A stretch of DNA of 64,000 nucleotides from Myxococcales bacterium (lineage in GTDB: Bacteria > Myxococcota_A > Polyangia > Fen-1088): the NCBI GenBank assembly GCA_003142855.1, contig PLNW01000077.1, positions 1 through 64,000 on the forward strand, given 5' to 3'. Shown here piece by piece: positions 1 through 64,000 of this stretch; positions within the stretch are counted from its first letter, which is position 1; each line of letters starts with the position of its first letter. The position numbers were made by a program, and so were the translations under genes. The notes below the pieces were generated by a model. It saw nothing but the letters and a program-made list of their open reading frames with translations, did not search any database and was not told the origin of the DNA.

Positions 1-52
1 CTTTTTGAATCAGTAGTGCTAGTGTGGTTTTTGCGGACCGAGCCCACCAGCA

Positions 53-556
53 TCACCACCTGCATGACCAGGGCTCGGTCACCCTCGACCTGCAAGCGCC
101 CGGCGAGCAACGCCTGCAGAGATGTTCAAGGCCGTCGCGGTCATTCGCACTCACGCGCACGTTGGCATGCACATTGAAACCGGCGACTTCCGCGCATCGC
201 TTGCCCATGATCGCGGCCTCGGCGTCCTCGCTGGTACCTCCCAGGCGCAAAACCCGACAGCCTCGGCGCGGACCAGTCGCGACTAGGCCTTGCACGGAGG
301 CATTGGCCAGATGGTCGAGGGTCACCTGCTGGTCCTTGTCTTCCCCCGTGAGCTGCCCCAGGTGGCGAGTGACCTTCCGGCACACGGCACCGGCCAGGCG
401 CGCAATGTCTTCGTCTCTGGCTGCGGGCAGCGGGTGGAACAGCATGCTTCCGTCCGGCTGCTCCGCGTAGACCATCCATCGCGATGACGTGAAAGTGAAC
501 ATTCAAATTCAGCGACGAGCCGAATCGCTGTACGACGGTCGTGAAAGAGCTAACTT
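53..556 (-). mobile_element. Decayed IS91-family transposase, central fragment
   Basis: On the minus strand an IS91/IS801-like rolling-circle transposase can be read. The upstream piece (545 to about 473) reads VQRFGSSLNLNVHFHVIAMDG, the His-rich core of the family. A one-base loss at about 473 moves the frame, and the match resumes as VYAEQPDGSMLFHPLP and runs to a second conserved block, GFNVHANVRVSANDRDG, near 150. After about 130 the frame leaves the family pattern, so the C-terminal part with its tyrosines is gone. There is no intact start or terminus. It is a dead remnant next to the 3' end of the membrane-protein gene. Confidence 0.7.
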
Positions 557-566
557 GTTTCCAGGG

Positions 567-2483
567 TCAGTCGCGGGTGAGTGATCGCGCGCGGGCGAGG
601 GCGCGATCACCGAGGGGTGTGCCGGCGGCGAGCGCGGCGATGCGCGACCAGGCCTGCGCGGCTTCCCCGGGCCGGGCTAGCGCCTCGAGGGCGAGGGCGC
701 GGTTGCTCAGCACCGCGGTGTCGTCAGGCACGATGGCCAAACTGCGATCGAAAAGAGCCAGCGCTTGCGCGGTTCGGCCGGCGGCCCGATCGATCGCGCC
801 GATCCAAGCGCAGGTGGCTGCCTCCCGTTCGGGCGCAAGACAACCCGCGGGCGCGTCCAGCGCCTGTCGGTAGGCGTCGAGCGCGCGCTGGTCGTGGCCG
901 CGATCGAGATCGAAGAAGAGATCGCCCAAGCGGAGCTGCCATTCGCAAAGCGGCACTGGCGAGCCAGCCGGAGGCGTGGCCAGTGGCGTGGTCGCGCTGC
1001 CCTCTTCGGCTGTGAAGGTGAAGCTGGCGGGAATCTCGTAGCGAGCAATGAGATCGCGCGCAGCCGGCAGCCGGCGCACGAACACGCGTGTGTCTTGCGC
1101 GCGAAACACCAAAGCCCATTGCTCGGGATCCCACCAGGCCACGCGCCGATTAACGCCGGCATAGTCCAGCAAAGCAGAGGTGACCCCGAAATGGTCCATG
1201 GTGCGGGTCCATTCTTCGCGGGTTATTTCGCTGCGGCCCAAGAGCTGGTGGAAGCTGCGGGGGTAGGCCGGCAAGCGCGGATCAACGAAGACGCGATGGC
1301 GCGGGTAGCCTTTCCAGATTAGAAAGGCGCCGGTCTCGAAGTCGTTGTACATCCGTTCGCGCAGGCCGTGCTGGTCAACGAAACCCAGCGCCGCCAAGGG
1401 CAGATTCGCGCGGTCGAGATCGATGTCCAGGAAGCGGCCGTGCCGCTCGACATCCGCCACCCGAGGCACGAGTGCCAGCAGCGCGAGCAGGGCGCCGGCG
1501 GCCCGCTCGAAATGGGCGCGGTACGGCGGGGCGAGCCGCCAGCGAGCGCCCACGGCCGAGATGAGAGGCGCGGCCAGAATGGCGCTGACCAATACGAAGT
1601 CGGCCCCGAACCGAACATAGCGGCCGGCCAGGAGGGCCAAGCCGAGCACGGGCAGAAGATCACGTGCGCGAGGACGCACCCGCCGAGCCGCGCACAGACC
1701 GAGGCTGAGTGCCAACGCGACAGCGTAGATCACCAGGGGCGCGTCCGAATGCCACGCCGGACGTCGGAACTCGTCGACGGGATGGACGGCGAAGATGTCG
1801 GCGTGGAAGGCTAGGTAGCGAAAGATGCCCGAGCCCGCCGGCGTGGCCATCAGAGCGAGCGTGCACAGAATGGCAGCGAGCGCATGGTTGACCACAGCCC
1901 GTCGAGAGGCGAGCGACGGGCTGATGATTCCGTCGAGAAGCACGCCCAATCCGGCCAGCGTGACGAGCACGGGGCCGGCAAAAGCGCCCGCGTGCAGATT
2001 GGCCCACAGGGCAACGACCGGCACGAGCAGCCAGGCTCTGCGCCGGCCGTCCTGCAAAGCCGGCAGCAAGGCCAACACCACGACCTCGCCCAGCAGGGAC
2101 ACCACGTGCGGTCGTTCCACCAGGCGTTCGCGCATGCAGAAAGCGGCCGCGGCGAGCACCAGCGCCGCAATCACGCGGCCGGAGCCGCGCCGGCGAAGCA
2201 AGAGATAGGCCGCGACGAACGTCGCCACGACGACGACCGTCTTGCCCACGACCACGGCCGGAAAACCACCCACGCGATACAGCCCGGCCGTCGCCAGGTC
2301 GAACAGCCAAGCGCTGTCTAGATAGGGCTGGTCGGGAAAAGTGAACGAAAACAGATTGCGGCCGGGCACATGACCCGTGCGCAGGATCTCCTGGCCATTG
2401 GCCAGGCGAAAAAAGACATCCGTCTCCTGCAGCGGGACGAGACAGAGCCCGGCGACGAAAAGAGCGAGCCCCAGCAACGCCAT
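567..2483 (-). CDS. Polytopic membrane protein with C-terminal TPR-like repeats
   Basis: A 638-residue inner-membrane protein. The first ~370 residues contain many hydrophobic segments separated by short Arg-rich loops. Near the N-terminus is a block (about residues 20-60) with ETDVFFRLANGQEIL, GHVPGRNLFSFTF and LDSAWL. It resembles a widespread membrane family with a 'D..W.l..G..I...G.vP..d.fS.t..g..w....wl' signature, often grouped with GT-C-like or O-antigen-related proteins. After about residue 380 the protein is soluble, and residues ~550-635 form alanine-rich helical pairs like TPRs. The substrate is unknown. It is a single gene ending beside the IS91 remnant. Confidence 0.75.
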   Translation of the reverse strand: MALLGLALFVAGLCLVPLQETDVFFRLANGQEILRTGHVPGRNLFSFTFPDQPYLDSAWLFDLATAGLYRVGGFPAVVVGKTVVVVATFVAAYLLLRRRGSGRVIAALVLAAAAFCMRERLVERPHVVSLLGEVVVLALLPALQDGRRRAWLLVPVVALWANLHAGAFAGPVLVTLAGLGVLLDGIISPSLASRRAVVNHALAAILCTLALMATPAGSGIFRYLAFHADIFAVHPVDEFRRPAWHSDAPLVIYAVALALSLGLCAARRVRPRARDLLPVLGLALLAGRYVRFGADFVLVSAILAAPLISAVGARWRLAPPYRAHFERAAGALLALLALVPRVADVERHGRFLDIDLDRANLPLAALGFVDQHGLRERMYNDFETGAFLIWKGYPRHRVFVDPRLPAYPRSFHQLLGRSEITREEWTRTMDHFGVTSALLDYAGVNRRVAWWDPEQWALVFRAQDTRVFVRRLPAARDLIARYEIPASFTFTAEEGSATTPLATPPAGSPVPLCEWQLRLGDLFFDLDRGHDQRALDAYRQALDAPAGCLAPEREAATCAWIGAIDRAAGRTAQALALFDRSLAIVPDDTAVLSNRALALEALARPGEAAQAWSRIAALAAGTPLGDRALARARSLTRD

Positions 2484-2521
2484 GAATAAGTTCCGTCCCT
2501 CTCTGAACTACCAACATCGCA

Positions 2522-2665
2522 TTTCTTCGCAAGCCGCGAAGATTCGTTCGGAACGCCTGAACATCACCGCATTTCCTCCGACTCTGTGGCCTCCCCTCTC
2601 ACCTCTGCGTTCTCGGCGGCGGGTGGTTAGCGAGACGAATCGCCTCACACCCTGCGGCCGCAAGG
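2522..2665 (+). repeat. Dispersed intergenic repeat, copy A
   Basis: This stretch shares long blocks with 44756-44921 in the same orientation. The blocks include TTTCTTCGCNAGCCGCGAAG, a CGCCTGAACATCA-like block and TCCGACTCTG. The strongest match is the core at 2595-2622 (CCTCTCACCTCTGCGTTCTC followed by GGCGGCGG). It fills most of the gap between two minus-strand genes, just upstream of the membrane-protein gene. No transposase is present, so it may be a non-autonomous or structural repeat. Confidence 0.6.
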
Positions 2666-2678
2666 CTGCCTTGAAACC

Positions 2679-3230
2679 CTACTTGATAGCCTTGGCGAGC
2701 TGGAGGGCCTGGGCCTTGGTGCAGACCTTGGTGGAAGCCGCGATGCTGACGAAGTATCCGCGGCCCGCCATGTACAGGCCTGTGCTGCCGGCAACCTGCG
2801 CCTGGGCCTTGGGCGACTTCGCTTTGTCAGTGACCCACACCTTGCCTACCTTCTTGAAGCTCATGAATGGATCCGTGGGCTTCTCCAGCACTTCCTTGGC
2901 GATTGGCGAGTAGACCTGCACGTAGGTGCTGTCTTCGTTTTCACCCGCGATCTTGAACACGTACTTGCACGTGTCCTTCGAACCAACTTCTCCCAGGAAC
3001 GTGGCCTCCGACTTGCCGCAGGCTGTGTAGACGTCCTCTTTGCTCAGGTGAAGCGTGACGTCCGGGCTGCAGCACTTGCCGCCGCCGTACGCCTTGCAAT
3101 TGCCCGCGGGTGCGGGCGCAGGCGCGGGTGGGGGCGTAGTCGGGGCCGCCTCGGGCCGCGACGGGCTTGCCAGCATCAGGACCGCAAGAGCCGCGGCCGA
3201 ACGAAGAACCAGGGTGCGTGTGATCGTCAT
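2679..3230 (-). CDS. Exported hypothetical protein, Cys-containing
   Basis: A 183-residue protein starting at the ATG at 3230, because a standard signal peptide begins there (MTITRTLVLRSAAALAVLML, cleavage near the Ala-rich PEAAP). A Pro/Ala linker of about 15 residues follows. The mature domain has several cysteines (KAYGGGKCCSPD, ACGKSE, DTCKY and a late VCTK) that could form disulfides in the periplasm or outside the cell. I recognise no family. It is on the same strand as the lipoprotein gene upstream, separated by about 210 bases. Confidence 0.7.
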   Translation of the reverse strand: MTITRTLVLRSAAALAVLMLASPSRPEAAPTTPPPAPAPAPAGNCKAYGGGKCCSPDVTLHLSKEDVYTACGKSEATFLGEVGSKDTCKYVFKIAGENEDSTYVQVYSPIAKEVLEKPTDPFMSFKKVGKVWVTDKAKSPKAQAQVAGSTGLYMAGRGYFVSIAASTKVCTKAQALQLAKAIK

Positions 3231-3440
3231 GGCGACAGAGCCTACCACCGTCCGGGAAGGCCGCGCAGGGTTTGATAATTCCCTCGGCGAGGTCTGGGTT
3301 TCGGTCGACCGTCGCATTCAGGCCATCAGGACGGAGCGACCGCTGACCGAACACGTCGCCGTCGTCGAACCGGCCCTCCTGGTCATCTCGTCCCTGCTTG
3401 CCCAGTTCCGCGGTCCGCCTCAGGGCGCGGTATGGCGGCA

Positions 3441-3983
3441 CTAGTTGTCGCAGGTCTTGCTCTGGCCGAGGTGGCAGGCAGTCTCGAGAACGTGTCCGGT
3501 GATGGAAATGCGTTCACCGGTCTCGGTGTCGAGCTGGATGTCCACGTCGGCCTCGACATTGTAGGTGTCTCGGCTTTGCACCCCGACGGTTCCCGACACC
3601 AGCGTTAGCGACTTGAACTGCAAGCTCAGGGACGGGCCCGAGTCGGGATAGAACAAGGCGTCGATGTTGATTTCCGCCGAGGGCAGTGTGTACGTTGCGG
3701 CGCCGCCGTCGCTCGGCAACACCACGTCGACCTGGTACATTGAATCGGTGCCGCACCCCTGCCCGATCGAAATCAAGGCATTGCCGCCAAAACCGGCCCA
3801 GTCGACCCATGGTGCACACGCGACCGTGAACTGGGCCGGAACGGTCACGGTGAGCGTTCCCAGCGACTGACAGCTTTCGTAGGCGCTCGTGTAGCACTTG
3901 TCATCCCCACAGGAAAGCAGCGTGGCCGACAGAGCGAGCAGCAACGCCCGCACGTACGGCACAGTCAGGCGGCGAAGGCACAT
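3441..3983 (-). CDS. Lipoprotein, hypothetical
   Basis: A 180-residue protein with a lipoprotein signal: basic start, hydrophobic ALLLALSATLLSC and lipobox LLSC, followed by GDDKCYTS. The mature part is β-rich, with pairs of cysteines (CYTS..CQS, CAPW, GCGTD, ACHLGQSKTCDN) and no catalytic motif that I recognise. It should be attached to the outer membrane by lipidated Cys25. It may be co-transcribed with the exported protein gene downstream, although the ~210-base gap leaves room for a separate promoter. Confidence 0.7.
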   Translation of the reverse strand: MCLRRLTVPYVRALLLALSATLLSCGDDKCYTSAYESCQSLGTLTVTVPAQFTVACAPWVDWAGFGGNALISIGQGCGTDSMYQVDVVLPSDGGAATYTLPSAEINIDALFYPDSGPSLSLQFKSLTLVSGTVGVQSRDTYNVEADVDIQLDTETGERISITGHVLETACHLGQSKTCDN

Positions 3984-4405
3984 GGTGGTCTTCCTACATC
4001 ATGGGGCCCAGTTTGGGCACGGAAATCTGGAGTCCGTCCAACGGGTTGGCGACAGGCGGCGGGCGCCGAAGCCGACCGTGCAACGCCTTGTTGGAATGAA
4101 TGGTCGCACGAGAAGCCGGGGTGGTCCATCGGGAGCTGCCGTGCACCCTTCGGTGACGGTGGCCTTTCCAGCAAACCAGGGTTGAACTAAGCCGCGGGTT
4201 TGGAGCTATGGGGAAAGTGGTCTCCCAAATGGTCGATGGGCAGCGAAATGGGTGAATAGCGTCGTGTCTGGCGGTGCCAGCGAGGTCCGAGGACAACTGT
4301 GGGACAGCCGGCGCAGGGGCGAAAGTGGCTGGATCGATGAGCCGAGGGCAGACGTCGGCACAGCGGGCAGCCCGCGCGGCGACGGTATTGCGGAGACGGA
4401 AAGGG

Positions 4406-4774
4406 TCACGATGTGTCGTGCGGCCGACTGCCCTCGGCGCCATCGCGAAGGGCACGCCTCTCCATGGATCGGCCGCCGCAAACTGGACAGACCAGGAGAT
4501 CGATTCCAGTGAGGGCGAAGACCAGGTCGCGCCATGACGGCGGCGTCTCGGGATGCGGCACCTGGGGCACGTCGTCGAGGCCAAGGTTCGGAAGACAACG
4601 GCGGGCCACTTCAAGCTTCGTGGTGACGTTCGCGGCGGCGACGAGACCGTAGTGAGTTGCAAGGCCCAACAGGACACGCGAACGCTCCAACAAGAGATGC
4701 AGGTCGTCCGAGCGGACCCGTGCGCGGATCCAGCTGGCCGCGCCCGCACCCAGGTGCACGGGAACGCCAAACAC
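4406..4774 (-). mobile_element. IS91-family transposase remnant, C-terminal part
   Basis: An open frame of about 122 residues reads like the C-terminal end of IS91-type transposases: an HYGLVAAANVTTKLEVARR block, then a Pro-rich spacer, WRDLVFALTGIDLLVCPVCGG and a terminal Cys pair. The catalytic His and Tyr motifs that should precede it are absent, and the murB 3' end lies directly upstream. It is therefore a truncated copy, separate from the fragment at the left window edge, which retains the central part. The following ~400 bases (3994-4400) have no convincing gene and may be the rest of the element. Confidence 0.55.
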
Positions 4775-4796
4775 GAAAGTGTCCCCGCCCTGGCCG

Positions 4797-5882
4797 CTAT
4801 TCAGAAGGCAGAGGCGGCCACGCCACGCCTAGAAACACGGGCTCGGGCTGTAGCGTGATGCCAAAGCGAGCTGCCACTGTGTCGCGCACGTGAACCGCCA
4901 GACGGATGAGATCGGCGGTGCAGCCGCCGCCGTGATGGACCAGGGCCAGGGCGTGCCGGCTGGACACGCCGACCGCGCCCATGCGCAAACCGCGCTTCAC
5001 GCCCGCCCGTTCCACCAGCCAGCCCGCAGCCAGCTTCACGTGCCCGTCGGGCAGCGGAAACTGCGGCACTTCTTCCGGTGCCTGTACCAATCTTTCGCCC
5101 ACGGCCTGGGTCGATACCGCAGCCGCCACATCCGCGCTGACGATGGGATTGGTGAAAAAGGATCCGGCGCTGCGCCGGTTGGGATCGCTGGCGTCGTACA
5201 CCATGGACTTCTTGCGCCGCAGATCCAGCACGGCCTCGCGCACCTCGGACAGCGACGGTCGCGCCCGATCCGCCAGCGCGTTCGCCAGTTCCCGATAGGC
5301 CAGCACCGGCCGCGCGCCCGGCCTGAGCGCGAAGCACACCGACAGCACGATGGCCTGCCCCGGTTCGCGCTTGAAGATGCTGTTGCGATACGCGAAACCG
5401 CAGTCTGCGGCCGGCAGCTCGCGCGCCTCTAGGGTGCGCCGGTCGAGCACGCGCAGCGAGCGAAGCGTATCCGCCACCTCCTGACCGTAGGCACCGACGT
5501 TCTGGATCGGCGTCGCGCCTGCGGTGCCCGGGATCCCTGACAGACACTCGATGCCAGCCAGATCGCGCGCCACTGCGGCGGCCACCACGTCATCCCACGG
5601 CTCGCCGGCCTGCGCTTCCAGCACGACGTGGTCGCCCTGACTGCGAAACTCTGTCCCCCGCACCACCAGTTGCAAGACCAGACCGGCAAATCCCCCGTCG
5701 CCCACCACTACATTCGATCCGCCACCCAGCACGAACACCGGCAGGTTCTGGTCCCCAGCCCAGCGCAAAGCCCAGCCCACGTTCTCGCTCGTTGTTGCCT
5801 GGCAAAAGAAACGCGCCGGCCCGCCCAACTCGAAGGTGGTCAGCGGTGCCAGGGGCACATATTCACGGATGACAGGCGGCAA
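4797..5882 (-). CDS. murB: UDP-N-acetylenolpyruvoylglucosamine reductase
   Basis: MurB, an FAD/NADPH enzyme reducing UDP-GlcNAc-enolpyruvate to UDP-MurNAc in the cytoplasmic steps of peptidoglycan synthesis. The 361 residues show TTFELGGPAR, the FAD-binding GGGSNVVV at 53-60, SGIPGTAGATPIQNVGAYGQE, YRNSIFK, and RRSAGSFFTNP with the catalytic serine. A C-terminal Glu near LQPEPVF fits the proton-donor position. It is encoded alone, about 27 kb from the main cell-wall gene cluster in this window, and on the opposite strand. The response-regulator gene ends 6 bases upstream, so it may be transcribed with the two-component system. Confidence 0.95.
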   Translation of the reverse strand: MPPVIREYVPLAPLTTFELGGPARFFCQATTSENVGWALRWAGDQNLPVFVLGGGSNVVVGDGGFAGLVLQLVVRGTEFRSQGDHVVLEAQAGEPWDDVVAAAVARDLAGIECLSGIPGTAGATPIQNVGAYGQEVADTLRSLRVLDRRTLEARELPAADCGFAYRNSIFKREPGQAIVLSVCFALRPGARPVLAYRELANALADRARPSLSEVREAVLDLRRKKSMVYDASDPNRRSAGSFFTNPIVSADVAAAVSTQAVGERLVQAPEEVPQFPLPDGHVKLAAGWLVERAGVKRGLRMGAVGVSSRHALALVHHGGGCTADLIRLAVHVRDTVAARFGITLQPEPVFLGVAWPPLPSE

Positions 5883-5888
5883 ACTTGT

Positions 5889-6632
5889 TCACTCAGCGAC
5901 AAACCGATATCCGCTTCCCCGAATGGTCAGCAGGTGTTTCGGTTGCTCGGGATCTGGCTCCAGTTTGGCGCGCAACTGGGCGATGAAGTTGTCCACCGTG
6001 CGCGCCTGACCGGGATGCTCCAACCCCCATACCTGGCGCACCAGCTCCTCGCGCGAGAAGACCCGGCCACCGCTTCGGCTCAAGAAGGCGAGCAGCTCGA
6101 ACTCGCGATGGGTGAGCTTGATCGGGCTGCCCGCGCGCACCACCGTGCGCGTTTCGAGGTTGATGGCCACGTCGCCAAAGCGAATCTCGGCCTTCTTGCT
6201 GTCGCTGGCCGCTGCCTCGGCCGGTGCTACGGGGTGGGTCAGGTGCAATCGCGCGCGCCGGAGTAGGGCCGCCACACGCGCCAGCAGTTCAGCCAGGGCA
6301 AATGGCTTGGTCACATAGTCGTCGGCGCCCAATTGCAACGCGGCCACCTTGTCGAATTCATCCTGGCGCGCTGACAGCACGATCACGGGCACGTGGTTGC
6401 CCGCCTCGCGCAGTCGCTGCAGCACCCAGATGCCGCTCTGCTTGGGCAACGAGATATCGAGCAAAACCAGATCGGGCCGGCCATGCTCGATGCGCGTGCG
6501 CGCGCTCTCGCCGTCGCCGACCGATTCCGTGCGAAAGCCCTGCAGGCGCAGATTCAGGGCCAGGCCCTCGGCGATGGCCGCATCGTCCTCGACGATGGTG
6601 ACCAGTTGGCCCGCGTCGCTGCCGCCGTTCAT
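5889..6632 (-). CDS. OmpR/PhoB-type response regulator
   Basis: A 247-residue two-component regulator. The receiver domain (about 10-125) has the acidic pair in VEDDAA, the phospho-acceptor D59 in LVLLDISLP and K109 in DDYVTKPF. A C-terminal winged-helix domain (about 150-245) includes LTHREFELLAFL and VRQVWG...ARTVDNFIAQLRAKL, as in OmpR/PhoB proteins. It should bind DNA after phosphorylation by the kinase encoded just upstream, whose stop overlaps this start by 4 bases. The regulon is not evident, though murB follows at 6 bases. Confidence 0.93.
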   Translation of the reverse strand: MNGGSDAGQLVTIVEDDAAIAEGLALNLRLQGFRTESVGDGESARTRIEHGRPDLVLLDISLPKQSGIWVLQRLREAGNHVPVIVLSARQDEFDKVAALQLGADDYVTKPFALAELLARVAALLRRARLHLTHPVAPAEAAASDSKKAEIRFGDVAINLETRTVVRAGSPIKLTHREFELLAFLSRSGGRVFSREELVRQVWGLEHPGQARTVDNFIAQLRAKLEPDPEQPKHLLTIRGSGYRFVAE

Positions 6633-7567
6633 GCCGCCTCCGCGGGCTGCCGTGGCAGCAGGATGCGAAACCGTGCCCCGCGATTCTCCTCGGAGCGAAC
6701 GTCGATCTTGCCCGAATGGGCCGTCACGATGGCCCGCACCACGGCCAGCCCCAGCCCGGTACCTGTGCTGCCCCCGTTGACTGCGGCCGACCCACGCTGG
6801 AACTTCTTGAAGATGGCCTTGTGCTCGGAGCCCGGGATGCCCACGCCGTTGTCAGCGACCACAATGGATACCTCGGTCGCGTCGCCGGTGGCCTGCAGCT
6901 CGATGCGCTTGCCCTGGGGTGGTGTGTACTTCCAGGCATTGCTCAAGAGATTGGCCAGGGCCTGGGCCAGCGCGGACTGGTCGCCGTTCACCATCAATCC
7001 CGGCTCCAGGCTGACTTTCAGATCGACCTCGCTGCCGAAGCGGATGGCTTCAAAGGCGATCAGGGCCTCAGTCACGATGTCAGCCACGGCGACGGGTCGA
7101 CGGTCAAAGGCCGCGTGTCGGGATTCGATGCGCGACAGGGTCAGCAGCTTGGCCACCAGACCGTCGAGACGCCCCAGCTCCTGGTGGATCACGGTCAGGC
7201 AGCGCTGCTTCTCGACCGGATCGTGGACGCGATCTTCGCGCAGGGTATCGATGAAGAGGCGAATCGAGGTCAAGGGTGTGCGCAGTTCATGCGACACCGA
7301 GGAGAGAAACTCGTTCTGCACCGCCGCTAGGCTGGCCCCGCGACTGACCAGGATCGTCCCAAGGACGTAGCCAGCCAGAGCTGTCCCGCAGAAAGCGAGA
7401 ACCAAGATTCCGCCCACCACGGCCGCTGACTTCGATCCGCCGGTGGCCAGGATCACGATCCCGATCACGGTCATGAACACCGTCGGGATCAGGGCGGTCA
7501 GCATGAAGACCATGCGGGCGCGCTGCAGGAAGATGATGGTCGGTGACCGAATCTTCACGTCCCCCAT
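6629..7567 (-). CDS. Membrane sensor histidine kinase
   Basis: Partner kinase of the adjacent regulator. The chosen ATG at 7567 has AGAGG nine bases upstream, whereas longer starts (7615 or 7753) lack a ribosome site and the longest would run into the divergent gene. The 312-residue protein has two membrane helices (about 19-42 and 47-74) with almost no periplasmic loop, so it probably senses the membrane or an internal signal. A HisKA domain follows, with H93 in SSVSHELRTPLTS. The ATPase has N-box ANLLSNAWKY, DNGVGIP and GTGLGLAVV. Overlap with the regulator gene is 4 bases. Confidence 0.92.
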   Translation of the reverse strand: MGDVKIRSPTIIFLQRARMVFMLTALIPTVFMTVIGIVILATGGSKSAAVVGGILVLAFCGTALAGYVLGTILVSRGASLAAVQNEFLSSVSHELRTPLTSIRLFIDTLREDRVHDPVEKQRCLTVIHQELGRLDGLVAKLLTLSRIESRHAAFDRRPVAVADIVTEALIAFEAIRFGSEVDLKVSLEPGLMVNGDQSALAQALANLLSNAWKYTPPQGKRIELQATGDATEVSIVVADNGVGIPGSEHKAIFKKFQRGSAAVNGGSTGTGLGLAVVRAIVTAHSGKIDVRSEENRGARFRILLPRQPAEAA

Positions 7568-7725
7568 TTTGTCAGACCTCTGGCCCTTGTCACCAACCAA
7601 CAACGGCTCGGTCATATTTGTGTCAGCGCCGAACGCCAGCGTGCCGGACTTTGCGGACTTCAGCGCGTCAAGATGTGACCATGTCGTGACAGCAGCTTGA
7701 CGGCGAAACGAGTAGTAAAGAGGCA
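7568..7725. promoter_or_regulatory. Divergent promoter region
   Basis: This 158-base gap lies between the kinase gene (leftward) and the radical-SAM gene (rightward) and must hold both promoters. I can place the kinase ribosome site (AGAGG on the minus strand, around 7577-7581) but no convincing -35/-10 pair. Confidence 0.4.
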
Positions 7726-9276
7726 ATGAAGATCCTCTGCCTCTATCCCGCATTTCCCCGCACGTACTGGGGACACGAGGACGCCCTGAGGCTGATGGGC
7801 AAGCGGTCGCTGTTGCCCCCGCTGGGGTTGCTCACGGTGGCAGCGCTTCTGCCCAAGGACTGGGAGGTCCGCCTCTGCGACCTGAACGTCCAGGCGCTGG
7901 CGCCCGAGGAACTGCAGTGGGCCGACGCCGTGTTCTTGTCCGGCATGCTGGTCCAACGCGACTCGCTGCTGAAGCTGGCGGCGCAGGCGCGGGCCGCGGG
8001 CAAGGTAGTCGTGGTCGGGGGACCGGTGGCCACCACCAGCCCTGAGCTGCTCACGCCGTATGCGGATTGTGTCGTGTCCGGTGAGGCCGAGGAGTTGATG
8101 GCGCCCCTGTGCGAAGCGCTGGCCAGGGGCACCGACCTGCCCGCGCGCATGGCTGCGCCCCGCCGCCCCGAACTCAACATCCTGCCGCCGCCCCGCTACG
8201 ATCTGCTCGACGTGAAGGCGTACCACTCCCTGTCGGTGCAGTGGAGTCGTGGATGTCCCTTCAACTGTGAGTTCTGCGACATCATCGAGGTGTTCGGCCG
8301 CCATCCGCGCACCAAGTCGCCGGCGCAACTATGCGGGGAGCTCGACGCCCTGCTGGCCGCCGGCTTTCGCGGGAGCGTGTTTCTTTCCGACGACAACCTG
8401 GTGGGCAACAAAGTGGAGACCCTGCGCCTCATGGCCGTCCTGCGAAAGTGGATGGAGGAGCACAACTTCCCGTTCCAGTTCTATTCCGAGGCCAGCATCA
8501 ACCTGGCCGTCTCGGACGAGCTGATCAAAGCGATGGTGTGTGCGGGCTTCGACTCGGTGTTCGTGGGCATCGAGACCCCGTCGACCGAGGCCCTGCGCGA
8601 AACCCACAAGGCGCAGAATCTCGCCGTCGACCTGCACGAAGCCGTGAACAAACTGGCTCGCAACGGGCTCGACGTGTCGGCCGGTTTCATCGTGGGCTTC
8701 GATTCAGACGACGCGTCCGCCATCGAGCGCCAGCGCGAGTGGATAGAGAAATCGTGCATCCCTCAATCCATGGTGGGGATCTTGGGCGCGCTGCCGGGAA
8801 CCCAATTGGAGCGGCGCCTGATTCGCGAGGGCCGCATGCTGGAACGATCGAGCGGCGAAACTTTCGGACGCACCAACTTCCGCACCAAGATGGACGAAGT
8901 AGAACTGCTGGAGTCGTATCGCCGTTTGCTCGCGGCCGTCTACGCCCCCGCCGCGTATTTCGACCGGGTGAACCGTGTGCTCGAACTGCGACCTCGCGGC
9001 GACTCTCACTTCGCCCTCCCCTGGCTCTATGCCCTGCGCTGTGTGGTCTTTTCCATGCTCTACCAAGGCGTGCTGGGCCGCTACCGCCGCGCCTACTGGC
9101 GCTTCCTGGGGCGTGCGCTTTGGCGAACGCCAAAGCGTCTAGCCCGCGCCTTCTCGCTGGCCATCTCTGGCGAGCACATGATTCGCTACACGGCCGAGGA
9201 CGTGCTGCCGCGGCTACAGCTGGTCATTGAGCAGGTGCGCGCCGAGCGCGAAAGCAAGCGCCAAGCGGCGGCGTAG
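7726..9276 (+). CDS. B12-binding-domain radical SAM protein
   Basis: A 516-residue protein. The N-terminal ~130 residues look like a cobalamin-binding Rossmann domain (MKILCLYPAFP, PPLGLLTVAALLP, VVVVGGPVATTSPE). A radical SAM core follows with the iron-sulfur motif C177-x3-C181-x2-C184 (SRGCPFNCEFC), VFLSDDNLVGNK and VFVGIETPS. The C-terminal ~130 residues resemble the DUF4070-type tail found in this subgroup. Relatives carry out methylations or rearrangements of lipids and natural products, but the substrate cannot be read from the sequence. It is transcribed alone and divergently from the two-component genes. Confidence 0.85.
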   Translation: MKILCLYPAFPRTYWGHEDALRLMGKRSLLPPLGLLTVAALLPKDWEVRLCDLNVQALAPEELQWADAVFLSGMLVQRDSLLKLAAQARAAGKVVVVGGPVATTSPELLTPYADCVVSGEAEELMAPLCEALARGTDLPARMAAPRRPELNILPPPRYDLLDVKAYHSLSVQWSRGCPFNCEFCDIIEVFGRHPRTKSPAQLCGELDALLAAGFRGSVFLSDDNLVGNKVETLRLMAVLRKWMEEHNFPFQFYSEASINLAVSDELIKAMVCAGFDSVFVGIETPSTEALRETHKAQNLAVDLHEAVNKLARNGLDVSAGFIVGFDSDDASAIERQREWIEKSCIPQSMVGILGALPGTQLERRLIREGRMLERSSGETFGRTNFRTKMDEVELLESYRRLLAAVYAPAAYFDRVNRVLELRPRGDSHFALPWLYALRCVVFSMLYQGVLGRYRRAYWRFLGRALWRTPKRLARAFSLAISGEHMIRYTAEDVLPRLQLVIEQVRAERESKRQAAA

Positions 9277-9303
9277 CCCAGCATCTCATGGACCGTGGAT
9301 CGA

Positions 9304-9438
9304 AGTTACCTAGTCCACACAGAGACACAGAGGCCGCAGAGGCGGAGGAGAGAGCGAAGGGTTGGATACAGCGCAGTCTAGATCCTTCTTCTCATCCGAT
9401 CTCTGTGCCCTCGGTGCCTCTGTGAGAAATAGGTAACT
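9304..9438. repeat. Palindromic intergenic repeat with 9-bp terminal arms
   Basis: Most of the 303-base gap 9277-9579 is this element. Its ends form a perfect inverted repeat, AGTTACCTA at 9304-9312 and TAGGTAACT at 9430-9438. Just inside, CACAGAGGC is mirrored by GCCTCTGTG. The middle carries purine-rich CACAGAGACACAGAGG-type sequence. The CTCTGTG-type motif also appears in the dispersed repeat copies elsewhere in the window. No gene is visible. Confidence 0.55.
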
Positions 9439-9519
9439 AGCACCGTGGGCGCCTGCCGCCCACGTGAGCCGCTGCCGCGCCGGTCGCTCACGCTACCGCT
9501 CGCCGAACTGCGCGGCGAA

Positions 9520-9558
9520 GAAAAGGCTACTCCACGCTAAGCGCGGAATAGCCTTCTC
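9520..9558 (-). terminator. Rho-independent terminator after the RRM gene
   Basis: On the minus strand, downstream of the RRM stop codon, GAGAAGGCTATTCCGCGC pairs with CGTGGAGTAGCCTTTTC across a TTAG loop, with G·U pairs and a stem of about 15. The 3' arm ends in TTTTC. It lies about 22 bases after the gene end, where such a terminator is expected. Confidence 0.6.
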
Positions 9559-9579
9559 AATCTGAATGCTGCGAGTCGC

Positions 9580-9897
9580 TTACCAGCGCCCGCCGCCGCC
9601 GCCGCCGCGACCGCCACGTCCGCCGCCACCACCACCCCCGCCGCCAGTGCGCTCGCGCGCCTCGCTGACGGTAATCGTGCGACCCTGAAGGTCGCGACCG
9701 TTGAGGCTGCCAATGGCGTGGGCCGCCCCTTCATCAGTGGCCATTTCCACGAAGGCGAAACCACGCGGCCGCCCGGTTTCCCGATCCGTGACCAATTTCA
9801 CCTCGGACACATCGTGACCTTCGGCCTTGAAGGCTTCACGAAGATCAGCCTCGGTGATCGAGAAAGACAAATTCCCAACGTACAGTCTCTTACCCAT
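9580..9897 (-). CDS. Glycine-rich RRM RNA-binding protein
   Basis: A 105-residue protein with one RNA recognition motif followed by an RGG/poly-Gly tail. RNP2 is LYVGNL (5-10) and RNP1 is RGFAFVEM (45-52). The tail (about residues 85-105) is almost all Gly and Arg and ends in RW. Such small proteins bind single-stranded RNA and are common in cyanobacteria and myxobacteria, sometimes cold-induced. The start is supported by AAGGAG eight bases upstream. A close paralogue lies at 10615-10968, with rpoZ between. Confidence 0.92.
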   Translation of the reverse strand: MGKRLYVGNLSFSITEADLREAFKAEGHDVSEVKLVTDRETGRPRGFAFVEMATDEGAAHAIGSLNGRDLQGRTITVSEARERTGGGGGGGGGRGGRGGGGGGRW

Positions 9898-10052
9898 ATC
9901 GCGGCTCCTTGTTCATTTTTGCGCGGGTCAAATCCCAACGCACAGCCCGGTGTTCAAGCGAGCCGACCGATGTGCATATCCCAGGGATCAGCCAAATACC
10001 ATCAATATCGTCGCGAACAGCGTCGATTTTTCGGCAGAAGTCCCGGTTGGCT

Positions 10053-10358
10053 CTACCGTTTGCGCTCAGCGGACGCGCTGGTGGAAAACGAGCCGTCCCC
10101 GCTTCGCCGTCGCTTGCGAGATCCGTCGAGAGCCTTGACGCTCTCCGCATGCAAGTGCAGGACCTGGTCAAGATCCTCGTGAAAATACACCTTGCCCGCG
10201 GCGATCTCACGCAAAGCGGTGACGCCTGGGTTGTTGTCGCACTGAACCAGCGGAACCGCACCCTTGGCCAGGGCGCGGGCGCGCTGGGCGCCCAGCACAG
10301 CCAGTGCGAAATGGTTGCCCACCGCCTGAATACAGTCCTCGACCGTTACGCGTGCCAT
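10053..10358 (-). CDS. rpoZ: RNA polymerase omega subunit
   Basis: A 101-residue protein matching the omega subunit: MARVTVEDCIQAVGNHFALAVLGAQRAR at the start (the conserved N-terminal helix region) and VTALREIAAGKV in the middle. Omega wraps the C-terminal part of β' and helps RNA polymerase assembly. The last ~30 residues are charged and poorly conserved, with an RKRRR patch. It lies between two RRM genes on the same strand. The usual gmk/spoT neighbours are not present. Confidence 0.88.
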   Translation of the reverse strand: MARVTVEDCIQAVGNHFALAVLGAQRARALAKGAVPLVQCDNNPGVTALREIAAGKVYFHEDLDQVLHLHAESVKALDGSRKRRRSGDGSFSTSASAERKR

Positions 10359-10614
10359 GTGTGTTCCTCCCGTTCAGTCCTGAGCGCGCTTCGGCTGCCT
10401 TGACTGCCCTGGAGGCTGACCAGAATGTCACCAGCCCGGGCGGGGAGGGAAGACGACGTGGAAAGGACAGAGCCACAGTACCACGCAAAGTGTGAAAGAC
10501 GAGGAAGAACCGATCCGGCGGTGTCTGTGACGTGGCGATAGATCCCACCCCTGTCTTGCTAGCGCGTCTCCGCCCCGGCAAGAGGGTGGGCTCAGACTCG
10601 GCGAGCCTGGCAGC

Positions 10615-10968
10615 CTACCAGCGGCCGCCCGAGCGCTCGCGGCCGCCGCCGCCACCACCACCACCACGGCCATAACCGTGTCCGCCGCCACCGCCGCCAC
10701 CGCCGCCGCCACCACCGCCACTTCGCTCACGTGCTTCGCTGACGCTGATCGCGCGCCCCTGGATCTCGCGACCGTTAAGTGTCTGCATGGCCTTGGCCGC
10801 TTCGTCGTCAGTCGACATCTCGACAAACGCAAAGCCACGCGGACGCCCGCTCTCGCGGTCGAGCACGACCTTCACGTCAGCCACGGTGCCTGTCTCAGTG
10901 AAGGTTTCGCGCAGATCCGCTTCGGTCACGCTGTAGGCCAGATTGCCTACGTACAGCCTTTTCGCCAT
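10615..10968 (-). CDS. Glycine-rich RRM RNA-binding protein, second copy
   Basis: A 117-residue paralogue of the RRM protein encoded at 9580-9897. RNP2 is LYVGNL (5-10) and RNP1 is RGFAFVEM (44-51). Most of the RRM is shared (AKRLYVGNLAYSVTEADLRE), but the tail is longer, with a Gly run broken by HGYGRG and ending ERSGGRW. It has a good ribosome site (GAGGAGAG) upstream of its ATG. The tail will be low-complexity and disordered. The pair, either side of rpoZ, looks like a tandem duplication. Confidence 0.92.
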   Translation of the reverse strand: MAKRLYVGNLAYSVTEADLRETFTETGTVADVKVVLDRESGRPRGFAFVEMSTDDEAAKAMQTLNGREIQGRAISVSEARERSGGGGGGGGGGGGGHGYGRGGGGGGGGRERSGGRW

Positions 10969-11328
10969 GTCGTTCTCTCCTCGTTCTTCTGTCAGTGGAC
11001 AGTTCCGCGGTCCACGCGCTTTGCCCTGGAAAACGGGCCATTGTCCCTATGCGCCTCGCTAGCCGGAACGCCCTGGCTCACCAGATGGAAGACCGTGGCA
11101 GAACGGAAACGACGTGAAAAGGACTGAACAGACGATATCAGGATGCGGCGGGAAGTCCACAGGCGTTTGAGAGGTCCTGCCGTCCGGCCCGGGCTACCAC
11201 TTTCAGCTGGCGGTGCAGGTCCTGTTCCCCCGCGGTCACCACCCATCGGGCTTGTGGAGTTCGACCCGCCGCGTTCGCGCAAGGCCAGACCGAAAGAGAT
11301 GGCGCGGGTGTTGCAGAAGCAGGAACAC

Positions 11329-12723
11329 ATGAAAGGTAGAGTCCTGGTAGTGGATGACGACGCAGACGCCCGGGCGGCGCTGGCCGAAGCCTTGCGGGAG
11401 GGTGGTTACACCGTTGAGACCGCAGCCGACGCATTCAAGGGGTTGGGAAAAGTGCCTGACTTCGCGCCGGATCTGGTGCTCACCGATTTGAAGATGCCTG
11501 GCATGGACGGATTGGAGCTTCTGCGCAAGCTCCGCAGCAGCGGGTACGATTTTCCCGTAGTCGTGACCACCGCGTTTGCCGATGTGGAGACCGCAGTCAC
11601 GGCGCTCAAGGAGGGCGCGGCTGACTATCTGACCAAGCCGCTCGATCTCACGGAGCTGTCCCTGGTTGTCGCGCGCGAGATGGACCGCGTGCGGCTTCGC
11701 CGCGAAGCCGGGCTGCTGCGGGCCCGCCTGGCCGAGCGCTACAGCTTCAGCAACCTCGTGGGCAGCTCACCGGCCATGCAGAACGTGCTCAAGGTGCTGC
11801 CCCAAATTGCAGCGTCCAAAGCCAGCGTCCTGATCACGGGCGAGCCCGGGACGGGCAAGGAGTTGATCGCCGCCGCCATTCATGAGCACAGCCCGCGCGC
11901 CAAGGAACCCTTCCTCAAGCTCCACTGTGCGGCTTTGGCCGAACCCCTTCTAGAAAGTGAGCTGTTCGGCCATGAAAACGGCGCCCTGCCCGGAAGTGTG
12001 GGCCGCCGTGAAGGACGGTTGCAGCAGGCGGTCGGTGGCACCGTGTTTCTCGACGAGATCTCCGCCCTTCCCCCCGCTTTGCAGGTGAGACTCCTGCGCT
12101 TTCTGCAGGACCACACTTTCGAGCGCATGGGGGGCGAAGAAACTCTTAATGTGGACGTGCGCGTGATCGCGGCCAGCCACCACGACCTGCGTGAAGAAGT
12201 GGCCCTGGGTCGTTTCCGTGAGGATCTCTTCTATCGGCTGAACGTGGTCAACGTCGATCTGCCACCTTTGCGAGCACGCCCTTCTGACATCCTGGCGCTG
12301 GCTATGCACTTTCTGCGCAAGTATGCCAGCGAGGACGGCAAGCCTTTGGAGGGTTTCTCGGACGAGGCCCTGGAGAGGCTGGCCGCCTACGACTGGCCGG
12401 GCAACGTGCGCGAGTTGGAGAACGCCATCGCACACGCGGTTGTGCTGGCCAGTGGGCCGCGCGTGACGGCCGCGGAACTCCCGCCCAACGTGGGGCCCGC
12501 AGCGCTGAGGACGGCCGGCATTCGCATCCCGGGCTCCAAGATGGAAGACATCGAGCGGCACGCCATCCTGACCACCTTGGAGGCGACCGGCGGTTCCACC
12601 ACCAAGGCGGCCGAGATTCTCGGCATGAGCGTACGAACCGTCCAGTACCGCCTGCAGCAATACCACAGCGCGCCCAAAAGCGAATTGGGCGCGCCCACGA
12701 TCATCTCGAAACGTCCCGACTAG
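11329..12723 (+). CDS. NtrC-type response regulator with altered GAFTGA loop
   Basis: A 464-residue regulator. The ATG at 11329 has AGGA upstream and begins the receiver directly. Receiver (1-120): DDD at 9-11, phospho-acceptor D53, K103. AAA+ domain (140-375): Walker A GEPGTGKE (171-178) and Walker B FLDEI (240-244). The C-terminal Fis-type helix-turn-helix is TTKAAEILGMSVRTVQYRL. The loop that normally reads GAFTGA and contacts sigma-54 reads GALPGS here (218-223). It may therefore act without sigma-54, as some family members do, or be a poor activator. No kinase gene is adjacent. Confidence 0.92.
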   Translation: MKGRVLVVDDDADARAALAEALREGGYTVETAADAFKGLGKVPDFAPDLVLTDLKMPGMDGLELLRKLRSSGYDFPVVVTTAFADVETAVTALKEGAADYLTKPLDLTELSLVVAREMDRVRLRREAGLLRARLAERYSFSNLVGSSPAMQNVLKVLPQIAASKASVLITGEPGTGKELIAAAIHEHSPRAKEPFLKLHCAALAEPLLESELFGHENGALPGSVGRREGRLQQAVGGTVFLDEISALPPALQVRLLRFLQDHTFERMGGEETLNVDVRVIAASHHDLREEVALGRFREDLFYRLNVVNVDLPPLRARPSDILALAMHFLRKYASEDGKPLEGFSDEALERLAAYDWPGNVRELENAIAHAVVLASGPRVTAAELPPNVGPAALRTAGIRIPGSKMEDIERHAILTTLEATGGSTTKAAEILGMSVRTVQYRLQQYHSAPKSELGAPTIISKRPD

Positions 12724-12784
12724 CCACTTCCCAGCACTGCAACTCGTCCTGGCAAGAGAGCGCCGCCGTGGAGGAGAAGCGCGG

Positions 12785-12817
12785 ACGGGCGTCACCTCTG
12801 GGTAACGGGCGTTACCT
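12785..12817. repeat. Short direct and inverted repeats between convergent genes
   Basis: A perfect inverted repeat, GGTAACG at 12801-12807 and CGTTACC at 12810-12816, is separated by two bases. ACGGGCGTNACCT occurs twice, at 12785-12797 and 12805-12817, a 20-base period. The site sits between the ends of two convergent genes, so a transcription-end or protein-binding role is possible. Confidence 0.3.
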
Positions 12818-12897
12818 GCCGGTGTGGAAGAATCGCGCGCCAACCCTCCCGACTGTGCCCACGGACCATCAACTGACGCATTGGTCCTCGTATGGAA

Positions 12898-15294
12898 TCA
12901 CTCACTGACCAGCGCCACAGTCCCTCTTGCTCCATCCAGCGCCACCATATCCCCGGTCTTGATGAATGTTCGGGCGCCCTTGGCGGAAACCACGGCTGGG
13001 ACGCCATATTCGCGAGCCACCACGGCACCATGGGACAAGGGACTTCCGATCTCGGTGACCAGCCCCGCAATCAGACTGAAGTAGGGTGTCCAGCCGATGT
13101 CGGTGAACGACACAACCATGATCTCGCCCTGTTGGAGAGCGGCGGCTTCGGCCACGCTGTTCACGATGCGAGCGCGGGCTTTGACCATGCCGCGGCTGAC
13201 CGGGATGCCCCTGATCTGGTTGCCCACGATGGCGACCGCTTCTTCCTCTTCCAGTGGCTCAGGGATGCCCACATTCATCAAGGGGAACTGCAGCTTCGCG
13301 GTCTCGGGGAGCTGAGCGCGGCGTTTGTTGGCCTTGGCTTTCCAAGCGGGGTCGCGATCCGCGATGAGTCGCCCGATCTCTTCTCGGGTCAGAAAATAGA
13401 TCTGGTCGGTGTCGTCGAGCAGACCATGGGCCACCAGCGTCCTGGCATAGCTCCGGTAGGCTGTGCGGGTTCGATTGACCATCTTCATGGACAGGGCCTT
13501 GGTCATTTCACGGTTGGCGACGGCCTTGCGGGCGGCTCTCTTGAACAGGTTGATGAAAACGCGTTGGGCGAACGTGAGCTGTTGCTTCATCAGTGCACGC
13601 AGCTCTTGCACGCTGTCGCCCTTGCTCTTCGATAGTTTTCCGGCTTTCAGTGAAGCCTGAATCATGGAGACCAATTGCTCCTGGTCTTCTTCCCAAGGCT
13701 TCTCTCGCAGCTCCGCTTCTCGTACGCAGCGGTGGCCGTGCCGCTGCAAGAACGCGCGGTAGCTTTCCCGAAGATGGGTCGGGGCCTGCTCCTCAATCAG
13801 TCTCAGGGCTGCGGACGGAGCCGCGGACGCCAGCGGCTCGGCGAATCCCGCGGAACTGCGCACGAGGTCGGCGAAGCGTTCGAGCGACTTCACCGCGTCG
13901 GCGCTTTCGATATCGGGATTGTCGGCGAGAAGATGCGCAGCCAAGGAGTGATCCCGCGCCTCGGGGAGCCGCTTGTTGCCAGTGACGATACCCATCAGAA
14001 TCGAGTAGTAGAAACCCGATTGCGCCGAACCGAGGAGGTGAAAGCAGAAAGCATCCACCAGCCGCTCAAAGGCGAAGTCGAGGGTTTGGTAGTCTTTGTG
14101 AAGGTCGCCGGTCATCTCCAGCCGAAACCCCTGTTCCAGTTTCCTCAGCTTCTTCACACTGCGGCCGGCAAACTGGATGGTGCTGATTTGCTTGAGGAAC
14201 CGCAGGCACCGGGGAACGATTGGATCCAGCTTCCCGACCTTCAGTTCAGGCACGTCGGTCGCGCTCAAAGAGACGATGACGTTTTCCTTCTTGTTCAGCG
14301 CCAGCTTGCGAATGTAGAGCATGTACCGGCTCAGGTTGAAGAAGAGCCGGTTGTAGAAGAGTTCCAGCGACCGCCATTTCCGGATGTCTTTCATCGAGAG
14401 GACGCCGGAGCGCGCCGCTAGGTAGCCCAATCCGATATCAATGGCCCGGCCACAGACTGAATGGGTCAGCGGGGTGACAACCCCGGGCATCATCTCGCCG
14501 ATGTTTCCCAGAGACCACACGTCGGTGCTCTCGCCTTTCACATCGTCGCGCTCGTTGAAGTGGACATCGTCCAGAGTCGTAATCGGCCGCACCTGCAACC
14601 AGTGGATTGCGCCCGCGCTGTCGATGGCCCACTCGAGGTCAACCGGGTGACCGTAGGCTTGCTCCGCCTTTCTTGCCCCGGCCATCAACTCCCGGACTTG
14701 CGCGGCCGACAGCAAATCGCCGTTCTTGGTGATCTGCGCAGCCACGTCTTTGCCACTGGCGAAGACCAGATACTGGACGGCATCCTTGTTGCCGCTGACC
14801 AGAGCGTCGCCGGGGCCGAGCGCGACGTTGATCACCATCTTGTCTCTACGGTTCGACACCGGGTCAGCGCTGAAAATGACCCCCGCCTTCTCGGCGGACA
14901 CCATGTTCTGCACGATGACGGAGATGCGGGTGTCAGCCCGGTCGTGGACTTCCCTGGAATACAGCGACACCCTGTCGGAGGAGGCAGCCGCCACGCACTT
15001 GCCAATAGCCGCCTTGACCGCTTCGACGCCGGTCACGTTGAGATAGGTCTCGAACTGGCCGGCGAAGGAGGCGCGCAAACCGTCCTCGCTCATGGCGGAG
15101 GAACGCACGGCCTTGGGTCCGTGACCGAGAGCGTGCAGATGCTTGGCCAGAACGTCTTCCGGGATCTCGTGGCCATTGGGATGGACGATGACGAACGACT
15201 CGGGAACCCTGAGCCCGAGCTGATGCAGCACTTTCAACCCACGGGCTTTTCCCCCCACAGGCTGGTCCTGTACATCGCGAATGAAATGAAACAA
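12898..15294 (-). CDS. PEP-synthase-like phosphotransferase (PPDK family)
   Basis: A 798-residue protein with the three-part layout of PEP synthase-related phosphotransferases. The ATP-grasp domain (about 1-250) begins GGKARGLKVLHQLGLRVPES and has VRSSAMSEDG and FAGQFETYLNV. A long helical middle region (about 260-690) may bind the acceptor. The phosphohistidine domain (about 700-798) has PLSHGAVVAREYGVPAV with H755 as the likely phospho-carrier. The C-terminal PEP/pyruvate barrel of true PPDK is missing. The closest architectural parallel is rifampicin phosphotransferase, which moves the β-phosphate of ATP to a hydroxyl group. The substrate here is unknown. The partner gene upstream ends 3 bases before this start. 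Confidence 0.85.
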   Translation of the reverse strand: MFHFIRDVQDQPVGGKARGLKVLHQLGLRVPESFVIVHPNGHEIPEDVLAKHLHALGHGPKAVRSSAMSEDGLRASFAGQFETYLNVTGVEAVKAAIGKCVAAASSDRVSLYSREVHDRADTRISVIVQNMVSAEKAGVIFSADPVSNRRDKMVINVALGPGDALVSGNKDAVQYLVFASGKDVAAQITKNGDLLSAAQVRELMAGARKAEQAYGHPVDLEWAIDSAGAIHWLQVRPITTLDDVHFNERDDVKGESTDVWSLGNIGEMMPGVVTPLTHSVCGRAIDIGLGYLAARSGVLSMKDIRKWRSLELFYNRLFFNLSRYMLYIRKLALNKKENVIVSLSATDVPELKVGKLDPIVPRCLRFLKQISTIQFAGRSVKKLRKLEQGFRLEMTGDLHKDYQTLDFAFERLVDAFCFHLLGSAQSGFYYSILMGIVTGNKRLPEARDHSLAAHLLADNPDIESADAVKSLERFADLVRSSAGFAEPLASAAPSAALRLIEEQAPTHLRESYRAFLQRHGHRCVREAELREKPWEEDQEQLVSMIQASLKAGKLSKSKGDSVQELRALMKQQLTFAQRVFINLFKRAARKAVANREMTKALSMKMVNRTRTAYRSYARTLVAHGLLDDTDQIYFLTREEIGRLIADRDPAWKAKANKRRAQLPETAKLQFPLMNVGIPEPLEEEEAVAIVGNQIRGIPVSRGMVKARARIVNSVAEAAALQQGEIMVVSFTDIGWTPYFSLIAGLVTEIGSPLSHGAVVAREYGVPAVVSAKGARTFIKTGDMVALDGARGTVALVSE

Positions 15295-15297
15295 GAG

Positions 15298-16311
15298 TCA
15301 GTCCACCTGGTAGAGCCCGGCATGGAATCCGTACTCGGCCATGCCCAGGCCGTCAATACCATTGAAGCGGTAGCTGGCGATTCCTTCCCGCATCATGTAC
15401 TTCCCGTCGTGCAGATAGGGGAACTCCCCGTGCCGCTGGAATTCCAGTGCGTACTTCTTCCCCCTGCGCGTGAGCATCTCGATGGTGCCGTGATCGGGTT
15501 TGAGTTTGTCGCGGTGGATGGTCTCCAGATCGGTGGTCTCGACGATCGCGTCGGTCGCGCCGTCGGGCCCGGTGATGAAACCGGCGGTCAAGCGCCCGAG
15601 GAACTGCCATTTGATGGTCGTCACCGTAAAGTGGGTGCCATCATCAGAAATTCCGGTGAACCAGTAGTGCCGGTCCCAGGTGAGCCAGTTGCGCGAGCCG
15701 AAGGAGTGGTCGCGCGACGCCCTCAGGTTCAGGCTATACCGTTTGCCATCGAGTTCGATGCTGCCGACGAAGTTTCCCGTCTGCTCATAGTGGACTTGCT
15801 GGGTGTCCTTCATGGCGTGGAAGAACGCCTTGGTCCACTTCTCCGAGGCGATGGCTTTGGCGATCAAGTTCCGGTCGGAGCTTCTGGCATAGTCGTAAAC
15901 CGGATGCTCCCCAGTGAAAAGCAGATCCGCCTTGCAACGGTGGGACTGGCCTTGCCCATCCTTCACCGGCCCCTGGTAGGACACTCGCCACTTCTTTCCG
16001 ATCTCGACGGGAAACCACTGCAGCGCGCCCATCTGGAAGCCCTCGCCGTCCGGCCCGGGATCATCCTTGATGCCGAAGAACCCGATGTCCGGAAGACGAA
16101 AATCGAACCAGTATTCGTGAGGGCGGTTGGGGCCACGAAAGGCCATGCGCGTGATAAACGCATTCCCCGCCTTGTCGCTGCCATAGAAGTAGGAGCTGTC
16201 GTTGGGGAAGGGCCCGTCGAGCTTGACGTGCTTCCGTTCGAGATACTCCACAGGATACTGACGGCTCTTGCTGCGATTGACCATCAGTCGGGCGACGAGT
16301 TCCTTGAGCAT
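15298..16311 (-). CDS. Lipocalin-like (DUF7064/7065-type) partner of the phosphotransferase
   Basis: A 337-residue soluble protein, rich in β-strand and aromatic residues: FYGSDKAGNAFITRM, HEYWFDFRLPD, KKWRVSYQGPV, SLNLRASRDHSFGSRNW and WDRHYWFTGISDDGTHF. The tandem β-sandwich pattern resembles the CrtC/AttH lipocalin-like superfamily, with the SRDHSFGxRxW block typical of DUF7064/7065 proteins. No signal peptide is seen, so it is probably cytoplasmic. It is the first gene of a two-gene unit with the phosphotransferase, suggesting it presents or modifies the same hydrophobic substrate. The assignment rests on motif pattern only. Confidence 0.6.
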   Translation of the reverse strand: MLKELVARLMVNRSKSRQYPVEYLERKHVKLDGPFPNDSSYFYGSDKAGNAFITRMAFRGPNRPHEYWFDFRLPDIGFFGIKDDPGPDGEGFQMGALQWFPVEIGKKWRVSYQGPVKDGQGQSHRCKADLLFTGEHPVYDYARSSDRNLIAKAIASEKWTKAFFHAMKDTQQVHYEQTGNFVGSIELDGKRYSLNLRASRDHSFGSRNWLTWDRHYWFTGISDDGTHFTVTTIKWQFLGRLTAGFITGPDGATDAIVETTDLETIHRDKLKPDHGTIEMLTRRGKKYALEFQRHGEFPYLHDGKYMMREGIASYRFNGIDGLGMAEYGFHAGLYQVD

Positions 16312-16470
16312 GATTGGCAGATTAGTGTCTCAATCCTTCGAAAGGGAAACTTCATGCTGGAGAGCAACAAGCGTGCCCTTTTCGAGGTTTTTCCTGTATG
16401 ATGCCTGCCACGCTGCGCCTGTGATCGCAGCGGGTTTCACGTGCGAACCCCAAGCCCGCGCTGAGGAAAC
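16312..16470. promoter_or_regulatory. Divergent promoter region
   Basis: This gap of 159 bases separates the leftward phosphotransferase pair from the rightward OmpA unit and must hold both promoters. It is less GC-rich around 16312-16400. The OmpA gene has a clear ribosome site (GAGGAAAC before the ATG). No confident -35/-10 pair is seen. Confidence 0.35.
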
Positions 16471-18147
16471 ATGAACAAAGTCATAGCTCGATCATGCTCA
16501 AGTCTGATCTTGGCCGTGGTGCTCGGATGGGCGCCTTCAATCCTGGCGCAGCAGTCGGGTGGATTTTCGCTCGACCGGTTTCAACCGTCGCTGCCCGGGG
16601 ATCGGTTCTTCGGAGTCGAGGGCGGGGATCCTGGCGGACACCTTCTGCCGCGGTTGATGCTTCTGGGCGACTACGCCTATCGCCCGTTGTCCCTGTACAG
16701 CGAGCCGGGCGACGTGCGGCTTGGCGACATAGTCAAGAACCAGCTACTTGTGCACGTCGCTGCCGGCGTGACCCTATGGGACCGCCTCCTGGTAGCGGCT
16801 GACATGCCCCTGACCCTGCTTTTGAGCGGCCAGAACCCGACCGTGGCAGGATTTACGGAGCAGTCACCATCGGGATTTGCTGCAGGCGATCTGCGCCTGA
16901 GCGTACGCGCGCGACTGGTGGGCGAAGCCCGTTCCCCGGCCAGCCTGACTCTGGGCGGGCATGTGTTCGTGCCCACGGGAAACAAGGACAAGTTTGGCGG
17001 CGACGGCAAGGTGCACGGCATGCCGGTGCTGGGGTTCTCAGGCGAGATCCCCATGCTGGCCTACGGAGCAACCGCGGGAGTCGATATCCGCAAACAGGCC
17101 AGCTTGGCCGGCTTGACCGACAGCACGGTTGGCACGCAACTGATCTTCGGCGGCGCGGTTGGGCTCCTGCTGGCCGACAAGATGCTGCAGATTGGGCCTG
17201 AGGTCTATGGAACGACGGTCATGGTCGGCCCCAACCGCTTCAGCCGCACCACCACCAACGTAGAAGGCATCCTGGGATTGAGGGCGAGGCTGGCGGCGTT
17301 TGTGTTGGGCGCAGGGGCGGGCCCGGGGTTCACCCGTGGAATGGGGACGCCAGCCCTGCGGGCCTTGCTCTCCGTGGCCTACGCGCCCGAGCCTGCACCG
17401 CCTCCGCCCCCACCTCCGCCTCCGCCCAAGCCCAAGCCCAGGAAGCCCGCCGATCGTGATCACGACGGCATCCCGGACAAGAACGACGCCTGCCCCGACG
17501 AGCCGGGCGTAGCCAGCGATGATCCCGCGAAGAACGGTTGCCCGCTGCCTCCGCCTGACCGCGATGGTGACGGCATTGCAGACGCCGACGATGCATGTCC
17601 CGACGTCAAAGGCGTGGCCAACAGCGATCCGAAAGAGAATGGCTGTCCGCCCGACACCGACGGCGACGGTATCCGCGACGACGTAGACGCGTGCCCCAAC
17701 GAGAAGGGCCCACCTGACAGCGATCCGCAGAAGAACGGTTGCCCCAGGGCCGTGCGGGTCACGCAGGGTGAAATCGTCATCCTGGAGCAGGTGCAGTTCA
17801 AGACGGGCAGTGCTGTGATCCTGCCGGTCAGCGACGATCTGCTGCGCCAGGTGGCGGGTGTGCTGGTCGAGCATCCTGAAATCGTGAAGCTCGAGGTGCA
17901 AGGCCACACCGACAGTCGCGGTGGCAAGAAGTACAACCGCAAGCTCAGCCAGAAGCGTGCTGACTCGGTGATGAAGTGGCTGGTGACCTTCGGCCAGATC
18001 GACAGCGGCCGTCTCAGTGCGCATGGGTACGGATTGGAGCAGCCCATCGCGGACAACGCCACGCCCGAGGGCCGGCAGAAGAACCGGCGCGTGCAGTTCA
18101 AGATCGTTGAGAAGGCCAACCGAGACAAGAGCGAGGTGAATCCATGA
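16471..18147 (+). CDS. OmpA-family outer-membrane protein with thrombospondin-3 repeats
   Basis: A 558-residue protein with a signal peptide (cleavage near ILAQQ). Residues ~30-300 are β-barrel-like (alternating GGHVFVPTGNKDKF, AYGATAGVD, LGAGAGPGF). A Pro-rich hinge follows (about 306-327). Three calcium-binding thrombospondin type-3 repeats come next (about 328-426, DRDHDGIPDKNDACPDEP-like). The OmpA C-terminal domain (430-550) has LEVQGHTDSRGGKKYN and NRRVQFKI and binds peptidoglycan. It should tie the outer membrane to the wall. The next gene overlaps by 4 bases, so the two are co-translated. Confidence 0.92.
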   Translation: MNKVIARSCSSLILAVVLGWAPSILAQQSGGFSLDRFQPSLPGDRFFGVEGGDPGGHLLPRLMLLGDYAYRPLSLYSEPGDVRLGDIVKNQLLVHVAAGVTLWDRLLVAADMPLTLLLSGQNPTVAGFTEQSPSGFAAGDLRLSVRARLVGEARSPASLTLGGHVFVPTGNKDKFGGDGKVHGMPVLGFSGEIPMLAYGATAGVDIRKQASLAGLTDSTVGTQLIFGGAVGLLLADKMLQIGPEVYGTTVMVGPNRFSRTTTNVEGILGLRARLAAFVLGAGAGPGFTRGMGTPALRALLSVAYAPEPAPPPPPPPPPPKPKPRKPADRDHDGIPDKNDACPDEPGVASDDPAKNGCPLPPPDRDGDGIADADDACPDVKGVANSDPKENGCPPDTDGDGIRDDVDACPNEKGPPDSDPQKNGCPRAVRVTQGEIVILEQVQFKTGSAVILPVSDDLLRQVAGVLVEHPEIVKLEVQGHTDSRGGKKYNRKLSQKRADSVMKWLVTFGQIDSGRLSAHGYGLEQPIADNATPEGRQKNRRVQFKIVEKANRDKSEVNP

Positions 18148-20657
18148 GGCGCACCAATGCAAACCGGGCCTTGCTACGGACGGTTGCTCTGGGACAGATC
18201 CTGCTTCTGGTGGTCGCGGGCTGCAAGTCGACCTCGGACATTGGCACCAAGGCCCAGGTCGTCAACCAGTCCCTGGTGGGCAAGGACGGCGCCTTCACGG
18301 TAACTGATCCCAACACGGTCGTGAACGCCTACGCCGCTCTGGCGACCGATGCGGTCGCCAATGACCCCAACAGTACTGTGACCGTGGCCTCGGGTGGGCT
18401 GTCGGGGTTGGCCGCCGGGGATCTGGTGCTCATCATCCAGATGGCCGGTGCGACCATCGACACCGCCGACGACAGTTCGGCCTTCGGAAGCGTCACCACC
18501 CTCGGAAGCGCCGGCAACTACGAGCTGGTGGGCGTGACGGGCTTTTCGGCAAACACAATCACGTTGGGTTCCAATCTGCAGAAGTCCTACACCGTGGCGG
18601 GCAAGACCCAGGTCATCCGCGTCCCGCAGTACACCACGCTGACCATCGCTGACGGAGCCTCCATCATTGCACCCGCATGGAATGGCACGGTGGGGGGAGT
18701 GGTTGCGCTGCAGGCTGCGACGACTCTGGATTTCAGCAACACCGGAAAGATCGACGTCAGCGCCACGGGCTTCCGCGGCGGTGCCATCCACACGGGTCTG
18801 AACTTCACGACCGATAGTGACCAACCGAGCTACCGTTCGCTCGATCCAAACGAAGGCGCCGAGAAGGGTGAGAGTATCGCAGGCGACCCCAACACCTTGG
18901 CCTTCCCCTACGGCCGGGGAGCGCCTGCCAACGGAGGGGGCGGCGGCAACTGGCACAACGCCGGTGGCGGTGGAGGAGCCAACGCGGCGGCCACTGGCGT
19001 TGGCAGCGACGCGGCCGGCCCGGCCTGGACCGGCGAGGGCGTGATGTTGAACAGCGTCCTCGGGGCGGCTGCTTGGTCCCTGGACCCTAGCTACGCCTCA
19101 AGCGGCGGTCCAGGGGGCGGTCGTGGCGGCTACACCTACTCATCCCCAACCACCGACCAAGACGCCACGACCCTTGCGCCGGGAAACGCCACTTGGGGTG
19201 GGAACCACCGACGCGAGCGCGGCGGTCTGGGCGGGCGCCCGCTCACCAGCAGCCCCACTGGGCGACTTTTCCTGGGCGGCGGCGGCGGTGCCGGCGACGG
19301 CAACAACGCTTCTCTGGGGGTAACCACAGGTCCGGGTGGCCGGGGCGGCGGCCTGGTGTTCGTGATCGCGGGAACGGTTACGGGTAGCGGTAGCATCCTG
19401 GCAAATGGTGGCGACGGGGGCGACGCCAACTCGAACGGTTCTGTTTCGGGCGACGCTCCGAGCGGCGGCGGCGGCGGGGGTAGCGTGGTGGTACACGCGG
19501 GCGCGCTGGGGGCGAACGTCAAAGTCAAGGCGAATGGAGGAGCGGGCGGCAACCAGATCAACATCAACAGCAACCTCGAGACCGAAGGGCCTGGCGGCGG
19601 CGGCGGCGGCGGCTACATCGCCCTGTCCGGCAGTACGCCGACAACGGTGACGGCCTATGGGGGCTTGGGCGGTACGACCAGCGCATCAACCGGCTTCACG
19701 AGCCCCTTGAGCGAATTCCCCTCCAATGGCGCCACCGCGGGCCAAGACGGCCTCATCGACGCCACGGCTGCCTCCTCTATGGTCTATCGCAGCAACCCGG
19801 ACGTGACGATTGACAACCACCCCTCCGATCCCACGACTGTGGCCGCAGGGACTTTTGCCTTCAGCAGTCACCAGAGCGGGGTTACTTATGAATGCAACCT
19901 GGATGGCGCGGGCTACGCGACCTGTTCGGCCGACTACACGACCGAACCCCTGGACCCTGGATCGCACACCCTCGTTGTGCGCGCCAAAGATCTCAACGGA
20001 AACCCCGGCACCCCGAGCGACAGCTTCCCCTGGCACGTGCTGGCCGCCGGGGACTTGGATGGTGGGATCGACGCCGAGGCAGAGGAAGCCGGCGCCGCGG
20101 ACGTGGCAGCGCTGGATGTGCCACCTGTCATCCCAGAAGCGGGGACGACGGGACTCGACGCTGGCGAAGGGCTCGATGGCGTGGTCCTCTTGGACGCGGG
20201 TGAGGACAGCAACAGCGGTTCCCAGGATGGACTTGGCACCGGGCTGCTGGACGCGGCTGTGCGCATGGATGTCGCGGTGGTGGCAGCCGATGTGCCGCCT
20301 GTCAAGCTGGACGCATCGGCAAACGGCGCAGACACCAATGGGGCAGAGGACACAAACGGGGACGGAAATGAACTCGAAGTGTCCGCCCCGCAGGACGCAC
20401 AAGGGGTCGTGGTGGTGGAGCCTCCTTCCAGTGACGCAGCCGGGGCAGCCGATCAAGCTGTCTCGCCAGTGCTGGATGCCGCCGGGACGACCATTGCCGA
20501 TGCGGCCGTGCCGGGGCCTGACGCCGCCCTGCCCAGCCTGAAGGCCATGGGTGGCGGATTCTGCGCCGTCAGCCCGATGCGCGACAGTGCGCCCGGGCTC
20601 TTCACCTTCTTCCTGCTGGCCGCATTCGGGCTACTGGTTCTGCGCCGGCGACGCTGA
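18144..20657 (+). CDS. Glycine-rich surface lipoprotein with MYXO-CTERM-like tail
   Basis: An 837-residue protein with two possible anchors. The N-terminus has a lipobox (LLLVVAGC, Cys27). The C-terminus has a sorting-like tripartite tail: C807, a hydrophobic stretch (GLFTFFLLAAFGLLVL) and RRRR, resembling MYXO-CTERM. Residues ~60-530 form a Gly-rich parallel-β-like region (GGGGNWHNAGGGGGA, GGDGGDANSNG) that may be a β-helix or polymer-like surface domain. An Ig-like/bacterial-surface segment follows (YECNLDGAGYATCSADYTT, about 570-640), then an acidic Ala/Asp linker of about 150 residues. It overlaps the OmpA gene by 4 bases, which suggests a cell-surface complex. Confidence 0.75.
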   Translation: MRRTNANRALLRTVALGQILLLVVAGCKSTSDIGTKAQVVNQSLVGKDGAFTVTDPNTVVNAYAALATDAVANDPNSTVTVASGGLSGLAAGDLVLIIQMAGATIDTADDSSAFGSVTTLGSAGNYELVGVTGFSANTITLGSNLQKSYTVAGKTQVIRVPQYTTLTIADGASIIAPAWNGTVGGVVALQAATTLDFSNTGKIDVSATGFRGGAIHTGLNFTTDSDQPSYRSLDPNEGAEKGESIAGDPNTLAFPYGRGAPANGGGGGNWHNAGGGGGANAAATGVGSDAAGPAWTGEGVMLNSVLGAAAWSLDPSYASSGGPGGGRGGYTYSSPTTDQDATTLAPGNATWGGNHRRERGGLGGRPLTSSPTGRLFLGGGGGAGDGNNASLGVTTGPGGRGGGLVFVIAGTVTGSGSILANGGDGGDANSNGSVSGDAPSGGGGGGSVVVHAGALGANVKVKANGGAGGNQININSNLETEGPGGGGGGGYIALSGSTPTTVTAYGGLGGTTSASTGFTSPLSEFPSNGATAGQDGLIDATAASSMVYRSNPDVTIDNHPSDPTTVAAGTFAFSSHQSGVTYECNLDGAGYATCSADYTTEPLDPGSHTLVVRAKDLNGNPGTPSDSFPWHVLAAGDLDGGIDAEAEEAGAADVAALDVPPVIPEAGTTGLDAGEGLDGVVLLDAGEDSNSGSQDGLGTGLLDAAVRMDVAVVAADVPPVKLDASANGADTNGAEDTNGDGNELEVSAPQDAQGVVVVEPPSSDAAGAADQAVSPVLDAAGTTIADAAVPGPDAALPSLKAMGGGFCAVSPMRDSAPGLFTFFLLAAFGLLVLRRRR

Positions 20658-20671
20658 CGATTGGCAGAAAT

Positions 20672-20699
20672 CAACGGGCGGCCTCCCGGTCGCCCGTTG
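20672..20699. terminator. Stem-loop between convergent genes
   Basis: CAACGGGCG (20672-20680) and CGCCCGTTG (20691-20699) form a perfect 9-bp stem with a 10-base loop, placed midway between the stop codons of the two convergent genes. There is no strong U-tract on either side, so it may work with Rho or only stabilise mRNA ends. Confidence 0.45.
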
Positions 20700-20711
20700 C
20701 AGAAAACTGGG

Positions 20712-22430
20712 CTACTGCGACCAGGTGCCGGCGCCGATGTCGATCTTCCAGCTGGCCAGGTAGGTCGGCAGTAGTGTCGTTCCGCCCGTCAAGATCAGCG
20801 GCTGGAATACATACGTCGTCAGGTAGTTGTGCACGCCCGGATTGGTGGTGTCTTGGTTTCCATACCAGTGATCGCCCCAGTACATGAACACGGTTCCCTT
20901 GCTTCCCACGATGGGCTGAACCCAAGTACTCTGTGTCATCCAGGCCTTCTTGCCGCTTGGTGCGATGTATCCCTGGTAGGTCCACGGCCCGTTCATTGAT
21001 TTCGCTGTGGAATAGAAATCGTCATTGGCTCGCCAGCCTGTCTTGTCGGAGCCGATGAAGTAGTAGGTGCCGTTTGTGTCCTTGAACACTGTGGGTGCTT
21101 CTATGCCCCCAGTCGTCCCGTTCAGCGCTGAAAACTGCTTGTCCGACACCCAACTGTGGCAGTCGCTGGACAGGGTGAAAACATGGCCGCTTTCTGTCAC
21201 CACGTAGGCACCAGTATCGTCGGCATAGGCACTCATGTCGCTGTGGGCGGCAATGGCTCCGCTTGAGCTCAGCAGAGACCCCTTGAAGCTGTAGACGGCG
21301 TTGACGGTGGGCGAGGTCGCGTACACCACTTCTTTGTCGGCTTGATAGGTGACGTCGGCGGAATGAGCGTAAAGAACGAATTCCCCGGTGGCGGGACACT
21401 TGATGATGTGCGGCCTCTCCCCTTTTCGGTTCGGCCCGAGCTGGCCGCTCGATTGCTGGGGCAGAATGATCCCCTTGTTGCCCTCCTTCTTCCATGTCGC
21501 CAAATCCGGGGACGAGTACATCGAAAAGCCGTTGAAATCGTTGTCGGTCGTGGTGCTTAGGAAGTATTCGCCGTGCAGATAGAATGTGTTGCACACCCGG
21601 ATGATGCCGCCGCCGTGGGCGTTGACCAGATCGCCGTCGCTGTCCTTGAAAGTGATGCCGGCCGGGTCGGGGGGTGAGGGATTGGTCGCGCCAGGGCCAG
21701 AGTCGGTGAGAGTCCCGACCACACCCGCGACAGCGCCGCAGCTACTGGTGCCGGTAGAGCCGCCAGTCGCACTGGACCCACCCTTGCCGACGGAGCCACC
21801 CGTGGCGCTGGATCCGCCTGTGGTCCCAACTCCGCCGGAGCTGCTGGTTCCGCCGGAGCTGGTCGTCGTGATCTTACCGCCAGTGCCGCCAGAGCTAACC
21901 GATCCGCCGGAATTGACGGTTCCGCCAACACCGCCGGAACCGGTCACGCCGCCACTCTGCCCGGTCGTGCCGCCGCTCTTGCCAGTCGTGCCGCCTGCGG
22001 TGGTCACACCACCGCTCTGCCCAGTCGTGCCGCCCGCCGTGGTCGTGCCGCCGCTCGGGCCGGTCGTGCCGCCCACCGTGGTGGTGCCGCCTGCCTGCCC
22101 AGTCGTGCCGCCCGCGCTGGTCGCACCACCGCTCTGCCCAGCGGTGCCGCCCACGGCGCTGCCACCCGGCCCGGCCGTGCTGCCGCCTGCTTCAGTGGTG
22201 CCACCCAGCGCGGCTGTGCCACCCATCTCGCTTGCCCCTCCCACGCTTGAGGTGCCCCCGCTCCCTGATCGTCCTGCGGCTGGCTCAGTCCCTCCTGCTC
22301 CGGCCGCTGGCTGTGAGGAAGCGCCCGTACCGCCCGTGACGGCATTCTGGCCAGCGGATGAACAACCCAGAACCAGCGCACCAGCCACGAGCACCTTTGC
22401 CAAACATTCAGTTCGCTTTATCAAGTTCAT
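20712..22430 (-). CDS. GH43-like glycosidase lipoprotein with Gly/Thr-rich linker
   Basis: A 572-residue protein. It has a lipobox (ALVLGC, Cys23), then a linker of about 220 residues made of degenerate GGTTGQSGG-type repeats. From about residue 255 there is a five-bladed-propeller domain as in GH43-related arabinanases and galactanases: DSDGDLVNAHGGGIIRV, YLHGEYF, GFSMYSSPDLATWKKEG, ERPHIIKCPATGEFVLYAH, GGIEAPTVFK and WMTQSTWVQPIV. It would sit on the cell surface and act on, or simply bind, plant or microbial polysaccharide. The exact family is uncertain, and the catalytic acid (the Glu in GGIEAPTVF) is only a guess. It is a single gene. Confidence 0.8.
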   Translation of the reverse strand: MNLIKRTECLAKVLVAGALVLGCSSAGQNAVTGGTGASSQPAAGAGGTEPAAGRSGSGGTSSVGGASEMGGTAALGGTTEAGGSTAGPGGSAVGGTAGQSGGATSAGGTTGQAGGTTTVGGTTGPSGGTTTAGGTTGQSGGVTTAGGTTGKSGGTTGQSGGVTGSGGVGGTVNSGGSVSSGGTGGKITTTSSGGTSSSGGVGTTGGSSATGGSVGKGGSSATGGSTGTSSCGAVAGVVGTLTDSGPGATNPSPPDPAGITFKDSDGDLVNAHGGGIIRVCNTFYLHGEYFLSTTTDNDFNGFSMYSSPDLATWKKEGNKGIILPQQSSGQLGPNRKGERPHIIKCPATGEFVLYAHSADVTYQADKEVVYATSPTVNAVYSFKGSLLSSSGAIAAHSDMSAYADDTGAYVVTESGHVFTLSSDCHSWVSDKQFSALNGTTGGIEAPTVFKDTNGTYYFIGSDKTGWRANDDFYSTAKSMNGPWTYQGYIAPSGKKAWMTQSTWVQPIVGSKGTVFMYWGDHWYGNQDTTNPGVHNYLTTYVFQPLILTGGTTLLPTYLASWKIDIGAGTWSQ

Positions 22431-22665
22431 TTTTCACCCTCGGATCGATCAGTTGCCATTCAGTCTGCGTGCCGTGAGCGTTGAACGGCTCACCGGGGCG
22501 ATATCTTGCTCCCTTCCCCAAGAAAATCTCGACACAAAATCGACCGCACACCGCGCGATGCAAATTTTGCTATCGCCGTGATTTCTTATAGACCCATTTC
22601 GATGCCAGGAGCACACGTCGGCCGCTACGGGATCGACGGCGTCGCGATGGCGGCGCAGTTGCGAA

Positions 22666-23664
22666 CTAGGCGTGGGTAAGCACCGCCCGGTAGCGCACCT
22701 GGCCGGCTTCGAGGCGCGCCCGCACCTCGTTGACCTGCACCAACGGGTAGACCTCGATCATGGGTTTCACCTTGCCCGACGCCACCAGTTCCAGGGCCTC
22801 GACCAGATCGCGCCTTTCGTCCTGGCTCGATCCACGGAGCTGCCGTTGCCCCATCATCAACACGATGGGGTTGATGGCGATGGGGCCGTCGGCCACGCCC
22901 ATGTTGACCATGCGCCCCTCTTCGCGTAGGCCGCCAAAAGCTGAGGCGATCTGCACGGCTGAATTGGTGGTCGAGAGAATGACGTCAAAGCCGCCCGCGT
23001 CGCGCATCGCGGTCCCTGGCTCCTTGCCCGCCGACAGCACTTCATGGGCGCCCATGGACTTCAGTTCAGCGGCTTTGTTGGGTTGGCCCGTGATGGCCCA
23101 GGTTTCCAGCCCCAGGGCACGTGAAAACTGCAGCGCCAGGTGGCCCAGACCGCCGAGCCCGAGCACAGCCACGCGTTCGCCCGGTTTGGGATCCGCGTTG
23201 CGCAGGCCGCTCATCACCGTGTAGCCCGCGCAGAAGATGGGCGCTGCCGCTTCGTAGGCCAGTCCCTCAGGAATGAGTGCACAACCTGACGCCCACGCCA
23301 GCATGAGTTCGGAGTTCCCGCCGCCGAGATGTATCCACGACTGCGCCTTGGCGCAGGCATACTGGTTGCCCGACTGGCAGGTGCGGCAGCGGCCGCAGCC
23401 CTTCTGGTTCCAGTGCACGCCCACGCGATCGCCCACGCGAAGATCGGTGACGCCCGCGCCCAGCTCGACGATCTCGCCCACCGGTTCGTGGCCAGCCACG
23501 ATGGGCGGGGTCAGACCAAAGCGCCCGTGGTGCACGTGCAGATCGGTGCCGCACATGCCACTCGCGTGAATCTTGATGACCACTTGGCCAGGCTGGGGAT
23601 GAGGATCAGGCAGCGTCTTCAATTCCCAGGGCTGGTTAATCTTGGTGATGACGGCTGCGCGCAT
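22666..23664 (-). CDS. Zinc-dependent alcohol dehydrogenase, AdhP type
   Basis: A 332-residue medium-chain dehydrogenase. Catalytic zinc ligands are C38 (GMCGTDLHVHHG) and H59-E60 (GHEPVGE). Structural zinc ligands are C90, C93, C96 and C104 (GCGRCRTCQSGNQYAC). The NAD-binding fold has GLGGLGHLALQFSRALG (about 169-185), and an SxGA-type helix follows. It should oxidise short alcohols or reduce aldehydes. It is a single gene. The 235-base gap to the next gene (22431-22665) shows only a weak GTGAGC/GCTCAC inverted repeat near 22472-22491. Confidence 0.9.
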   Translation of the reverse strand: MRAAVITKINQPWELKTLPDPHPQPGQVVIKIHASGMCGTDLHVHHGRFGLTPPIVAGHEPVGEIVELGAGVTDLRVGDRVGVHWNQKGCGRCRTCQSGNQYACAKAQSWIHLGGGNSELMLAWASGCALIPEGLAYEAAAPIFCAGYTVMSGLRNADPKPGERVAVLGLGGLGHLALQFSRALGLETWAITGQPNKAAELKSMGAHEVLSAGKEPGTAMRDAGGFDVILSTTNSAVQIASAFGGLREEGRMVNMGVADGPIAINPIVLMMGQRQLRGSSQDERRDLVEALELVASGKVKPMIEVYPLVQVNEVRARLEAGQVRYRAVLTHA

Positions 23665-23747
23665 GCCTGATTCCTCCTATGGGTGATAGATTGGATGAAG
23701 CTCAAGGATACCTGTTCCCGAACTCGTGTTCTTCCCCTCGCTCGGGT

Positions 23748-24395
23748 TCAGTAGCGTGCGGGCGTGACCCATCCAGCGCCAAAGATCGGGCGATTGTCCT
23801 GGTAGCATCGAGTGTGCTCCTGTGACGAGATCCTCGGGCAGGTGCCCCTGCTCACCTGGGCTCCGGGACAACCACGCAGGCATGCAAACTGATTGGCGAG
23901 GCAAGTATCCCAGCCAGAGCCCTTGCGACCAAGACTCCGGCAAACCTCCGCAGAAGTGCACCGTTCTGCACACGCCCCGCGATCCGTGCCCGCGGGAACC
24001 AGTATGTACCTTGGCCGCTCGTTCGCTGCCTTGTCCGAAGCGTTCCTCTTTCGTTCCGCGATGGCGCGTATGCACGACTCAGCCTCGGCTGTCCTCAAGG
24101 CGAGCGGCAGTTGCTGATACTGGCGATAGCGCTTCTCCGCTTCATCGTCGTTGCCCAGGCGCTCCCAACACTGCGCCACCATGAACAATGCTTCAGCGTC
24201 GGCAGTCAGGCGAAACGCCTCCTCGAATCGCTGCTTGGCGGCCAGAATCTCTCCGCGCTGCAGGAGATCTCGGCCCTGCCGCACGAGTGTGGCCGCCGGG
24301 GTGTCCGCCGTGGGCGTGTCGGGGCGCACAGTCCTGGCCTGCACGAGAACCAGGGCCGCGAGGGCCAAGAATCTCCAGCGCCTATTCGCCAGCAT
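23748..24395 (-). CDS. Exported TPR-like protein with Cys-rich tail
   Basis: A 215-residue protein. A signal peptide (FLALAALVLVQARTVRPD) is followed by one or two TPR-like helices (about 35-105: LVRQGRDLLQRGEILAAKQRFEEAFRL, ALFMVAQCWERLGNDDEAEKRY). The C-terminal ~80 residues have about eight cysteines (GACAERCTSAEVCRS, DTCLANQFACLRGC, GTCPR, RCYQ), suggesting disulfides outside the cytoplasm. The function is unknown, and it may be a partner-binding or scaffold protein. No operon partner is evident. Confidence 0.65.
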   Translation of the reverse strand: MLANRRWRFLALAALVLVQARTVRPDTPTADTPAATLVRQGRDLLQRGEILAAKQRFEEAFRLTADAEALFMVAQCWERLGNDDEAEKRYRQYQQLPLALRTAEAESCIRAIAERKRNASDKAANERPRYILVPAGTDRGACAERCTSAEVCRSLGRKGSGWDTCLANQFACLRGCPGAQVSRGTCPRISSQEHTRCYQDNRPIFGAGWVTPARY

Positions 24396-24533
24396 TGGGA
24401 AGCAAGCTTACCACGCAGCCACCTTGGTCGCGTGGGGAGCCCGCCGGCTCCCCCTGCGGGGACTTCGGGACCGACAGCCCACCCCGCCCGCCCCGCGCTT
24501 CGCGCGCCCTCGTCGCCGGCGGCGCACCATCGT

Positions 24534-24646
24534 GCGAGGCCGAGCGAAGCGAGCGGGGTGGGTGTGGCGGGTGGGGGGCCGAAGGGCATGGCGAGGCCGA
24601 GCGAAGCGAGCGGGGAGGCGGTGGCGGGTGGGGGCCGAAGGGCGGA
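24534..24646. repeat. Tandem ~57-bp direct repeat, two copies
   Basis: Two adjacent copies, 24534-24590 and 24591-24646, share GCGAGGCCGAGCGAAGCGAG, then a G-rich stretch and GGCCGAAGGGC. They differ at about 5-8 positions. The GAGCGAAGCGAGC core is itself a near-palindrome. It lies in the 275-base gap between the TPR-protein gene and the outer-membrane-protein gene. The rest of the gap shows no gene. Confidence 0.6.
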
Positions 24647-24670
24647 GCGAACCCTTTCAGGGTTCCCATA

Positions 24671-25423
24671 TCAGAGAGTCAGCTGGTAGGCCGCGTATCC
24701 CTGGAGAATAGTGTCGCCAACAATACCTCGGCCTGCCGAGAACAGGAAATGGTGATGCTCGGTGAAATCGAGGACCAGTCCGACGTTGAAGCGCAGGTTG
24801 GCATCACCGCCGACCTGATCGGGCGTGGTGTAGAAGACTTCGGCGCCGATGGTCGCAAGCGGCGACAGGCGGCGCTGGAATTGCCAACCGAGGAACCCGT
24901 AGTTGCGGTTTCCCGTTCCCGGGTTCACCCACAGACCCCCTCCGCCATAGGTGGTCCACGCGCCGAAGCTTTTCTGCAGCCAGAGCGGAATGAGCACGTG
25001 CAGGTGCCCGGTCCCCAGCCCATGAGACGCGTTGCCAGCCGGCACCTCAAATTGCGGGAAAGTCCCCACCATGGGCCGCCCTTGGCCCTCGTCGACAAAA
25101 CGCAGCTTCGCGCCCAGCTCGATGTCGCCCACCCCGTAGGATGTGGCACCGCCGCTCGGCCGCGCGTAGGCCAGGGGCGCGATCACGTGAAGCTGCAGGC
25201 CAGGCCAGGCGCCGTAGTTCACCTCAACGTGGGGCGCGGTTCCGGTCGCGCCGTCGTGGGTGATGGAATGTTGAGTTGCCAGATAGAATTCCCAGTGGCG
25301 GAACTCCACTGGCTCAGGGTCATCCGTCACGTAGGGCGGGCCCGCGTGCGCTCTTCCGGGCACGAGGACAATGGCTGCAGCGAGCGCCGCAATCGACCGG
25401 CGCAAGCTCATCGCGGCCAACAT
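24671..25423 (-). CDS. Outer-membrane transporter-like β-barrel protein
   Basis: About 250 residues with a signal peptide (SLRRSIAALAAAIVLV...AHA) and a β-barrel-like body: alternating aromatic/polar strands, HWEFYLATQHSI, YGVGDIELGAKLRF, TYGGGGLWVNPG and YAAYQLTL at the C-terminus. It resembles MetA/phenol-degradation-type or DUF3187-like transporters. The start is uncertain: ATGs at 25423 or 25411, or the TTG at 25462 that opens the frame. I chose 25423 as the first ATG, leaving an ordinary signal peptide. It is probably in the outer membrane, with a role that cannot be assigned. Confidence 0.6.
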   Translation of the reverse strand: MLAAMSLRRSIAALAAAIVLVPGRAHAGPPYVTDDPEPVEFRHWEFYLATQHSITHDGATGTAPHVEVNYGAWPGLQLHVIAPLAYARPSGGATSYGVGDIELGAKLRFVDEGQGRPMVGTFPQFEVPAGNASHGLGTGHLHVLIPLWLQKSFGAWTTYGGGGLWVNPGTGNRNYGFLGWQFQRRLSPLATIGAEVFYTTPDQVGGDANLRFNVGLVLDFTEHHHFLFSAGRGIVGDTILQGYAAYQLTL

Positions 25424-25440
25424 CTTCCACCGTGTTGGGG

Positions 25441-25707
25441 TCAGCTGCGAAGGGATCGGCAAGACGCGAGTCGTTGCACCGGACCCTCGGGCGTCTGCGC
25501 AAGACAGCGGTCCCCGTGTTTTGCCAGCCGGTCCATGAATTCCGCTCTCCCGTTCCCAGCCGACTCGGCCGCCACGCTGACAAACGGCCGACCCATCGCA
25601 TAGAGCTTCATCACAGCCGCTGGGCCCAGGCAGTCTACAGCCCTATCGCTGGTATTGCCATCCAGCACTTCGAGAGCAACATCCGGAAAATCGACAATGA
25701 CAGTCAT
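25441..25707 (-). CDS. Possible small protein, unknown
   Basis: An open frame of 88 codons beginning MTVIVDFPDVALEVLDGNTSDRAVDC, with a weak AGG before the ATG. It overlaps the alternative TTG start of the outer-membrane-protein gene but not the ATG start. Its composition (balanced hydrophobic and charged residues, no Arg/Pro excess) looks like coding sequence rather than a shadow. No family is recognised and no partner is clear. Confidence 0.3.
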   Translation of the reverse strand: MTVIVDFPDVALEVLDGNTSDRAVDCLGPAAVMKLYAMGRPFVSVAAESAGNGRAEFMDRLAKHGDRCLAQTPEGPVQRLASCRSLRS

Positions 25708-25785
25708 CGACCTATTGCTTAGATGTCGTAACCCGGGCGCGAGGTTCCAGGTTCGGCAGTCTTTTCGCCGGACGCCAGTGCTAGT

Positions 25786-25988
25786 CTAGGGCGCGCAGGT
25801 CCCCGTTGTGCAGCTCGATGTCCCGCCGTCGGGCCTCCCACCACAGCCCATCGGTACGACCACGGGCGAGCCCCCCACGCAGGTGATGGTCTCGGTCTGC
25901 GCGGTCAGGTCTGTCGCCACAGTCGCAACCGTGGTGCCAGCGGCGTTCTTCACCGTGAAGTCAGAACGGGCAACGGATCGACCTTGAG
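25786..25988 (-). pseudogene. Truncated 3' end of a Cys-containing protein gene
   Basis: On the minus strand an open frame of about 65 codons ends at TAG (25786-25788). Its codons give DFTVKNAAGTTVATVATDL and TETITCVGGSPVVVPMGCGG, and end TSSCTTGTCAP. It has no start codon and no ribosome site at its upstream end. It continues open for some codons towards the aldo/keto reductase gene, which runs the other way. It looks like the C-terminal remains of an exported protein gene. The rest of 25708-26084 shows nothing more. Confidence 0.4.
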
Positions 25989-26084
25989 CAACTGTCCCTA
26001 TGCTCCTGTCGCGCGGGCCATGCCAGGACTGTAGCGCGGAAGCTGCGGGGAACGAAACCGAAGCCCCGGTGCTAGGATTGCGCC

Positions 26085-26870
26085 ATGAGCGACGACTTCC
26101 TCTATCGCACCATTCCCGTGCTGGGCAAACGCGTGCATCGCTATGGCCTGTCTGCCTCCTATGGCCTGGACGAGGCCGGTGTGCGCGAGGGGCTTGAGCG
26201 CGGGGCCAACTACATTTTCTGGAGCCCGGCGAAGAAGTTCCTCAGGACCATCATCACGGACGTCGTCGCCCCCAACCGAGAGCGATACGTCTTGGCCACT
26301 GGCCCCATTCTCGGCTATTTCGCCGGCTCTGTCCGCCGCGCCACTGAAAAGGCCTTGCGAGCGAGCGGCGGCGACTACATCGACGTGTTGCAAGTCTTCT
26401 GGGTGAACCGAATGTCGTTGCTGTCGAAGTCCGTACTCGCCGAGATGGTGAAACTGCGCGACGAGGGCAAGGTTCGCGCCATTGGGATTTCCAGCCATGA
26501 CCGCAAGTTGGTCGGCCGGCTGGCCGAGGAAGGCCCGTTTTCCATGTTCATGATCCGCTACAACGCCGCTCACCCGGGCGCCGAGAGCGACATCTTTCCG
26601 CACCTGGAGCGCCGCAAACCAATGATCGTCGCGTACACCGCGACTTCCTGGCGCAAGCTGCTGCGCGCACCCAAAGGTTGGACCGGCAAGGTGGCCACGG
26701 CAGGCGACTGCTACCGCTTCTGTCTCACCAGCCCGCACGTGGACGTTGTCCTGTCAGCGCCCAAGACGGTGGTGCAAGTCCGCGAGAACCTGGCAGCGCT
26801 AGAGAACGGCCCGCTCAGCGAAGACGAGATGACCTGGATGCGCGACCTCGGTCGCGCCGTGCATGGGTGA
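26085..26870 (+). CDS. Aldo/keto reductase family protein
   Basis: A 261-residue protein with the aldo/keto reductase barrel pattern: SASYGLDEAGVREGLERGANYIFW, DYIDVLQVFWV, LRDEGKVRAIGISSHDRKLV, MIRYNAAHPGAESDIFP, and a C-terminal SAPKTVVQVRENLAALENGPLSEDEMTWM. The usual D-x4-Y catalytic pair after 'GxN' is replaced by GANYIFWSPAK, and no clear K/H tetrad can be assigned. It may be a divergent or catalytically altered member. It is transcribed alone. Confidence 0.8.
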   Translation: MSDDFLYRTIPVLGKRVHRYGLSASYGLDEAGVREGLERGANYIFWSPAKKFLRTIITDVVAPNRERYVLATGPILGYFAGSVRRATEKALRASGGDYIDVLQVFWVNRMSLLSKSVLAEMVKLRDEGKVRAIGISSHDRKLVGRLAEEGPFSMFMIRYNAAHPGAESDIFPHLERRKPMIVAYTATSWRKLLRAPKGWTGKVATAGDCYRFCLTSPHVDVVLSAPKTVVQVRENLAALENGPLSEDEMTWMRDLGRAVHG

Positions 26871-26905
26871 AGGCGCGAGGTTCGTGGAGTCGACGAAGGT
26901 GCCCC

Positions 26906-27351
26906 CTACGGGGTCAGGACTTCGAGTTCAGTTACCCTCGCAAAATCCGCACGATTGAACGTGTAGATGCGCCGAACGCCGTTACCCAGCATTGTTGCGG
27001 CAATCTGCAGATCGAAAACTGCCGGGCCGATGACCGGTGTCCGCCGTACAAGGGCAGTCCATCGCTGCACGACATCGGGTGGCACCGGCAGCAGCGCTAA
27101 ACCGCGCATCGACAGAAACGCGCCGATCTCGGTGAGCGCCTCATCTGCCGAGTATGGCGTCGTCACCTGTCGCGGGTTCGTGATCGCCGAGAAGAACTCG
27201 GACATAACCGGCGGCGTGACACACAGGTTCACTTCACCATCCCGCGCGCGCTCGATCAGTGCCTTCGCGGCCCGATGGTGCGGATCCGCCTCCAGCAGGC
27301 TGTAGATAAGGACTTGGTGTCGACGAGAGCGAGATCAGCCGGCGTCGCCAT
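26906..27351 (-). pseudogene. vapC: PIN-domain (VapC-like) toxin, frameshifted
   Basis: The gene starts at ATG 27351, overlapping the antitoxin's last codons, and reads MATPADLALVDTK. After about 13 codons the frame breaks at about 27313. The other frame then gives LIYSLLEADPHHRAAKALIERAR followed by LCVTPPVMSEF, FDLQIAATMLGNGVRRIYTFNRADFARV and the stop at 26906. Restoring one base (AAG TCC to AAC GTC C) gives the usual DTNVLIY start of a PIN nuclease, so this looks like a single-base deletion. The toxin should be dead, unless the reading error is in the sequence. The PIN acidic residues sit in both frames (D11; D in AVFDLQ). Confidence 0.75.
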
Positions 27352-27526
27352 AGATGTCCTCGCGGCGCAGGCTCGTGAGCGCCATACCCGGCTTGGTATG
27401 GAACATCACGTGCCGCTCGGCCTTCTTGTCTGCTGCGCCACGAAGTTGAGCCTTGAGCGTCTCAACCATCGTCTCCAGAACAATGGCCACTGGTTCAGGC
27501 AACTCTTCGACATTGATGGTCTTCAT
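27335..27526 (-). CDS. VapB-like antitoxin, partner of the PIN toxin
   Basis: A 63-residue protein beginning MKTINVEELPEPVAIVLETMVETL, with GAGGAA seven bases before its ATG. It has an acidic N-terminus and a C-terminal part (KPGMALTSLRREDIYGDAG) that would wrap the toxin. The gene overlaps the toxin start by 17 bases, the usual toxin-antitoxin layout. It is intact while the toxin frame is broken, so the antitoxin may now be orphaned. The DNA-binding type (AbrB, RHH, Phd) is not clear. Confidence 0.6.
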   Translation of the reverse strand: MKTINVEELPEPVAIVLETMVETLKAQLRGAADKKAERHVMFHTKPGMALTSLRREDIYGDAG

Positions 27527-27652
27527 CGGTTTCCTCGCGGTCCAGGCGACTCTCGCCTCCAAGCATACCCGGAACAGGCCGCCCTGGCCATCGCCACGAT
27601 GAGATCAGGCTGCAATGGATTTCGTGCCGAGCCACACGCTTCTCGTGCCCCG

Positions 27653-28909
27653 TCAGCAGGATAGACGGTCCCTTTCGAACCGGACTGCTTCGCGGAGAGC
27701 GGCTGCCAGCTCCTCGGCCCAGGATCTCTGCTCGTCCGGACCAGAACACTTTTCCAGTCGTATCAGGATCTCCCCGAGGTTCTCGCGAACGGGGTGCGTG
27801 GAGTCGAAGAGGATTGACATTGCAAGCCTGGTCTCTCTTTTCAGCCGCTGGGACGACGCTCTCACCTCAGCGACATAGTTGAGAATCTCCGGCCGTTCTG
27901 GGGTCAACTCGGATAGCTCCTCGGCCTCAGAAGCCAGGTCACGAATGGCACCTAGACGGGCAAGTTCTCTGAGCGACTCGGGCACAGCCTGCCGCGGTAG
28001 TTCTCCTACCGGATAGACCTGCGCAATTCCCACATCGAATGGCTGAGAGTTGAAAGCGCCGGTGAACGTGCCGTCTTGGTTGAGCACGATATCACCGTTC
28101 CGGATGTCGCAAACGAAGCGGAGGACTCGTTCCGCAAGATCACGGTCTGCTTTCGGAATGCCCAGCTTCCTGCACTGCACCTCGATACCACGCGGCCGTT
28201 CCCACCAAGAACGCTCGTAGCCGCTGTGAAAATGGGTCCCTTGACTCCAGCTACCGTCATACTGAACGTAGTAGGCTGTGACACTCCACGAGACATAGGC
28301 GCTCTTCAGGAGATCCTCCAGCAGCAGGAAGCCTCGGGGCAGGCGCCAGACTACTCCAGGTTGTTTGAGGGTGATGCCCTCGTAGAAGCCCTCAGGCAAA
28401 GCAGTAGCTTCGCTCAACGCGCGCACACAGCCAAGCGGCGGCGCGACAACCGACGGCTGTTCAGTGAGTTTGCGATAGAGCGCCTCGTACCCCGACTCTT
28501 CATCCAACACATAGTGCGTTGCCCTTCGCAGAAAGACAGGAATGCAGGGCAACTCGGAACGATTGAACGCGACAGGGATGAACTTGAGATTCCGCCCTTT
28601 GTCATCGTAGATCGCTTGGGTTATCAACTGAGATTCCCAGGCAACCCCATGGCCGGGGCCTGGCAACGCGATCCCCGCCAGACGCTCCTGGTAGCCCCGC
28701 GAGACGACCACAAGCACAAACGTGGATCGTTCGATCTGCTCCGCGGTCCATTGCGGCCACCCGTACGCCGGCGTCTCTACGTATTGGTCTATGGTGCAAT
28801 CGACATCTTCCCTTCTCAGCCGGTCAGAAAGCTCCCTCACCTTTGCCTTGTGTTCACGCGAGTCATGCGAATAGCTTATGAAGATGCGGACGCCGGGCGA
28901 TTCTTCCAT
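27653..28909 (-). CDS. SEFIR-domain protein
   Basis: A 418-residue protein. The N-terminal SEFIR/TIR-like domain (about 8-145) reads VRIFISYSHDSREHKAKVRELSDRL, STFVLVVVSRGY, GHGVAWESQLITQAIY and FIPVAFNRSELPCIPVFL. SEFIR domains are relatives of TIR domains. Some bacterial members are NAD-consuming and are linked to phage defence. The C-terminal 270 residues have no family I can name; the fragments SAYVSWSVTAYYVQYDGSW and WERPRGIEVQCRKLGIPKADRDLAE suggest a sensor or effector module. No TIR/SEFIR partner gene is adjacent; the nearest accessory gene is the toxin-antitoxin pair. Confidence 0.8.
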   Translation of the reverse strand: MEESPGVRIFISYSHDSREHKAKVRELSDRLRREDVDCTIDQYVETPAYGWPQWTAEQIERSTFVLVVVSRGYQERLAGIALPGPGHGVAWESQLITQAIYDDKGRNLKFIPVAFNRSELPCIPVFLRRATHYVLDEESGYEALYRKLTEQPSVVAPPLGCVRALSEATALPEGFYEGITLKQPGVVWRLPRGFLLLEDLLKSAYVSWSVTAYYVQYDGSWSQGTHFHSGYERSWWERPRGIEVQCRKLGIPKADRDLAERVLRFVCDIRNGDIVLNQDGTFTGAFNSQPFDVGIAQVYPVGELPRQAVPESLRELARLGAIRDLASEAEELSELTPERPEILNYVAEVRASSQRLKRETRLAMSILFDSTHPVRENLGEILIRLEKCSGPDEQRSWAEELAAALREAVRFERDRLSC

Positions 28910-29038
28910 CAGTTAGATCCAGCTTAGAGCGAGCCGAACAATGTTCGGAGCGCAGTATAGCGCAATGTCGGATGGGGCACCGAGCACGTCGGAGAGGACC
29001 ACCTTCGCCCATCAGCCAATCAGTCCATAGCGCCCGTT

Positions 29039-30718
29039 TCAGCGCACCTCCCCTGCACCCGCGCTCAGCTCCCGGTCCAGCGCCTTGCACGCCGCGGCCA
29101 GCGACGCCTTGACGATGTCGCAGTCGCGGCCAGCGCCGAAACGGATCTTCCCGTCTCGGCCACGCAGGCCCACGTAGGCCACGGCTTCGGCATCGGCGCC
29201 GTCGCCCAGGGCATGTTCACTGTAGTCGACCAAATGGACGTCCACGCCCAATGCAGTGGCAAAGCCGTGCACAAAGCCGTCAATGGGGCCGGTGCCCTGG
29301 CCTTCCACGCTCACTGGTTTTTCTCCATCAGTCAATCGTGCACGCACCACGCACGCGCCTTCGCGCGGGTGGTCCACTGCAAAGTCCACCACGTCGAAAC
29401 GGCCGACTGACAGGTACTCGCGCTCGAATGCCTGCAGGATGGCATTTGCGCTCAGCTCTTTGCCGGTCGCATCTGCCATCCTCTGCACCACCTGACTGAA
29501 TTCCACGGCCATGCCCTTGGGCACGCGATAACCGTGGCTCTGCTCCAAGACATAGGCCACGCCGCCCTTGCCGGACTGACTGTTGATGCGGATCAAGGGC
29601 TCGTATTGTCGGCCTACGTCCGCTGGATCAATGGGCAAGTACGGCACTTCCCATATGGTCGCGCCGGTCTTCTCCAGCGCAGCCAATCCCTTGCGAATGG
29701 CGTCCTGGTGCGAGCCGGAAAAGGCGGTGAACACCAGCTCACCGGCGTAGGGATGCCGCGGCGGCACGGGCAATTGGTTACACTGCTGGAAGACCTCGAC
29801 CAAGGCCGGCAGGTCCGACAAGTCCAGTTGCGGATCAATGCCCTGGCTGAACAGATTCATGGCCAGCGCCACCACGTCCGCATTGCCGGTGCGCTCGCCA
29901 TTGCCAAACAAGGTGCCTTCCACTCGCTCGGCACCCGCCAGCATGGCCAGCTCGGCCGCGGCGATGGCGCAGCCTCGGTCATTGTGCGTGTGCACGCTGA
30001 TGATCGTGCAGTCCCGCTGCGCCAGGTGCCGGTGCATCCACTCAATCTGGTCGGCGTACACATTGGGCGAGGACATCTCGACCGTGGCGGGCAAGTTGAC
30101 GATCATCTTCTTGTCGCGCGTGGGTTGCCATTCGTCGGCCACGGCGTCGCACACTTGCACGGCAAATTCCAATTCAGTGCCAGTGAAGCTCTCGGGCGAG
30201 TATTCCAGCACGATCTCGCTTTCCGCCAGTTTGGTCGCCTCTTGCCGCGCCTGGCGCACGCCGCGTACCGCGATCTCCTTCACAGCCGCTTGATCCATCC
30301 CGAACACCACCCGGCGCTGCACCGTCGAGGTCGAGTTGTACACATGCACGATGGCGCGGCGTACGCCTTGCAGGGCTTGAAAGGTACGCGCGATCAAGTG
30401 CTCGCGCGCCTGGGTCAGCACCTGGATGGTCACGTCAGCAGGAATGTGGTTCTTTTCAATCAGCGCGCGCACGAAGTCGAATTCGGTCTGCGAAGCCGCG
30501 GGAAAGCCCACTTCGATTTCCTTGAAGCCCACGCGCACCAGGGCCTGGAAGAATCGCAGCTTGCGCTCCATACCCATGGGCTCGGCCAGGGCCTGATTCC
30601 CGTCGCGCAGATCCACGCTGCACCAGATGGGTGCGTGGTCCAGGGTGCGGCCAGGCCAGGCGCGGTCAGGCAGACGCACCGATGGCGCTGAAGGGTATTT
30701 GCGAGCATCGAATGTCAT
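29039..30718 (-). CDS. leuA: 2-isopropylmalate synthase
   Basis: LeuA, the first committed enzyme of leucine synthesis (acetyl-CoA plus 2-ketoisovalerate), 559 residues as in the longer (LeuA2-like) type. The ATG at 30718 has GGAG six bases upstream. SVDLRDGNQAL (residues 35-43) carries metal ligands, and EVGFPAASQTEF, HTHNDRGCA (near 244) and NGERTGNADVV complete the active site. The C-terminal ~130 residues form the leucine-binding regulatory domain. It is preceded by a leucine-rich leader and terminator, so transcription is probably attenuated by leucine supply. The rpiA gene lies upstream on the same strand. Confidence 0.94.
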   Translation of the reverse strand: MTFDARKYPSAPSVRLPDRAWPGRTLDHAPIWCSVDLRDGNQALAEPMGMERKLRFFQALVRVGFKEIEVGFPAASQTEFDFVRALIEKNHIPADVTIQVLTQAREHLIARTFQALQGVRRAIVHVYNSTSTVQRRVVFGMDQAAVKEIAVRGVRQARQEATKLAESEIVLEYSPESFTGTELEFAVQVCDAVADEWQPTRDKKMIVNLPATVEMSSPNVYADQIEWMHRHLAQRDCTIISVHTHNDRGCAIAAAELAMLAGAERVEGTLFGNGERTGNADVVALAMNLFSQGIDPQLDLSDLPALVEVFQQCNQLPVPPRHPYAGELVFTAFSGSHQDAIRKGLAALEKTGATIWEVPYLPIDPADVGRQYEPLIRINSQSGKGGVAYVLEQSHGYRVPKGMAVEFSQVVQRMADATGKELSANAILQAFEREYLSVGRFDVVDFAVDHPREGACVVRARLTDGEKPVSVEGQGTGPIDGFVHGFATALGVDVHLVDYSEHALGDGADAEAVAYVGLRGRDGKIRFGAGRDCDIVKASLAAACKALDRELSAGAGEVR

Positions 30719-30773
30719 GTCAGTCTCCAGGCCCCGCTTCCGCCGGAGATGGCCACGGTCCTTCGCAGATACG

Positions 30774-30804
30774 AAAAACCCCCTCCGGCTTCCGCGGGAG
30801 AGGG
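30774..30804 (-). terminator. Attenuator terminator upstream of leuA
   Basis: On the minus strand an 8-bp stem, CCCTCTCC (30797-30804) with GGAGGGGG (30779-30786), includes one U·G pair. The loop is 10 bases, and the stem is followed by TTTTTCG. It lies about 60 bases before leuA's ATG and after the leader stop, so it would end transcription when translation of the leader proceeds freely. The 5' arm overlaps the antiterminator partner. Confidence 0.75.
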
Positions 30805-30849
30805 TTTCGAGGTTCGTCGTTCTGCGCCTTACCTCAGGCCTCTCCCGCG
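30793..30849 (-). promoter_or_regulatory. leuA antiterminator pairing arms
   Basis: CGCGGGAGAGG within the leader-peptide end (minus strand, 30839-30849) is a perfect 11-base complement of CCTCTCCCGCG (30793-30803), the 5' side of the terminator. Formation of this pair would block the terminator. A ribosome stalled at the leucine codons upstream would leave the first arm free to pair. A smaller hairpin, GCTGC-TTA-GCAGC, overlaps the leader codons and could act as the pause hairpin. Confidence 0.7.
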
Positions 30850-30896
30850 CTGCTAAGCAGCAGTCCCGAGAGAAGCAGAGTGGTCGCAAACAACAT
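30834..30896 (-). CDS. leuL: leuA leader peptide, leucine-rich
   Basis: A short frame of 20 codons plus TGA begins at ATG 30896. Seven codons are leucine: one TTG, then CTG CTT CTC, then CTG CTG CTT, arranged as two blocks (LLL..LLL) around a Ser-Gly. The peptide begins MLFATT and ends SSAGEA. It has no good ribosome site; a TTGACG -35-like box at 30931-30936 would put the transcript start close to the ATG, so it may be near-leaderless. Its end overlaps the antiterminator arm, the layout of amino-acid attenuators. Confidence 0.75.
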   Translation of the reverse strand: MLFATTLLLSGLLLSSAGEA

Positions 30897-30970
30897 GGCC
30901 AGCCCCAACAGTGTGCGAAAGCCGGCCGCCCGTCAAGAACAATTGGCCGCGCCGGCAGCTGCCACGCTTG

Positions 30971-31681
30971 TCAGGCTTTGCGTACAAGCGTCCGGACGCA
31001 CATGCCGTCGGAGACACCGACCAGAACCTTGGCGGCAAGATCGAAGAATAGCCCGGTCTCGACGACACCGGGTGTACGGTGCAGGCGGGCATCGACTTCG
31101 CGAAGGTCGACGTCGGGGCCGAACTTGGCGTCGATGACCAGCTGGCCGTTGTCAGTCACCAGCGGACCGTCCTTGTTGACGCCCATCCGTAGCCGCGGCT
31201 GTCCGCCCAGACGTGTCACCACTTCGGTGACGTAGCCAATGGCCGGAACGGTGACTTCAATGGGGATGGCGACGGTGGATCCCAGTCGGGGAACCAGCTT
31301 GCTCTCGTCCACGATGACCACGAACTGGCTGGCCATGCTGGCCACCAGCTTCTCCATGGTGTGGGCCGCCCCGCCGCCTTTCGTGACGTTGAGGTCGGGG
31401 TCGACCTCGTCGGCGCCGTCGACCGCCAAGTCGATCGCCCGGCAATCCTGAGCATCGCGCAGGGGAATGCCGTTTTGTTGGCACAGGATGCGCGTCTGGA
31501 AAGATGTGGGAACGCCGGCGATGCGAAGTCCCTCGTCCCTCATCCTTCGGCCGACCTCTTCTATGAAAAAATGAGCCGTCGAACCGGTACCCATCCCGCA
31601 CACCATCCCGTCGGAAACGAGCTTTGCGGCAGCACAGCCAGCCAACTGCTTGAGGGCATCGTTGCTCTTGCTGCTCTTCAT
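30971..31681 (-). CDS. rpiA: Ribose-5-phosphate isomerase A
   Basis: A 236-residue RpiA, converting ribose-5-phosphate and ribulose-5-phosphate in the pentose phosphate pathway. The phosphate loop GTGSTA is at 31-36. DLAVDGADEVDPD holds the catalytic acid, and NVTKGGGAAHTMEKLVA holds the Lys-Gly-Gly-Gly motif. The C-terminal MCVRTLVRKA is slightly shorter than in E. coli but complete. It lies 75 bases upstream of the leuA leader on the same strand, so a readthrough transcript is possible. Confidence 0.94.
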   Translation of the reverse strand: MKSSKSNDALKQLAGCAAAKLVSDGMVCGMGTGSTAHFFIEEVGRRMRDEGLRIAGVPTSFQTRILCQQNGIPLRDAQDCRAIDLAVDGADEVDPDLNVTKGGGAAHTMEKLVASMASQFVVIVDESKLVPRLGSTVAIPIEVTVPAIGYVTEVVTRLGGQPRLRMGVNKDGPLVTDNGQLVIDAKFGPDVDLREVDARLHRTPGVVETGLFFDLAAKVLVGVSDGMCVRTLVRKA

Positions 31682-31755
31682 GGATGAGCGGGCTTATAGC
31701 GCCCTGCCCAGCAAAGAGGAAGGCCGAATCCCGCTCTGACGCTGGTCGTGTGAAG

Positions 31756-32529
31756 CTAGCTCGCGCAGCGGACGCGAAGGCCAGAAAGCTCGTCGAAGAA
31801 CCTGGCCGTGGTGTCGATGCTGTTCTCCAGCGACTCCACGATGAGCGTCATGAGTCCATCGTTTTCGTGGCGCAGGACCTCGTAGTAACGCTGCCGATCG
31901 ATGGAATGGACCACAGCGGGCACATATCCATTCCGCAGAAGGATGTAGTTGGTCAGAAGACGCGCCACCTTGCCTGAATTGCGAGTCCAGGGGTAGGCCT
32001 GCAGCAAGCGGAACTGAATCTTCACACATTGCACGACGGCGTGCATGCGAGTGAACTCATCCGAATCCAACCATTCCGCGAGCTTGCGCATCTTGTACCC
32101 TATCTTCTCGGGCGGAACGATCTCGTGGTAGTAGAGGCGGTGGAGCGGGTTCTCCTTGCGATAGGGACAGCCCTTGGGTACGGCGTCGGGCGTGACCATC
32201 GCGTAGAGCTTGCGGATGAAATCCAGGTCCACGGCCGGGGCCTTCTTTGACCGCGCGGTTTCGCGGATGAAGTCGACCGCCGTTTTGTGGTTCTTCACCT
32301 CTTCGTACATCGGGATGAGAGACACGTCGCTGATGATCCGCTGGTCGATGGCGGCCTTCAGCTCCGAGTAGGAAAGCACAACACCCTCCAAGGCGTTGTC
32401 GTGAAAGATCCACGAGACGTCGAGCTTGCTCTCGTAGTCCTTCTTCAACCGGTCTGGAAATCCTCCGACCTTCGCGCGGAGTGCATCCATCTTGGCGTCC
32501 AGCTCGAACAACCTAGCTTCCATTGGCAA
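31756..32529 (-). CDS. Fic-fold protein with altered catalytic motif
   Basis: A 257-residue protein with a Fic-like helical core (SWIFHDNALEGVVLSYSELKAAI, PYRKENPLHRLYYHEI, MHAVVQCVKIQFRLLQAY). The active loop, normally HPFx(D/E)GN(G/K)Rxx R, reads YPWTRNSGKVAR (179-190): the catalytic His is Tyr179, and the GN pair is changed. The FHDNALEG stretch near residue 42 resembles the (S/T)xxxE(G/N) inhibitory segment. AMP transfer by the standard mechanism is unlikely, though another nucleotide-transfer or binding role is possible. It is a single gene. Confidence 0.75.
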   Translation of the reverse strand: MPMEARLFELDAKMDALRAKVGGFPDRLKKDYESKLDVSWIFHDNALEGVVLSYSELKAAIDQRIISDVSLIPMYEEVKNHKTAVDFIRETARSKKAPAVDLDFIRKLYAMVTPDAVPKGCPYRKENPLHRLYYHEIVPPEKIGYKMRKLAEWLDSDEFTRMHAVVQCVKIQFRLLQAYPWTRNSGKVARLLTNYILLRNGYVPAVVHSIDRQRYYEVLRHENDGLMTLIVESLENSIDTTARFFDELSGLRVRCAS

Positions 32530-32883
32530 CCGCTCCTTCTCCTAGCTCGTGCCCTGCCTTGGATCTGCGTTATCGCGCAAAAGAGTCCTTTAGTCAAGCA
32601 TGGTTAGAGGATTTGCCCAAACAACTTGCTGTGAGCTGGAGTACTCGTTAAAACATAAGAAAATAATCGCCTCGATCTCAGGTGATGACTCAACCGATCC
32701 ACTCTCCTCGTAGCAATCTCTGCGCAATTATTGGGGAAATCTTGGTCTCAAAACTTGACATGGATGACTCGGGCGGGATCATGGGACCCGTCTGCGAAGT
32801 CAATTCACCAACCCACGGACTCTCCATAGTATTCCGCTGACTCGAGTAGTTATTGCGCCGTCCGCACCGCGTTGTGAGCCGCG
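32530..32883. other. Gap before the division/cell-wall operon, no mraZ
   Basis: This 354-base gap is unusually AT-rich for the window around 32600-32760 and carries the likely operon promoter. No mraZ gene is found and there are no MraZ-box-like repeats. No RNA gene or long open frame is convincing. Confidence 0.5.
32755..32782 (+). promoter_or_regulatory. Candidate sigma-70 promoter for rsmH-murG operon
   Basis: A perfect TTGACA (32755-32760) is followed, 16 bases on, by GATCAT (32777-32782; four of six TATAAT positions). Transcription would start about 95 bases before rsmH. This is a single-sequence prediction without a start-site test. Confidence 0.4.
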
Positions 32884-33828
32884 ATGCGTCTATTGGTGCC
32901 CATGATCCACAGTTCTCCTGACGCTTCGCACCTTCCAGTCCTCATCGATGAGGCCATGAGCTTCCTGTGTCCCAGGGACTCTGGCCTCTACTGCGACGCC
33001 ACGGTCGGCCTTGGCGGCCATTCGCGCGCGATCATCGAGCGCTCAGCTCCCCACGGTCGAGTCATCGGCATCGACCGAGATGCTGAAGTCCTCAAGCTGG
33101 CGAGCGAGAACTTGGCACCCTACGGTGACCGCGTCCGACTGGTCCACGCTCCCTTTTCGCAGATTCGCTCCGTGCTGGAACAAGCCGACGCTCTTCCACT
33201 CGATGGATGCATAGCGGATCTCGGCGTTTCCTCGGTCCAGCTGGATCAGCCCGAGCGCGGTTTCTCGTTCCGCAGGTCCGGCCCCCTGGACATGCGCATG
33301 GACCGGTCGCAGAAGGAAACAGCAGCCGACCTTCTGCAACGCGTGGACGAGGAAGAACTGGCGCGCCTCCTGCATGACCTGGGAGAAGAGCGTTTCGCCC
33401 GCAAGATCGCACGTGCGGTAGCGCGCGCACGCGAAAGTGGCGAGCTCGAAACCACCTTGGCCCTTTCCGGCTTGGTGGCCCGCTCGGTTCCCCGTCGAGA
33501 GGCAAACAAGGATCCCGCAACCCGCGTCTTTCAGGCCCTGCGAATCGCCGTCAACGATGAATTGGGCGAGTTGGATCGCTTCCTGCAGGCCGCGCCTGGC
33601 TGTCTTCGCCCGGGCGGCCGCTTGGTGGTCATCGCCTTCCACTCACTGGAAGACCGCATGGTCAAGCGCAGGTTCAGGGCGCTGGCATCAGGGGACGCGG
33701 ACGCGCCCGACTCTCCCCGCTTTCGGATCCTGACCAAGCACGTGATCACGGCCTCGGACAGCGAAGTGGCGCGCAACCCGCGCTCCCGTTCCGCGAAACT
33801 GCGCGCCGCCGAGAGGCTACCTTCATGA
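32884..33828 (+). CDS. rsmH: 16S rRNA m4C1402 methyltransferase
   Basis: RsmH (MraW), which methylates N4 of C1402 of 16S rRNA using SAM. 314 residues: HLPVLIDEAM, SAM loop DATVGLGGHSRA (38-49), GRVIGIDRDAEVL, LGVSSVQLDQPERGFSFRRSGPLDMRMD and a VIAFHSLEDRMVKRRFR block. The ATG at 32884 and the ATG at 32902 are both possible. It is the first gene of the division/cell-wall operon, with ftsL overlapping its end by 4 bases. No mraZ precedes it. Confidence 0.93.
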   Translation: MRLLVPMIHSSPDASHLPVLIDEAMSFLCPRDSGLYCDATVGLGGHSRAIIERSAPHGRVIGIDRDAEVLKLASENLAPYGDRVRLVHAPFSQIRSVLEQADALPLDGCIADLGVSSVQLDQPERGFSFRRSGPLDMRMDRSQKETAADLLQRVDEEELARLLHDLGEERFARKIARAVARARESGELETTLALSGLVARSVPRREANKDPATRVFQALRIAVNDELGELDRFLQAAPGCLRPGGRLVVIAFHSLEDRMVKRRFRALASGDADAPDSPRFRILTKHVITASDSEVARNPRSRSAKLRAAERLPS

Positions 33829-34193
33829 TGTCGCCACTTTCTCCCGGGGCCTCCCAGACGGCACCCGCCCTGCTGGATCCCGGTCGGCGCAGACAGCACG
33901 CGGGCCTTGCGGTGATCGCTTTCGTGGTTCTTGGCCTTACCCTTGGCGCCCTCGGCCATGTCGCCGTGCACGCCAAACGTCTAGAAGTCGCGCTGGCGCT
34001 CGGTGAGGCGGAACGCGTTCACCGCGAGCTGGCCGAGCAGCGGCGTCACTTGGAAATCGAGATCGGGATGTTGAAGGATCCGAGCCGGGTGATCGCCATC
34101 GCGCGGGACCAGTTGCTCATGCAGCCAGCTGCTCCCGAGAACATCCGGCGGATTGGGACGGCGCCCGTGGCGCATGGGAAAGGAACGCGCTAG
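33825..34193 (+). CDS. ftsL: Cell division protein FtsL-like
   Basis: A 122-residue bitopic protein. A short cytoplasmic start precedes one membrane helix (about 27-50, LAVIAFVVLGLTLGALGHVAV) and a coiled-coil-like periplasmic segment (ALGEAERVHRELAEQRRHLEIEIGML). The short size and position between rsmH and ftsI identify it as FtsL, which bridges division proteins with FtsB and FtsQ. It overlaps rsmH by 4 bases, and its stop shares a base with the GTG of ftsI. Sequence identity in this family is always low. Confidence 0.8.
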   Translation: MMSPLSPGASQTAPALLDPGRRRQHAGLAVIAFVVLGLTLGALGHVAVHAKRLEVALALGEAERVHRELAEQRRHLEIEIGMLKDPSRVIAIARDQLLMQPAAPENIRRIGTAPVAHGKGTR

Positions 34194-36283
34194 TGCCGAC
34201 GCGTTGGACACGCGTGCGGATTGTCCTGTGCGGGTTGGTGCTGCTCGGGCTCGCTTCCTCGGTGGGCCGACGCGCCTTCCGGCTCCAGATTCGCGAAGCC
34301 GGGCAGCTTCGGGAGTGGGCCGAGAGCAACTACCTACGTGAGGTCGAGATCGCACCCCGGCGCGGCCGCATCTTGGACCGACGCGGAGCCGAGCTGGCTT
34401 CCACGACGGATCTGGATTCCGTGTTCTGCAACCCGCGCCAGCTCGCCTTCGTGTCCGACGCAGTTCCCCGCCTGGCCAAGGCGCTACACCTCGACCCGCG
34501 TGAGCTCGACAAGGCGCTCGCGGCCAAGAAAATGCAGTACTTCGCCTGGGTCAAACGGCGGGTGTCGTCGCAAGAAAGCGCAGCGGCGCTGGGCCTGGGC
34601 TTGCCCGGAGTGAGCGTGCGCAAGGAGCCCAGGCGCGTGTATCCCAACGGCGAACTGGCTTCGACCGTGATCGGCCACGCGGGCCTGGAGGGCCACGGCC
34701 TGGACGGGGTGGAGCTGGCATACGACGAGGCTCTGCACGGCAGCGGGATGGAGGTCACCGGCATCCATGACCGATTCGGACGGGATCTGCTCATGGAAGG
34801 TACGGTCGATGCGTCGGCCAGCGCGGGCAAGGATCTGGTGCTGACCCTGGACAAGTACCTGACCTACCTGACCGAACAGGCTCTCGCAGCAGCGGTCACA
34901 AAGCACGGCGCCAAGGCCGCCACGTCGGTCATGATCGATCCGCGCACAGGCGAGATCCTGGCCATGGCCAGCGTGCCTGGCTACAACCCCAACAGTCCCT
35001 CTGACGCAGCTGAGCGGGGCGCGCGCAACCGGGCCATCACCGACGCTTACGAGCCCGGATCCATCATGAAGACGGTGACCTTCTCCGCTGCCTTCGACGC
35101 AGGCAAGCTGAGGCCGGAAGACCGCTTCGACTGCCAGATGGGGCAGATGCAGGTGGGCAAGTACCACATCCGCGACGACCACCCCAAGGGAGTGCTGACC
35201 GCGGCCGAAGTCTTCAAGTACTCGAGCAACATCGGCACCGTGAAAATCGCCCGCCGCATCGGCAAGGAAACCCTGGCCCACGCCATCGACCGGCTGGGCT
35301 TTGGTCGGTCCACCGGGGTGGGCCTGCCTGGCGAACGACGAGGAACTGTGCGGCCGGTTTCGCGCTGGGGCGAGATCGAGCTGGCCACGCAGGCCTTTGG
35401 CCAGGGTCTGACGGTCACACCGTTGCAGATGGCGACGGCCTATGCGGCCATCGCTTCGGGCGGCGTGTATCACCCGCCCAAGCTGGCGGTTCGCTTCGTC
35501 ACCGCCGACGGCCGCAGCGAGCCCGTGCCCCTGCCCGCGGACGCACGGCCTGAAGCACGCGTGCTCTCCGAAAGCACGGCGCGCACCATGCTGACCATCA
35601 TGCAGGGCGTGACCGAAGATGGAACCGCCAAGCTGGCCGCCATCCCCGGCTATCCCGTGGCAGGCAAGACCGGCACCGCTCAGAAGGTCAGCAACGGTCG
35701 CTACGATCCCAGCAAATACTTGGCCGCCTTCGTCGGTATCGTTCCGGCTGACAACCCGCGTGTGGTCATCGCGGTCATGATCGATGAGCCGCACGGCGTG
35801 CACTACGGCGGCGTGGTCGCCGCTCCGGTGTTCAAAGAAATTGCCGAGGCAACCCTGCGGTATCTCGGCGTGCCACCATCGACCTCGGTGGTCGCAAGCA
35901 CCGCGCGGCCAGCCAAGAAGGGCGACGCAAAGATCGCGACGGCTCGGCTCGGCGAAGCAGACAGCAACGCGGTGGAAGGTCTGGGGGTCGAAGAACCCGT
36001 GGCGTCTGTGGGCGAGGCACAAGAAGAGGATGAGTCCGAGATCGCATCAGGCGAGGACGAGGCCGGCCCTGCGCTGGACGGGCAGCCCGCACCCGAGCGC
36101 AAGCTCGACGCCGCCATTCCGGATTTTGTCGGCATGACTTTGGGCCAGGCCGTCCGAGCGGCGCGACGCGCAGGGGTCGAACTTGTGCCCGACGGCAGTG
36201 GAATCGCTGCCACGCAAATTCCAGCGCCCGGCCCCGCTGTGCGTGGCGTGCCCTGTCGGGTCTCGTTCCGAAACGGAGGATGA
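34193..36283 (+). CDS. ftsI: Division-type peptidoglycan transpeptidase with PASTA domain
   Basis: A class B penicillin-binding protein of 696 residues for septal cross-linking. An N-terminal membrane helix (about 7-30) leads to the dimerisation region (RRGRILDRRGAELA). The transpeptidase has S290-x-x-K (EPGSIMKTV), SSN (about 345) and KTG (AGKTGTAQK, about 493). The region at about 560-635 is an acidic, poorly structured linker. One PASTA domain (about 640-696, IPDFVGMTLGQAVRAARRAGVEL) may bind wall fragments. The GTG start sits on the ftsL stop; murE follows 3 bases later. Confidence 0.94.
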   Translation: MPTRWTRVRIVLCGLVLLGLASSVGRRAFRLQIREAGQLREWAESNYLREVEIAPRRGRILDRRGAELASTTDLDSVFCNPRQLAFVSDAVPRLAKALHLDPRELDKALAAKKMQYFAWVKRRVSSQESAAALGLGLPGVSVRKEPRRVYPNGELASTVIGHAGLEGHGLDGVELAYDEALHGSGMEVTGIHDRFGRDLLMEGTVDASASAGKDLVLTLDKYLTYLTEQALAAAVTKHGAKAATSVMIDPRTGEILAMASVPGYNPNSPSDAAERGARNRAITDAYEPGSIMKTVTFSAAFDAGKLRPEDRFDCQMGQMQVGKYHIRDDHPKGVLTAAEVFKYSSNIGTVKIARRIGKETLAHAIDRLGFGRSTGVGLPGERRGTVRPVSRWGEIELATQAFGQGLTVTPLQMATAYAAIASGGVYHPPKLAVRFVTADGRSEPVPLPADARPEARVLSESTARTMLTIMQGVTEDGTAKLAAIPGYPVAGKTGTAQKVSNGRYDPSKYLAAFVGIVPADNPRVVIAVMIDEPHGVHYGGVVAAPVFKEIAEATLRYLGVPPSTSVVASTARPAKKGDAKIATARLGEADSNAVEGLGVEEPVASVGEAQEEDESEIASGEDEAGPALDGQPAPERKLDAAIPDFVGMTLGQAVRAARRAGVELVPDGSGIAATQIPAPGPAVRGVPCRVSFRNGG

Positions 36284-36286
36284 GCC

Positions 36287-37825
36287 TTGCTGCGGCTTTC
36301 GCATCTATTGCAGGGAATCTCAGACGCGCGCATCGCCGCAGGCGACGGGCAAGTTTTGATCCGCGAGGTGTGCGACGACTCTCGCCTGGTGCAGCCAGGG
36401 GATCTCTTCGTCGCGGTTCCGGGAACCAAGCTCGATGGCCGCCGCTTCATTGACGACGCAAAGGCCAAGGGAGCAGCGGCCATCCTCACCGAAGAAGGGG
36501 GCGCTTCGCCGGATGGCACAACCGCGCTGGTTATCGTGCCCAACGCCCGACTGGCACTCGGCGTGGTGGCCGCCAATCGATACCAGGCGGCGCAGGCTCT
36601 CACGCTCACGGCCGTGACCGGCACCAACGGCAAAACCACGACCACCTACTTGATCGAGGCGATCCTGGCTGCGGCCGGTCGCCGCCCTGGCGTGATCGGG
36701 ACCGTGGGCTACCGTTTCGCCGGCAAGACCCAGGAAGCGCCGCTCACCACACCGGGCGCTCTGCAATTGCATTCGCTCTTCTCTCAGATGAAAGGCGCGG
36801 GCTGCTCGGACGTGGTGCTGGAGGCTTCGTCCATCGCCCTGGATCAGGGACGGCTGCATGGCTGCAGCTTTCGCGTGGCGGGCCTGTCCAACATCACCCA
36901 GGACCACCTCGACTACCACGGCACCATGGAGCGCTACCGGGCGGCCAAGGCGATTCTCTTCCGCGAGTTGTTGTCTTCGAACGGCGGGATCGCAGTGCTT
37001 TTCGCCGACGACCGAGACGGCCTTGGCATGCGCCGCGAGGTGCGCGGCCCTGTGCTGACCCTGACACGACAGGCACACGGCGCGGACGTTGCCGTGCTCG
37101 AACGCAAGCTGGGTGCCGACGGGACCACTGTGCGACTTGGCACGCCCTCGGGGCCGCTCGCTCTCGCGTCACCGCTGGTGGGCGAGTTCAACCTGGCCAA
37201 CATCCTGCTGGCCGCCGGCATGGCCCTTGCCCATGGCATTGACCGCAACGCCATCGCCGCTGGCATCAGCCGGGTGAGCGGGGTTCCGGGCCGCCTGCAA
37301 CGTGTGACGAACGCGGCGGGCGTCCTGTGCCTGGTCGACTACGCGCACACGCCCGACGCATTGGAGCGGGCGCTCGATGTGTTGCGACCACTCAGCACCG
37401 GTCGCCTTCTCGTGGTCTTCGGGTGTGGCGGCGACCGCGACAAGAGCAAGCGGCCACGCATGGGCCAAGCCGCTGCCGAGCGCGCCGATGTGGTGCTCAT
37501 CACCTCGGACAACCCGCGCAGCGAAGACCCGATCGCCATCCTTGACATGATTGTGGCCGGCGTCGAGAGGACCGGCATTGTGCGCCGGACTGCCTCGGAA
37601 TTGCGCCAGGGTTTGTCCGGTTTTCACGTGGAGTCGGACCGCCGAACGGCCATCGAGCTGGCCGTGGCTCTCGCGCAGCCGGGGGACACGCTGCTGATAG
37701 CGGGCAAGGGCCATGAGGACTACCAGATCCTGGGCACGCAGAAGATCCACTTCGACGATCGCGAGGTTGCCGCGGCCGCCTTCGCCACCCGCAGCCGCTG
37801 CGTGACTCCCGGAGGTGCCGCGTGA
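36287..37825 (+). CDS. murE: UDP-MurNAc-tripeptide synthetase (meso-DAP adding)
   Basis: MurE, 512 residues, adding the third stem-peptide residue in the cytoplasm. It starts at TTG with GGAGG seven bases upstream. ATP loop TGTNGKTTT (about 112-120), SSIALDQGRLHGC, NITQDHLDYHGTMERY and TSDNPRSEDP (DNPR at about 408-411) are present. The DNPR motif is the signature of meso-diaminopimelate as the added residue, so the wall should be of the Gram-negative DAP type. The murF start overlaps by 4 bases. Confidence 0.95.
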   Translation: MLRLSHLLQGISDARIAAGDGQVLIREVCDDSRLVQPGDLFVAVPGTKLDGRRFIDDAKAKGAAAILTEEGGASPDGTTALVIVPNARLALGVVAANRYQAAQALTLTAVTGTNGKTTTTYLIEAILAAAGRRPGVIGTVGYRFAGKTQEAPLTTPGALQLHSLFSQMKGAGCSDVVLEASSIALDQGRLHGCSFRVAGLSNITQDHLDYHGTMERYRAAKAILFRELLSSNGGIAVLFADDRDGLGMRREVRGPVLTLTRQAHGADVAVLERKLGADGTTVRLGTPSGPLALASPLVGEFNLANILLAAGMALAHGIDRNAIAAGISRVSGVPGRLQRVTNAAGVLCLVDYAHTPDALERALDVLRPLSTGRLLVVFGCGGDRDKSKRPRMGQAAAERADVVLITSDNPRSEDPIAILDMIVAGVERTGIVRRTASELRQGLSGFHVESDRRTAIELAVALAQPGDTLLIAGKGHEDYQILGTQKIHFDDREVAAAAFATRSRCVTPGGAA

Positions 37826-39246
37826 CAGGACCGGCGCAGCGGAGCTTGGCATTGGCCTGCAAAGCCATCGGGGGCAAGGCTGTGGGTGCGTCCGCAGCGC
37901 TGGCCACGATCCGATTTGCCGGAGCCGCCAGCGACAGCCGCGCGGTGAAACCTGGTCGGCTCTTCTTCGCCCTTCCCGGCGAGCGGGTCGACGGCTTCGA
38001 CTTCTGCGGGGCCGCCGCTCAGGCCGGAGCGGCTGCGGTGGTGGTGGCTGCGCATCGAGGACAGCCGGCCGGCTGCCAAGGGATTCCCGTCATCGCCGTC
38101 GCTGATCCGCGCAAAGCGCTGGGGGATTTGGCGGCAGCCGTGCGCAAGAAGTACCAGGGCCGCGTGGTGGGCGTCACTGGCTCCAACGGAAAGACCACGA
38201 CTAAGGAGCTCATCGCAGCCGCGCTCTCGCCTGCGGGCCAGGTGCTGCGCACCCAGGGCAACCTGAACACCGACGTGGGCCTGCCGCTCACCGTGCTGGA
38301 AGCGACGGGCAAGGAGGAGTTCTGGGTGCTGGAGATGGCGATGCGGGCGCCGGGCGAGATCGCGTACCTGGCTGGCATCGCCCAGCCTCATGTCGCGGTG
38401 GTGACCAACGTGGCGGCCGCGCACCTGGGTCGGCTGGGCTCGCTCGACGCCGTCGCGCGCGCCAAGGGTGAAATCTTTGGCGGCCTTGCTGCTGACGGAA
38501 TTGCCGTGCTGCCCGTCGACGAACCTCGCCTCGAACCCGAGGTAGCCGAACTGCCCGAGGCGCGCAAGCGGCGCTTCGGATTCGCCGGCCATGCGTCGGC
38601 GCGCGCCTTTGTGAAGATCATGGAGTTCATCCCCGACGGCGCGGCGGGCTCGCGCGTCCGCCTGTCGGTCGGGTTCGAACCCGTGGTGCTGCGCCTGTCC
38701 CTGGCGGGTGAGCACAACGCCCGCAACGCTGCGGCGGCGTTGGCCGTGTCGAGTGCGCTTGGGGTTCCGCTCTTGCCAGCAGCCGCGGCCCTGCAGCACG
38801 CGACCCTGCCCCCGCACCGGTCCCATGTGTTCTCCCTGGGCGGACGCACGGTGCTCGACGATTGCTACAATGCCAATCCGACGTCCATGGCGGCAGCCCT
38901 GCGCACGCTGGTGGGATCGGCAGGCCGTTTCGGTCGGGCCTTCGCCATCCTGGGTGACATGCTGGAACTGGGTGAAGCGGCCGCGGAATTGCACCAGGCC
39001 GTCGGCCAAGAAGCGGTCAAGATCGGCGTGGCCGGCCTGGCAGTCGTGGGATCGCTGGGCGCCAAGATCGCGGAAGGCGCCAGGACGGCGGGCTTGCCGG
39101 CCACACGCGCCATGGTTTTCGATAATGCAGAGGCAGCCGCGCAAACGGTGTCGACTTGGACTGCCCCGGGCGATTGGATCTTGGTCAAAGCTTCGCGTGG
39201 CATGCGTCTCGAACGCGCGGTAGAGGCCTTGCGAAGGAAGTTGTAG
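37822..39246 (+). CDS. murF: UDP-MurNAc-tripeptide D-Ala-D-Ala ligase
   Basis: MurF, 474 residues, GTG start. It joins D-Ala-D-Ala to the UDP-MurNAc-tripeptide. It has the ligase ATP loop VTGSNGKTTTKE (about 117-128), NLNTDVGLPLTVLEA, EMAMRAPGEIAYLAGIAQP and VVTNVAAAHLG; the C-terminal part has DDCYNANPTSMAAAL and RFGRAFAILGDMLELG. It overlaps murE by 4 bases and precedes mraY by 3. A long antisense frame on the opposite strand is a GC shadow. Confidence 0.95.
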   Translation: MTGPAQRSLALACKAIGGKAVGASAALATIRFAGAASDSRAVKPGRLFFALPGERVDGFDFCGAAAQAGAAAVVVAAHRGQPAGCQGIPVIAVADPRKALGDLAAAVRKKYQGRVVGVTGSNGKTTTKELIAAALSPAGQVLRTQGNLNTDVGLPLTVLEATGKEEFWVLEMAMRAPGEIAYLAGIAQPHVAVVTNVAAAHLGRLGSLDAVARAKGEIFGGLAADGIAVLPVDEPRLEPEVAELPEARKRRFGFAGHASARAFVKIMEFIPDGAAGSRVRLSVGFEPVVLRLSLAGEHNARNAAAALAVSSALGVPLLPAAAALQHATLPPHRSHVFSLGGRTVLDDCYNANPTSMAAALRTLVGSAGRFGRAFAILGDMLELGEAAAELHQAVGQEAVKIGVAGLAVVGSLGAKIAEGARTAGLPATRAMVFDNAEAAAQTVSTWTAPGDWILVKASRGMRLERAVEALRRKL

Positions 39247-39249
39247 CCC

Positions 39250-40365
39250 ATGCTGTTTCATCTCTTTGTACAACTGCGCGGCAATGTCGGGTTCTTCAAC
39301 GTATTCCGCTACGTCTCGACGCGGACCATGTTGGCGACCATGACCTCGCTGCTCATCACCTTCGCGCTCGCGCCCTGGTTCATCCGTCGAGCCCGCGCGC
39401 GGCAACTGGGCGAGATCATTCGCGACGACGGCCCCACCACTCACGCGGTCAAGCAAGGCACGCCGACCATGGGCGGTGCCCTCATCATCATGGCTCTGGT
39501 CACCGGAACTGTGCTGTGGTGCGATCTTACCAGCCCACTGGTGTGGCCGGCGTTGTTCGTGACCGTGGGCTACGGTGCGCTGGGCTTCGTCGACGACTAC
39601 CTGAAGATCACGCGACGAAATAAGCGCGGGGTGCCAGGCAAGATCAAGTTGCTGGTGCAATTCTTGGTGGGGGCGGTGGCGGTGGGATGGCTGTTTTTTG
39701 GCGACGCACTGGATCCGTCGGTGCGACTGCGGCTGGCGATCCCGCTGCTCAACTTCGAACGCCATTCCCCGATCATTCCGGGGGTTGCCTATGCCCTGTT
39801 CGGACTGATCCTGGTGGTAATGGGAACCTCCAATGCGGTCAACTTGACCGACGGGCTCGACGGACTGGCCATTGGCCCGGTAATCGCTTGCACCTTCACC
39901 TACATGTTGCTCAGTTACGCCGCCGGTCAGACCCTGGCGGGCTTCAACATTGCCCACTACCTGGGCATGGCCCATGTGCGCGGTGCAGGCGAGCTGACAG
40001 TCTTCTGCGGCGCCATTGTCGGGGCCAGTATCGGATTCCTTTGGTACAACACGCACCCAGCGCAGGTCTTCATGGGCGACGTGGGCGCGCTCGCCCTGGG
40101 CGGGGCCATCGGCTTTGTGGCGCTGGCGACCAAGACCGAGCTGTCGCTTCCTGTGATCGCCGGTGTCTTCGTGGTGGAGCTGTTCTCCGACGTGATCCAG
40201 GTTGGCTACTACAAGATCACCAAGAGGCGCATCTTCTTGATGGCGCCCATCCACCACCATTTTGAGAAAATGGGCTGGCCCGAGTCGCGCATCGTGGTGC
40301 GCTTCTGGATCGTTTCCTTCTCCTGCGCTGTTCTGGGCCTGCTGCTCACCTTGAAGGTTCGTTGA
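39250..40365 (+). CDS. mraY: Phospho-MurNAc-pentapeptide transferase
   Basis: MraY, a polytopic enzyme of 371 residues making lipid I on the inner face of the membrane. It has ten or so helices, PTMGGALIIMALV with the nearby GFVDDYLKITRRNKRGVPGKIK (substrate/Mg loops), NAVNLTDGLDGLAIG with the Asp pair, AQVFMGDVGALALGGAIG, and the C-terminal MAPIHHHFEKMGWPESRIVVRFW. The stop codon TGA overlaps the murD ATG by one base (TGATG). It should work with MurG downstream in the same operon. Confidence 0.95.
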   Translation: MLFHLFVQLRGNVGFFNVFRYVSTRTMLATMTSLLITFALAPWFIRRARARQLGEIIRDDGPTTHAVKQGTPTMGGALIIMALVTGTVLWCDLTSPLVWPALFVTVGYGALGFVDDYLKITRRNKRGVPGKIKLLVQFLVGAVAVGWLFFGDALDPSVRLRLAIPLLNFERHSPIIPGVAYALFGLILVVMGTSNAVNLTDGLDGLAIGPVIACTFTYMLLSYAAGQTLAGFNIAHYLGMAHVRGAGELTVFCGAIVGASIGFLWYNTHPAQVFMGDVGALALGGAIGFVALATKTELSLPVIAGVFVVELFSDVIQVGYYKITKRRIFLMAPIHHHFEKMGWPESRIVVRFWIVSFSCAVLGLLLTLKVR

Positions 40366-41774
40366 TGCAGTTCCGTCACCCCGCCCTGCTTGGCAAGAAA
40401 GTTCTCGTCGTGGGAGTGGGACGTTCGGGAGTGGCCGCAGCCCGCCTGTGTGTGGCCCGCGGGGCCCAGGTCACTGTCACCGACAAACAGCCGGCCGAGG
40501 CGCTGAGCGCGGCGCTGGCGCAACTGCCGCCCACCATCAAGCAGGAGTTGGGCGGACATCAGGCCGAGACCTTCCTCGCGGCTGACCTCATCGTGTTGTC
40601 GCCGGGCGTGCCCGGCCTGCCCGAGGTGGAGGCCGCGCGCAAGCGAGGCACCACTATCACGGGCGAGCTGGAGCTGGCGTCATGGTTTGTGGACGCGCCC
40701 ATCGTTGCCATCACGGGCACCAATGGCAAGTCGACCACCACCACCTTGTGCGGGGCCATTCTTGCTGCCAATGGCCGCCCCACCTTCGTGGGCGGCAATT
40801 TGGGTGTGCCTTTCGCCGAGGCGGTGGAAACCCCAGCCGGCCGGCCGGGCGGCCTGTGTGTGCTCGAGGTGTCGAGTTTTCAACTCGAAACCGCCGTGTC
40901 CTTCCGCCCGCAGGTGGCGGTCCTGCTCAACATCACGCCCGACCACCTGGATCGCCACCCTACCCTGGAAGCCTACGTGGCGGCCAAGGCGCATCTCTTC
41001 GCCGCGCAGACTCCGGCGGACTTCGCGGTCCTCAACATTGACGATCCGCTGGTCGAAACGGCGACCAAGGGGATTCGCAGCCACCGCGTGCTGATCTCGA
41101 CCCGGCGCGCGCTGGACGTGGGCGGCTGGATCGAGAGCGATGCCCTGTGCGTGCGCCTGGCGGGTGGCCCGGTCGAATACTATCCCGCTCACCTGCCAGG
41201 ACTGGTCGGCCGGCACAACCTGGAAAACGCCTTGGCCGCGCTGGTGGCGGGGCGCTTGGCCGGCGCCCTGCCCGCCGAAGCCCGTCATGCCCTGTTGGCC
41301 TTTCGGCCGCTGGCGCACCGGATGGAACTGGTGGGCGAGCTGGACGGTGTCCTCTTCTACGACGATTCCAAAGGCACCAACGTGGGCGCGGTGGTGGCGG
41401 CGCTCGATCGCTTCCCGCGGCCTGTGGTCCTGATTGCCGGCGGCCGCGACAAGGGCGGCTCGTATGAGCCGCTGGCCCAGGTGATGAAGCAAGCTGGTCG
41501 CGGCGCCGTGCTGATCGGGGAAGCAGCGCCCAAGTTGCGCGAGGCCCTGGCGCCGGTCGTGCCGGTAGAGACGGCGGCCACCATGGAGGCGGCGGTGGTA
41601 CAGGCCGCGACCATGGCCCGCAACGGAGATGCCGTGCTGCTGTCTCCCGCCTGCTCCAGCTTCGACATGTTTCGCAGCTACCAACATCGCGCCGAGGTAT
41701 TTCGGGCCGCCGTCAAGAATCTCATCGCCCAGAAGCGCGGCGGGCACGGAGCCTTGCCGGAGGAATCCCGATGA
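40365..41774 (+). CDS. murD: UDP-MurNAc-L-alanine:D-glutamate ligase
   Basis: MurD, 469 residues from the ATG at 40365, which overlaps the mraY stop. It adds D-Glu to UDP-MurNAc-L-Ala. It has GKKVLVVGVGRSGVAAARL at the start, SPGVPGLPEVEAARKRG, ATP loop ITGTNGKSTTTTLCG, VLEVSSFQLE, LNITPDHLDRHPTLEAY and DDSKGTNVGAVVAAL, with SPACSSFDMF near the C-terminus. ftsW overlaps by 4 bases. Confidence 0.95.
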   Translation: MQFRHPALLGKKVLVVGVGRSGVAAARLCVARGAQVTVTDKQPAEALSAALAQLPPTIKQELGGHQAETFLAADLIVLSPGVPGLPEVEAARKRGTTITGELELASWFVDAPIVAITGTNGKSTTTTLCGAILAANGRPTFVGGNLGVPFAEAVETPAGRPGGLCVLEVSSFQLETAVSFRPQVAVLLNITPDHLDRHPTLEAYVAAKAHLFAAQTPADFAVLNIDDPLVETATKGIRSHRVLISTRRALDVGGWIESDALCVRLAGGPVEYYPAHLPGLVGRHNLENALAALVAGRLAGALPAEARHALLAFRPLAHRMELVGELDGVLFYDDSKGTNVGAVVAALDRFPRPVVLIAGGRDKGGSYEPLAQVMKQAGRGAVLIGEAAPKLREALAPVVPVETAATMEAAVVQAATMARNGDAVLLSPACSSFDMFRSYQHRAEVFRAAVKNLIAQKRGGHGALPEESR

Positions 41775-43030
41775 GCCTGCGTGAGCGCCTGTCGGAATGG
41801 GCCAACCCCAAGCGGACCGGCGGGAGCGGGCCTCCGCCGCAGGGGCCGGATCGTTTGCTGGTCGCGACCATACTGGGCTTGACCGGGTTTGGGGTGGTGA
41901 TGGTGTTCTCGGCGGGCGCGGCCTTCGCGGCCAAGACCTACGGCGACTGGACCTACTTCCTCAAGCGCGAGGCGGTGTACAGCGGCGCCGGGTTGCTGGC
42001 CTTCCTGGTCGGCATGCGGCTCGACTACTCGTTTTTCCGCCGCCTGGCCTATCCCCTGCTGTTCCTGTCCATGGCCATGCTGGCCGCCGTGCTGAAGGTC
42101 GGGCCGGCCATCAACGGGGCTGTGCGCTGGTTCCGCTGGGGCGCGCTGTCGTTCCAGCCGTCGGAGCTGGCCAAGTTCGCCCTGGCGCTGTACTTGGCGG
42201 TGCTGCTCGCGCGCAAGGCTGAGAAGGTCAAGGACTTCCGCATGGGGTTCCTGCCTCCTCTGCTGATGACGGGAATCTTCCTGGCGCTGCTGCTCAAGCA
42301 GCCTGACCTGGGCACCGCGGTCATCATCGGGGTCACAGCGCTGGGTCTGCTGTTCGTGGCCGGCACGCGTACCAGCTATATCTTGTTGTCGGTGCTGGTG
42401 GCGGCGCCCATCGGCTGGCAGGTCTTCATCGCGGGCGAGCCCTGGCGCAGGGAGCGCATTCTTGCTTTCCTCTCTCCCTGGAAGTTCCGGCGCGGCACCG
42501 GCTACCAGCTCTACGAATCGCTCATCAGCGTGGGCTCGGGCGGTTTGTTTGGCCAAGGGCTTGGCCAAGGACACCAAAAGCTCTTCTTCCTTCCCGAGGC
42601 TCACACTGACTTCATCCTGGCCATCATCGGCGAGGAGCTGGGCCTGTGCGGCGTGCTGGCTGTCTTGTTGGCGTTCACGGTGCTGGTGTGGCGCGGTCTG
42701 CGTGCGGCCACGCGGGCGCGCGATGCCTTTGGTTGCTACCTGGCCTTTGGCGTGACGCTGTTGTTCGGATTGCAGGCTTTGGTCAACATGGGCGTGGTCC
42801 TGGGCCTGCTGCCCACCAAAGGATTGCCGCTTCCTTTTGTCAGCTATGGCGGCACGTCTATGGTCATGAGCTTGTTCATGGCTGGCGTGTTGGCCAACAT
42901 TTCAGCGCGCAATCCTGAGGCCGCGCCCCTGTCGTTCTGGCAATCACTGCGCACGAACCGCGCGCGCGTGTCGAAGAACCGCCGCAGCGACGCCTCGGAC
43001 GTGCAGGTGGTGGTCGAGGCGAAGTCGTGA
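41771..43030 (+). CDS. ftsW: Division glycosyltransferase FtsW (SEDS family)
   Basis: A polytopic SEDS-family protein of 419 residues that polymerises lipid II at the septum with FtsI. About ten membrane helices. Conserved blocks are INGAVRWFRWGALSFQPSELAKFAL, KQPDLGTAVIIG, GYQLYESLISVGSGGLFGQGLGQG, FLPEAHTDFILAIIGEELGL and LPLPFVSYGGTSMVMSLFMAGVLANIS. Functional Asp and Glu residues sit in the loops of these blocks. The gene overlaps murD by 4 bases and precedes murG by 1. Confidence 0.95.
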   Translation: MSLRERLSEWANPKRTGGSGPPPQGPDRLLVATILGLTGFGVVMVFSAGAAFAAKTYGDWTYFLKREAVYSGAGLLAFLVGMRLDYSFFRRLAYPLLFLSMAMLAAVLKVGPAINGAVRWFRWGALSFQPSELAKFALALYLAVLLARKAEKVKDFRMGFLPPLLMTGIFLALLLKQPDLGTAVIIGVTALGLLFVAGTRTSYILLSVLVAAPIGWQVFIAGEPWRRERILAFLSPWKFRRGTGYQLYESLISVGSGGLFGQGLGQGHQKLFFLPEAHTDFILAIIGEELGLCGVLAVLLAFTVLVWRGLRAATRARDAFGCYLAFGVTLLFGLQALVNMGVVLGLLPTKGLPLPFVSYGGTSMVMSLFMAGVLANISARNPEAAPLSFWQSLRTNRARVSKNRRSDASDVQVVVEAKS

Positions 43031-43031
43031 C

Positions 43032-44111
43032 ATGCGCCTGCTGATTGCTGGTGGCGGGACCGGCGGACACCTCTATCCCGGCATGGCGGTTGCGGAAGAG
43101 GTCGTCCGGCGCGGCGGCCAGGTGTTGTTCGTTGGAACCGCGCGCGGATTGGAAGCACGCGCGGTGCCTGCCGCCGGCTACCAGCTGGAACTACTGGAAG
43201 TGAGCGGCCTCAAGCGCATGGGGCTCATGGCAATCCTGCGCGGCCTGTTTCGTCTTCCCAAAGCCTTCTTTCGTTCGCTGGCGATCCTGCGGCGTTTTCG
43301 CCCTGACGTGGTACTGGGCGTGGGCGGCTACGCCTCGGGACCGATGGTGCTGGCGGCGGCGCTTTGGCGTTATCCCACGGCAATTCAAGAACAGAACAGC
43401 GTTCCCGGAATCACCAATCGAATTCTTTCGCGCCTGGTTCGCGTGGTGCTGGTGGCGTTTGACCAAGCGCGAAGATTCTTTCCAGCCGCCAAGATCGATA
43501 TGGTCGGCAATCCCGTGCGCGCCAAGTTGGTGGCGACTTTGACGGCCGACGCGCAAAGTGGCGAGCAAACGCCTGGCATTCTGGTGGTGGGCGGCAGCCA
43601 GGGCGCACGCGCAGTCAATGATCTGGTAATGGCCGCTGTCGAGGTGCTGACCAAGAACGGTTCCATGCCGGTTATTGTTCACCAAACCGGGCCCAGCGAT
43701 CTCGACCGGTGCAAAGAACGCTATCGCGCCCTGTGCGTCCTCGACCGAGTTGAGGCGCGGCCCTTCATTGACGACATGGCAACCGAATACCATCGCGCCA
43801 GCCTGGTGGTGGCGCGCGCGGGCGCCTTGACCCTGTCCGAGCTGGCCATCGCTGGCCGCCCCGCCATTCTGATTCCCCTGCCCACTGCAGCCGACGACCA
43901 CCAGAGCAAGAACGCTGCTCGCTTTGCCCAGGCGGGCGCCGCCATTGTGCTCAATCAGCAAACGGTCACCGGCGTGCAGTTGGCCCAGTTGCTGGGCGAC
44001 TTGATCGCCGATTCCGGCCGCCGTCAGGCGATGGTCACAGCCATGCGCAGCCTAGCCCGGCCAATGGCGGCGGCGGAGATTGTCGACCGGTTGGAAAAGC
44101 TGACGGCGTAG
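43032..44111 (+). CDS. murG: UDP-GlcNAc transferase making lipid II
   Basis: MurG, a GT28-family glycosyltransferase of 359 residues, converting lipid I to lipid II on the inner membrane face. It has MRLLIAGGGTGGHLYPG at the N-terminus, VLGVGGYASGPMVLAA, QEQNSVPGITNRILSRL, VVGGSQGARAVNDLV and ARAGALTLSELAIAGRPAILIPLPTAADDHQ (donor-binding loop). It is the last gene of the operon. The expected followers murC, ftsQ, ftsA and ftsZ are absent; the next gene encodes an unrelated lipoprotein. Confidence 0.95.
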   Translation: MRLLIAGGGTGGHLYPGMAVAEEVVRRGGQVLFVGTARGLEARAVPAAGYQLELLEVSGLKRMGLMAILRGLFRLPKAFFRSLAILRRFRPDVVLGVGGYASGPMVLAAALWRYPTAIQEQNSVPGITNRILSRLVRVVLVAFDQARRFFPAAKIDMVGNPVRAKLVATLTADAQSGEQTPGILVVGGSQGARAVNDLVMAAVEVLTKNGSMPVIVHQTGPSDLDRCKERYRALCVLDRVEARPFIDDMATEYHRASLVVARAGALTLSELAIAGRPAILIPLPTAADDHQSKNAARFAQAGAAIVLNQQTVTGVQLAQLLGDLIADSGRRQAMVTAMRSLARPMAAAEIVDRLEKLTA

Positions 44112-44216
44112 TTGGGAGCAACCGAGGGCGGCGAGCAGGGAGAACAAGTTGGGGCGTCAGCGCGTCCGTGCGCCGTGTGGACAGGCGGCCCGTTCTTGCC
44201 GATACTGGCTTCCGCC

Positions 44217-44726
44217 ATGACGAAACAGAGTGTCGAGCGTGCGGCTGGTCGCCCAAAGTCGTGCGGTTTGCTGGTCGTGCTGACGATGATCTGGGCCAGT
44301 GCCTGCATAACAGGAACAAGGCGCGGATATCCTCTCTATCCCAATCCGCCGCTGATTGAGCCGCAGCGGGTGGCCTTCTTGACCGGGTACGTCCTGGCGG
44401 TCGACGGCAAGGACGTCTCAGCGCACGGACGGTCGTTCGACCTTCTGCCCGGTTGCCACATCGTCGTCACGCCCTCGAAATCGGGGACGATGGATTCCAC
44501 GGCAGGAGTCGTGATCACGACCGGACCACGCAAGTTCGCGATCGCGATGAAAGCGGCGCACTCCTACGTCATCGAGGTCGGGGTGTCAGGCACGTTCGGC
44601 GAACTCTCGGGATCGGGCTACTTGTTGGGCCGTGAGATTGATGAAGCCGGGAACACGACCCGCAAATTCGCGCCGGCAGCGAGTCCCCAGGATGTGCAGG
44701 ACTGTATGAAAGAAGCGCAGCGCTAG
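44217..44726 (+). CDS. Lipoprotein, hypothetical
   Basis: A 169-residue protein. The ATG at 44217 gives a lipoprotein signal (LLVVLTMIWASAC, lipobox A-S-A-C); longer starts have no ribosome site. The mature part has GYVLAVDGKDVSAHGRSFDLLPGCHIVVTP, then AGVVITTGPRKFAIAMKAAHSYVIEVGV, a β-rich fold with one Cys. I know no family. The 105-base gap from murG suggests it is not part of the cell-wall operon. Confidence 0.6.
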   Translation: MTKQSVERAAGRPKSCGLLVVLTMIWASACITGTRRGYPLYPNPPLIEPQRVAFLTGYVLAVDGKDVSAHGRSFDLLPGCHIVVTPSKSGTMDSTAGVVITTGPRKFAIAMKAAHSYVIEVGVSGTFGELSGSGYLLGREIDEAGNTTRKFAPAASPQDVQDCMKEAQR

Positions 44727-44755
44727 CCGACTTGCACTGTACTACTAGGGTGCAG

Positions 44756-44921
44756 TTTCTTCGCGAGCCGCGAAGGTTTCTTCGCAACGCCCGAACATCA
44801 TTCCGGTTTCTCCGACTCTGCGAACTCCCCTCTCACCTCTGTGTTCTCAGCGGCGGGGCGCTCGCGAGATGCATCACCTCACGCACTTTGGTTGCGGCCG
44901 TGAGGCTACGATGTGGGGACC
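44756..44921 (+). repeat. Dispersed intergenic repeat, copy B
   Basis: This copy matches 2522-2665 in the same orientation. It has TTTCTTCGCGAGCCGCGAAG, CGCCCGAACATCATT, TCCGACTCTGCG and the core CCTCTCACCTCTGTGTTCTC, ending GGCGGGG (about 44856). It lies between the lipoprotein gene and the HDOD gene and sits in an open frame upstream of the HDOD start, so that frame's extra N-terminal residues are repeat, not protein. Confidence 0.6.
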
Positions 44922-45004
44922 GAAAGGGACTTAACCTTTGCCGCCCAGGTGCCGACAAATTCCACGTGGACGGCACTGTTCTGACGCCAACTAAACTGCG
45001 GGGG

Positions 45005-45901
45005 ATGGCCGAGCTTTGGCTGGACGGAGCCGCGCCCAGCGAAACGGATCTCCGCGCTGCCCAGAGCGTGGCAGCAAAAATGGCCGTATTCGAGGGCATC
45101 CGGCCCTTCTCGGCGGTCGTGCAGGAACTGGTCGATTACGTTTCCCGTCCTGACTTCAGACTCGATCGGGTCAGGGAGCTGATCGAGGCCGATCCGGCCC
45201 TGGCCGCACGGATCATGCGGGTGGCGAACTCCGCGGCTTACCGGACCTACGAGCCTTGCAGCTCAGTGAGCAAGGCCATCGTGCGCATCGGTGCGAGCAA
45301 TGTGTGCGATCTGGCCATGGCCATGTCCGCCATCACCTTCTTCAAGGATCTGGGCGGGGTAGGACAAAGAATTCGCGACCATTCGGCGGGCACCGCGGCG
45401 GTGGCGCGCGAATTGGCGTTTCGTCTGGGTCGCGCGTCCCCCAAGGTGTTTCTGGCGGGCCTGCTGCACGACATTGGAAAATTGCTCCTCATCCAGACCG
45501 GCGACGCAGCCTATGCCGCTCTGGCCGGGGAAAACCTAGCGCCCAACACCGTTCACCTGAAGGAACAGGCGCAATGGGGCTACGACCACGCCATTCTTGG
45601 CGGCCAGGTGCTGTTGTCATGGAAGCTGCCGCAGCCCATTCCGCAGATCGTCGCCTGCCACCATCAGCCGAAAGTTGCCCAGACACGGTCTGCGCTCTTC
45701 GCCATGTCTGTCGATCTGCTGCGCATCGCTGACGAGGTTGACTGGCTGTTGCAGCAACGCCACGACGCGGATTCGGAGCACGTGAAGAAGTTGGCGCAAT
45801 CCCCGGATGGAACCCGGGCGGGCTTGAATGAGACAACCTTGATGGAACTGTGGGACGACCTTCGCACCGTGCGGCGGGAAGCCCTGTCAGTATTCAAGTA
45901 G
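45005..45901 (+). CDS. HDOD-domain protein
   Basis: About 298 residues from the chosen ATG (a GTG at 44966 is also possible). An HDOD domain fills residues ~25-220: RVRELIEADPALAARIMRVANSAAYRT, SVSKAIVRIGASNVCDLAMAMS, and the phosphohydrolase-like FLAGLLHDIGKLLL, ending in ACHHQPK. HDOD proteins are related to HD-domain hydrolases but often lack activity and instead take part in signalling, cell-cycle and motility control. The C-terminal ~60 residues are helical and charged. Confidence 0.85.
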   Translation: MAELWLDGAAPSETDLRAAQSVAAKMAVFEGIRPFSAVVQELVDYVSRPDFRLDRVRELIEADPALAARIMRVANSAAYRTYEPCSSVSKAIVRIGASNVCDLAMAMSAITFFKDLGGVGQRIRDHSAGTAAVARELAFRLGRASPKVFLAGLLHDIGKLLLIQTGDAAYAALAGENLAPNTVHLKEQAQWGYDHAILGGQVLLSWKLPQPIPQIVACHHQPKVAQTRSALFAMSVDLLRIADEVDWLLQQRHDADSEHVKKLAQSPDGTRAGLNETTLMELWDDLRTVRREALSVFK

Positions 45902-45923
45902 AGGCGTCTCGACGATCGGGTTG

Positions 45924-47093
45924 TCAGTGCGGACGCACCGGTCGCGGGGTGAGGCCGGGAAGCGCGGGCCGCTCGCCACTGCGGCTTGATTCTTTGGGAA
46001 CGCGCGGCGGCTTACCACGCACCGCCCGCGCCGCCGGCTTGGCAGCAACGGGAAGGGGCGGCGTTGCGGCTTCTGGCTTCGCAGCGACAGGCGCAGGCGA
46101 AGCGGCCGATGACTCGACCGGGGCAGTTTCGTCCTCGGTGATCTCGAAATCGTCCTCGGCGACCGGCAGGATCGCCAGCAAAGCCCGGGCCAGCTCGCGA
46201 AAGGCGGCCGCATCTTCGCTGTCCGGGTCGAGGGCCAGCGGACGTCGACGGTTGACGGACTCGTGGATCGCGGTCGAGGAACGCAGATAGCCGAGCACGG
46301 GAACTTCCAGACCCAGGTAGCCACGGATGGTCTGCGCCACCGCACGAAAAACCCCGGCGTGCGCGCGGTTCATCACCTGATTGCCCACCAGGCAAGCACC
46401 GAAGCGGCCGAGTTCCGCGAACACCTTATCGGCCAGCTCCGGCCGGACGTCGCGTAGGCGGGCCAGGATCTCCACCACCTTTTCGCCCCGCGAACTCGCC
46501 TCGGCCGGTTCCAGCAGGGCCGCCTCGATGGCCTTGTCCGCGTTGTGGTGCAGGACACGCAGCACGGCGCCCTTGAGAAACGAGTAGGCGTCGTGGATGG
46601 CGGTGACCTGGGGTGTGGTGACCAGCAGCTTGCGTGAGCCCAGGCCGAAAAAGTCGAGCATGTTGTAGCCCACGCCGGCGCCCACATCGATGATGACGAT
46701 GTCAGCCTCCAGGGCGCGCAGCTTCTGCAGCAGGCGCACCTTTTCAGCGTGCGTGATGTTGGCGGCGCCCAGCACGGCGCTGGTCCCGGCCAACAGGCGC
46801 AGGTTGGGCACCGCGGTCTCGGTCAGGCAGTCCTTCGCTTCTTCCACCGACTTGTCGAGCAGGGCCTGCAGTCCCGGGCCCGGGTCGCTCAGGCCGAGCA
46901 GCAGGTGCTGGTTGGCGGCGCCCAGATCCATGTCGGCGATGACCACGCGCTTGCCCTGCTGGGCCAGCGTGGCCGCCAGGTTGAGCGCGACGATGCTCTT
47001 GCCCACACCGCCCTTGCCGCCACCCACGGTGACGATGCGTGATCGCGCGGCTTGGAGCGGGACGTCGGTCATGGCAGGACCCGACTTGATCAT
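45924..47093 (-). CDS. MinD/ParA-type ATPase, FlhG-like
   Basis: A 389-residue protein. It has a deviant Walker A, GGGKGGVGKS (around 24-33), DMDLGAANQHLLLGL, IIDVGAGVGYNMLDFFGLG and VTTPQVTAIHDAYSFLKG, followed by a regulatory helical part and a Pro/Ala/Lys-rich tail after about 330 (PAPVAAKPEAATPPLPV). Similar to FlhG/MinD-family proteins that control cell-pole or flagellar placement. No flagellar genes are adjacent, so the cargo cannot be named. The start at 47093 or 47072 is open. Confidence 0.85.
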   Translation of the reverse strand: MIKSGPAMTDVPLQAARSRIVTVGGGKGGVGKSIVALNLAATLAQQGKRVVIADMDLGAANQHLLLGLSDPGPGLQALLDKSVEEAKDCLTETAVPNLRLLAGTSAVLGAANITHAEKVRLLQKLRALEADIVIIDVGAGVGYNMLDFFGLGSRKLLVTTPQVTAIHDAYSFLKGAVLRVLHHNADKAIEAALLEPAEASSRGEKVVEILARLRDVRPELADKVFAELGRFGACLVGNQVMNRAHAGVFRAVAQTIRGYLGLEVPVLGYLRSSTAIHESVNRRRPLALDPDSEDAAAFRELARALLAILPVAEDDFEITEDETAPVESSAASPAPVAAKPEAATPPLPVAAKPAARAVRGKPPRVPKESSRSGERPALPGLTPRPVRPH

Positions 47094-47173
47094 CGTCCGC
47101 TGACGCGATTGGCTTTAGTGGTGCAGGAGCTTCCTTGCACCTGCGTCGGCAGAGCTATACTCCGACGCTCACC

Positions 47174-49072
47174 ATGCAGTCATTCGCGCTTCCTCTCGCC
47201 GCCCTTTCACTTGCCGCCGCCCCGTCTGCGCCCTTGGGCTCGACCAAGGAGATCGATCGCAGCCACATCGATGACAGGTACAAGTGGAAACTGGGCGATC
47301 TCTATGCCTCGGACCAGGCCTGGGCCAAAGCCAAGGCCGCCCTCGGCAAGAAGGTCGCCGCGTTCGAACGGCACAGGGGACATCTGGGCGACGGACCCAA
47401 GGCTTTGGCCGATGCGCTGGTTGACTTGGGGACGCTGCAGAACGAGCTGCAGCGGATCGCGGTCTATGCCCACGCGCGCAGCGACGAGAACACGCGACTG
47501 GCTGCCCCGCGCGCCATGCGCGCCGAAGCCGATTCGCTCGGCGTCCAGCTCGACACGGTCACCTCCTGGCTGCGTCCCGAACTTCTGACCCTGCCCGAGT
47601 CGACCATTCAGACGGCGCTGGCCCAGGACAAGCGGCTGCACGAATGGGCCTTCTATCTACGGGACGTGTTGCGCTGGAAGCCGCACACGCTGGCCGCCGA
47701 GGAGGAACGCATCGTGGCCATGGCCGGCGAGCTGAGCATCGCGCCCAGCACCGTGTATGGCGTACTCAAAGACGCCGACCTGCCCTACCCGACCGTCACG
47801 CTTTCGACCGGAGAGGAAGTTCGGCTGGATCCGGCGGGGTTTTCGCGCACGCGTGCCTCGCGCGACCGGGCCGACCGGGTGAAGGTCTTCCAGGCCTTTT
47901 TCGGCGCGCTCAAGACGTTTGAACGGACCACCGGCGCGATGCTGGCGGCCCAGCTCAAGGCCCACATCTTCGATCGCGATGTGCACCACTTCGCTTCAAC
48001 CTTGGAGGCGGCGCTGTTTCGCGACAACATCCCGGTGCGCATCTATCGACAGTTGGTCAAGGACGTGAACGCGAACTTGCCGACCTTGCACCGCTATCTG
48101 AAGCTGCGCAAGCGCATGCTGGGCTTGGCGGAGCTGGGCTACGAAGATCTGTACGCGCCGCTGGTCAGCCAGGTCGATCGTCACTATTCGGTGGAGGAGG
48201 CGGTGAGCATGACCTTGGCCGCGGTGGCGCCGCTGGGGCCGGAGTACGGCAAGAAACTGGCCCACGGCCTGCACGCGGGATGGACCGATTTTCTTCCCAG
48301 CACCGGCAAACGCGCGGGCGCGTACTCGACGGGCGCATACGGCGTGCATCCCTACCAGTTGCTCAACTTCAACGGCCAGTGGGACGACGTCTCCACCTTG
48401 GCGCATGAGTCGGGACATTCGATGCACACCTTGCTGGCCGGAGAGAGTCAGCCCTTCCCCACCTCGGGCTATGCCATTTTCATCGCTGAGATCGCCTCGA
48501 CACTGAACGAAAATCTTATGCTTCATCGTGCACTGACTGAGGCCGGCAACGACCGGGAACGGCTGGCCTTGCTGGGCCAGCGCCTGGAAAGCCTGCGCAC
48601 GACCTTGTTCAGGCAAACCATGTTCGCCGAGTTCGAACTCGAGATGCACGAGCGTGCCGAGAAGGGCGAGGCCCTAACCGGGGAGGCGCTCACCGCCGCC
48701 TACTTGAAACTGGTTCGTCGCTATTACGGACACGACCAAGCGATTTGCCGCGTTCCCGATGTCTACGGCGACGAATGGAGTTTTGTTCCGCACTTCTACT
48801 ACGACTTCTACGTGTATCAGTACGCGACCAGCCTGGTCGCTTCGACCGCGCTCACCAAGTCCATCCTCGACGATGAGGCGCGAGGGAGCAGCGCGGCCCG
48901 CGACCGCATTCTGGCCCTGCTGTCAGCCGGAGGCTCCGACTTCCCGGGCAACTTGCTGGCTCGGGCGGGCGTGGACCTGACCACCTCGGCCCCCTTCCTA
49001 GCCGCCATGCAGGAGATGAACGCGGTCATGACCCAGATCGAATCGATCTTGTCTGCCGCGCCCGCGAAGTGA
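47174..49072 (+). CDS. Exported M3-family oligopeptidase (PepF-like)
   Basis: About 632 residues from the ATG at 47174, with a signal peptide (MQSFALPLAALSLAAAPSAPL). The M3/PepF body has an N-terminal helical domain and zinc motif HESGH (about residues 411-415, LAHESGHSMHTL), then FIAEIASTLNENLMLHRAL with the third ligand Glu. A PepF-like end (QYATSLVASTALTKSILDD) follows. Typical PepF enzymes are cytoplasmic, so a signal peptide suggests peptide breakdown outside the cytoplasm. It is a single gene. Confidence 0.88.
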   Translation: MQSFALPLAALSLAAAPSAPLGSTKEIDRSHIDDRYKWKLGDLYASDQAWAKAKAALGKKVAAFERHRGHLGDGPKALADALVDLGTLQNELQRIAVYAHARSDENTRLAAPRAMRAEADSLGVQLDTVTSWLRPELLTLPESTIQTALAQDKRLHEWAFYLRDVLRWKPHTLAAEEERIVAMAGELSIAPSTVYGVLKDADLPYPTVTLSTGEEVRLDPAGFSRTRASRDRADRVKVFQAFFGALKTFERTTGAMLAAQLKAHIFDRDVHHFASTLEAALFRDNIPVRIYRQLVKDVNANLPTLHRYLKLRKRMLGLAELGYEDLYAPLVSQVDRHYSVEEAVSMTLAAVAPLGPEYGKKLAHGLHAGWTDFLPSTGKRAGAYSTGAYGVHPYQLLNFNGQWDDVSTLAHESGHSMHTLLAGESQPFPTSGYAIFIAEIASTLNENLMLHRALTEAGNDRERLALLGQRLESLRTTLFRQTMFAEFELEMHERAEKGEALTGEALTAAYLKLVRRYYGHDQAICRVPDVYGDEWSFVPHFYYDFYVYQYATSLVASTALTKSILDDEARGSSAARDRILALLSAGGSDFPGNLLARAGVDLTTSAPFLAAMQEMNAVMTQIESILSAAPAK

Positions 49073-49074
49073 AG

Positions 49075-49420
49075 TTAGTTGGCCACACTCATTTGCCACA
49101 ACTGATTTGTGGCCCATGAGGCGGTGCGCTGGTCGAGGGCGATTCCGTCGGCGGTTGCGCCGGACGGAACCTCGGCCAGCTTGCTGCTCTTCTTGTTGAC
49201 CGGTTGATAGGTGCCCCCGCCCTTGTCGACCACGCGCCATTTTTGGTTGTCGCCCCCGTTGCATCCCGCGACTGGTAGCCCGCGATGCCGTGGTCAACCA
49301 CGCCGGTGCCCACCATGGGACGGGCGCTGCCCAGGTACGTGTAGTTTCCGTCGACGGAACTTGAACTTGCGACTGCGGCGCGCGAGGCAGTGTAGTCGGT
49401 CCCGTTTTCCCAGTGCATAG
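49075..49420 (-). pseudogene. Decayed GH43 plus ricin-type lectin (CBM13) gene
   Basis: Two frames on the minus strand make one recognisable gene remnant. The first, around 49415-49265, reads HWENGTDYTASRAAVASSSS, NYTYLGSARPM, and DHGIAGYQSRD, as in GH43 enzymes. The second, 49262-49075, reads NGGDNQKWRVVDKGGG, KKSSKLAEVPSGATADGIAL and TNQLWQMSVAN with stop, as in a ricin-type β-trefoil lectin. The intervening catalytic region is deleted, and the frames do not meet, so the gene is dead. The 5' part is missing. Confidence 0.6.
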
Positions 49421-49529
49421 CGCTGCAAAGACATGGCTTGCTAGAAGATATTCGACCGGTACTGGGCCGCTATGGCAATTCGCTCAACCTGCTACGCATT
49501 CCCGGCAGGCGGGACTAGACTGCACCATC

Positions 49530-50639
49530 TTGGACCCAACCGTACCAGTCCCGTCTGCGAACCTGCGTGACCGTCTGCTCGCCGTTCTCGCCAAGCCAGA
49601 CGTCGGCCACGCCCGCGATCGGGCCACCTTGGTGGCGGTCCAGGATCGCTTGGCCGTGCTCGAGTGGCCCGACGAGGGCAAGGGCTTGGTCGTTCTCGAC
49701 CATGCCGGTTCCAACCCCGCCGATTTTCGTGCTGCCGTGGACCGAGTTCTGCGCGCGCACCAGGCTGGCTTGCTCTTCGTGCTTGCGGTGGGCGGCGGCG
49801 CCGAGGCGCAAGCGGCCCTGGCGGACGCAGATCGCGAGGCGCCCAACCAAAATCACCTGGGCGTGTACCAGCTCAGCGACGACGGGCGGCTGCTGCGCGT
49901 GGCGGGACGGCGCCTGGCACCCTTGGAGTCGGCCGTCGCGCGGCTGGGCCAGGCCCAGGCGCTGACCCCGGAGGAAGTTCCTGATCTCATCGAGCGCGGC
50001 CGCAGTGAGCGCGTCGAAGCCGCTGCGTTTGCCCAAGCCGTGTCGAAGCGTTTCCCTCGCCTTACCTTTGGCCTTATCGCTGTCTGCTTTTTGGTCTTCG
50101 CTTTCTTGGAGGGCTCGGGCCTGCAAGGCCAGATGCTGAAAGCCTGGCTCAGCAACGGCTCGCGCGAGGTGTGGCGAGGCGAAGTCTGGCGGGTTTTCAC
50201 CTACGCCTTCTTGCACGCCAACACCACGCACCTGCTGGTCAACATGTTCGCGCTGTACAGCCTGGGCGGTTTTCTCGAAGCCTTGCTGGGCGGGCGGCGC
50301 TACCTGGCGGTGTACTGCGCGTCGGCGGTCGGAGGCGGCATCGCCACTGCGGTCGCGGGCGGGCTGCGCGTGGCCATGGGCGGGCTGCCTTCCTACAGCG
50401 TGGGCGCTTCCGGCGCCATCTGGGGTCTGATGGGCGCCACCCTGGCGCTGGTGCTCGGCCGACGGCGGGTGCTACCCCGACTCATCGCACGCGGGTTGCG
50501 CCAGCGCCTGCTGCTGGTGCTGGTCATCAACGTGGCGCTGTCGTTCGTGCCCGGAATCGATCTGTACGCGCACTTTGGGGGCGGCTTGGTCGGCTTCCTG
50601 CTGACTCGCAGTGACCGCTTGACTCGACCCGCCCCTTAG
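49530..50639 (+). CDS. Rhomboid family intramembrane protease
   Basis: A rhomboid protein of about 369 residues with an unusual soluble N-terminal part of ~180 residues. Six membrane helices follow: RLTFGLIAVCFLVFAFL, WRVFTYAFLHANTTHLLVN (the conserved HxxxN), GASGAIWGLM with the catalytic Ser294, and AHFGGGLVGFLL with His348. These form the Ser-His dyad. It should cut transmembrane proteins. The start at TTG 49530 is a guess: no ATG is in frame, and the upstream frame overlaps the decayed GH43 gene. Confidence 0.8.
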   Translation: MDPTVPVPSANLRDRLLAVLAKPDVGHARDRATLVAVQDRLAVLEWPDEGKGLVVLDHAGSNPADFRAAVDRVLRAHQAGLLFVLAVGGGAEAQAALADADREAPNQNHLGVYQLSDDGRLLRVAGRRLAPLESAVARLGQAQALTPEEVPDLIERGRSERVEAAAFAQAVSKRFPRLTFGLIAVCFLVFAFLEGSGLQGQMLKAWLSNGSREVWRGEVWRVFTYAFLHANTTHLLVNMFALYSLGGFLEALLGGRRYLAVYCASAVGGGIATAVAGGLRVAMGGLPSYSVGASGAIWGLMGATLALVLGRRRVLPRLIARGLRQRLLLVLVINVALSFVPGIDLYAHFGGGLVGFLLTRSDRLTRPAP

Positions 50640-50667
50640 AATTCTAGTTAGCAGAGGACGCTGACCA

Positions 50668-51816
50668 GTGTTGACGGCACTTCTTCTTGGCGCGGGCGCA
50701 TCACGCGAACTGGGGATGCCCCTGCGCGAGGAGCTGAACGCCGAGATCGTCGCCTGGCTGACGCCGACATCGCTGCGCAGGATCAATTCCGCGTGGCGCA
50801 GCCGAGGCTTCGGTCATTCCGACGAAGTCATCGATGATCTGTCGCGGCGCTTGCAATCCTCTGACTTCGACTACGAAGCGTTGCTGAGCGAATGGGAGGC
50901 GCAATACATCGAGGGCGTGGGCGATGCGCGTGGCCCGAGCTACCACAGCCTGTACGCCTGGCTCGCCCAGGTGGTGTCCCTCGCCCTGTACCGCCGCCAG
51001 GTATCGCACCGGAGCGTGTTTCAAGATGGTCTTCCCTACTTCGCAGGCCTGGTGCCCCTGGTCAGGGACAATGCACCGCTTTGGGTCTTCTCGGTGAATC
51101 ACGACGTGCTGGTCGAGTGCCTGGCGGCCCACTTCGGCATTCCCGTGAATTGCGGATTCCCGGCGCGCACCATCAGCCTGCCCTGTCGCAGAGGCCCGGG
51201 CACCATCGTCTCCACCCTGCGCGCGGATGTGCTCTGCGAGGACGAACTGGCCGACGCGGCTCTGCCTTTCTTTGCGCCGGGCACGCCGGGCATCAACCTG
51301 CTCAAGCTCCGCGGTGCCCTTGATGTCTTCGCCCTGGGCGACAGCCAGAACCTACTCAAGCTAAAGCCCGAAGCGCAGAACTTCGACGCCATCATCGACG
51401 CCCTGCAGATCGCCAACGAAGGACTGCTGGATGCTGGACTGGCTCCTGATCCCCTGTCGGTGACCAACCAGATTCCTTTCATCGATCAGAATAGCGAGCG
51501 ACAGGTTCTGCGCCGCACGCTGCTGGCCAGCGCCACGCGTCTGACCGATCCCTATCCGCAGCTCATGCAGCGACGGTTCCTGGAGTACTTCCGCGCCAAC
51601 CTGGAGCAGGTGGATCAGTTGGTGGCCATCGGCTGCAGCATGGGCGATGCCGAAGTCAACGAGATCATCCAAGAGTGGCTTGCCTCGTCGGCTTTTCGGC
51701 GGCTGGAAATCGTGGCTCCCCGCATCCAGCAGGTTCCAGCCGACCTGGAGCCAGTCGCCTCGCAGATCACCTTGACGCCGGCCTCCACGACGACCTACCT
51801 CGAACAATTTAGCTAG
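50668..51816 (+). CDS. SIR2-like domain protein
   Basis: A 382-residue protein starting at GTG. The NAD-binding loop ALLLGAGASRELGMPL (about 4-19), the later VFSVNHDVLVECL (the TTNYD-like region), LKLRGALDV (as in KxHG) and a LVAIGCSMGDAEVNEII block near the end (as in the SIR2_2-like families) fit a SIR2-type Rossmann fold. Many such proteins are NADases of phage defence, though classic deacetylase motifs are absent here. No obvious partner (HerA, Argonaute) is adjacent. It is a single gene. Confidence 0.65.
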   Translation: MLTALLLGAGASRELGMPLREELNAEIVAWLTPTSLRRINSAWRSRGFGHSDEVIDDLSRRLQSSDFDYEALLSEWEAQYIEGVGDARGPSYHSLYAWLAQVVSLALYRRQVSHRSVFQDGLPYFAGLVPLVRDNAPLWVFSVNHDVLVECLAAHFGIPVNCGFPARTISLPCRRGPGTIVSTLRADVLCEDELADAALPFFAPGTPGINLLKLRGALDVFALGDSQNLLKLKPEAQNFDAIIDALQIANEGLLDAGLAPDPLSVTNQIPFIDQNSERQVLRRTLLASATRLTDPYPQLMQRRFLEYFRANLEQVDQLVAIGCSMGDAEVNEIIQEWLASSAFRRLEIVAPRIQQVPADLEPVASQITLTPASTTTYLEQFS

Positions 51817-52048
51817 CGTCGTCGGTCGTGCCAACCGATCCCCTGACAGTGTAGACTGAACCCAGTGGCCGAAGCCTGAGCCACCACGGAGGGTTTCCAT
51901 GTCTCGCATGTATGACCGAACGCCCAGGCCATCCTGTATCAAGGATCCGATCCGGGAAATTCACCTTGCGGTTCGCCTCTCTACCCCTACTGCGACGATC
52001 GCCTGTGGTGTAGCACGACCTTGCAACCATAGCGGGCGACTGCAGGAT

Positions 52049-52067
52049 GGGCGACCGCTGGTCGCCC
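52049..52067 (-). terminator. Stem-loop directly after uvrC
   Basis: GGGCGACC and GGTCGCCC (52049-52056 and 52060-52067) form a perfect 8-bp stem with a 3-base loop, abutting the uvrC stop codon on the minus strand. There is no U-tract. The GTAGGGGCGACC/GGTCGCCCCTAC pattern is also typical of small dispersed palindromes. The rest of the gap 51817-52048 has no gene. Confidence 0.4.
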
Positions 52068-54056
52068 CTACCCATGGGCGGTGAAGTAGTCACGGAGCGC
52101 GTGGGCCGTCTTGGGTGTGATCCCTGGCACGGCCAGCAGATCCTCGAGCGAGGCTTCCCGGACTTTCTTCAGGCTGCCGAAGTGGCGCAGCAATTCGCGC
52201 TGGCGCGTAGGCCCGATGCCCGGAACCCGGGACAACTCCGAATGGATGGTGCGCTTCTTGCGCTGACTGCGATGAAAGGTCACGGCAAAGCGATGGGCCT
52301 CGTCGCGCAGGCGCTGCAGCACGAACATCTCCGCGCTGTTGGCCCGAATGGGAATCGCGTCCTTGGCCTGCGGCAAGAACACGCGGTCAGGTTGTTGTCC
52401 GGCTGGCCCAGCTGCGGCTGGCTTTTCGTCGGCCGCATCCACGCGCGGCGGAACCGGCGCGGTCGTGTCGCGTTCCTTGGCTAAAGCAATGATGGGCAGG
52501 CCTGCACCGGGCCGTACGTCGATGCCGGTGTCGCGCGCCGCTGCCAATGCCACACCCAGTTGTCCCTTGCCCCCGTCGACGACCAGCAGATCGGGCAGAC
52601 GCCAGGAATCCAATCGTTCTTCCTGCTGCATGCTTTCGCGCGCGCGACGGAACCGGCGCGACAGCACCTCGTACATGCAGGCAAAATCGTCGGGGCTCTC
52701 GGCCTGCCGGATCTTGTAGGTGCGGTAGCGCGATTTCTCGGGCTGGCCATCCACAAACACCACCAGCGACGCGACTGTCTCGGCGCCTTGAATGTGCGAG
52801 ATGTCGTAGCACTCGATCACGCGCGGAAGTCTGGGCAGGCCCAACCGTCGCTGCAGCCGACCCAAGGTGGCCTGCGCGTCGTCGCGCGTGTTGCGCCGGC
52901 TGGCGAAGCTGGCGGCCGCGTTCTTGCGCGCCAGCTCGACCAGATCGTGCCGGGGCCCGCGTGCCGGCACCAGGATCTCGACCTTCTTCCCGCGCCGGTC
53001 GCTCAGCCACTCGGCCTTGACATCAGCGTCGGCGATGGCGAAGGGCAAAAGCACCTCGTCGGGTGGCACCGGCACAAGATCGTAGTGCAGCCCGAGAAAG
53101 CTCGACAAGATCTCGGCGTCGGGGAATTCCTGACGCGCGAAAGAAAAGGCGCGACTCCCGATCATCTTGCCTTGCCGTACGGACATCACCACCACCTCGA
53201 GCGCCATGCCTTCGCGGTGAAAGCCGATGACGTCCTGGTCCAGCAGATCCGCCGACACCATCCGCTGCGACTGCAGGACCGTGTCCAGCGCCTGGATCTG
53301 GTCGCGCACAATGCTGGCGCGTTCGAATTGAGTCTGCCGTGCGGCTTCCTGCATGCGTGCGCGCAGCCCGGCCAAAAGCTCGTCGTTCTTGCCTTGCAAG
53401 AACAGGCGCACGTCGCGCACCTGCTCGGCGTAGTCGGCAGGCGAAACCGGCACGCAGCAAGGGCCAAGACAACGGTTGATCTGGCACTGCAGGCAGGGGC
53501 GGCTGCGGTGGTGCAGGACATGGTTGGTACACGTGCGCAGTCGAAAGTGGCGGTTGACCACGCGCAGGGTTTCCCGGCACGCGCCGGCCGAGTGGTAAGG
53601 GCCGAAGTACCAGGCGCCGTCGTCAGCCATGCGTCGCACGACCTCCAGGCGCGGCCACTCGACCCGCGGGTCCAGGCGCAGCGACAAGAAGTTCTTGTCG
53701 TCGGTCAGCTTGACGTTGAAGCGCGGTTGCTGGCGCTTGATGAGCGTGTTCTCCAGCAAGAGTGCTTCCTTCTCGTTGCTGGTCACTACGGTTTCGATGT
53801 CGGTCACCACGCTTTCCAGGAGCGGCACGAAATCCCGGGTGTCGCCCGAGGCTGGCTGGAAATACTGGCGCACGCGGTTGCGCAGATTGGCGGCCTTGCC
53901 GATGTACAGCGTCTTGCCGCGACGATCCTTCATTAGATACACGCCGGGATCGCTGGGCAGGCGATCCAGGACCTCGGCCAGGGGCTTGCGCGCAGGCGCG
54001 ATCTCCGCCTCGCGGAGCTGGCTGGGCTGGTTGGGGTTCTCGTCACCCTCGGACAT
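52068..54056 (-). CDS. uvrC: UvrABC excinuclease subunit C
   Basis: UvrC, 662 residues from the ATG at 54056 (54068 is an alternative). It makes the 3' and 5' incisions in nucleotide excision repair after UvrA/UvrB load. The N-terminal GIY-YIG nuclease reads PGVYLMKDRRGKTLYIGKAANLRNRVRQYF. A Cys-rich part (CLQCQINRCLGPC) and a UVR-like segment follow. The RNase H-like nuclease has IECYDISHIQG and LLVVDGGKGQLG, and two C-terminal helix-hairpin-helix motifs (SRVPGIGPTRQRELL; VPGITPKTAHAL). hflX ends 74 bases upstream. Confidence 0.95.
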   Translation of the reverse strand: MSEGDENPNQPSQLREAEIAPARKPLAEVLDRLPSDPGVYLMKDRRGKTLYIGKAANLRNRVRQYFQPASGDTRDFVPLLESVVTDIETVVTSNEKEALLLENTLIKRQQPRFNVKLTDDKNFLSLRLDPRVEWPRLEVVRRMADDGAWYFGPYHSAGACRETLRVVNRHFRLRTCTNHVLHHRSRPCLQCQINRCLGPCCVPVSPADYAEQVRDVRLFLQGKNDELLAGLRARMQEAARQTQFERASIVRDQIQALDTVLQSQRMVSADLLDQDVIGFHREGMALEVVVMSVRQGKMIGSRAFSFARQEFPDAEILSSFLGLHYDLVPVPPDEVLLPFAIADADVKAEWLSDRRGKKVEILVPARGPRHDLVELARKNAAASFASRRNTRDDAQATLGRLQRRLGLPRLPRVIECYDISHIQGAETVASLVVFVDGQPEKSRYRTYKIRQAESPDDFACMYEVLSRRFRRARESMQQEERLDSWRLPDLLVVDGGKGQLGVALAAARDTGIDVRPGAGLPIIALAKERDTTAPVPPRVDAADEKPAAAGPAGQQPDRVFLPQAKDAIPIRANSAEMFVLQRLRDEAHRFAVTFHRSQRKKRTIHSELSRVPGIGPTRQRELLRHFGSLKKVREASLEDLLAVPGITPKTAHALRDYFTAHG

Positions 54057-54130
54057 CAGGGCAAGCATACCTCTGTTCCGCCGTGTGCGGCTTGACGCCG
54101 GAAAGATGCGGTGGCTACATTCCGGCTCTC

Positions 54131-55525
54131 TCAGGCGGCGCGCAGGCGTTCGAGCACCGCGGGGTGAGCGCGCACGTCGAAGATGATGACGTCCTCCTGA
54201 TAGCGTTCGCCCAACACCTCGCACGAGGCGAATATCTCGCTGCGAAGCTGCTGGCGATGGTAGGGCACACGAACCTCGCCCTGCACCAGATCGCGAGAAA
54301 AGAAGGCGCACAGGCGCATGCGCAACCGGGCCACGTCCTCGGGCCGGCGCGCCGACATGACGAACGCCTCGGGCCAACGCTCGGTAAGCGCGCGCGCCGC
54401 CGCTGCTTCGGCCGCCGCATCACCAACGCGATCGATCTTGTTGAAGATGATGAGGCGGGGAATGTCGGCGGCACCGATGTCCGCCAAGACCTCGGTGGTG
54501 ACGTCGAGCTGGCGCGCAAACCCTGGATCCGAGGCGTCCACGACGTGCGCCAGCAGGCCGGCCTCCAGGGCCTCGTCGAGCGTGCTCTTGAACGATGTGA
54601 CCAAGCCGTGCGGCAGCTTGTCGATGAAACCGACCGTGTCGGACACCAAGATGCGTGGATGCGCTTCGGGCGTGAGCGCGCGCACTGTGGTGTCGAGCGT
54701 GGCAAACAATTTGTCGGCGACGTACACCTCGCTGCCGGTCAGCCCGCGCATCAGCGTCGACTTGCCCGCGTTGGTGTAGCCCACCAGGGCGACTCGACTC
54801 ATGTCGCGGCGCCGCGCCCGCTGCGTGTCTTGCTCGGCTGCCAGCGACGTCAACTCGCTGGTCAACTCGGCGATGCGATCGCGAATCTTCCGCCGGTCCA
54901 GCTCTATGCTGGATTCGCCGGCTCCCTTGCCGCCGATTCCGCCGCGCTGTCGATCCTTACCCGCGCCCATCTCGCGCAGACGCGGCGCCATATACTGCAG
55001 GCGTACGATCTCGACCTGGGCCTTGGCCACGCGCGAACGGGCGTGCCGGCGAAAGATCTCCAGGATCACGGCCGTCCGATCCATGACCTCGGCGCCCGTT
55101 GCCTTTTCCAGATTGCGCGCCTGCGAAGGACTGATGTCGTGATCGACCAGCACGACCTTGACCGGCGCTGCCGGGGTCGCAAGGTCCCCGGCCGTCCCGG
55201 GCACGCCGGCCTGCTCGTCATCGGTCCCGCGCAAGGCCGGTGCTTCGGCCGTCTCGCGCTCCTCGTCGTCGTCGCCCAGAGATGCGTCACCACCGCCGGT
55301 CAGCGCCGCGAGTTCCTTGAGCTTGCCTTTGCCGACCACGGTGCCGGTGTGAAACGAATGTCGCCGCTGCGTGATGGTGGCAACCACGGTCAGTCCCAGC
55401 GTGCGCGCCAGCCGATTCAGTTCAGCGACCGACGAGCCGAACGAAGCGTCGTCGACTCCGTGCAGTTGCACGGCAACCAACACCGCCCGCGGCGGGCCTG
55501 ATTCTGCTTTGTGCGGGCTGGGCAT
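54131..55525 (-). CDS. hflX: Ribosome-associated GTPase HflX
   Basis: HflX, 464 residues from the ATG at 55525. It splits stalled or stressed ribosomes and binds GTP. The N-terminal domain starts AVLVAVQLHGVDD, with an acidic insert of about 50 residues (GDASLGDDDEERETAEAPAL region), then LVDHDISPSQARNLEKATGAEVMDRTAVILEIFRRHARSR. The G domain has G1 GYTNAGKST, LFATLDTTVRA, SDTVGFIDKLPHGLV and FNKID. It is in the same direction as uvrC, and an ATP-binding activity is also known in the family. Confidence 0.93.
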   Translation of the reverse strand: MPSPHKAESGPPRAVLVAVQLHGVDDASFGSSVAELNRLARTLGLTVVATITQRRHSFHTGTVVGKGKLKELAALTGGGDASLGDDDEERETAEAPALRGTDDEQAGVPGTAGDLATPAAPVKVVLVDHDISPSQARNLEKATGAEVMDRTAVILEIFRRHARSRVAKAQVEIVRLQYMAPRLREMGAGKDRQRGGIGGKGAGESSIELDRRKIRDRIAELTSELTSLAAEQDTQRARRRDMSRVALVGYTNAGKSTLMRGLTGSEVYVADKLFATLDTTVRALTPEAHPRILVSDTVGFIDKLPHGLVTSFKSTLDEALEAGLLAHVVDASDPGFARQLDVTTEVLADIGAADIPRLIIFNKIDRVGDAAAEAAAARALTERWPEAFVMSARRPEDVARLRMRLCAFFSRDLVQGEVRVPYHRQQLRSEIFASCEVLGERYQEDVIIFDVRAHPAVLERLRAA

Positions 55526-55646
55526 TGGCAGCGGAGTATAGAAGACCCTGGCCGCCAAGCACGGCATGAAGTGGCCAGGCCGAGCCAATGAAGCTACGTC
55601 GAGTAGGCGCGGCGCCGGTTTCCATCCGGCGTAGGATGCGGTTATC

Positions 55647-56291
55647 TTGCCTCAGGCCAAGCCCGTCGCGCGCAACGACCTTGCGGAAATCTACGACCGT
55701 CGCTTCTTTACCGAGTACGGGAGCGCCAACCCGGTGTACGCCCGTTGCTGCGCATCGATCGCGGGAGAGATCGCCCGACGCTTCCAACCCAGAAGCGCGG
55801 TCGACTGGGGATGTGGTGCGGGTCTTCACGTGGCGGTTCTGCAGCAACTTGGCGTCGCTGTTATCGGCATAGACGGGGTTGACTGGCCCCCGGACCTGCG
55901 CGCGCCCCATGTTGAAATCCGGCGCGCCGATCTTCGCGATCCGATTCGCGATGGGCTCGTCCCGCCCTCCCATGATCTCTCGCTCTGCCTCGACGTGTTG
56001 GAGCACCTGCCTGAAGCAGACGCCGCGCGCGCGACCGAGACCATCACCCGCGGCGCCCAGTTGCTCGTGCTTTCCTGCGCCCCGCCAGGCCAGGGCGGTC
56101 ATCACCACGTGAACGAGCAGCCGCGCCGATACTGGATCGCCCGCCTCGCCGCGATCGGGTGGAGCTATTCCCGTCGCGAGACCGGTGCGCTGGAAAGCGC
56201 CTTTCTCAGCCGCCGCGAGATCCTGCCGCTGAGCTGGATGTACCACAACCTGTGCGTGTACCGCCCCACCCGCGGCCGCAGCATGGATTGA
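55647..56291 (+). CDS. Class I SAM-dependent methyltransferase
   Basis: A 214-residue methyltransferase with a TTG start. It has SAM motif I AVDWGCGAGLH (51-61), GVAVIGIDGVD, LRDPIRDGLVPPSHDLSLCLDVLEHLPEADAARA and LVLSCAPPGQGGHHHVNEQPRRYW. The conserved EHLPE/His pattern is typical of small-molecule methyltransferases. No partner gene identifies the substrate. The upstream hflX gene runs in the opposite direction. Confidence 0.75.
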   Translation: MPQAKPVARNDLAEIYDRRFFTEYGSANPVYARCCASIAGEIARRFQPRSAVDWGCGAGLHVAVLQQLGVAVIGIDGVDWPPDLRAPHVEIRRADLRDPIRDGLVPPSHDLSLCLDVLEHLPEADAARATETITRGAQLLVLSCAPPGQGGHHHVNEQPRRYWIARLAAIGWSYSRRETGALESAFLSRREILPLSWMYHNLCVYRPTRGRSMD

Positions 56292-56336
56292 GGGCATAGC
56301 CTTGCAGTCTCCCGCGCCCGTAGCTAACGTGGGCTC

Positions 56337-57113
56337 ATGAAGAAATCCCCGCGGCGTCTTGTGCTGGCCTTGCTGGCCGGTGCGGCTTTGCTGGTTGCGG
56401 GGGCGTATTTCGCGGCCCACGCAGCACCGCGCCCGGCGGCCTACCTGACCTGGTACGGACAATCGTGCTTTCTGCTGGAAAGCGCCAGCGGAACGCGCGT
56501 GGTGATGGATCCGATTCCCAGCAACATCGGCTACCTGCCTCCTGCTGATCTGCACGCCGACGCGGTCACGGTCAGCCACGAGCACCAAGACCACAACAAC
56601 GTGGCCCTGGTGCGCGGCAAGCCCAAGATCCTGCGCGGGCTGACGCCCGACAAGAAGGGCTGGATGAAGATCGACGAGAAGATCAAGGATATCTCCATCC
56701 GCTCGGTCGGCGTCTATCACGACGACAAGAAGGGCGCCGAGATCGGCCTCAATACAGTGTTCGTGTTCGAAGTGGGCGGCGTGCGCATCGCGCACCTGGG
56801 CGATTTGGGCCACATCCTGACCGACGAGCAGATCTCTGCCATCGGCTCGGTCGATGTCGTGCTGGTTCCGGTAGGCGGCGTGTGGACCGTGGACGCGCAC
56901 AAGGCCACCGAAGTCGTGGACCAGATTCGCCCGCGTCTGGTGACGGTTCCCATGCACTACCGCACCGACGCGCTGACCATCAAGGAACTGGCCACCGTCG
57001 ACGGTTTCCTAGCCGGCCGCTCCAATGTGCGGCACGAAACCGGTACCCGACTGGCCATCACCGGGCTTCGCTCGCGACCCTCGGCCGAGACCGTGGTACT
57101 GCGCTATCAGTAG
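56337..57113 (+). CDS. Exported MBL-fold metallo-hydrolase
   Basis: A 258-residue protein. A signal peptide or anchor (LVLALLAGAALLVAGAYFA) is followed by a UlaG-like metallo-β-lactamase fold: TVSHEHQDHNNV (H81-x-H83-x-D85-H86, metal-binding), AHLGDLGHILTDEQI and PMHYRT. The mature part begins near APRPAAYLTWYGQSCFLLE. Substrates are unknown; the family includes lactonases and phosphodiesterases. The next gene, a protease, starts 39 bases downstream on the same strand and may be co-transcribed. Confidence 0.85.
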   Translation: MKKSPRRLVLALLAGAALLVAGAYFAAHAAPRPAAYLTWYGQSCFLLESASGTRVVMDPIPSNIGYLPPADLHADAVTVSHEHQDHNNVALVRGKPKILRGLTPDKKGWMKIDEKIKDISIRSVGVYHDDKKGAEIGLNTVFVFEVGGVRIAHLGDLGHILTDEQISAIGSVDVVLVPVGGVWTVDAHKATEVVDQIRPRLVTVPMHYRTDALTIKELATVDGFLAGRSNVRHETGTRLAITGLRSRPSAETVVLRYQ

Positions 57114-57152
57114 AACGCGCTGGCCTGCGCAGTCGTGTCATAATGCCCGCCC

Positions 57153-58463
57153 ATGCGGCACCATCTGCTTCCCCGCTCCCGAATCCTGCTCTTCGCTTTG
57201 GCCGGGCTGTGTGCCTTTGCCGGAGGCATGGTGGCCAGTCGACCCAGTCGCGCAGGGCGCTTCGACCCGTATCACAAGCTGGGCGTCTTCACCAAGGTGC
57301 TCTCCTATATCGAAAACAACTACGTCGAGGACGTCCCCGAGACCGAGTTGATGTACGGAGCCGCGCGCGGCCTGACCGAAGCCCTGGATCCCCACTCGCG
57401 CTTCATGGATCCCGAGGAATACGACCGCCTGAAGAAAGAGACTGAAGGCGACGCGGAGATCACGGGCATCGGCATCGACCTGGAAAAGCGCAAGCGTGGC
57501 TTCGTGGTCGTGTCGCCCATCGAAGGCTCGCCCGCCTTCCGCGCCGGCATCGAGTCCGGCGACGTCATCGACCGCATCGACGGCGTGGAGGCCGGCCCGC
57601 TCGACTGGAACGACGCGGTGGCGCGCATCCAGGGCCCGGCGGGTAGCGAGGTGGTGCTGGTCATCAGTCGCGGCGGGCGCGCGCTCACCTTCAAGATCCG
57701 GCGCGAGAAGTTCGAGGTCAAGGCGGTGGAGTGGCGCATGCTCGACGACGGCTACGGCTACATCAAGCTACGCCTGTTCTCGGCCATAGCCGACGCCAAG
57801 GTCTTGGAGGGACTGCAGGACATCCAGACCCGCAGCGTTTCTGTGGGCGGCATCAAGGGACTCATCTTGGATCTGCGCCACAACCCAGGCGGGCTTTTGG
57901 ATCAGGGCGTCAAAGTGGCTGACCGGTTCGTGTCCGAAGGTCTCATCGTGCGTACCGTGGGCAAGGGCGGCAAAGAGATGGACCGCCAGATGGCGCACAC
58001 GCGCGGCACCTGGCTGGGCTTCCCCATGGTGGTCCTGGTCGACGGCGCCTCTGCGTCGGCGGCCGAGATCGTGGCCGGTGCCCTGCAAGATCACCAGCGT
58101 GCGGTGGTCATGGGCACGCAGACCTTTGGCAAAGGCTCGGTGCAGACGGTGATGACCATCGACGGCTGCGGGGCCAAACCCTGCGGGCTCAAGCTCACCG
58201 TCTCGCGCTACTACACGCCCAGCGGCCGTTCCATCCAAAGCCAGGGAATCACACCCAACGTCGTGGTGGAGGCCACGGCCCCGGCCCCCGACGGGGCTGA
58301 CGCCGAGATGGTCCGCGAGCGCAACATGGAACGTCACCTGCGCAACGAGCAGGGCGAGAAACCTGAAGAGCACAAGCGCCTGACCGACCACCAGCTGCAG
58401 GTCGCGCTCGACTACCTAAAATCGTGGGCCGTTTTTTCAAAGCAATCTGCTAAAAAGGGCTAA
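57153..58463 (+). CDS. C-terminal processing protease, S41 (CtpA/Prc-like)
   Basis: A 436-residue serine protease. An N-terminal helix (RILLFALAGLCAFAGGMVA) exports or anchors it. A PDZ domain (about 105-190; GSPAFRAGIESGDVIDRIDGVEAG) is followed by the catalytic domain: DLRHNPGGLL, VLVDGASASAAEIVAGALQDHQRAVVMGTQTFGKGSVQT, with catalytic Ser and Lys. It should cut periplasmic or secreted substrates at their C-terminus. A basic extension (DADAEMVRERNMERHLRNEQGEKP..) is present at the C-terminus. It lies 39 bases after the metallo-hydrolase gene. Confidence 0.93.
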   Translation: MRHHLLPRSRILLFALAGLCAFAGGMVASRPSRAGRFDPYHKLGVFTKVLSYIENNYVEDVPETELMYGAARGLTEALDPHSRFMDPEEYDRLKKETEGDAEITGIGIDLEKRKRGFVVVSPIEGSPAFRAGIESGDVIDRIDGVEAGPLDWNDAVARIQGPAGSEVVLVISRGGRALTFKIRREKFEVKAVEWRMLDDGYGYIKLRLFSAIADAKVLEGLQDIQTRSVSVGGIKGLILDLRHNPGGLLDQGVKVADRFVSEGLIVRTVGKGGKEMDRQMAHTRGTWLGFPMVVLVDGASASAAEIVAGALQDHQRAVVMGTQTFGKGSVQTVMTIDGCGAKPCGLKLTVSRYYTPSGRSIQSQGITPNVVVEATAPAPDGADAEMVRERNMERHLRNEQGEKPEEHKRLTDHQLQVALDYLKSWAVFSKQSAKKG

Positions 58464-58506
58464 TTCGCGACGCCAAACGCGCCGCATTAACCAAAAGGAG
58501 AGCACG

Positions 58507-59577
58507 ATGGTTTCCTGTGAGAAATGCGGGCACCAGAATCTTCCCAGTTCCACCACTTGCTCCAAGTGCGGTGCTCTTCTGCCCGCGGTGGCTCCGGCCG
58601 GGCCGCCGCGCATCGACAGCGTGGACGAGTATGCACGCCAGATGGCGGTGCGAGAGGCAGTTCGCAAACGCAACCGGATGGTCCTGCTTGCCGTCATTGC
58701 CGTGGTGGTGGTCGCTGTGGGTTACCTGCAAATGAAGGAGCGCCACCGCAAGGCGGTCGCGCAGGAGAAGCTGCGCACCTTTGAAACCTGGGCCGAGATG
58801 GAAAAACGTGAAACCGGCTCGTTCTGGAATTGCGTGATGGCCAGCGAGGTCGACGTCGGAATGTTCACCAAGGCCGAGCAGTTCCAGCAGCGTATCGAGT
58901 CAGCCTACTTCACCCAGCAAAAGACCTTTTCCGACTACCTGACCACCGAATGCGTGCCCAAGATCGAACGCGCGCGACAGTCCTTCGGCGGGCTGCGGGA
59001 TGCTCCGACTGAGCTGGCCGGCCCCATCGAGAAATACCGCGACACTTTACCCAAGCTGCAATCGGGCCTGGAGGACTACGCGGAGAAACTCAAGAACCGC
59101 GGCACGGTCAAAGACGTGGACCAGCTCATCCAGGAGACCGGCAATGCCTGGCACTCGACCCCAGACCCCACACCCGAAGCGGTGGCCTTCGAAAAGTTCC
59201 TTTACTGCGCGGTTCCCGGTCTAGCCAAAATGAAGGACGCCCAGGCCCTGCTCGAGTTCCTGGCCGACCAGTGCTTCAAGAAGGATCCGGTGGCGTTCAT
59301 GGACAAGGTGCGCGCCGACTGCGGCGGTCTACTCAACGTTATGGACAAGGAAGCCAAGGTGAATCCCAAGTCGGTCCCCACGTGGAAGACCACCCGCAAG
59401 CTGTTCTTCGAGGAGGACGCACGCCAGCTCCAAGCTTGGGAGAGCTGTGGCAAGCGGTCGCGCAAGGGTAAGAAGAAGGAAGATCTGGAGAACTTCCTCC
59501 TGACCGTGAACGACTACATGGCTGCACGCATTGGCGTGGCCAGTGCGGCTCGGGATATCGCTCAGGGAGGCAAGTAG
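58507..59577 (+). CDS. Zinc-ribbon membrane protein, unknown
   Basis: A 356-residue protein. An N-terminal zinc ribbon (C4, C7, C18, C21; MVSCEKCGHQ..CSKCGALL) is followed by a hydrophobic segment (58-75). The extracytoplasmic part of about 280 residues is helical and charged, with cysteines (WNCVMASEVD, TTECVPK, LYCAVPG, DQCFKKD, ADCGGLL, ESCGKRS). Its distribution suggests a sensor- or scaffold-like protein. I recognise no catalytic motif. It follows the protease gene by 43 bases on the same strand and has a good ribosome site (AAAAGGAGAG). Confidence 0.7.
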   Translation: MVSCEKCGHQNLPSSTTCSKCGALLPAVAPAGPPRIDSVDEYARQMAVREAVRKRNRMVLLAVIAVVVVAVGYLQMKERHRKAVAQEKLRTFETWAEMEKRETGSFWNCVMASEVDVGMFTKAEQFQQRIESAYFTQQKTFSDYLTTECVPKIERARQSFGGLRDAPTELAGPIEKYRDTLPKLQSGLEDYAEKLKNRGTVKDVDQLIQETGNAWHSTPDPTPEAVAFEKFLYCAVPGLAKMKDAQALLEFLADQCFKKDPVAFMDKVRADCGGLLNVMDKEAKVNPKSVPTWKTTRKLFFEEDARQLQAWESCGKRSRKGKKKEDLENFLLTVNDYMAARIGVASAARDIAQGGK

Positions 59578-59633
59578 CGGAAGTTGCGCAGGCGGCGAAG
59601 TTGCAGAATGTCCGATTCCCTCTCCCCGCTGTA

Positions 59634-59660
59634 GGCGGCTGAGAACACAGAGGGGAGAGG
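59634..59660 (-). repeat. Dispersed intergenic repeat, core only, copy C
   Basis: On the minus strand the core reads CCTCTCCCCTCTGTGTTCTC followed by AGCCGCC. It differs by one or two bases over 24 from the core at 44829-44852 and by a few more from 2595-2622. The flanks do not match, so this is a partial copy. It lies in the 113-base gap before the HAD gene. Confidence 0.45.
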
Positions 59661-59690
59661 GGGGGGCACAAAGGGATCGGCTGCGGCCGG

Positions 59691-60248
59691 CTACATCCGC
59701 CGTACGTCCACTGAACGCATGCCGGCGCGGCGGGCGGCTTCCAGACCCAAGTCAGTGTCCTCGTAAACCGTGCACGTGGCGGGCTCCACGCCCAGTCGGC
59801 GCGCGGCCTCAAGGAACACGTCAGGCTCTGGTTTGTGCCGGCGGGTATCCTCTGCTGTCACCACCACGGGAAACCAGTCGAGCACGCCGATCTGCGAGAG
59901 GGTCTTCTCGACCATGCGGCGCTGGCCGCCCGAGGCCACGGCCATGGGCAACCGGCCCCGACTCGCACGCGCCACCTCCACCACCTTGGCGATGGGCCTG
60001 ACCTCGTTGATCTTGCGCTCGAACGCCAGCGCCTTGTCGCGCACCAACGCGTTCACGTCGAGCCACCTCCCCGCCTCGCCGCACAGTTCGATCACGATCT
60101 TGTCCGTGGGCATGCCGCCCATGGCGTAAAAGCGATCCTCGGGAAACGCGATGCCGTATGGCCGCAAGACCTCCAGCCAAGCCTGGTAGTGGGCCGGCAT
60201 GGTGTCGGCCAGGGTTCCGTCGCAGTCGAAGATGAGCGCCTGAGTCAC
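59691..60248 (-). CDS. HAD-family phosphatase, β-phosphoglucomutase-like
   Basis: A 185-residue HAD hydrolase. Motif I is DCDGTLADTMPAHYQAW (D8 and D10), with a helical cap from about 20 to 80, motif II VASGGQRR and motif III KPEPDVFLEAARRLGV. Motif IV is YEDTDLGLEAARRAGMRSVDV. The cap and the EDTDLGLEAARRAG pattern resemble β-phosphoglucomutase and sugar-phosphatase members. The substrate is not clear. It is a single gene; 60249-60388 separates it from ychF. Confidence 0.85.
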   Translation of the reverse strand: MTQALIFDCDGTLADTMPAHYQAWLEVLRPYGIAFPEDRFYAMGGMPTDKIVIELCGEAGRWLDVNALVRDKALAFERKINEVRPIAKVVEVARASRGRLPMAVASGGQRRMVEKTLSQIGVLDWFPVVVTAEDTRRHKPEPDVFLEAARRLGVEPATCTVYEDTDLGLEAARRAGMRSVDVRRM

Positions 60249-60388
60249 AACGCTGTCTCATAGCAGAGATCGGAAACACAACCGCGTCAGATTCCCATTA
60301 CCGTCCCAAAAGCATAATTCGGCGTCTTCGCTCCTGGATCGGAGCTTTGCCATTGACCGACTCAGAGAAGGCGCGCTAGGACGCCGAC

Positions 60389-61430
<1,042 letters not shown>

Positions 61431-61441
<11 letters not shown>

Positions 61442-62546
61442 TTTCGTCGTCCAGCGGAAGCCGGCGATTGCCCCAGCGGCCAGGGGCGCCGGCAAAGACA
61501 CCGGGGCACGCGGCGCCGCAGGCGATGCAATGACCGTCGTCGGTGAGGTTCCAGGCCGTGATTTCATAACAATCGCGGCCCACCAGCCGGGTGCCGCAGT
61601 TCGCGCAGTTCGTGTTGCCGCCGGTCTCGTCGCGCACGTTGCCGGTGTACACGTAGCGCAAGCCATTGCCGATCGCGATGTGGCGTGCGCGGGTCAGGGT
61701 TTCGGGTGATGTGGGCGGTTTGTCGCGCATGCGAAAGTCGGCGTGAAAGGCCGAAAAGTGTAGCGGCACATCGGGCCCGAGGTTGGCGTGCATCCAGCGA
61801 GTCATCTGGTCCAGCTCGCCGTCGCTGTCGTTCTCGCCAGGAATCAGCAGCGTGGTGACTTCAAGCCAAACCTTGGTCTGCTCGCGCAGAAACACCAGCG
61901 TGTCGAGCACGGTGGCCAGATCGCCGGCGCATAGCTCGCGATAGAAACGGTCGGTGAACGCTTTCAGGTCCACATTGGCGGCGTCGATGCGGCGATAGAA
62001 CTCGGCGCGCGGGGCCGGGCAGACGTACCCGGCCGTCACTGCCACGGTCTTGATGCCGCGCTCGTGGCAGGCGTCAGCCACGTCGATGGCGTATTCGTGA
62101 AACACCACTGGATCGTTGTAGGTCATGGCCACGCTGGGGCAGCCGTGCCGCTGCGCCGCCTCAGCGATTTCGCCGGGTGAAGCGGCCGCGCACATGCTCT
62201 CCACTTCGCGCGAGCGGGTGCTCTCCCAGTTCTGGCAAAACTTGCACGCCAGGTTGCAGCCGGCGGTGCCAAAGGACAGCACCGGTGTGCCAGGCAGGAA
62301 GTGATAGAGCGGCTTCTTCTCGATGGGATCCACGCAGAATCCGGTCGAGCGACCATAGCTGGTGAGTACGATTCTCCCGTCCTGGCAGGCGCGCACAAAA
62401 CACAGGCCGCGCTGGCCCTCACGCAAACGGCAGAAGCGCGGACACAGCTCGCACACCACATGCTCTTCGCCGTCACGACGGAAGTATCTGGTGGCCACCG
62501 ATGCGGGATGGCTCGACTGGCGCGACGCCTTGTGCGACGGGCTCAA
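61431..62546 (-). CDS. AmmeMemoRadiSam-system radical SAM enzyme
   Basis: About 371 residues from the TTG at 62546, which has GAGG some ten bases upstream and avoids the divergent gene that begins at 62589. An N-terminal Cys-rich part ([21 protein letters not shown]) precedes the radical SAM cluster C97-x3-C101-x2-C104 ([11 protein letters not shown]) and [24 protein letters not shown]-terminal zinc-ribbon-like part has NCANCGTRL and [11 protein letters not shown]. This group is named for its link with Memo and AMMECR1 proteins. The Memo gene is divergent, 42 bases away. Confidence 0.88.
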
Positions 62547-62588
62547 CGTTTGGTGTCCTCGCGACAAATACGCAGTAAAGTATAGGTC

Positions 62589-63380
62589 ATGGGGACGCGA
62601 CCTGCAGCGGTAGCCGGAATGTTCTATCCCGGGGAGGCAAAGCGGTTGACTGCGGCGGTCGAGGCCTACTTGGCTGACGCACACATTGCTCCTCAATCAC
62701 AACCGCCGCCGAAGGCAGTCATCGCTCCGCACGCGGGCTACCAGTATTCCGGGCCCATTGCCGGCAGCGCCTACGGCAGCTTGATTCCCTACGCCAAAGG
62801 CATCGAGCGCGTGATCCTGGTGGGCCCGTCGCATCGCGTGCCTTTTGCCGGCGTGGCAGCCAGCCGCGCCACTGCTTTCGACACGCCTCTGGGTGCAGTG
62901 CTGGTGGATCGCGACGCCGTCGAAGCCTTGCTCAAAGAAGGGCTGATTCAAGAAAACGATGTTGCCCACGCCCGCGAGCACAGTTTAGAGGTGCACCTGC
63001 CCTTTGTGCAGCGGGTTTTCCCCGGCGCGCGCGTGGTGCCGCTTTTGGCCGGGGATCAGGACCACAGCAGCGTGGCCGCAATCTTCGCGCGCCTGTGGGG
63101 CGGGCCTGAGACCGTGATCGTGGTCAGCTCCGACCTTTCCCACTACCACGACTATGAAACCGCCCGTCGCCTCGACCATGAGACCGCCGAGACCATCGAG
63201 GCGCGCCGAGCGGGTGGCGTGGATTTCGACCAAGCCTGCGGCGCCACGCCAGTCAACGCGCTCTTGCAGATCGCCGCAGACAAAGGCCTTGCCGCCGCCA
63301 CCATCGACTTGCGCAATTCCGGCGACACCGCCGGGCCGCGCGACGAGGTCGTGGGCTACGGCGCTTTTGTCTTTGCGTAG
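62589..63380 (+). CDS. Memo-family protein (AmmeMemoRadiSam protein B)
   Basis: A 263-residue Memo-like protein. The dioxygenase-like fold has AVAGMFYPGEAKRLTAAVEAYL, VIAPHAGYQYSGPIAGSAYG, VILVGPSHRVPFAGVA, HAREHSLEVHLPFVQRVFPGA and VVSSDLSHYHDYETARRLD. The His residues in the APHAGY, PSHR and DLSHY blocks fit a metal-binding site. Human MEMO1 is a redox-linked homologue. The divergent radical SAM gene is 42 bases away; an AMMECR1-type protein A gene is not visible in the window. Confidence 0.92.
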   Translation: MGTRPAAVAGMFYPGEAKRLTAAVEAYLADAHIAPQSQPPPKAVIAPHAGYQYSGPIAGSAYGSLIPYAKGIERVILVGPSHRVPFAGVAASRATAFDTPLGAVLVDRDAVEALLKEGLIQENDVAHAREHSLEVHLPFVQRVFPGARVVPLLAGDQDHSSVAAIFARLWGGPETVIVVSSDLSHYHDYETARRLDHETAETIEARRAGGVDFDQACGATPVNALLQIAADKGLAAATIDLRNSGDTAGPRDEVVGYGAFVFA

Positions 63381-63403
63381 CAGATCGACGATAGTGCTCG
63401 GGC

Positions 63404-64000
63404 ATGTGGGCACCAATCGCATCCTTGCTGTGGGCTGGTGCGATCACGGTGTTGCCCACGGGCACGACTTGTCCGAGTGCAAGCGCCATCGCCGCTGAAC
63501 TGGACCGGCTGGGCGCTGTTGCGGCGCTGGCTGCCTTGGGCTCGCCCGAGGTCACAGTCGAAGACGCGAAAATGCACGTGGTTCTTCGCGGCCAGGGCGG
63601 CGCCATGCTGGGTGCTCGTGAGGTCGCGGCGCCCGAGGCTTGCAACGAGCGCGCGACGGTGGCCGCAGTCTTCATTGCGGCCTGGGTGGGTGAGTGGACC
63701 ACCGCGCCCCTGGGCGAGAAACAGAACTCCAAGTTTGAAGCCCCCAACCCCAGCGCAGCACCTGTGTCGTCGGGCGTTCCACGACCGCGCCCAAGGGCTT
63801 TGGACTTGACCAGCCCGGTCAACCTTCCTTCGCGCGAGCAAGTTGCCTTGGCGAAAGCAGAAGACGCCAAGCCTGTGGAGGCGAAGCCAACCCCGCCCAG
63901 GACAAAGGCCGCAGCGCCCGAAAACACGGCGGTTGTTCCCGCCGCCGAGAAACTGAAGCCAGAGACGCGCAGCGAGGTAGCCGGGCTGGGATTCGGCACG
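63404..64000 (+). CDS. Exported protein, unknown, cut by window end
   Basis: A frame of 199 codons from ATG 63404 to the window end with no stop. The N-terminus is signal-like (MWAPIASLLWAGAITVLPTG). A conserved-looking segment follows (CPSASAIAAELDRLGAVAALAALGSPEVTVEDAKMHVVLRG, and CNERATVAAVFIAAWVGEW). From about residue 110 it is rich in Pro, Ala, Lys and Glu, a linker. The pattern (short periplasmic domain, linker, then probably a larger C-terminal part) is common in myxobacterial surface proteins. The rest lies outside the window. Confidence 0.65.
   Translation, partial: MWAPIASLLWAGAITVLPTGTTCPSASAIAAELDRLGAVAALAALGSPEVTVEDAKMHVVLRGQGGAMLGAREVAAPEACNERATVAAVFIAAWVGEWTTAPLGEKQNSKFEAPNPSAAPVSSGVPRPRPRALDLTSPVNLPSREQVALAKAEDAKPVEAKPTPPRTKAAAPENTAVVPAAEKLKPETRSEVAGLGFGT

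Follow-up and report, generated by a model that had tools for sequence, protein, structure and literature searches.

The leuA locus and its leader frame

The window, by which we mean the whole 64-kb stretch of DNA analyzed here, comes from a genome whose RpoB is 71% identical to that of Sorangium, compared with 59% for Herbaspirillum and 53% for Sulfuricurvum (tblastn). It is as close to Sorangium as most members of Sorangium's own class, which gives indirect support to a placement in the Myxococcota. Near the middle of the window, on the minus strand, a gene for 2-isopropylmalate synthase (leuA) starts at 30718. The rpiA gene, on the same strand, lies upstream with its end at 30971, and a short leucine-rich frame sits between the two. 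The genes and features are listed below.

29039 to 30718, minus strand: leuA, 2-isopropylmalate synthase; TIGR00970 above the cutoff, with a LeuA_dimer allosteric domain
30774 to 30808, minus strand: intrinsic terminator hairpin (3:4) with a U5 tract; from fold energy and covariation in 25 sequences
30793 to 30803, minus strand: region 3 (CCTCTCCCGCG; CCUCUCCCGCG), the shared arm, which can pair with region 2 or region 4; from complementarity and covariation
30834 to 30896, minus strand: leader peptide frame, MLFATTLLLSGLLLSSAGEA followed by a stop codon; 7 Leu in 20 codons, from translation
30839 to 30849, minus strand: region 2 (CGCGGGAGAGG), the 5' arm of the antiterminator, within the last codons of the leader; all 11 nt complementary to region 3, with covariation
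30867 to 30876, minus strand: region 1 (GCUUCUCUCG), mainly the first Leu block; paired with region 2 in the predicted fold
30908 to 30936, minus strand: putative promoter, with -35 TTGACG (30936 to 30931), a 17-nt spacer, and -10 CACTGT (30913 to 30908)

The neighbors of leuA and rpiA (27653 to 28909 and 31756 to 32529, both on the minus strand) encode a protein whose N terminus matches a TIR_2/SEFIR domain and a member of the Fic/DOC family.

An earlier note on this DNA had proposed a 20-codon leucine leader peptide at 30896 to 30834 on the minus strand, and the frame was confirmed. Its seven Leu codons are codons 2, 7, 8, 9, 12, 13, and 14, which form two blocks (7 to 9 and 12 to 14) plus codon 2. 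At the local Leu frequency, the chance of at least seven Leu in 20 codons is 6e-4. Of the 1,577 start codons examined in the 64 kb, just 6, at three places, open a short open reading frame (ORF) that is comparably rich in Leu.

Predicted alternative RNA structures

The terminator stem spans 30808 to 30775, with the T5 tract at 30778 to 30774, and the 5' arm of the hairpin is formed by region 3. Folding both structures was one of the checks that the earlier note had suggested. The terminator folded at -23.0 kcal/mol (z = -2.8), and 3 of 200 shuffled sequences were equally good. The antiterminator stretch, from 30860 to 30790, folded at -34.9 kcal/mol (z = -4.05), and none of 200 shuffles was equally good. 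The isolated 2:3 duplex was calculated at -25.1 kcal/mol. The U-tract terminator claimed to follow the leader is present, and the claimed 11-base complementarity between the end of the leader and the terminator 5' arm (30849 to 30839 against 30803 to 30793) is perfect.

The predicted fold also pairs 30876 to 30867 with 30847 to 30838 over ten bases and places the second Leu block in a small nested hairpin. This predicted 1:2 pairing, which was missing from the earlier note, completes the classical set of 1:2, 2:3, and 3:4 structures. A consensus promoter and terminator scan reported neither the promoter nor the terminator of the leuA leader; the probable reasons are a weak -10 box and a mismatch within the stem.

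Closer to the gene, in the predicted fold of 30750 to 30719 (minus strand), the leuA ribosome site GGAGA is able to pair with a nearby upstream UCUCC. The leuA ribosome-site region carries GTCTCC/GGAGAC in locus L089 and ATCTCC/GGAGAT in L088. A second, translational control by this pairing is conceivable.

Putative promoter and probable start of leader translation

In the window, the -10 box CACTGT, a weak match, is followed by 11 nt and then by the leader ATG. In the genus relatives, the -10 box reads CACATT. All 41 loci examined have a TTGAC box 35 to 40 nt ahead of the leader ATG, with conserved spacing, and a -10-like hexamer (mostly TAnnnn) that ends 6 to 11 nt ahead of it. By comparison, only 6 of 1,513 ATGs in the window have TTGAC at such an upstream distance. 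The usual distance from a -10 box to the transcription start site is 5 to 9 nt. With the observed spacing from -10 box to ATG, the 5' untranslated part of the leader is therefore expected to be about 0 to 6 nt long, which accounts for the lack of a ribosome site at the leader. Because the ATG follows the promoter by 6 to 11 nt in 41 of 41 loci, the leader peptide is probably read leaderless. Near-leaderless translation had been a guess in the earlier note, and the conserved promoter-to-ATG distance supports it. The fixed distance also makes a clear prediction, namely, that the leader peptides start without a ribosome site.

Conservation and covariation

Using LeuA as the query, we collected related loci, including 56 leuA loci of the phylum. 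We searched them with a generic finder that looks for a hairpin and a T-rich 3' side together with an antiterminator complement at which a Leu-rich ORF ends. Its criteria include no sequence motif, and some positive loci were already known when the thresholds were chosen. The finder was positive in 43 of the 56 loci, and 47 were recognized by eye. In the 64-kb window, it marked one place on both strands together. No hit was found in 80 leuA loci of other phyla, almost all from Proteobacteria, Actinobacteria, and Clostridia. None of 1,100 dinucleotide shuffles was positive, a control that overstates the significance because the loci are related to one another. The nine loci without a match by eye are L086, which has an assembly gap; L091 and L134, which lie on truncated contigs; L090, in which the attenuator is absent; and five members of family f39 (L092, L096, L110, L115, and L126), which have a different arrangement ahead of leuA.

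Both alternative helices covary. In 25 aligned sequences, 90% of the 2:3 pairs are standard, with 13 two-sided changes; shuffles give 3.5, and sliding the arms gives no more than 2. Over 46 loci, the 2:3 pairs have 27 two-sided changes, and slid arms reach no more than 5. The 3:4 pairs in the 25 sequences are 91.5% standard and show 27 two-sided changes, compared with 6.8 in shuffles and at most 10 when slid. The mutually exclusive pairing that the earlier note had described is borne out, with a covarying region 3 shared by the antiterminator and the terminator. In 45 of the 46 loci, folding predicts an upstream pairing of the 1:2 type that would sequester region 2. The 1:2 step is weaker than the 2:3 and 3:4 steps because its pairs show no covariation beyond that of shuffles.

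Four loci, L100, L103, L117, and L127, read region 2 in another frame (REEV instead of AGE). The RNA complementarity survives this frame change, which points to a constraint on the RNA and not on the peptide. The earlier note named as refuting evidence relatives in which the terminator persists after loss of the Leu codons or of the complementarity. The comparison did not refute it: 47 related loci keep all three parts, with compensatory changes.

Proposed mechanism and alternative explanations

Of the features by which a classical attenuator is recognized, a Leu-codon leader ORF, a terminator between the leader and leuA, and an antiterminator exclusive with that terminator are present, and a 1:2 helix is predicted. 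We conclude, with a probability of roughly 0.92, that the leuA leader is a ribosome-mediated transcription attenuator sensing leucyl-tRNA. The leader, the arms, the terminator, the covariation, and the promoter spacing can be read from the sequences and their comparison, and from them we infer leader translation, stalling, and leucine-dependent termination. Leucine attenuation, the reading that the earlier note had given to the leader and terminator, likewise gains support from the comparison of related loci.

The promoter just upstream would give an mRNA whose 5' end lies a few bases from the leader AUG. Under leucine limitation, a translating ribosome would stall at codons 7 to 9 (or 12 to 13), covering region 1 and freeing region 2. 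Region 2 would then pair with region 3, and RNA polymerase would read through into leuA. With ample leucine, it would instead reach the stop codon and cover region 2, whose end adjoins the stop. Region 3 would then pair with region 4, the terminator would form, and transcription would stop. If the leader is not translated at all, 1:2 would form and the terminator would again be allowed. Under this scheme, the cell most likely makes LeuA only under leucine shortage.

With rpiA directly upstream on the same strand, the hairpin might merely be the rpiA terminator, and the Leu-rich frame might be a product of chance in the GC-rich spacer between rpiA and leuA. This is highly improbable, and we rejected it. 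The genus relatives L087 and L088 keep the attenuator parts together, although upstream of the promoter their DNA and that of L001 are unrelated; the leader, arms, and terminator are conserved jointly across the phylum; and no similar arrangement arose in shuffles. A riboswitch or a protein-bound antiterminator, acting independently of leader translation, would fit with a conserved unpaired CUUAGC and the strongly conserved region 2, both of which can be read as a binding site. We give it hardly any credence, since the Leu codon enrichment is confined to the leader frame (a Leu fraction of 0.265 in frame versus 0.075 and 0.058 out of frame in 30 loci). Across loci, moreover, the leader keeps its frame from ATG to stop while its length varies and its indels come in codon units, as in the in-frame codon deletion of L087, and no Rfam family matches.

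It is also quite unlikely that the leader and its folds gate the leuA ribosome site as a translational leucine element, similar to the LEU element of Actinobacteria. Actinobacteria do have Leu-rich leaders ahead of leuA whose mechanism is unclear (PMC1262725), in the genus of the window a UCUCC lies upstream that can pair with GGAGA at the leuA ribosome site, and the Leu leaders of family f39, in the same phylum, lack the terminator. However, a covarying U-tract terminator and antiterminator would be needless for a purely translational device.

Two LeuA isozymes under one proposed attenuator

We ran a covariance model of the attenuator over 379 genomes of the phylum and obtained strong matches upstream of two kinds of leuA. 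The long kind is of the TIGR00970 type, as in the window, and has the LeuA_dimer allosteric domain. The short kind has about 385 residues, is closest to NF002086, and lacks the LeuA_dimer (leucine-binding) domain; it is found under the attenuator at loci L186 to L206, L208, L210, L211, and L217. Among 91 genomes of one class, 48 have the long LeuA, 28 have the short one, and none has both (Fisher p = 7e-13, uncorrected for relatedness). Families f38, f23, f39, f27, and f55 each hold both LeuA states. Because five families do so and the two kinds do not co-occur, it seems that the attenuator stayed in place through repeated exchanges of the enzyme. Alternatively, an ancestral pair of isozymes may have undergone alternate losses.

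The LeuA tree places the window protein among LeuAs of another class, apart from those of Sorangium and L090 of its own family. This grouping suggests that the window leuA may have arrived by transfer together with its attenuator. The genome bin of L002 (G000:C120) also encodes a full-length LeuA of the leuA_bact type, with no attenuator found upstream. Given the 8% contamination of the bin, this LeuA may be foreign to the organism.

These observations can be joined in a wider reading, which we offer tentatively and at slightly less than even odds. The attenuator would be a chassis portable across the phylum, a near-leaderless RNA with a Leu-coding arm, GGCGGGAGAGG, and a CCUCUCCCGCC terminator. 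Under it, the enzyme would have been swapped several times between distantly related isozymes, one of them without the leucine-binding allosteric domain, with the RNA replacing the lost feedback inhibition and a Trp-codon version controlling a major facilitator superfamily (MFS) transporter. Two LeuA isozymes with and without a leucine-binding domain under the same attenuator provide a natural test of transcriptional versus allosteric feedback replacement.

Variant leaders elsewhere in the phylum

Five covariance-model matches (L226, L227, L235, L236, and L237) have the same terminator and antiterminator design with Trp-containing leaders, which end, for example, in TAWTVWKWKVGGGAPGR or SLCLSWWKRAAGEEWPD before the stop codon. 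An MFS transporter lies downstream of these leaders in L235 to L237. Judged from sequence, this design looks like tryptophan attenuation of a transporter.

The five f39 loci and L013 (Sorangium cellulosum) have a short Leu-codon leader ahead of leuA, such as MRTETRWSLRLALTGPAA, followed by a stop codon, in L126. We looked for a U-tract terminator ahead of leuA in these loci and found none. Several of them have a GC hairpin overlapping the leader stop. In L110, 8 nt at the start of the leader are complementary to the region of the leuA ribosome site; within f39, this pairing is top scoring only in L110. The f39 and L013 leaders are possibly a translational variant.

A further conserved terminator element is seen in L228 to L234 (mostly family f27, genus g110), where GGAGGGGGACTCC lies upstream of CACGAGAACCCCTCCCGCC-loop-GGCCGGAGGGGTTCTCG. 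This element has no evident leader frame.

Comparison with known systems

The leuA attenuator had no Rfam match at the gathering threshold in a search of the 64-kb window. The Rfam leader RNAs, including the enteric Leu leader with its covariance model, gave no match at E ≤ 10 around the site, nor at E ≤ 5 in five related loci. We found no literature on leucine attenuation in Myxococcota. An earlier mention is possible in Lopatovskaya et al. 2010, reportedly a broad survey of attenuators, which PMC10272879 and PMC4833913 both cite. The best reading is that the leuA leader is a new family of a known mechanism, ribosome-mediated leucine attenuation, that is absent from Rfam. It brings classical leucine attenuation into a phylum for which we found no description and gives an RNA family outside Rfam with many natural variants.

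The enteric leuL attenuator has a leader peptide with a run of leucines, alternative 1:2, 2:3, and 3:4 structures, an intrinsic terminator, and a leucine pathway gene downstream, and the window shares this plan, with its 1:2 helix as a prediction. In contrast to leuL, the leader here is probably near-leaderless, has two Leu blocks, and contains region 2 inside its frame before the stop codon. It precedes leuA or the gene of the short LeuA isozyme, whereas leuL precedes the leuABCD operon. Leaderless trpL attenuators exist, for example, in Sinorhizobium meliloti. The latter has in common with the window a leaderless leader peptide, which for the window is a prediction, and the classical attenuation logic but differs in its Trp codons and its sequence.

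In its published description, the actinobacterial LEU element forms a pseudoknot whose base stem joins the Leu codon run and the leuA ribosome site, and the other parts of an attenuator are missing (PMC1262725). The two elements share the position upstream of leuA and a Leu-rich leader ORF. By that description, they are set apart by the terminator and antiterminator, which are present here. In Corynebacterium, attenuators of ilvB and ilvBNC and an ilvB-II motif have been reported, and according to work cited there, a C. glutamicum leader peptide is made without a ribosome binding site (PMC10272879), which is also what we predict for the window leader. Like the leader described here, the ilvB attenuators combine a short leader rich in branched-chain codons with a terminator and an antiterminator. 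They belong to a different gene and phylum and differ in sequence, and the leader in the window is rich in Leu only.
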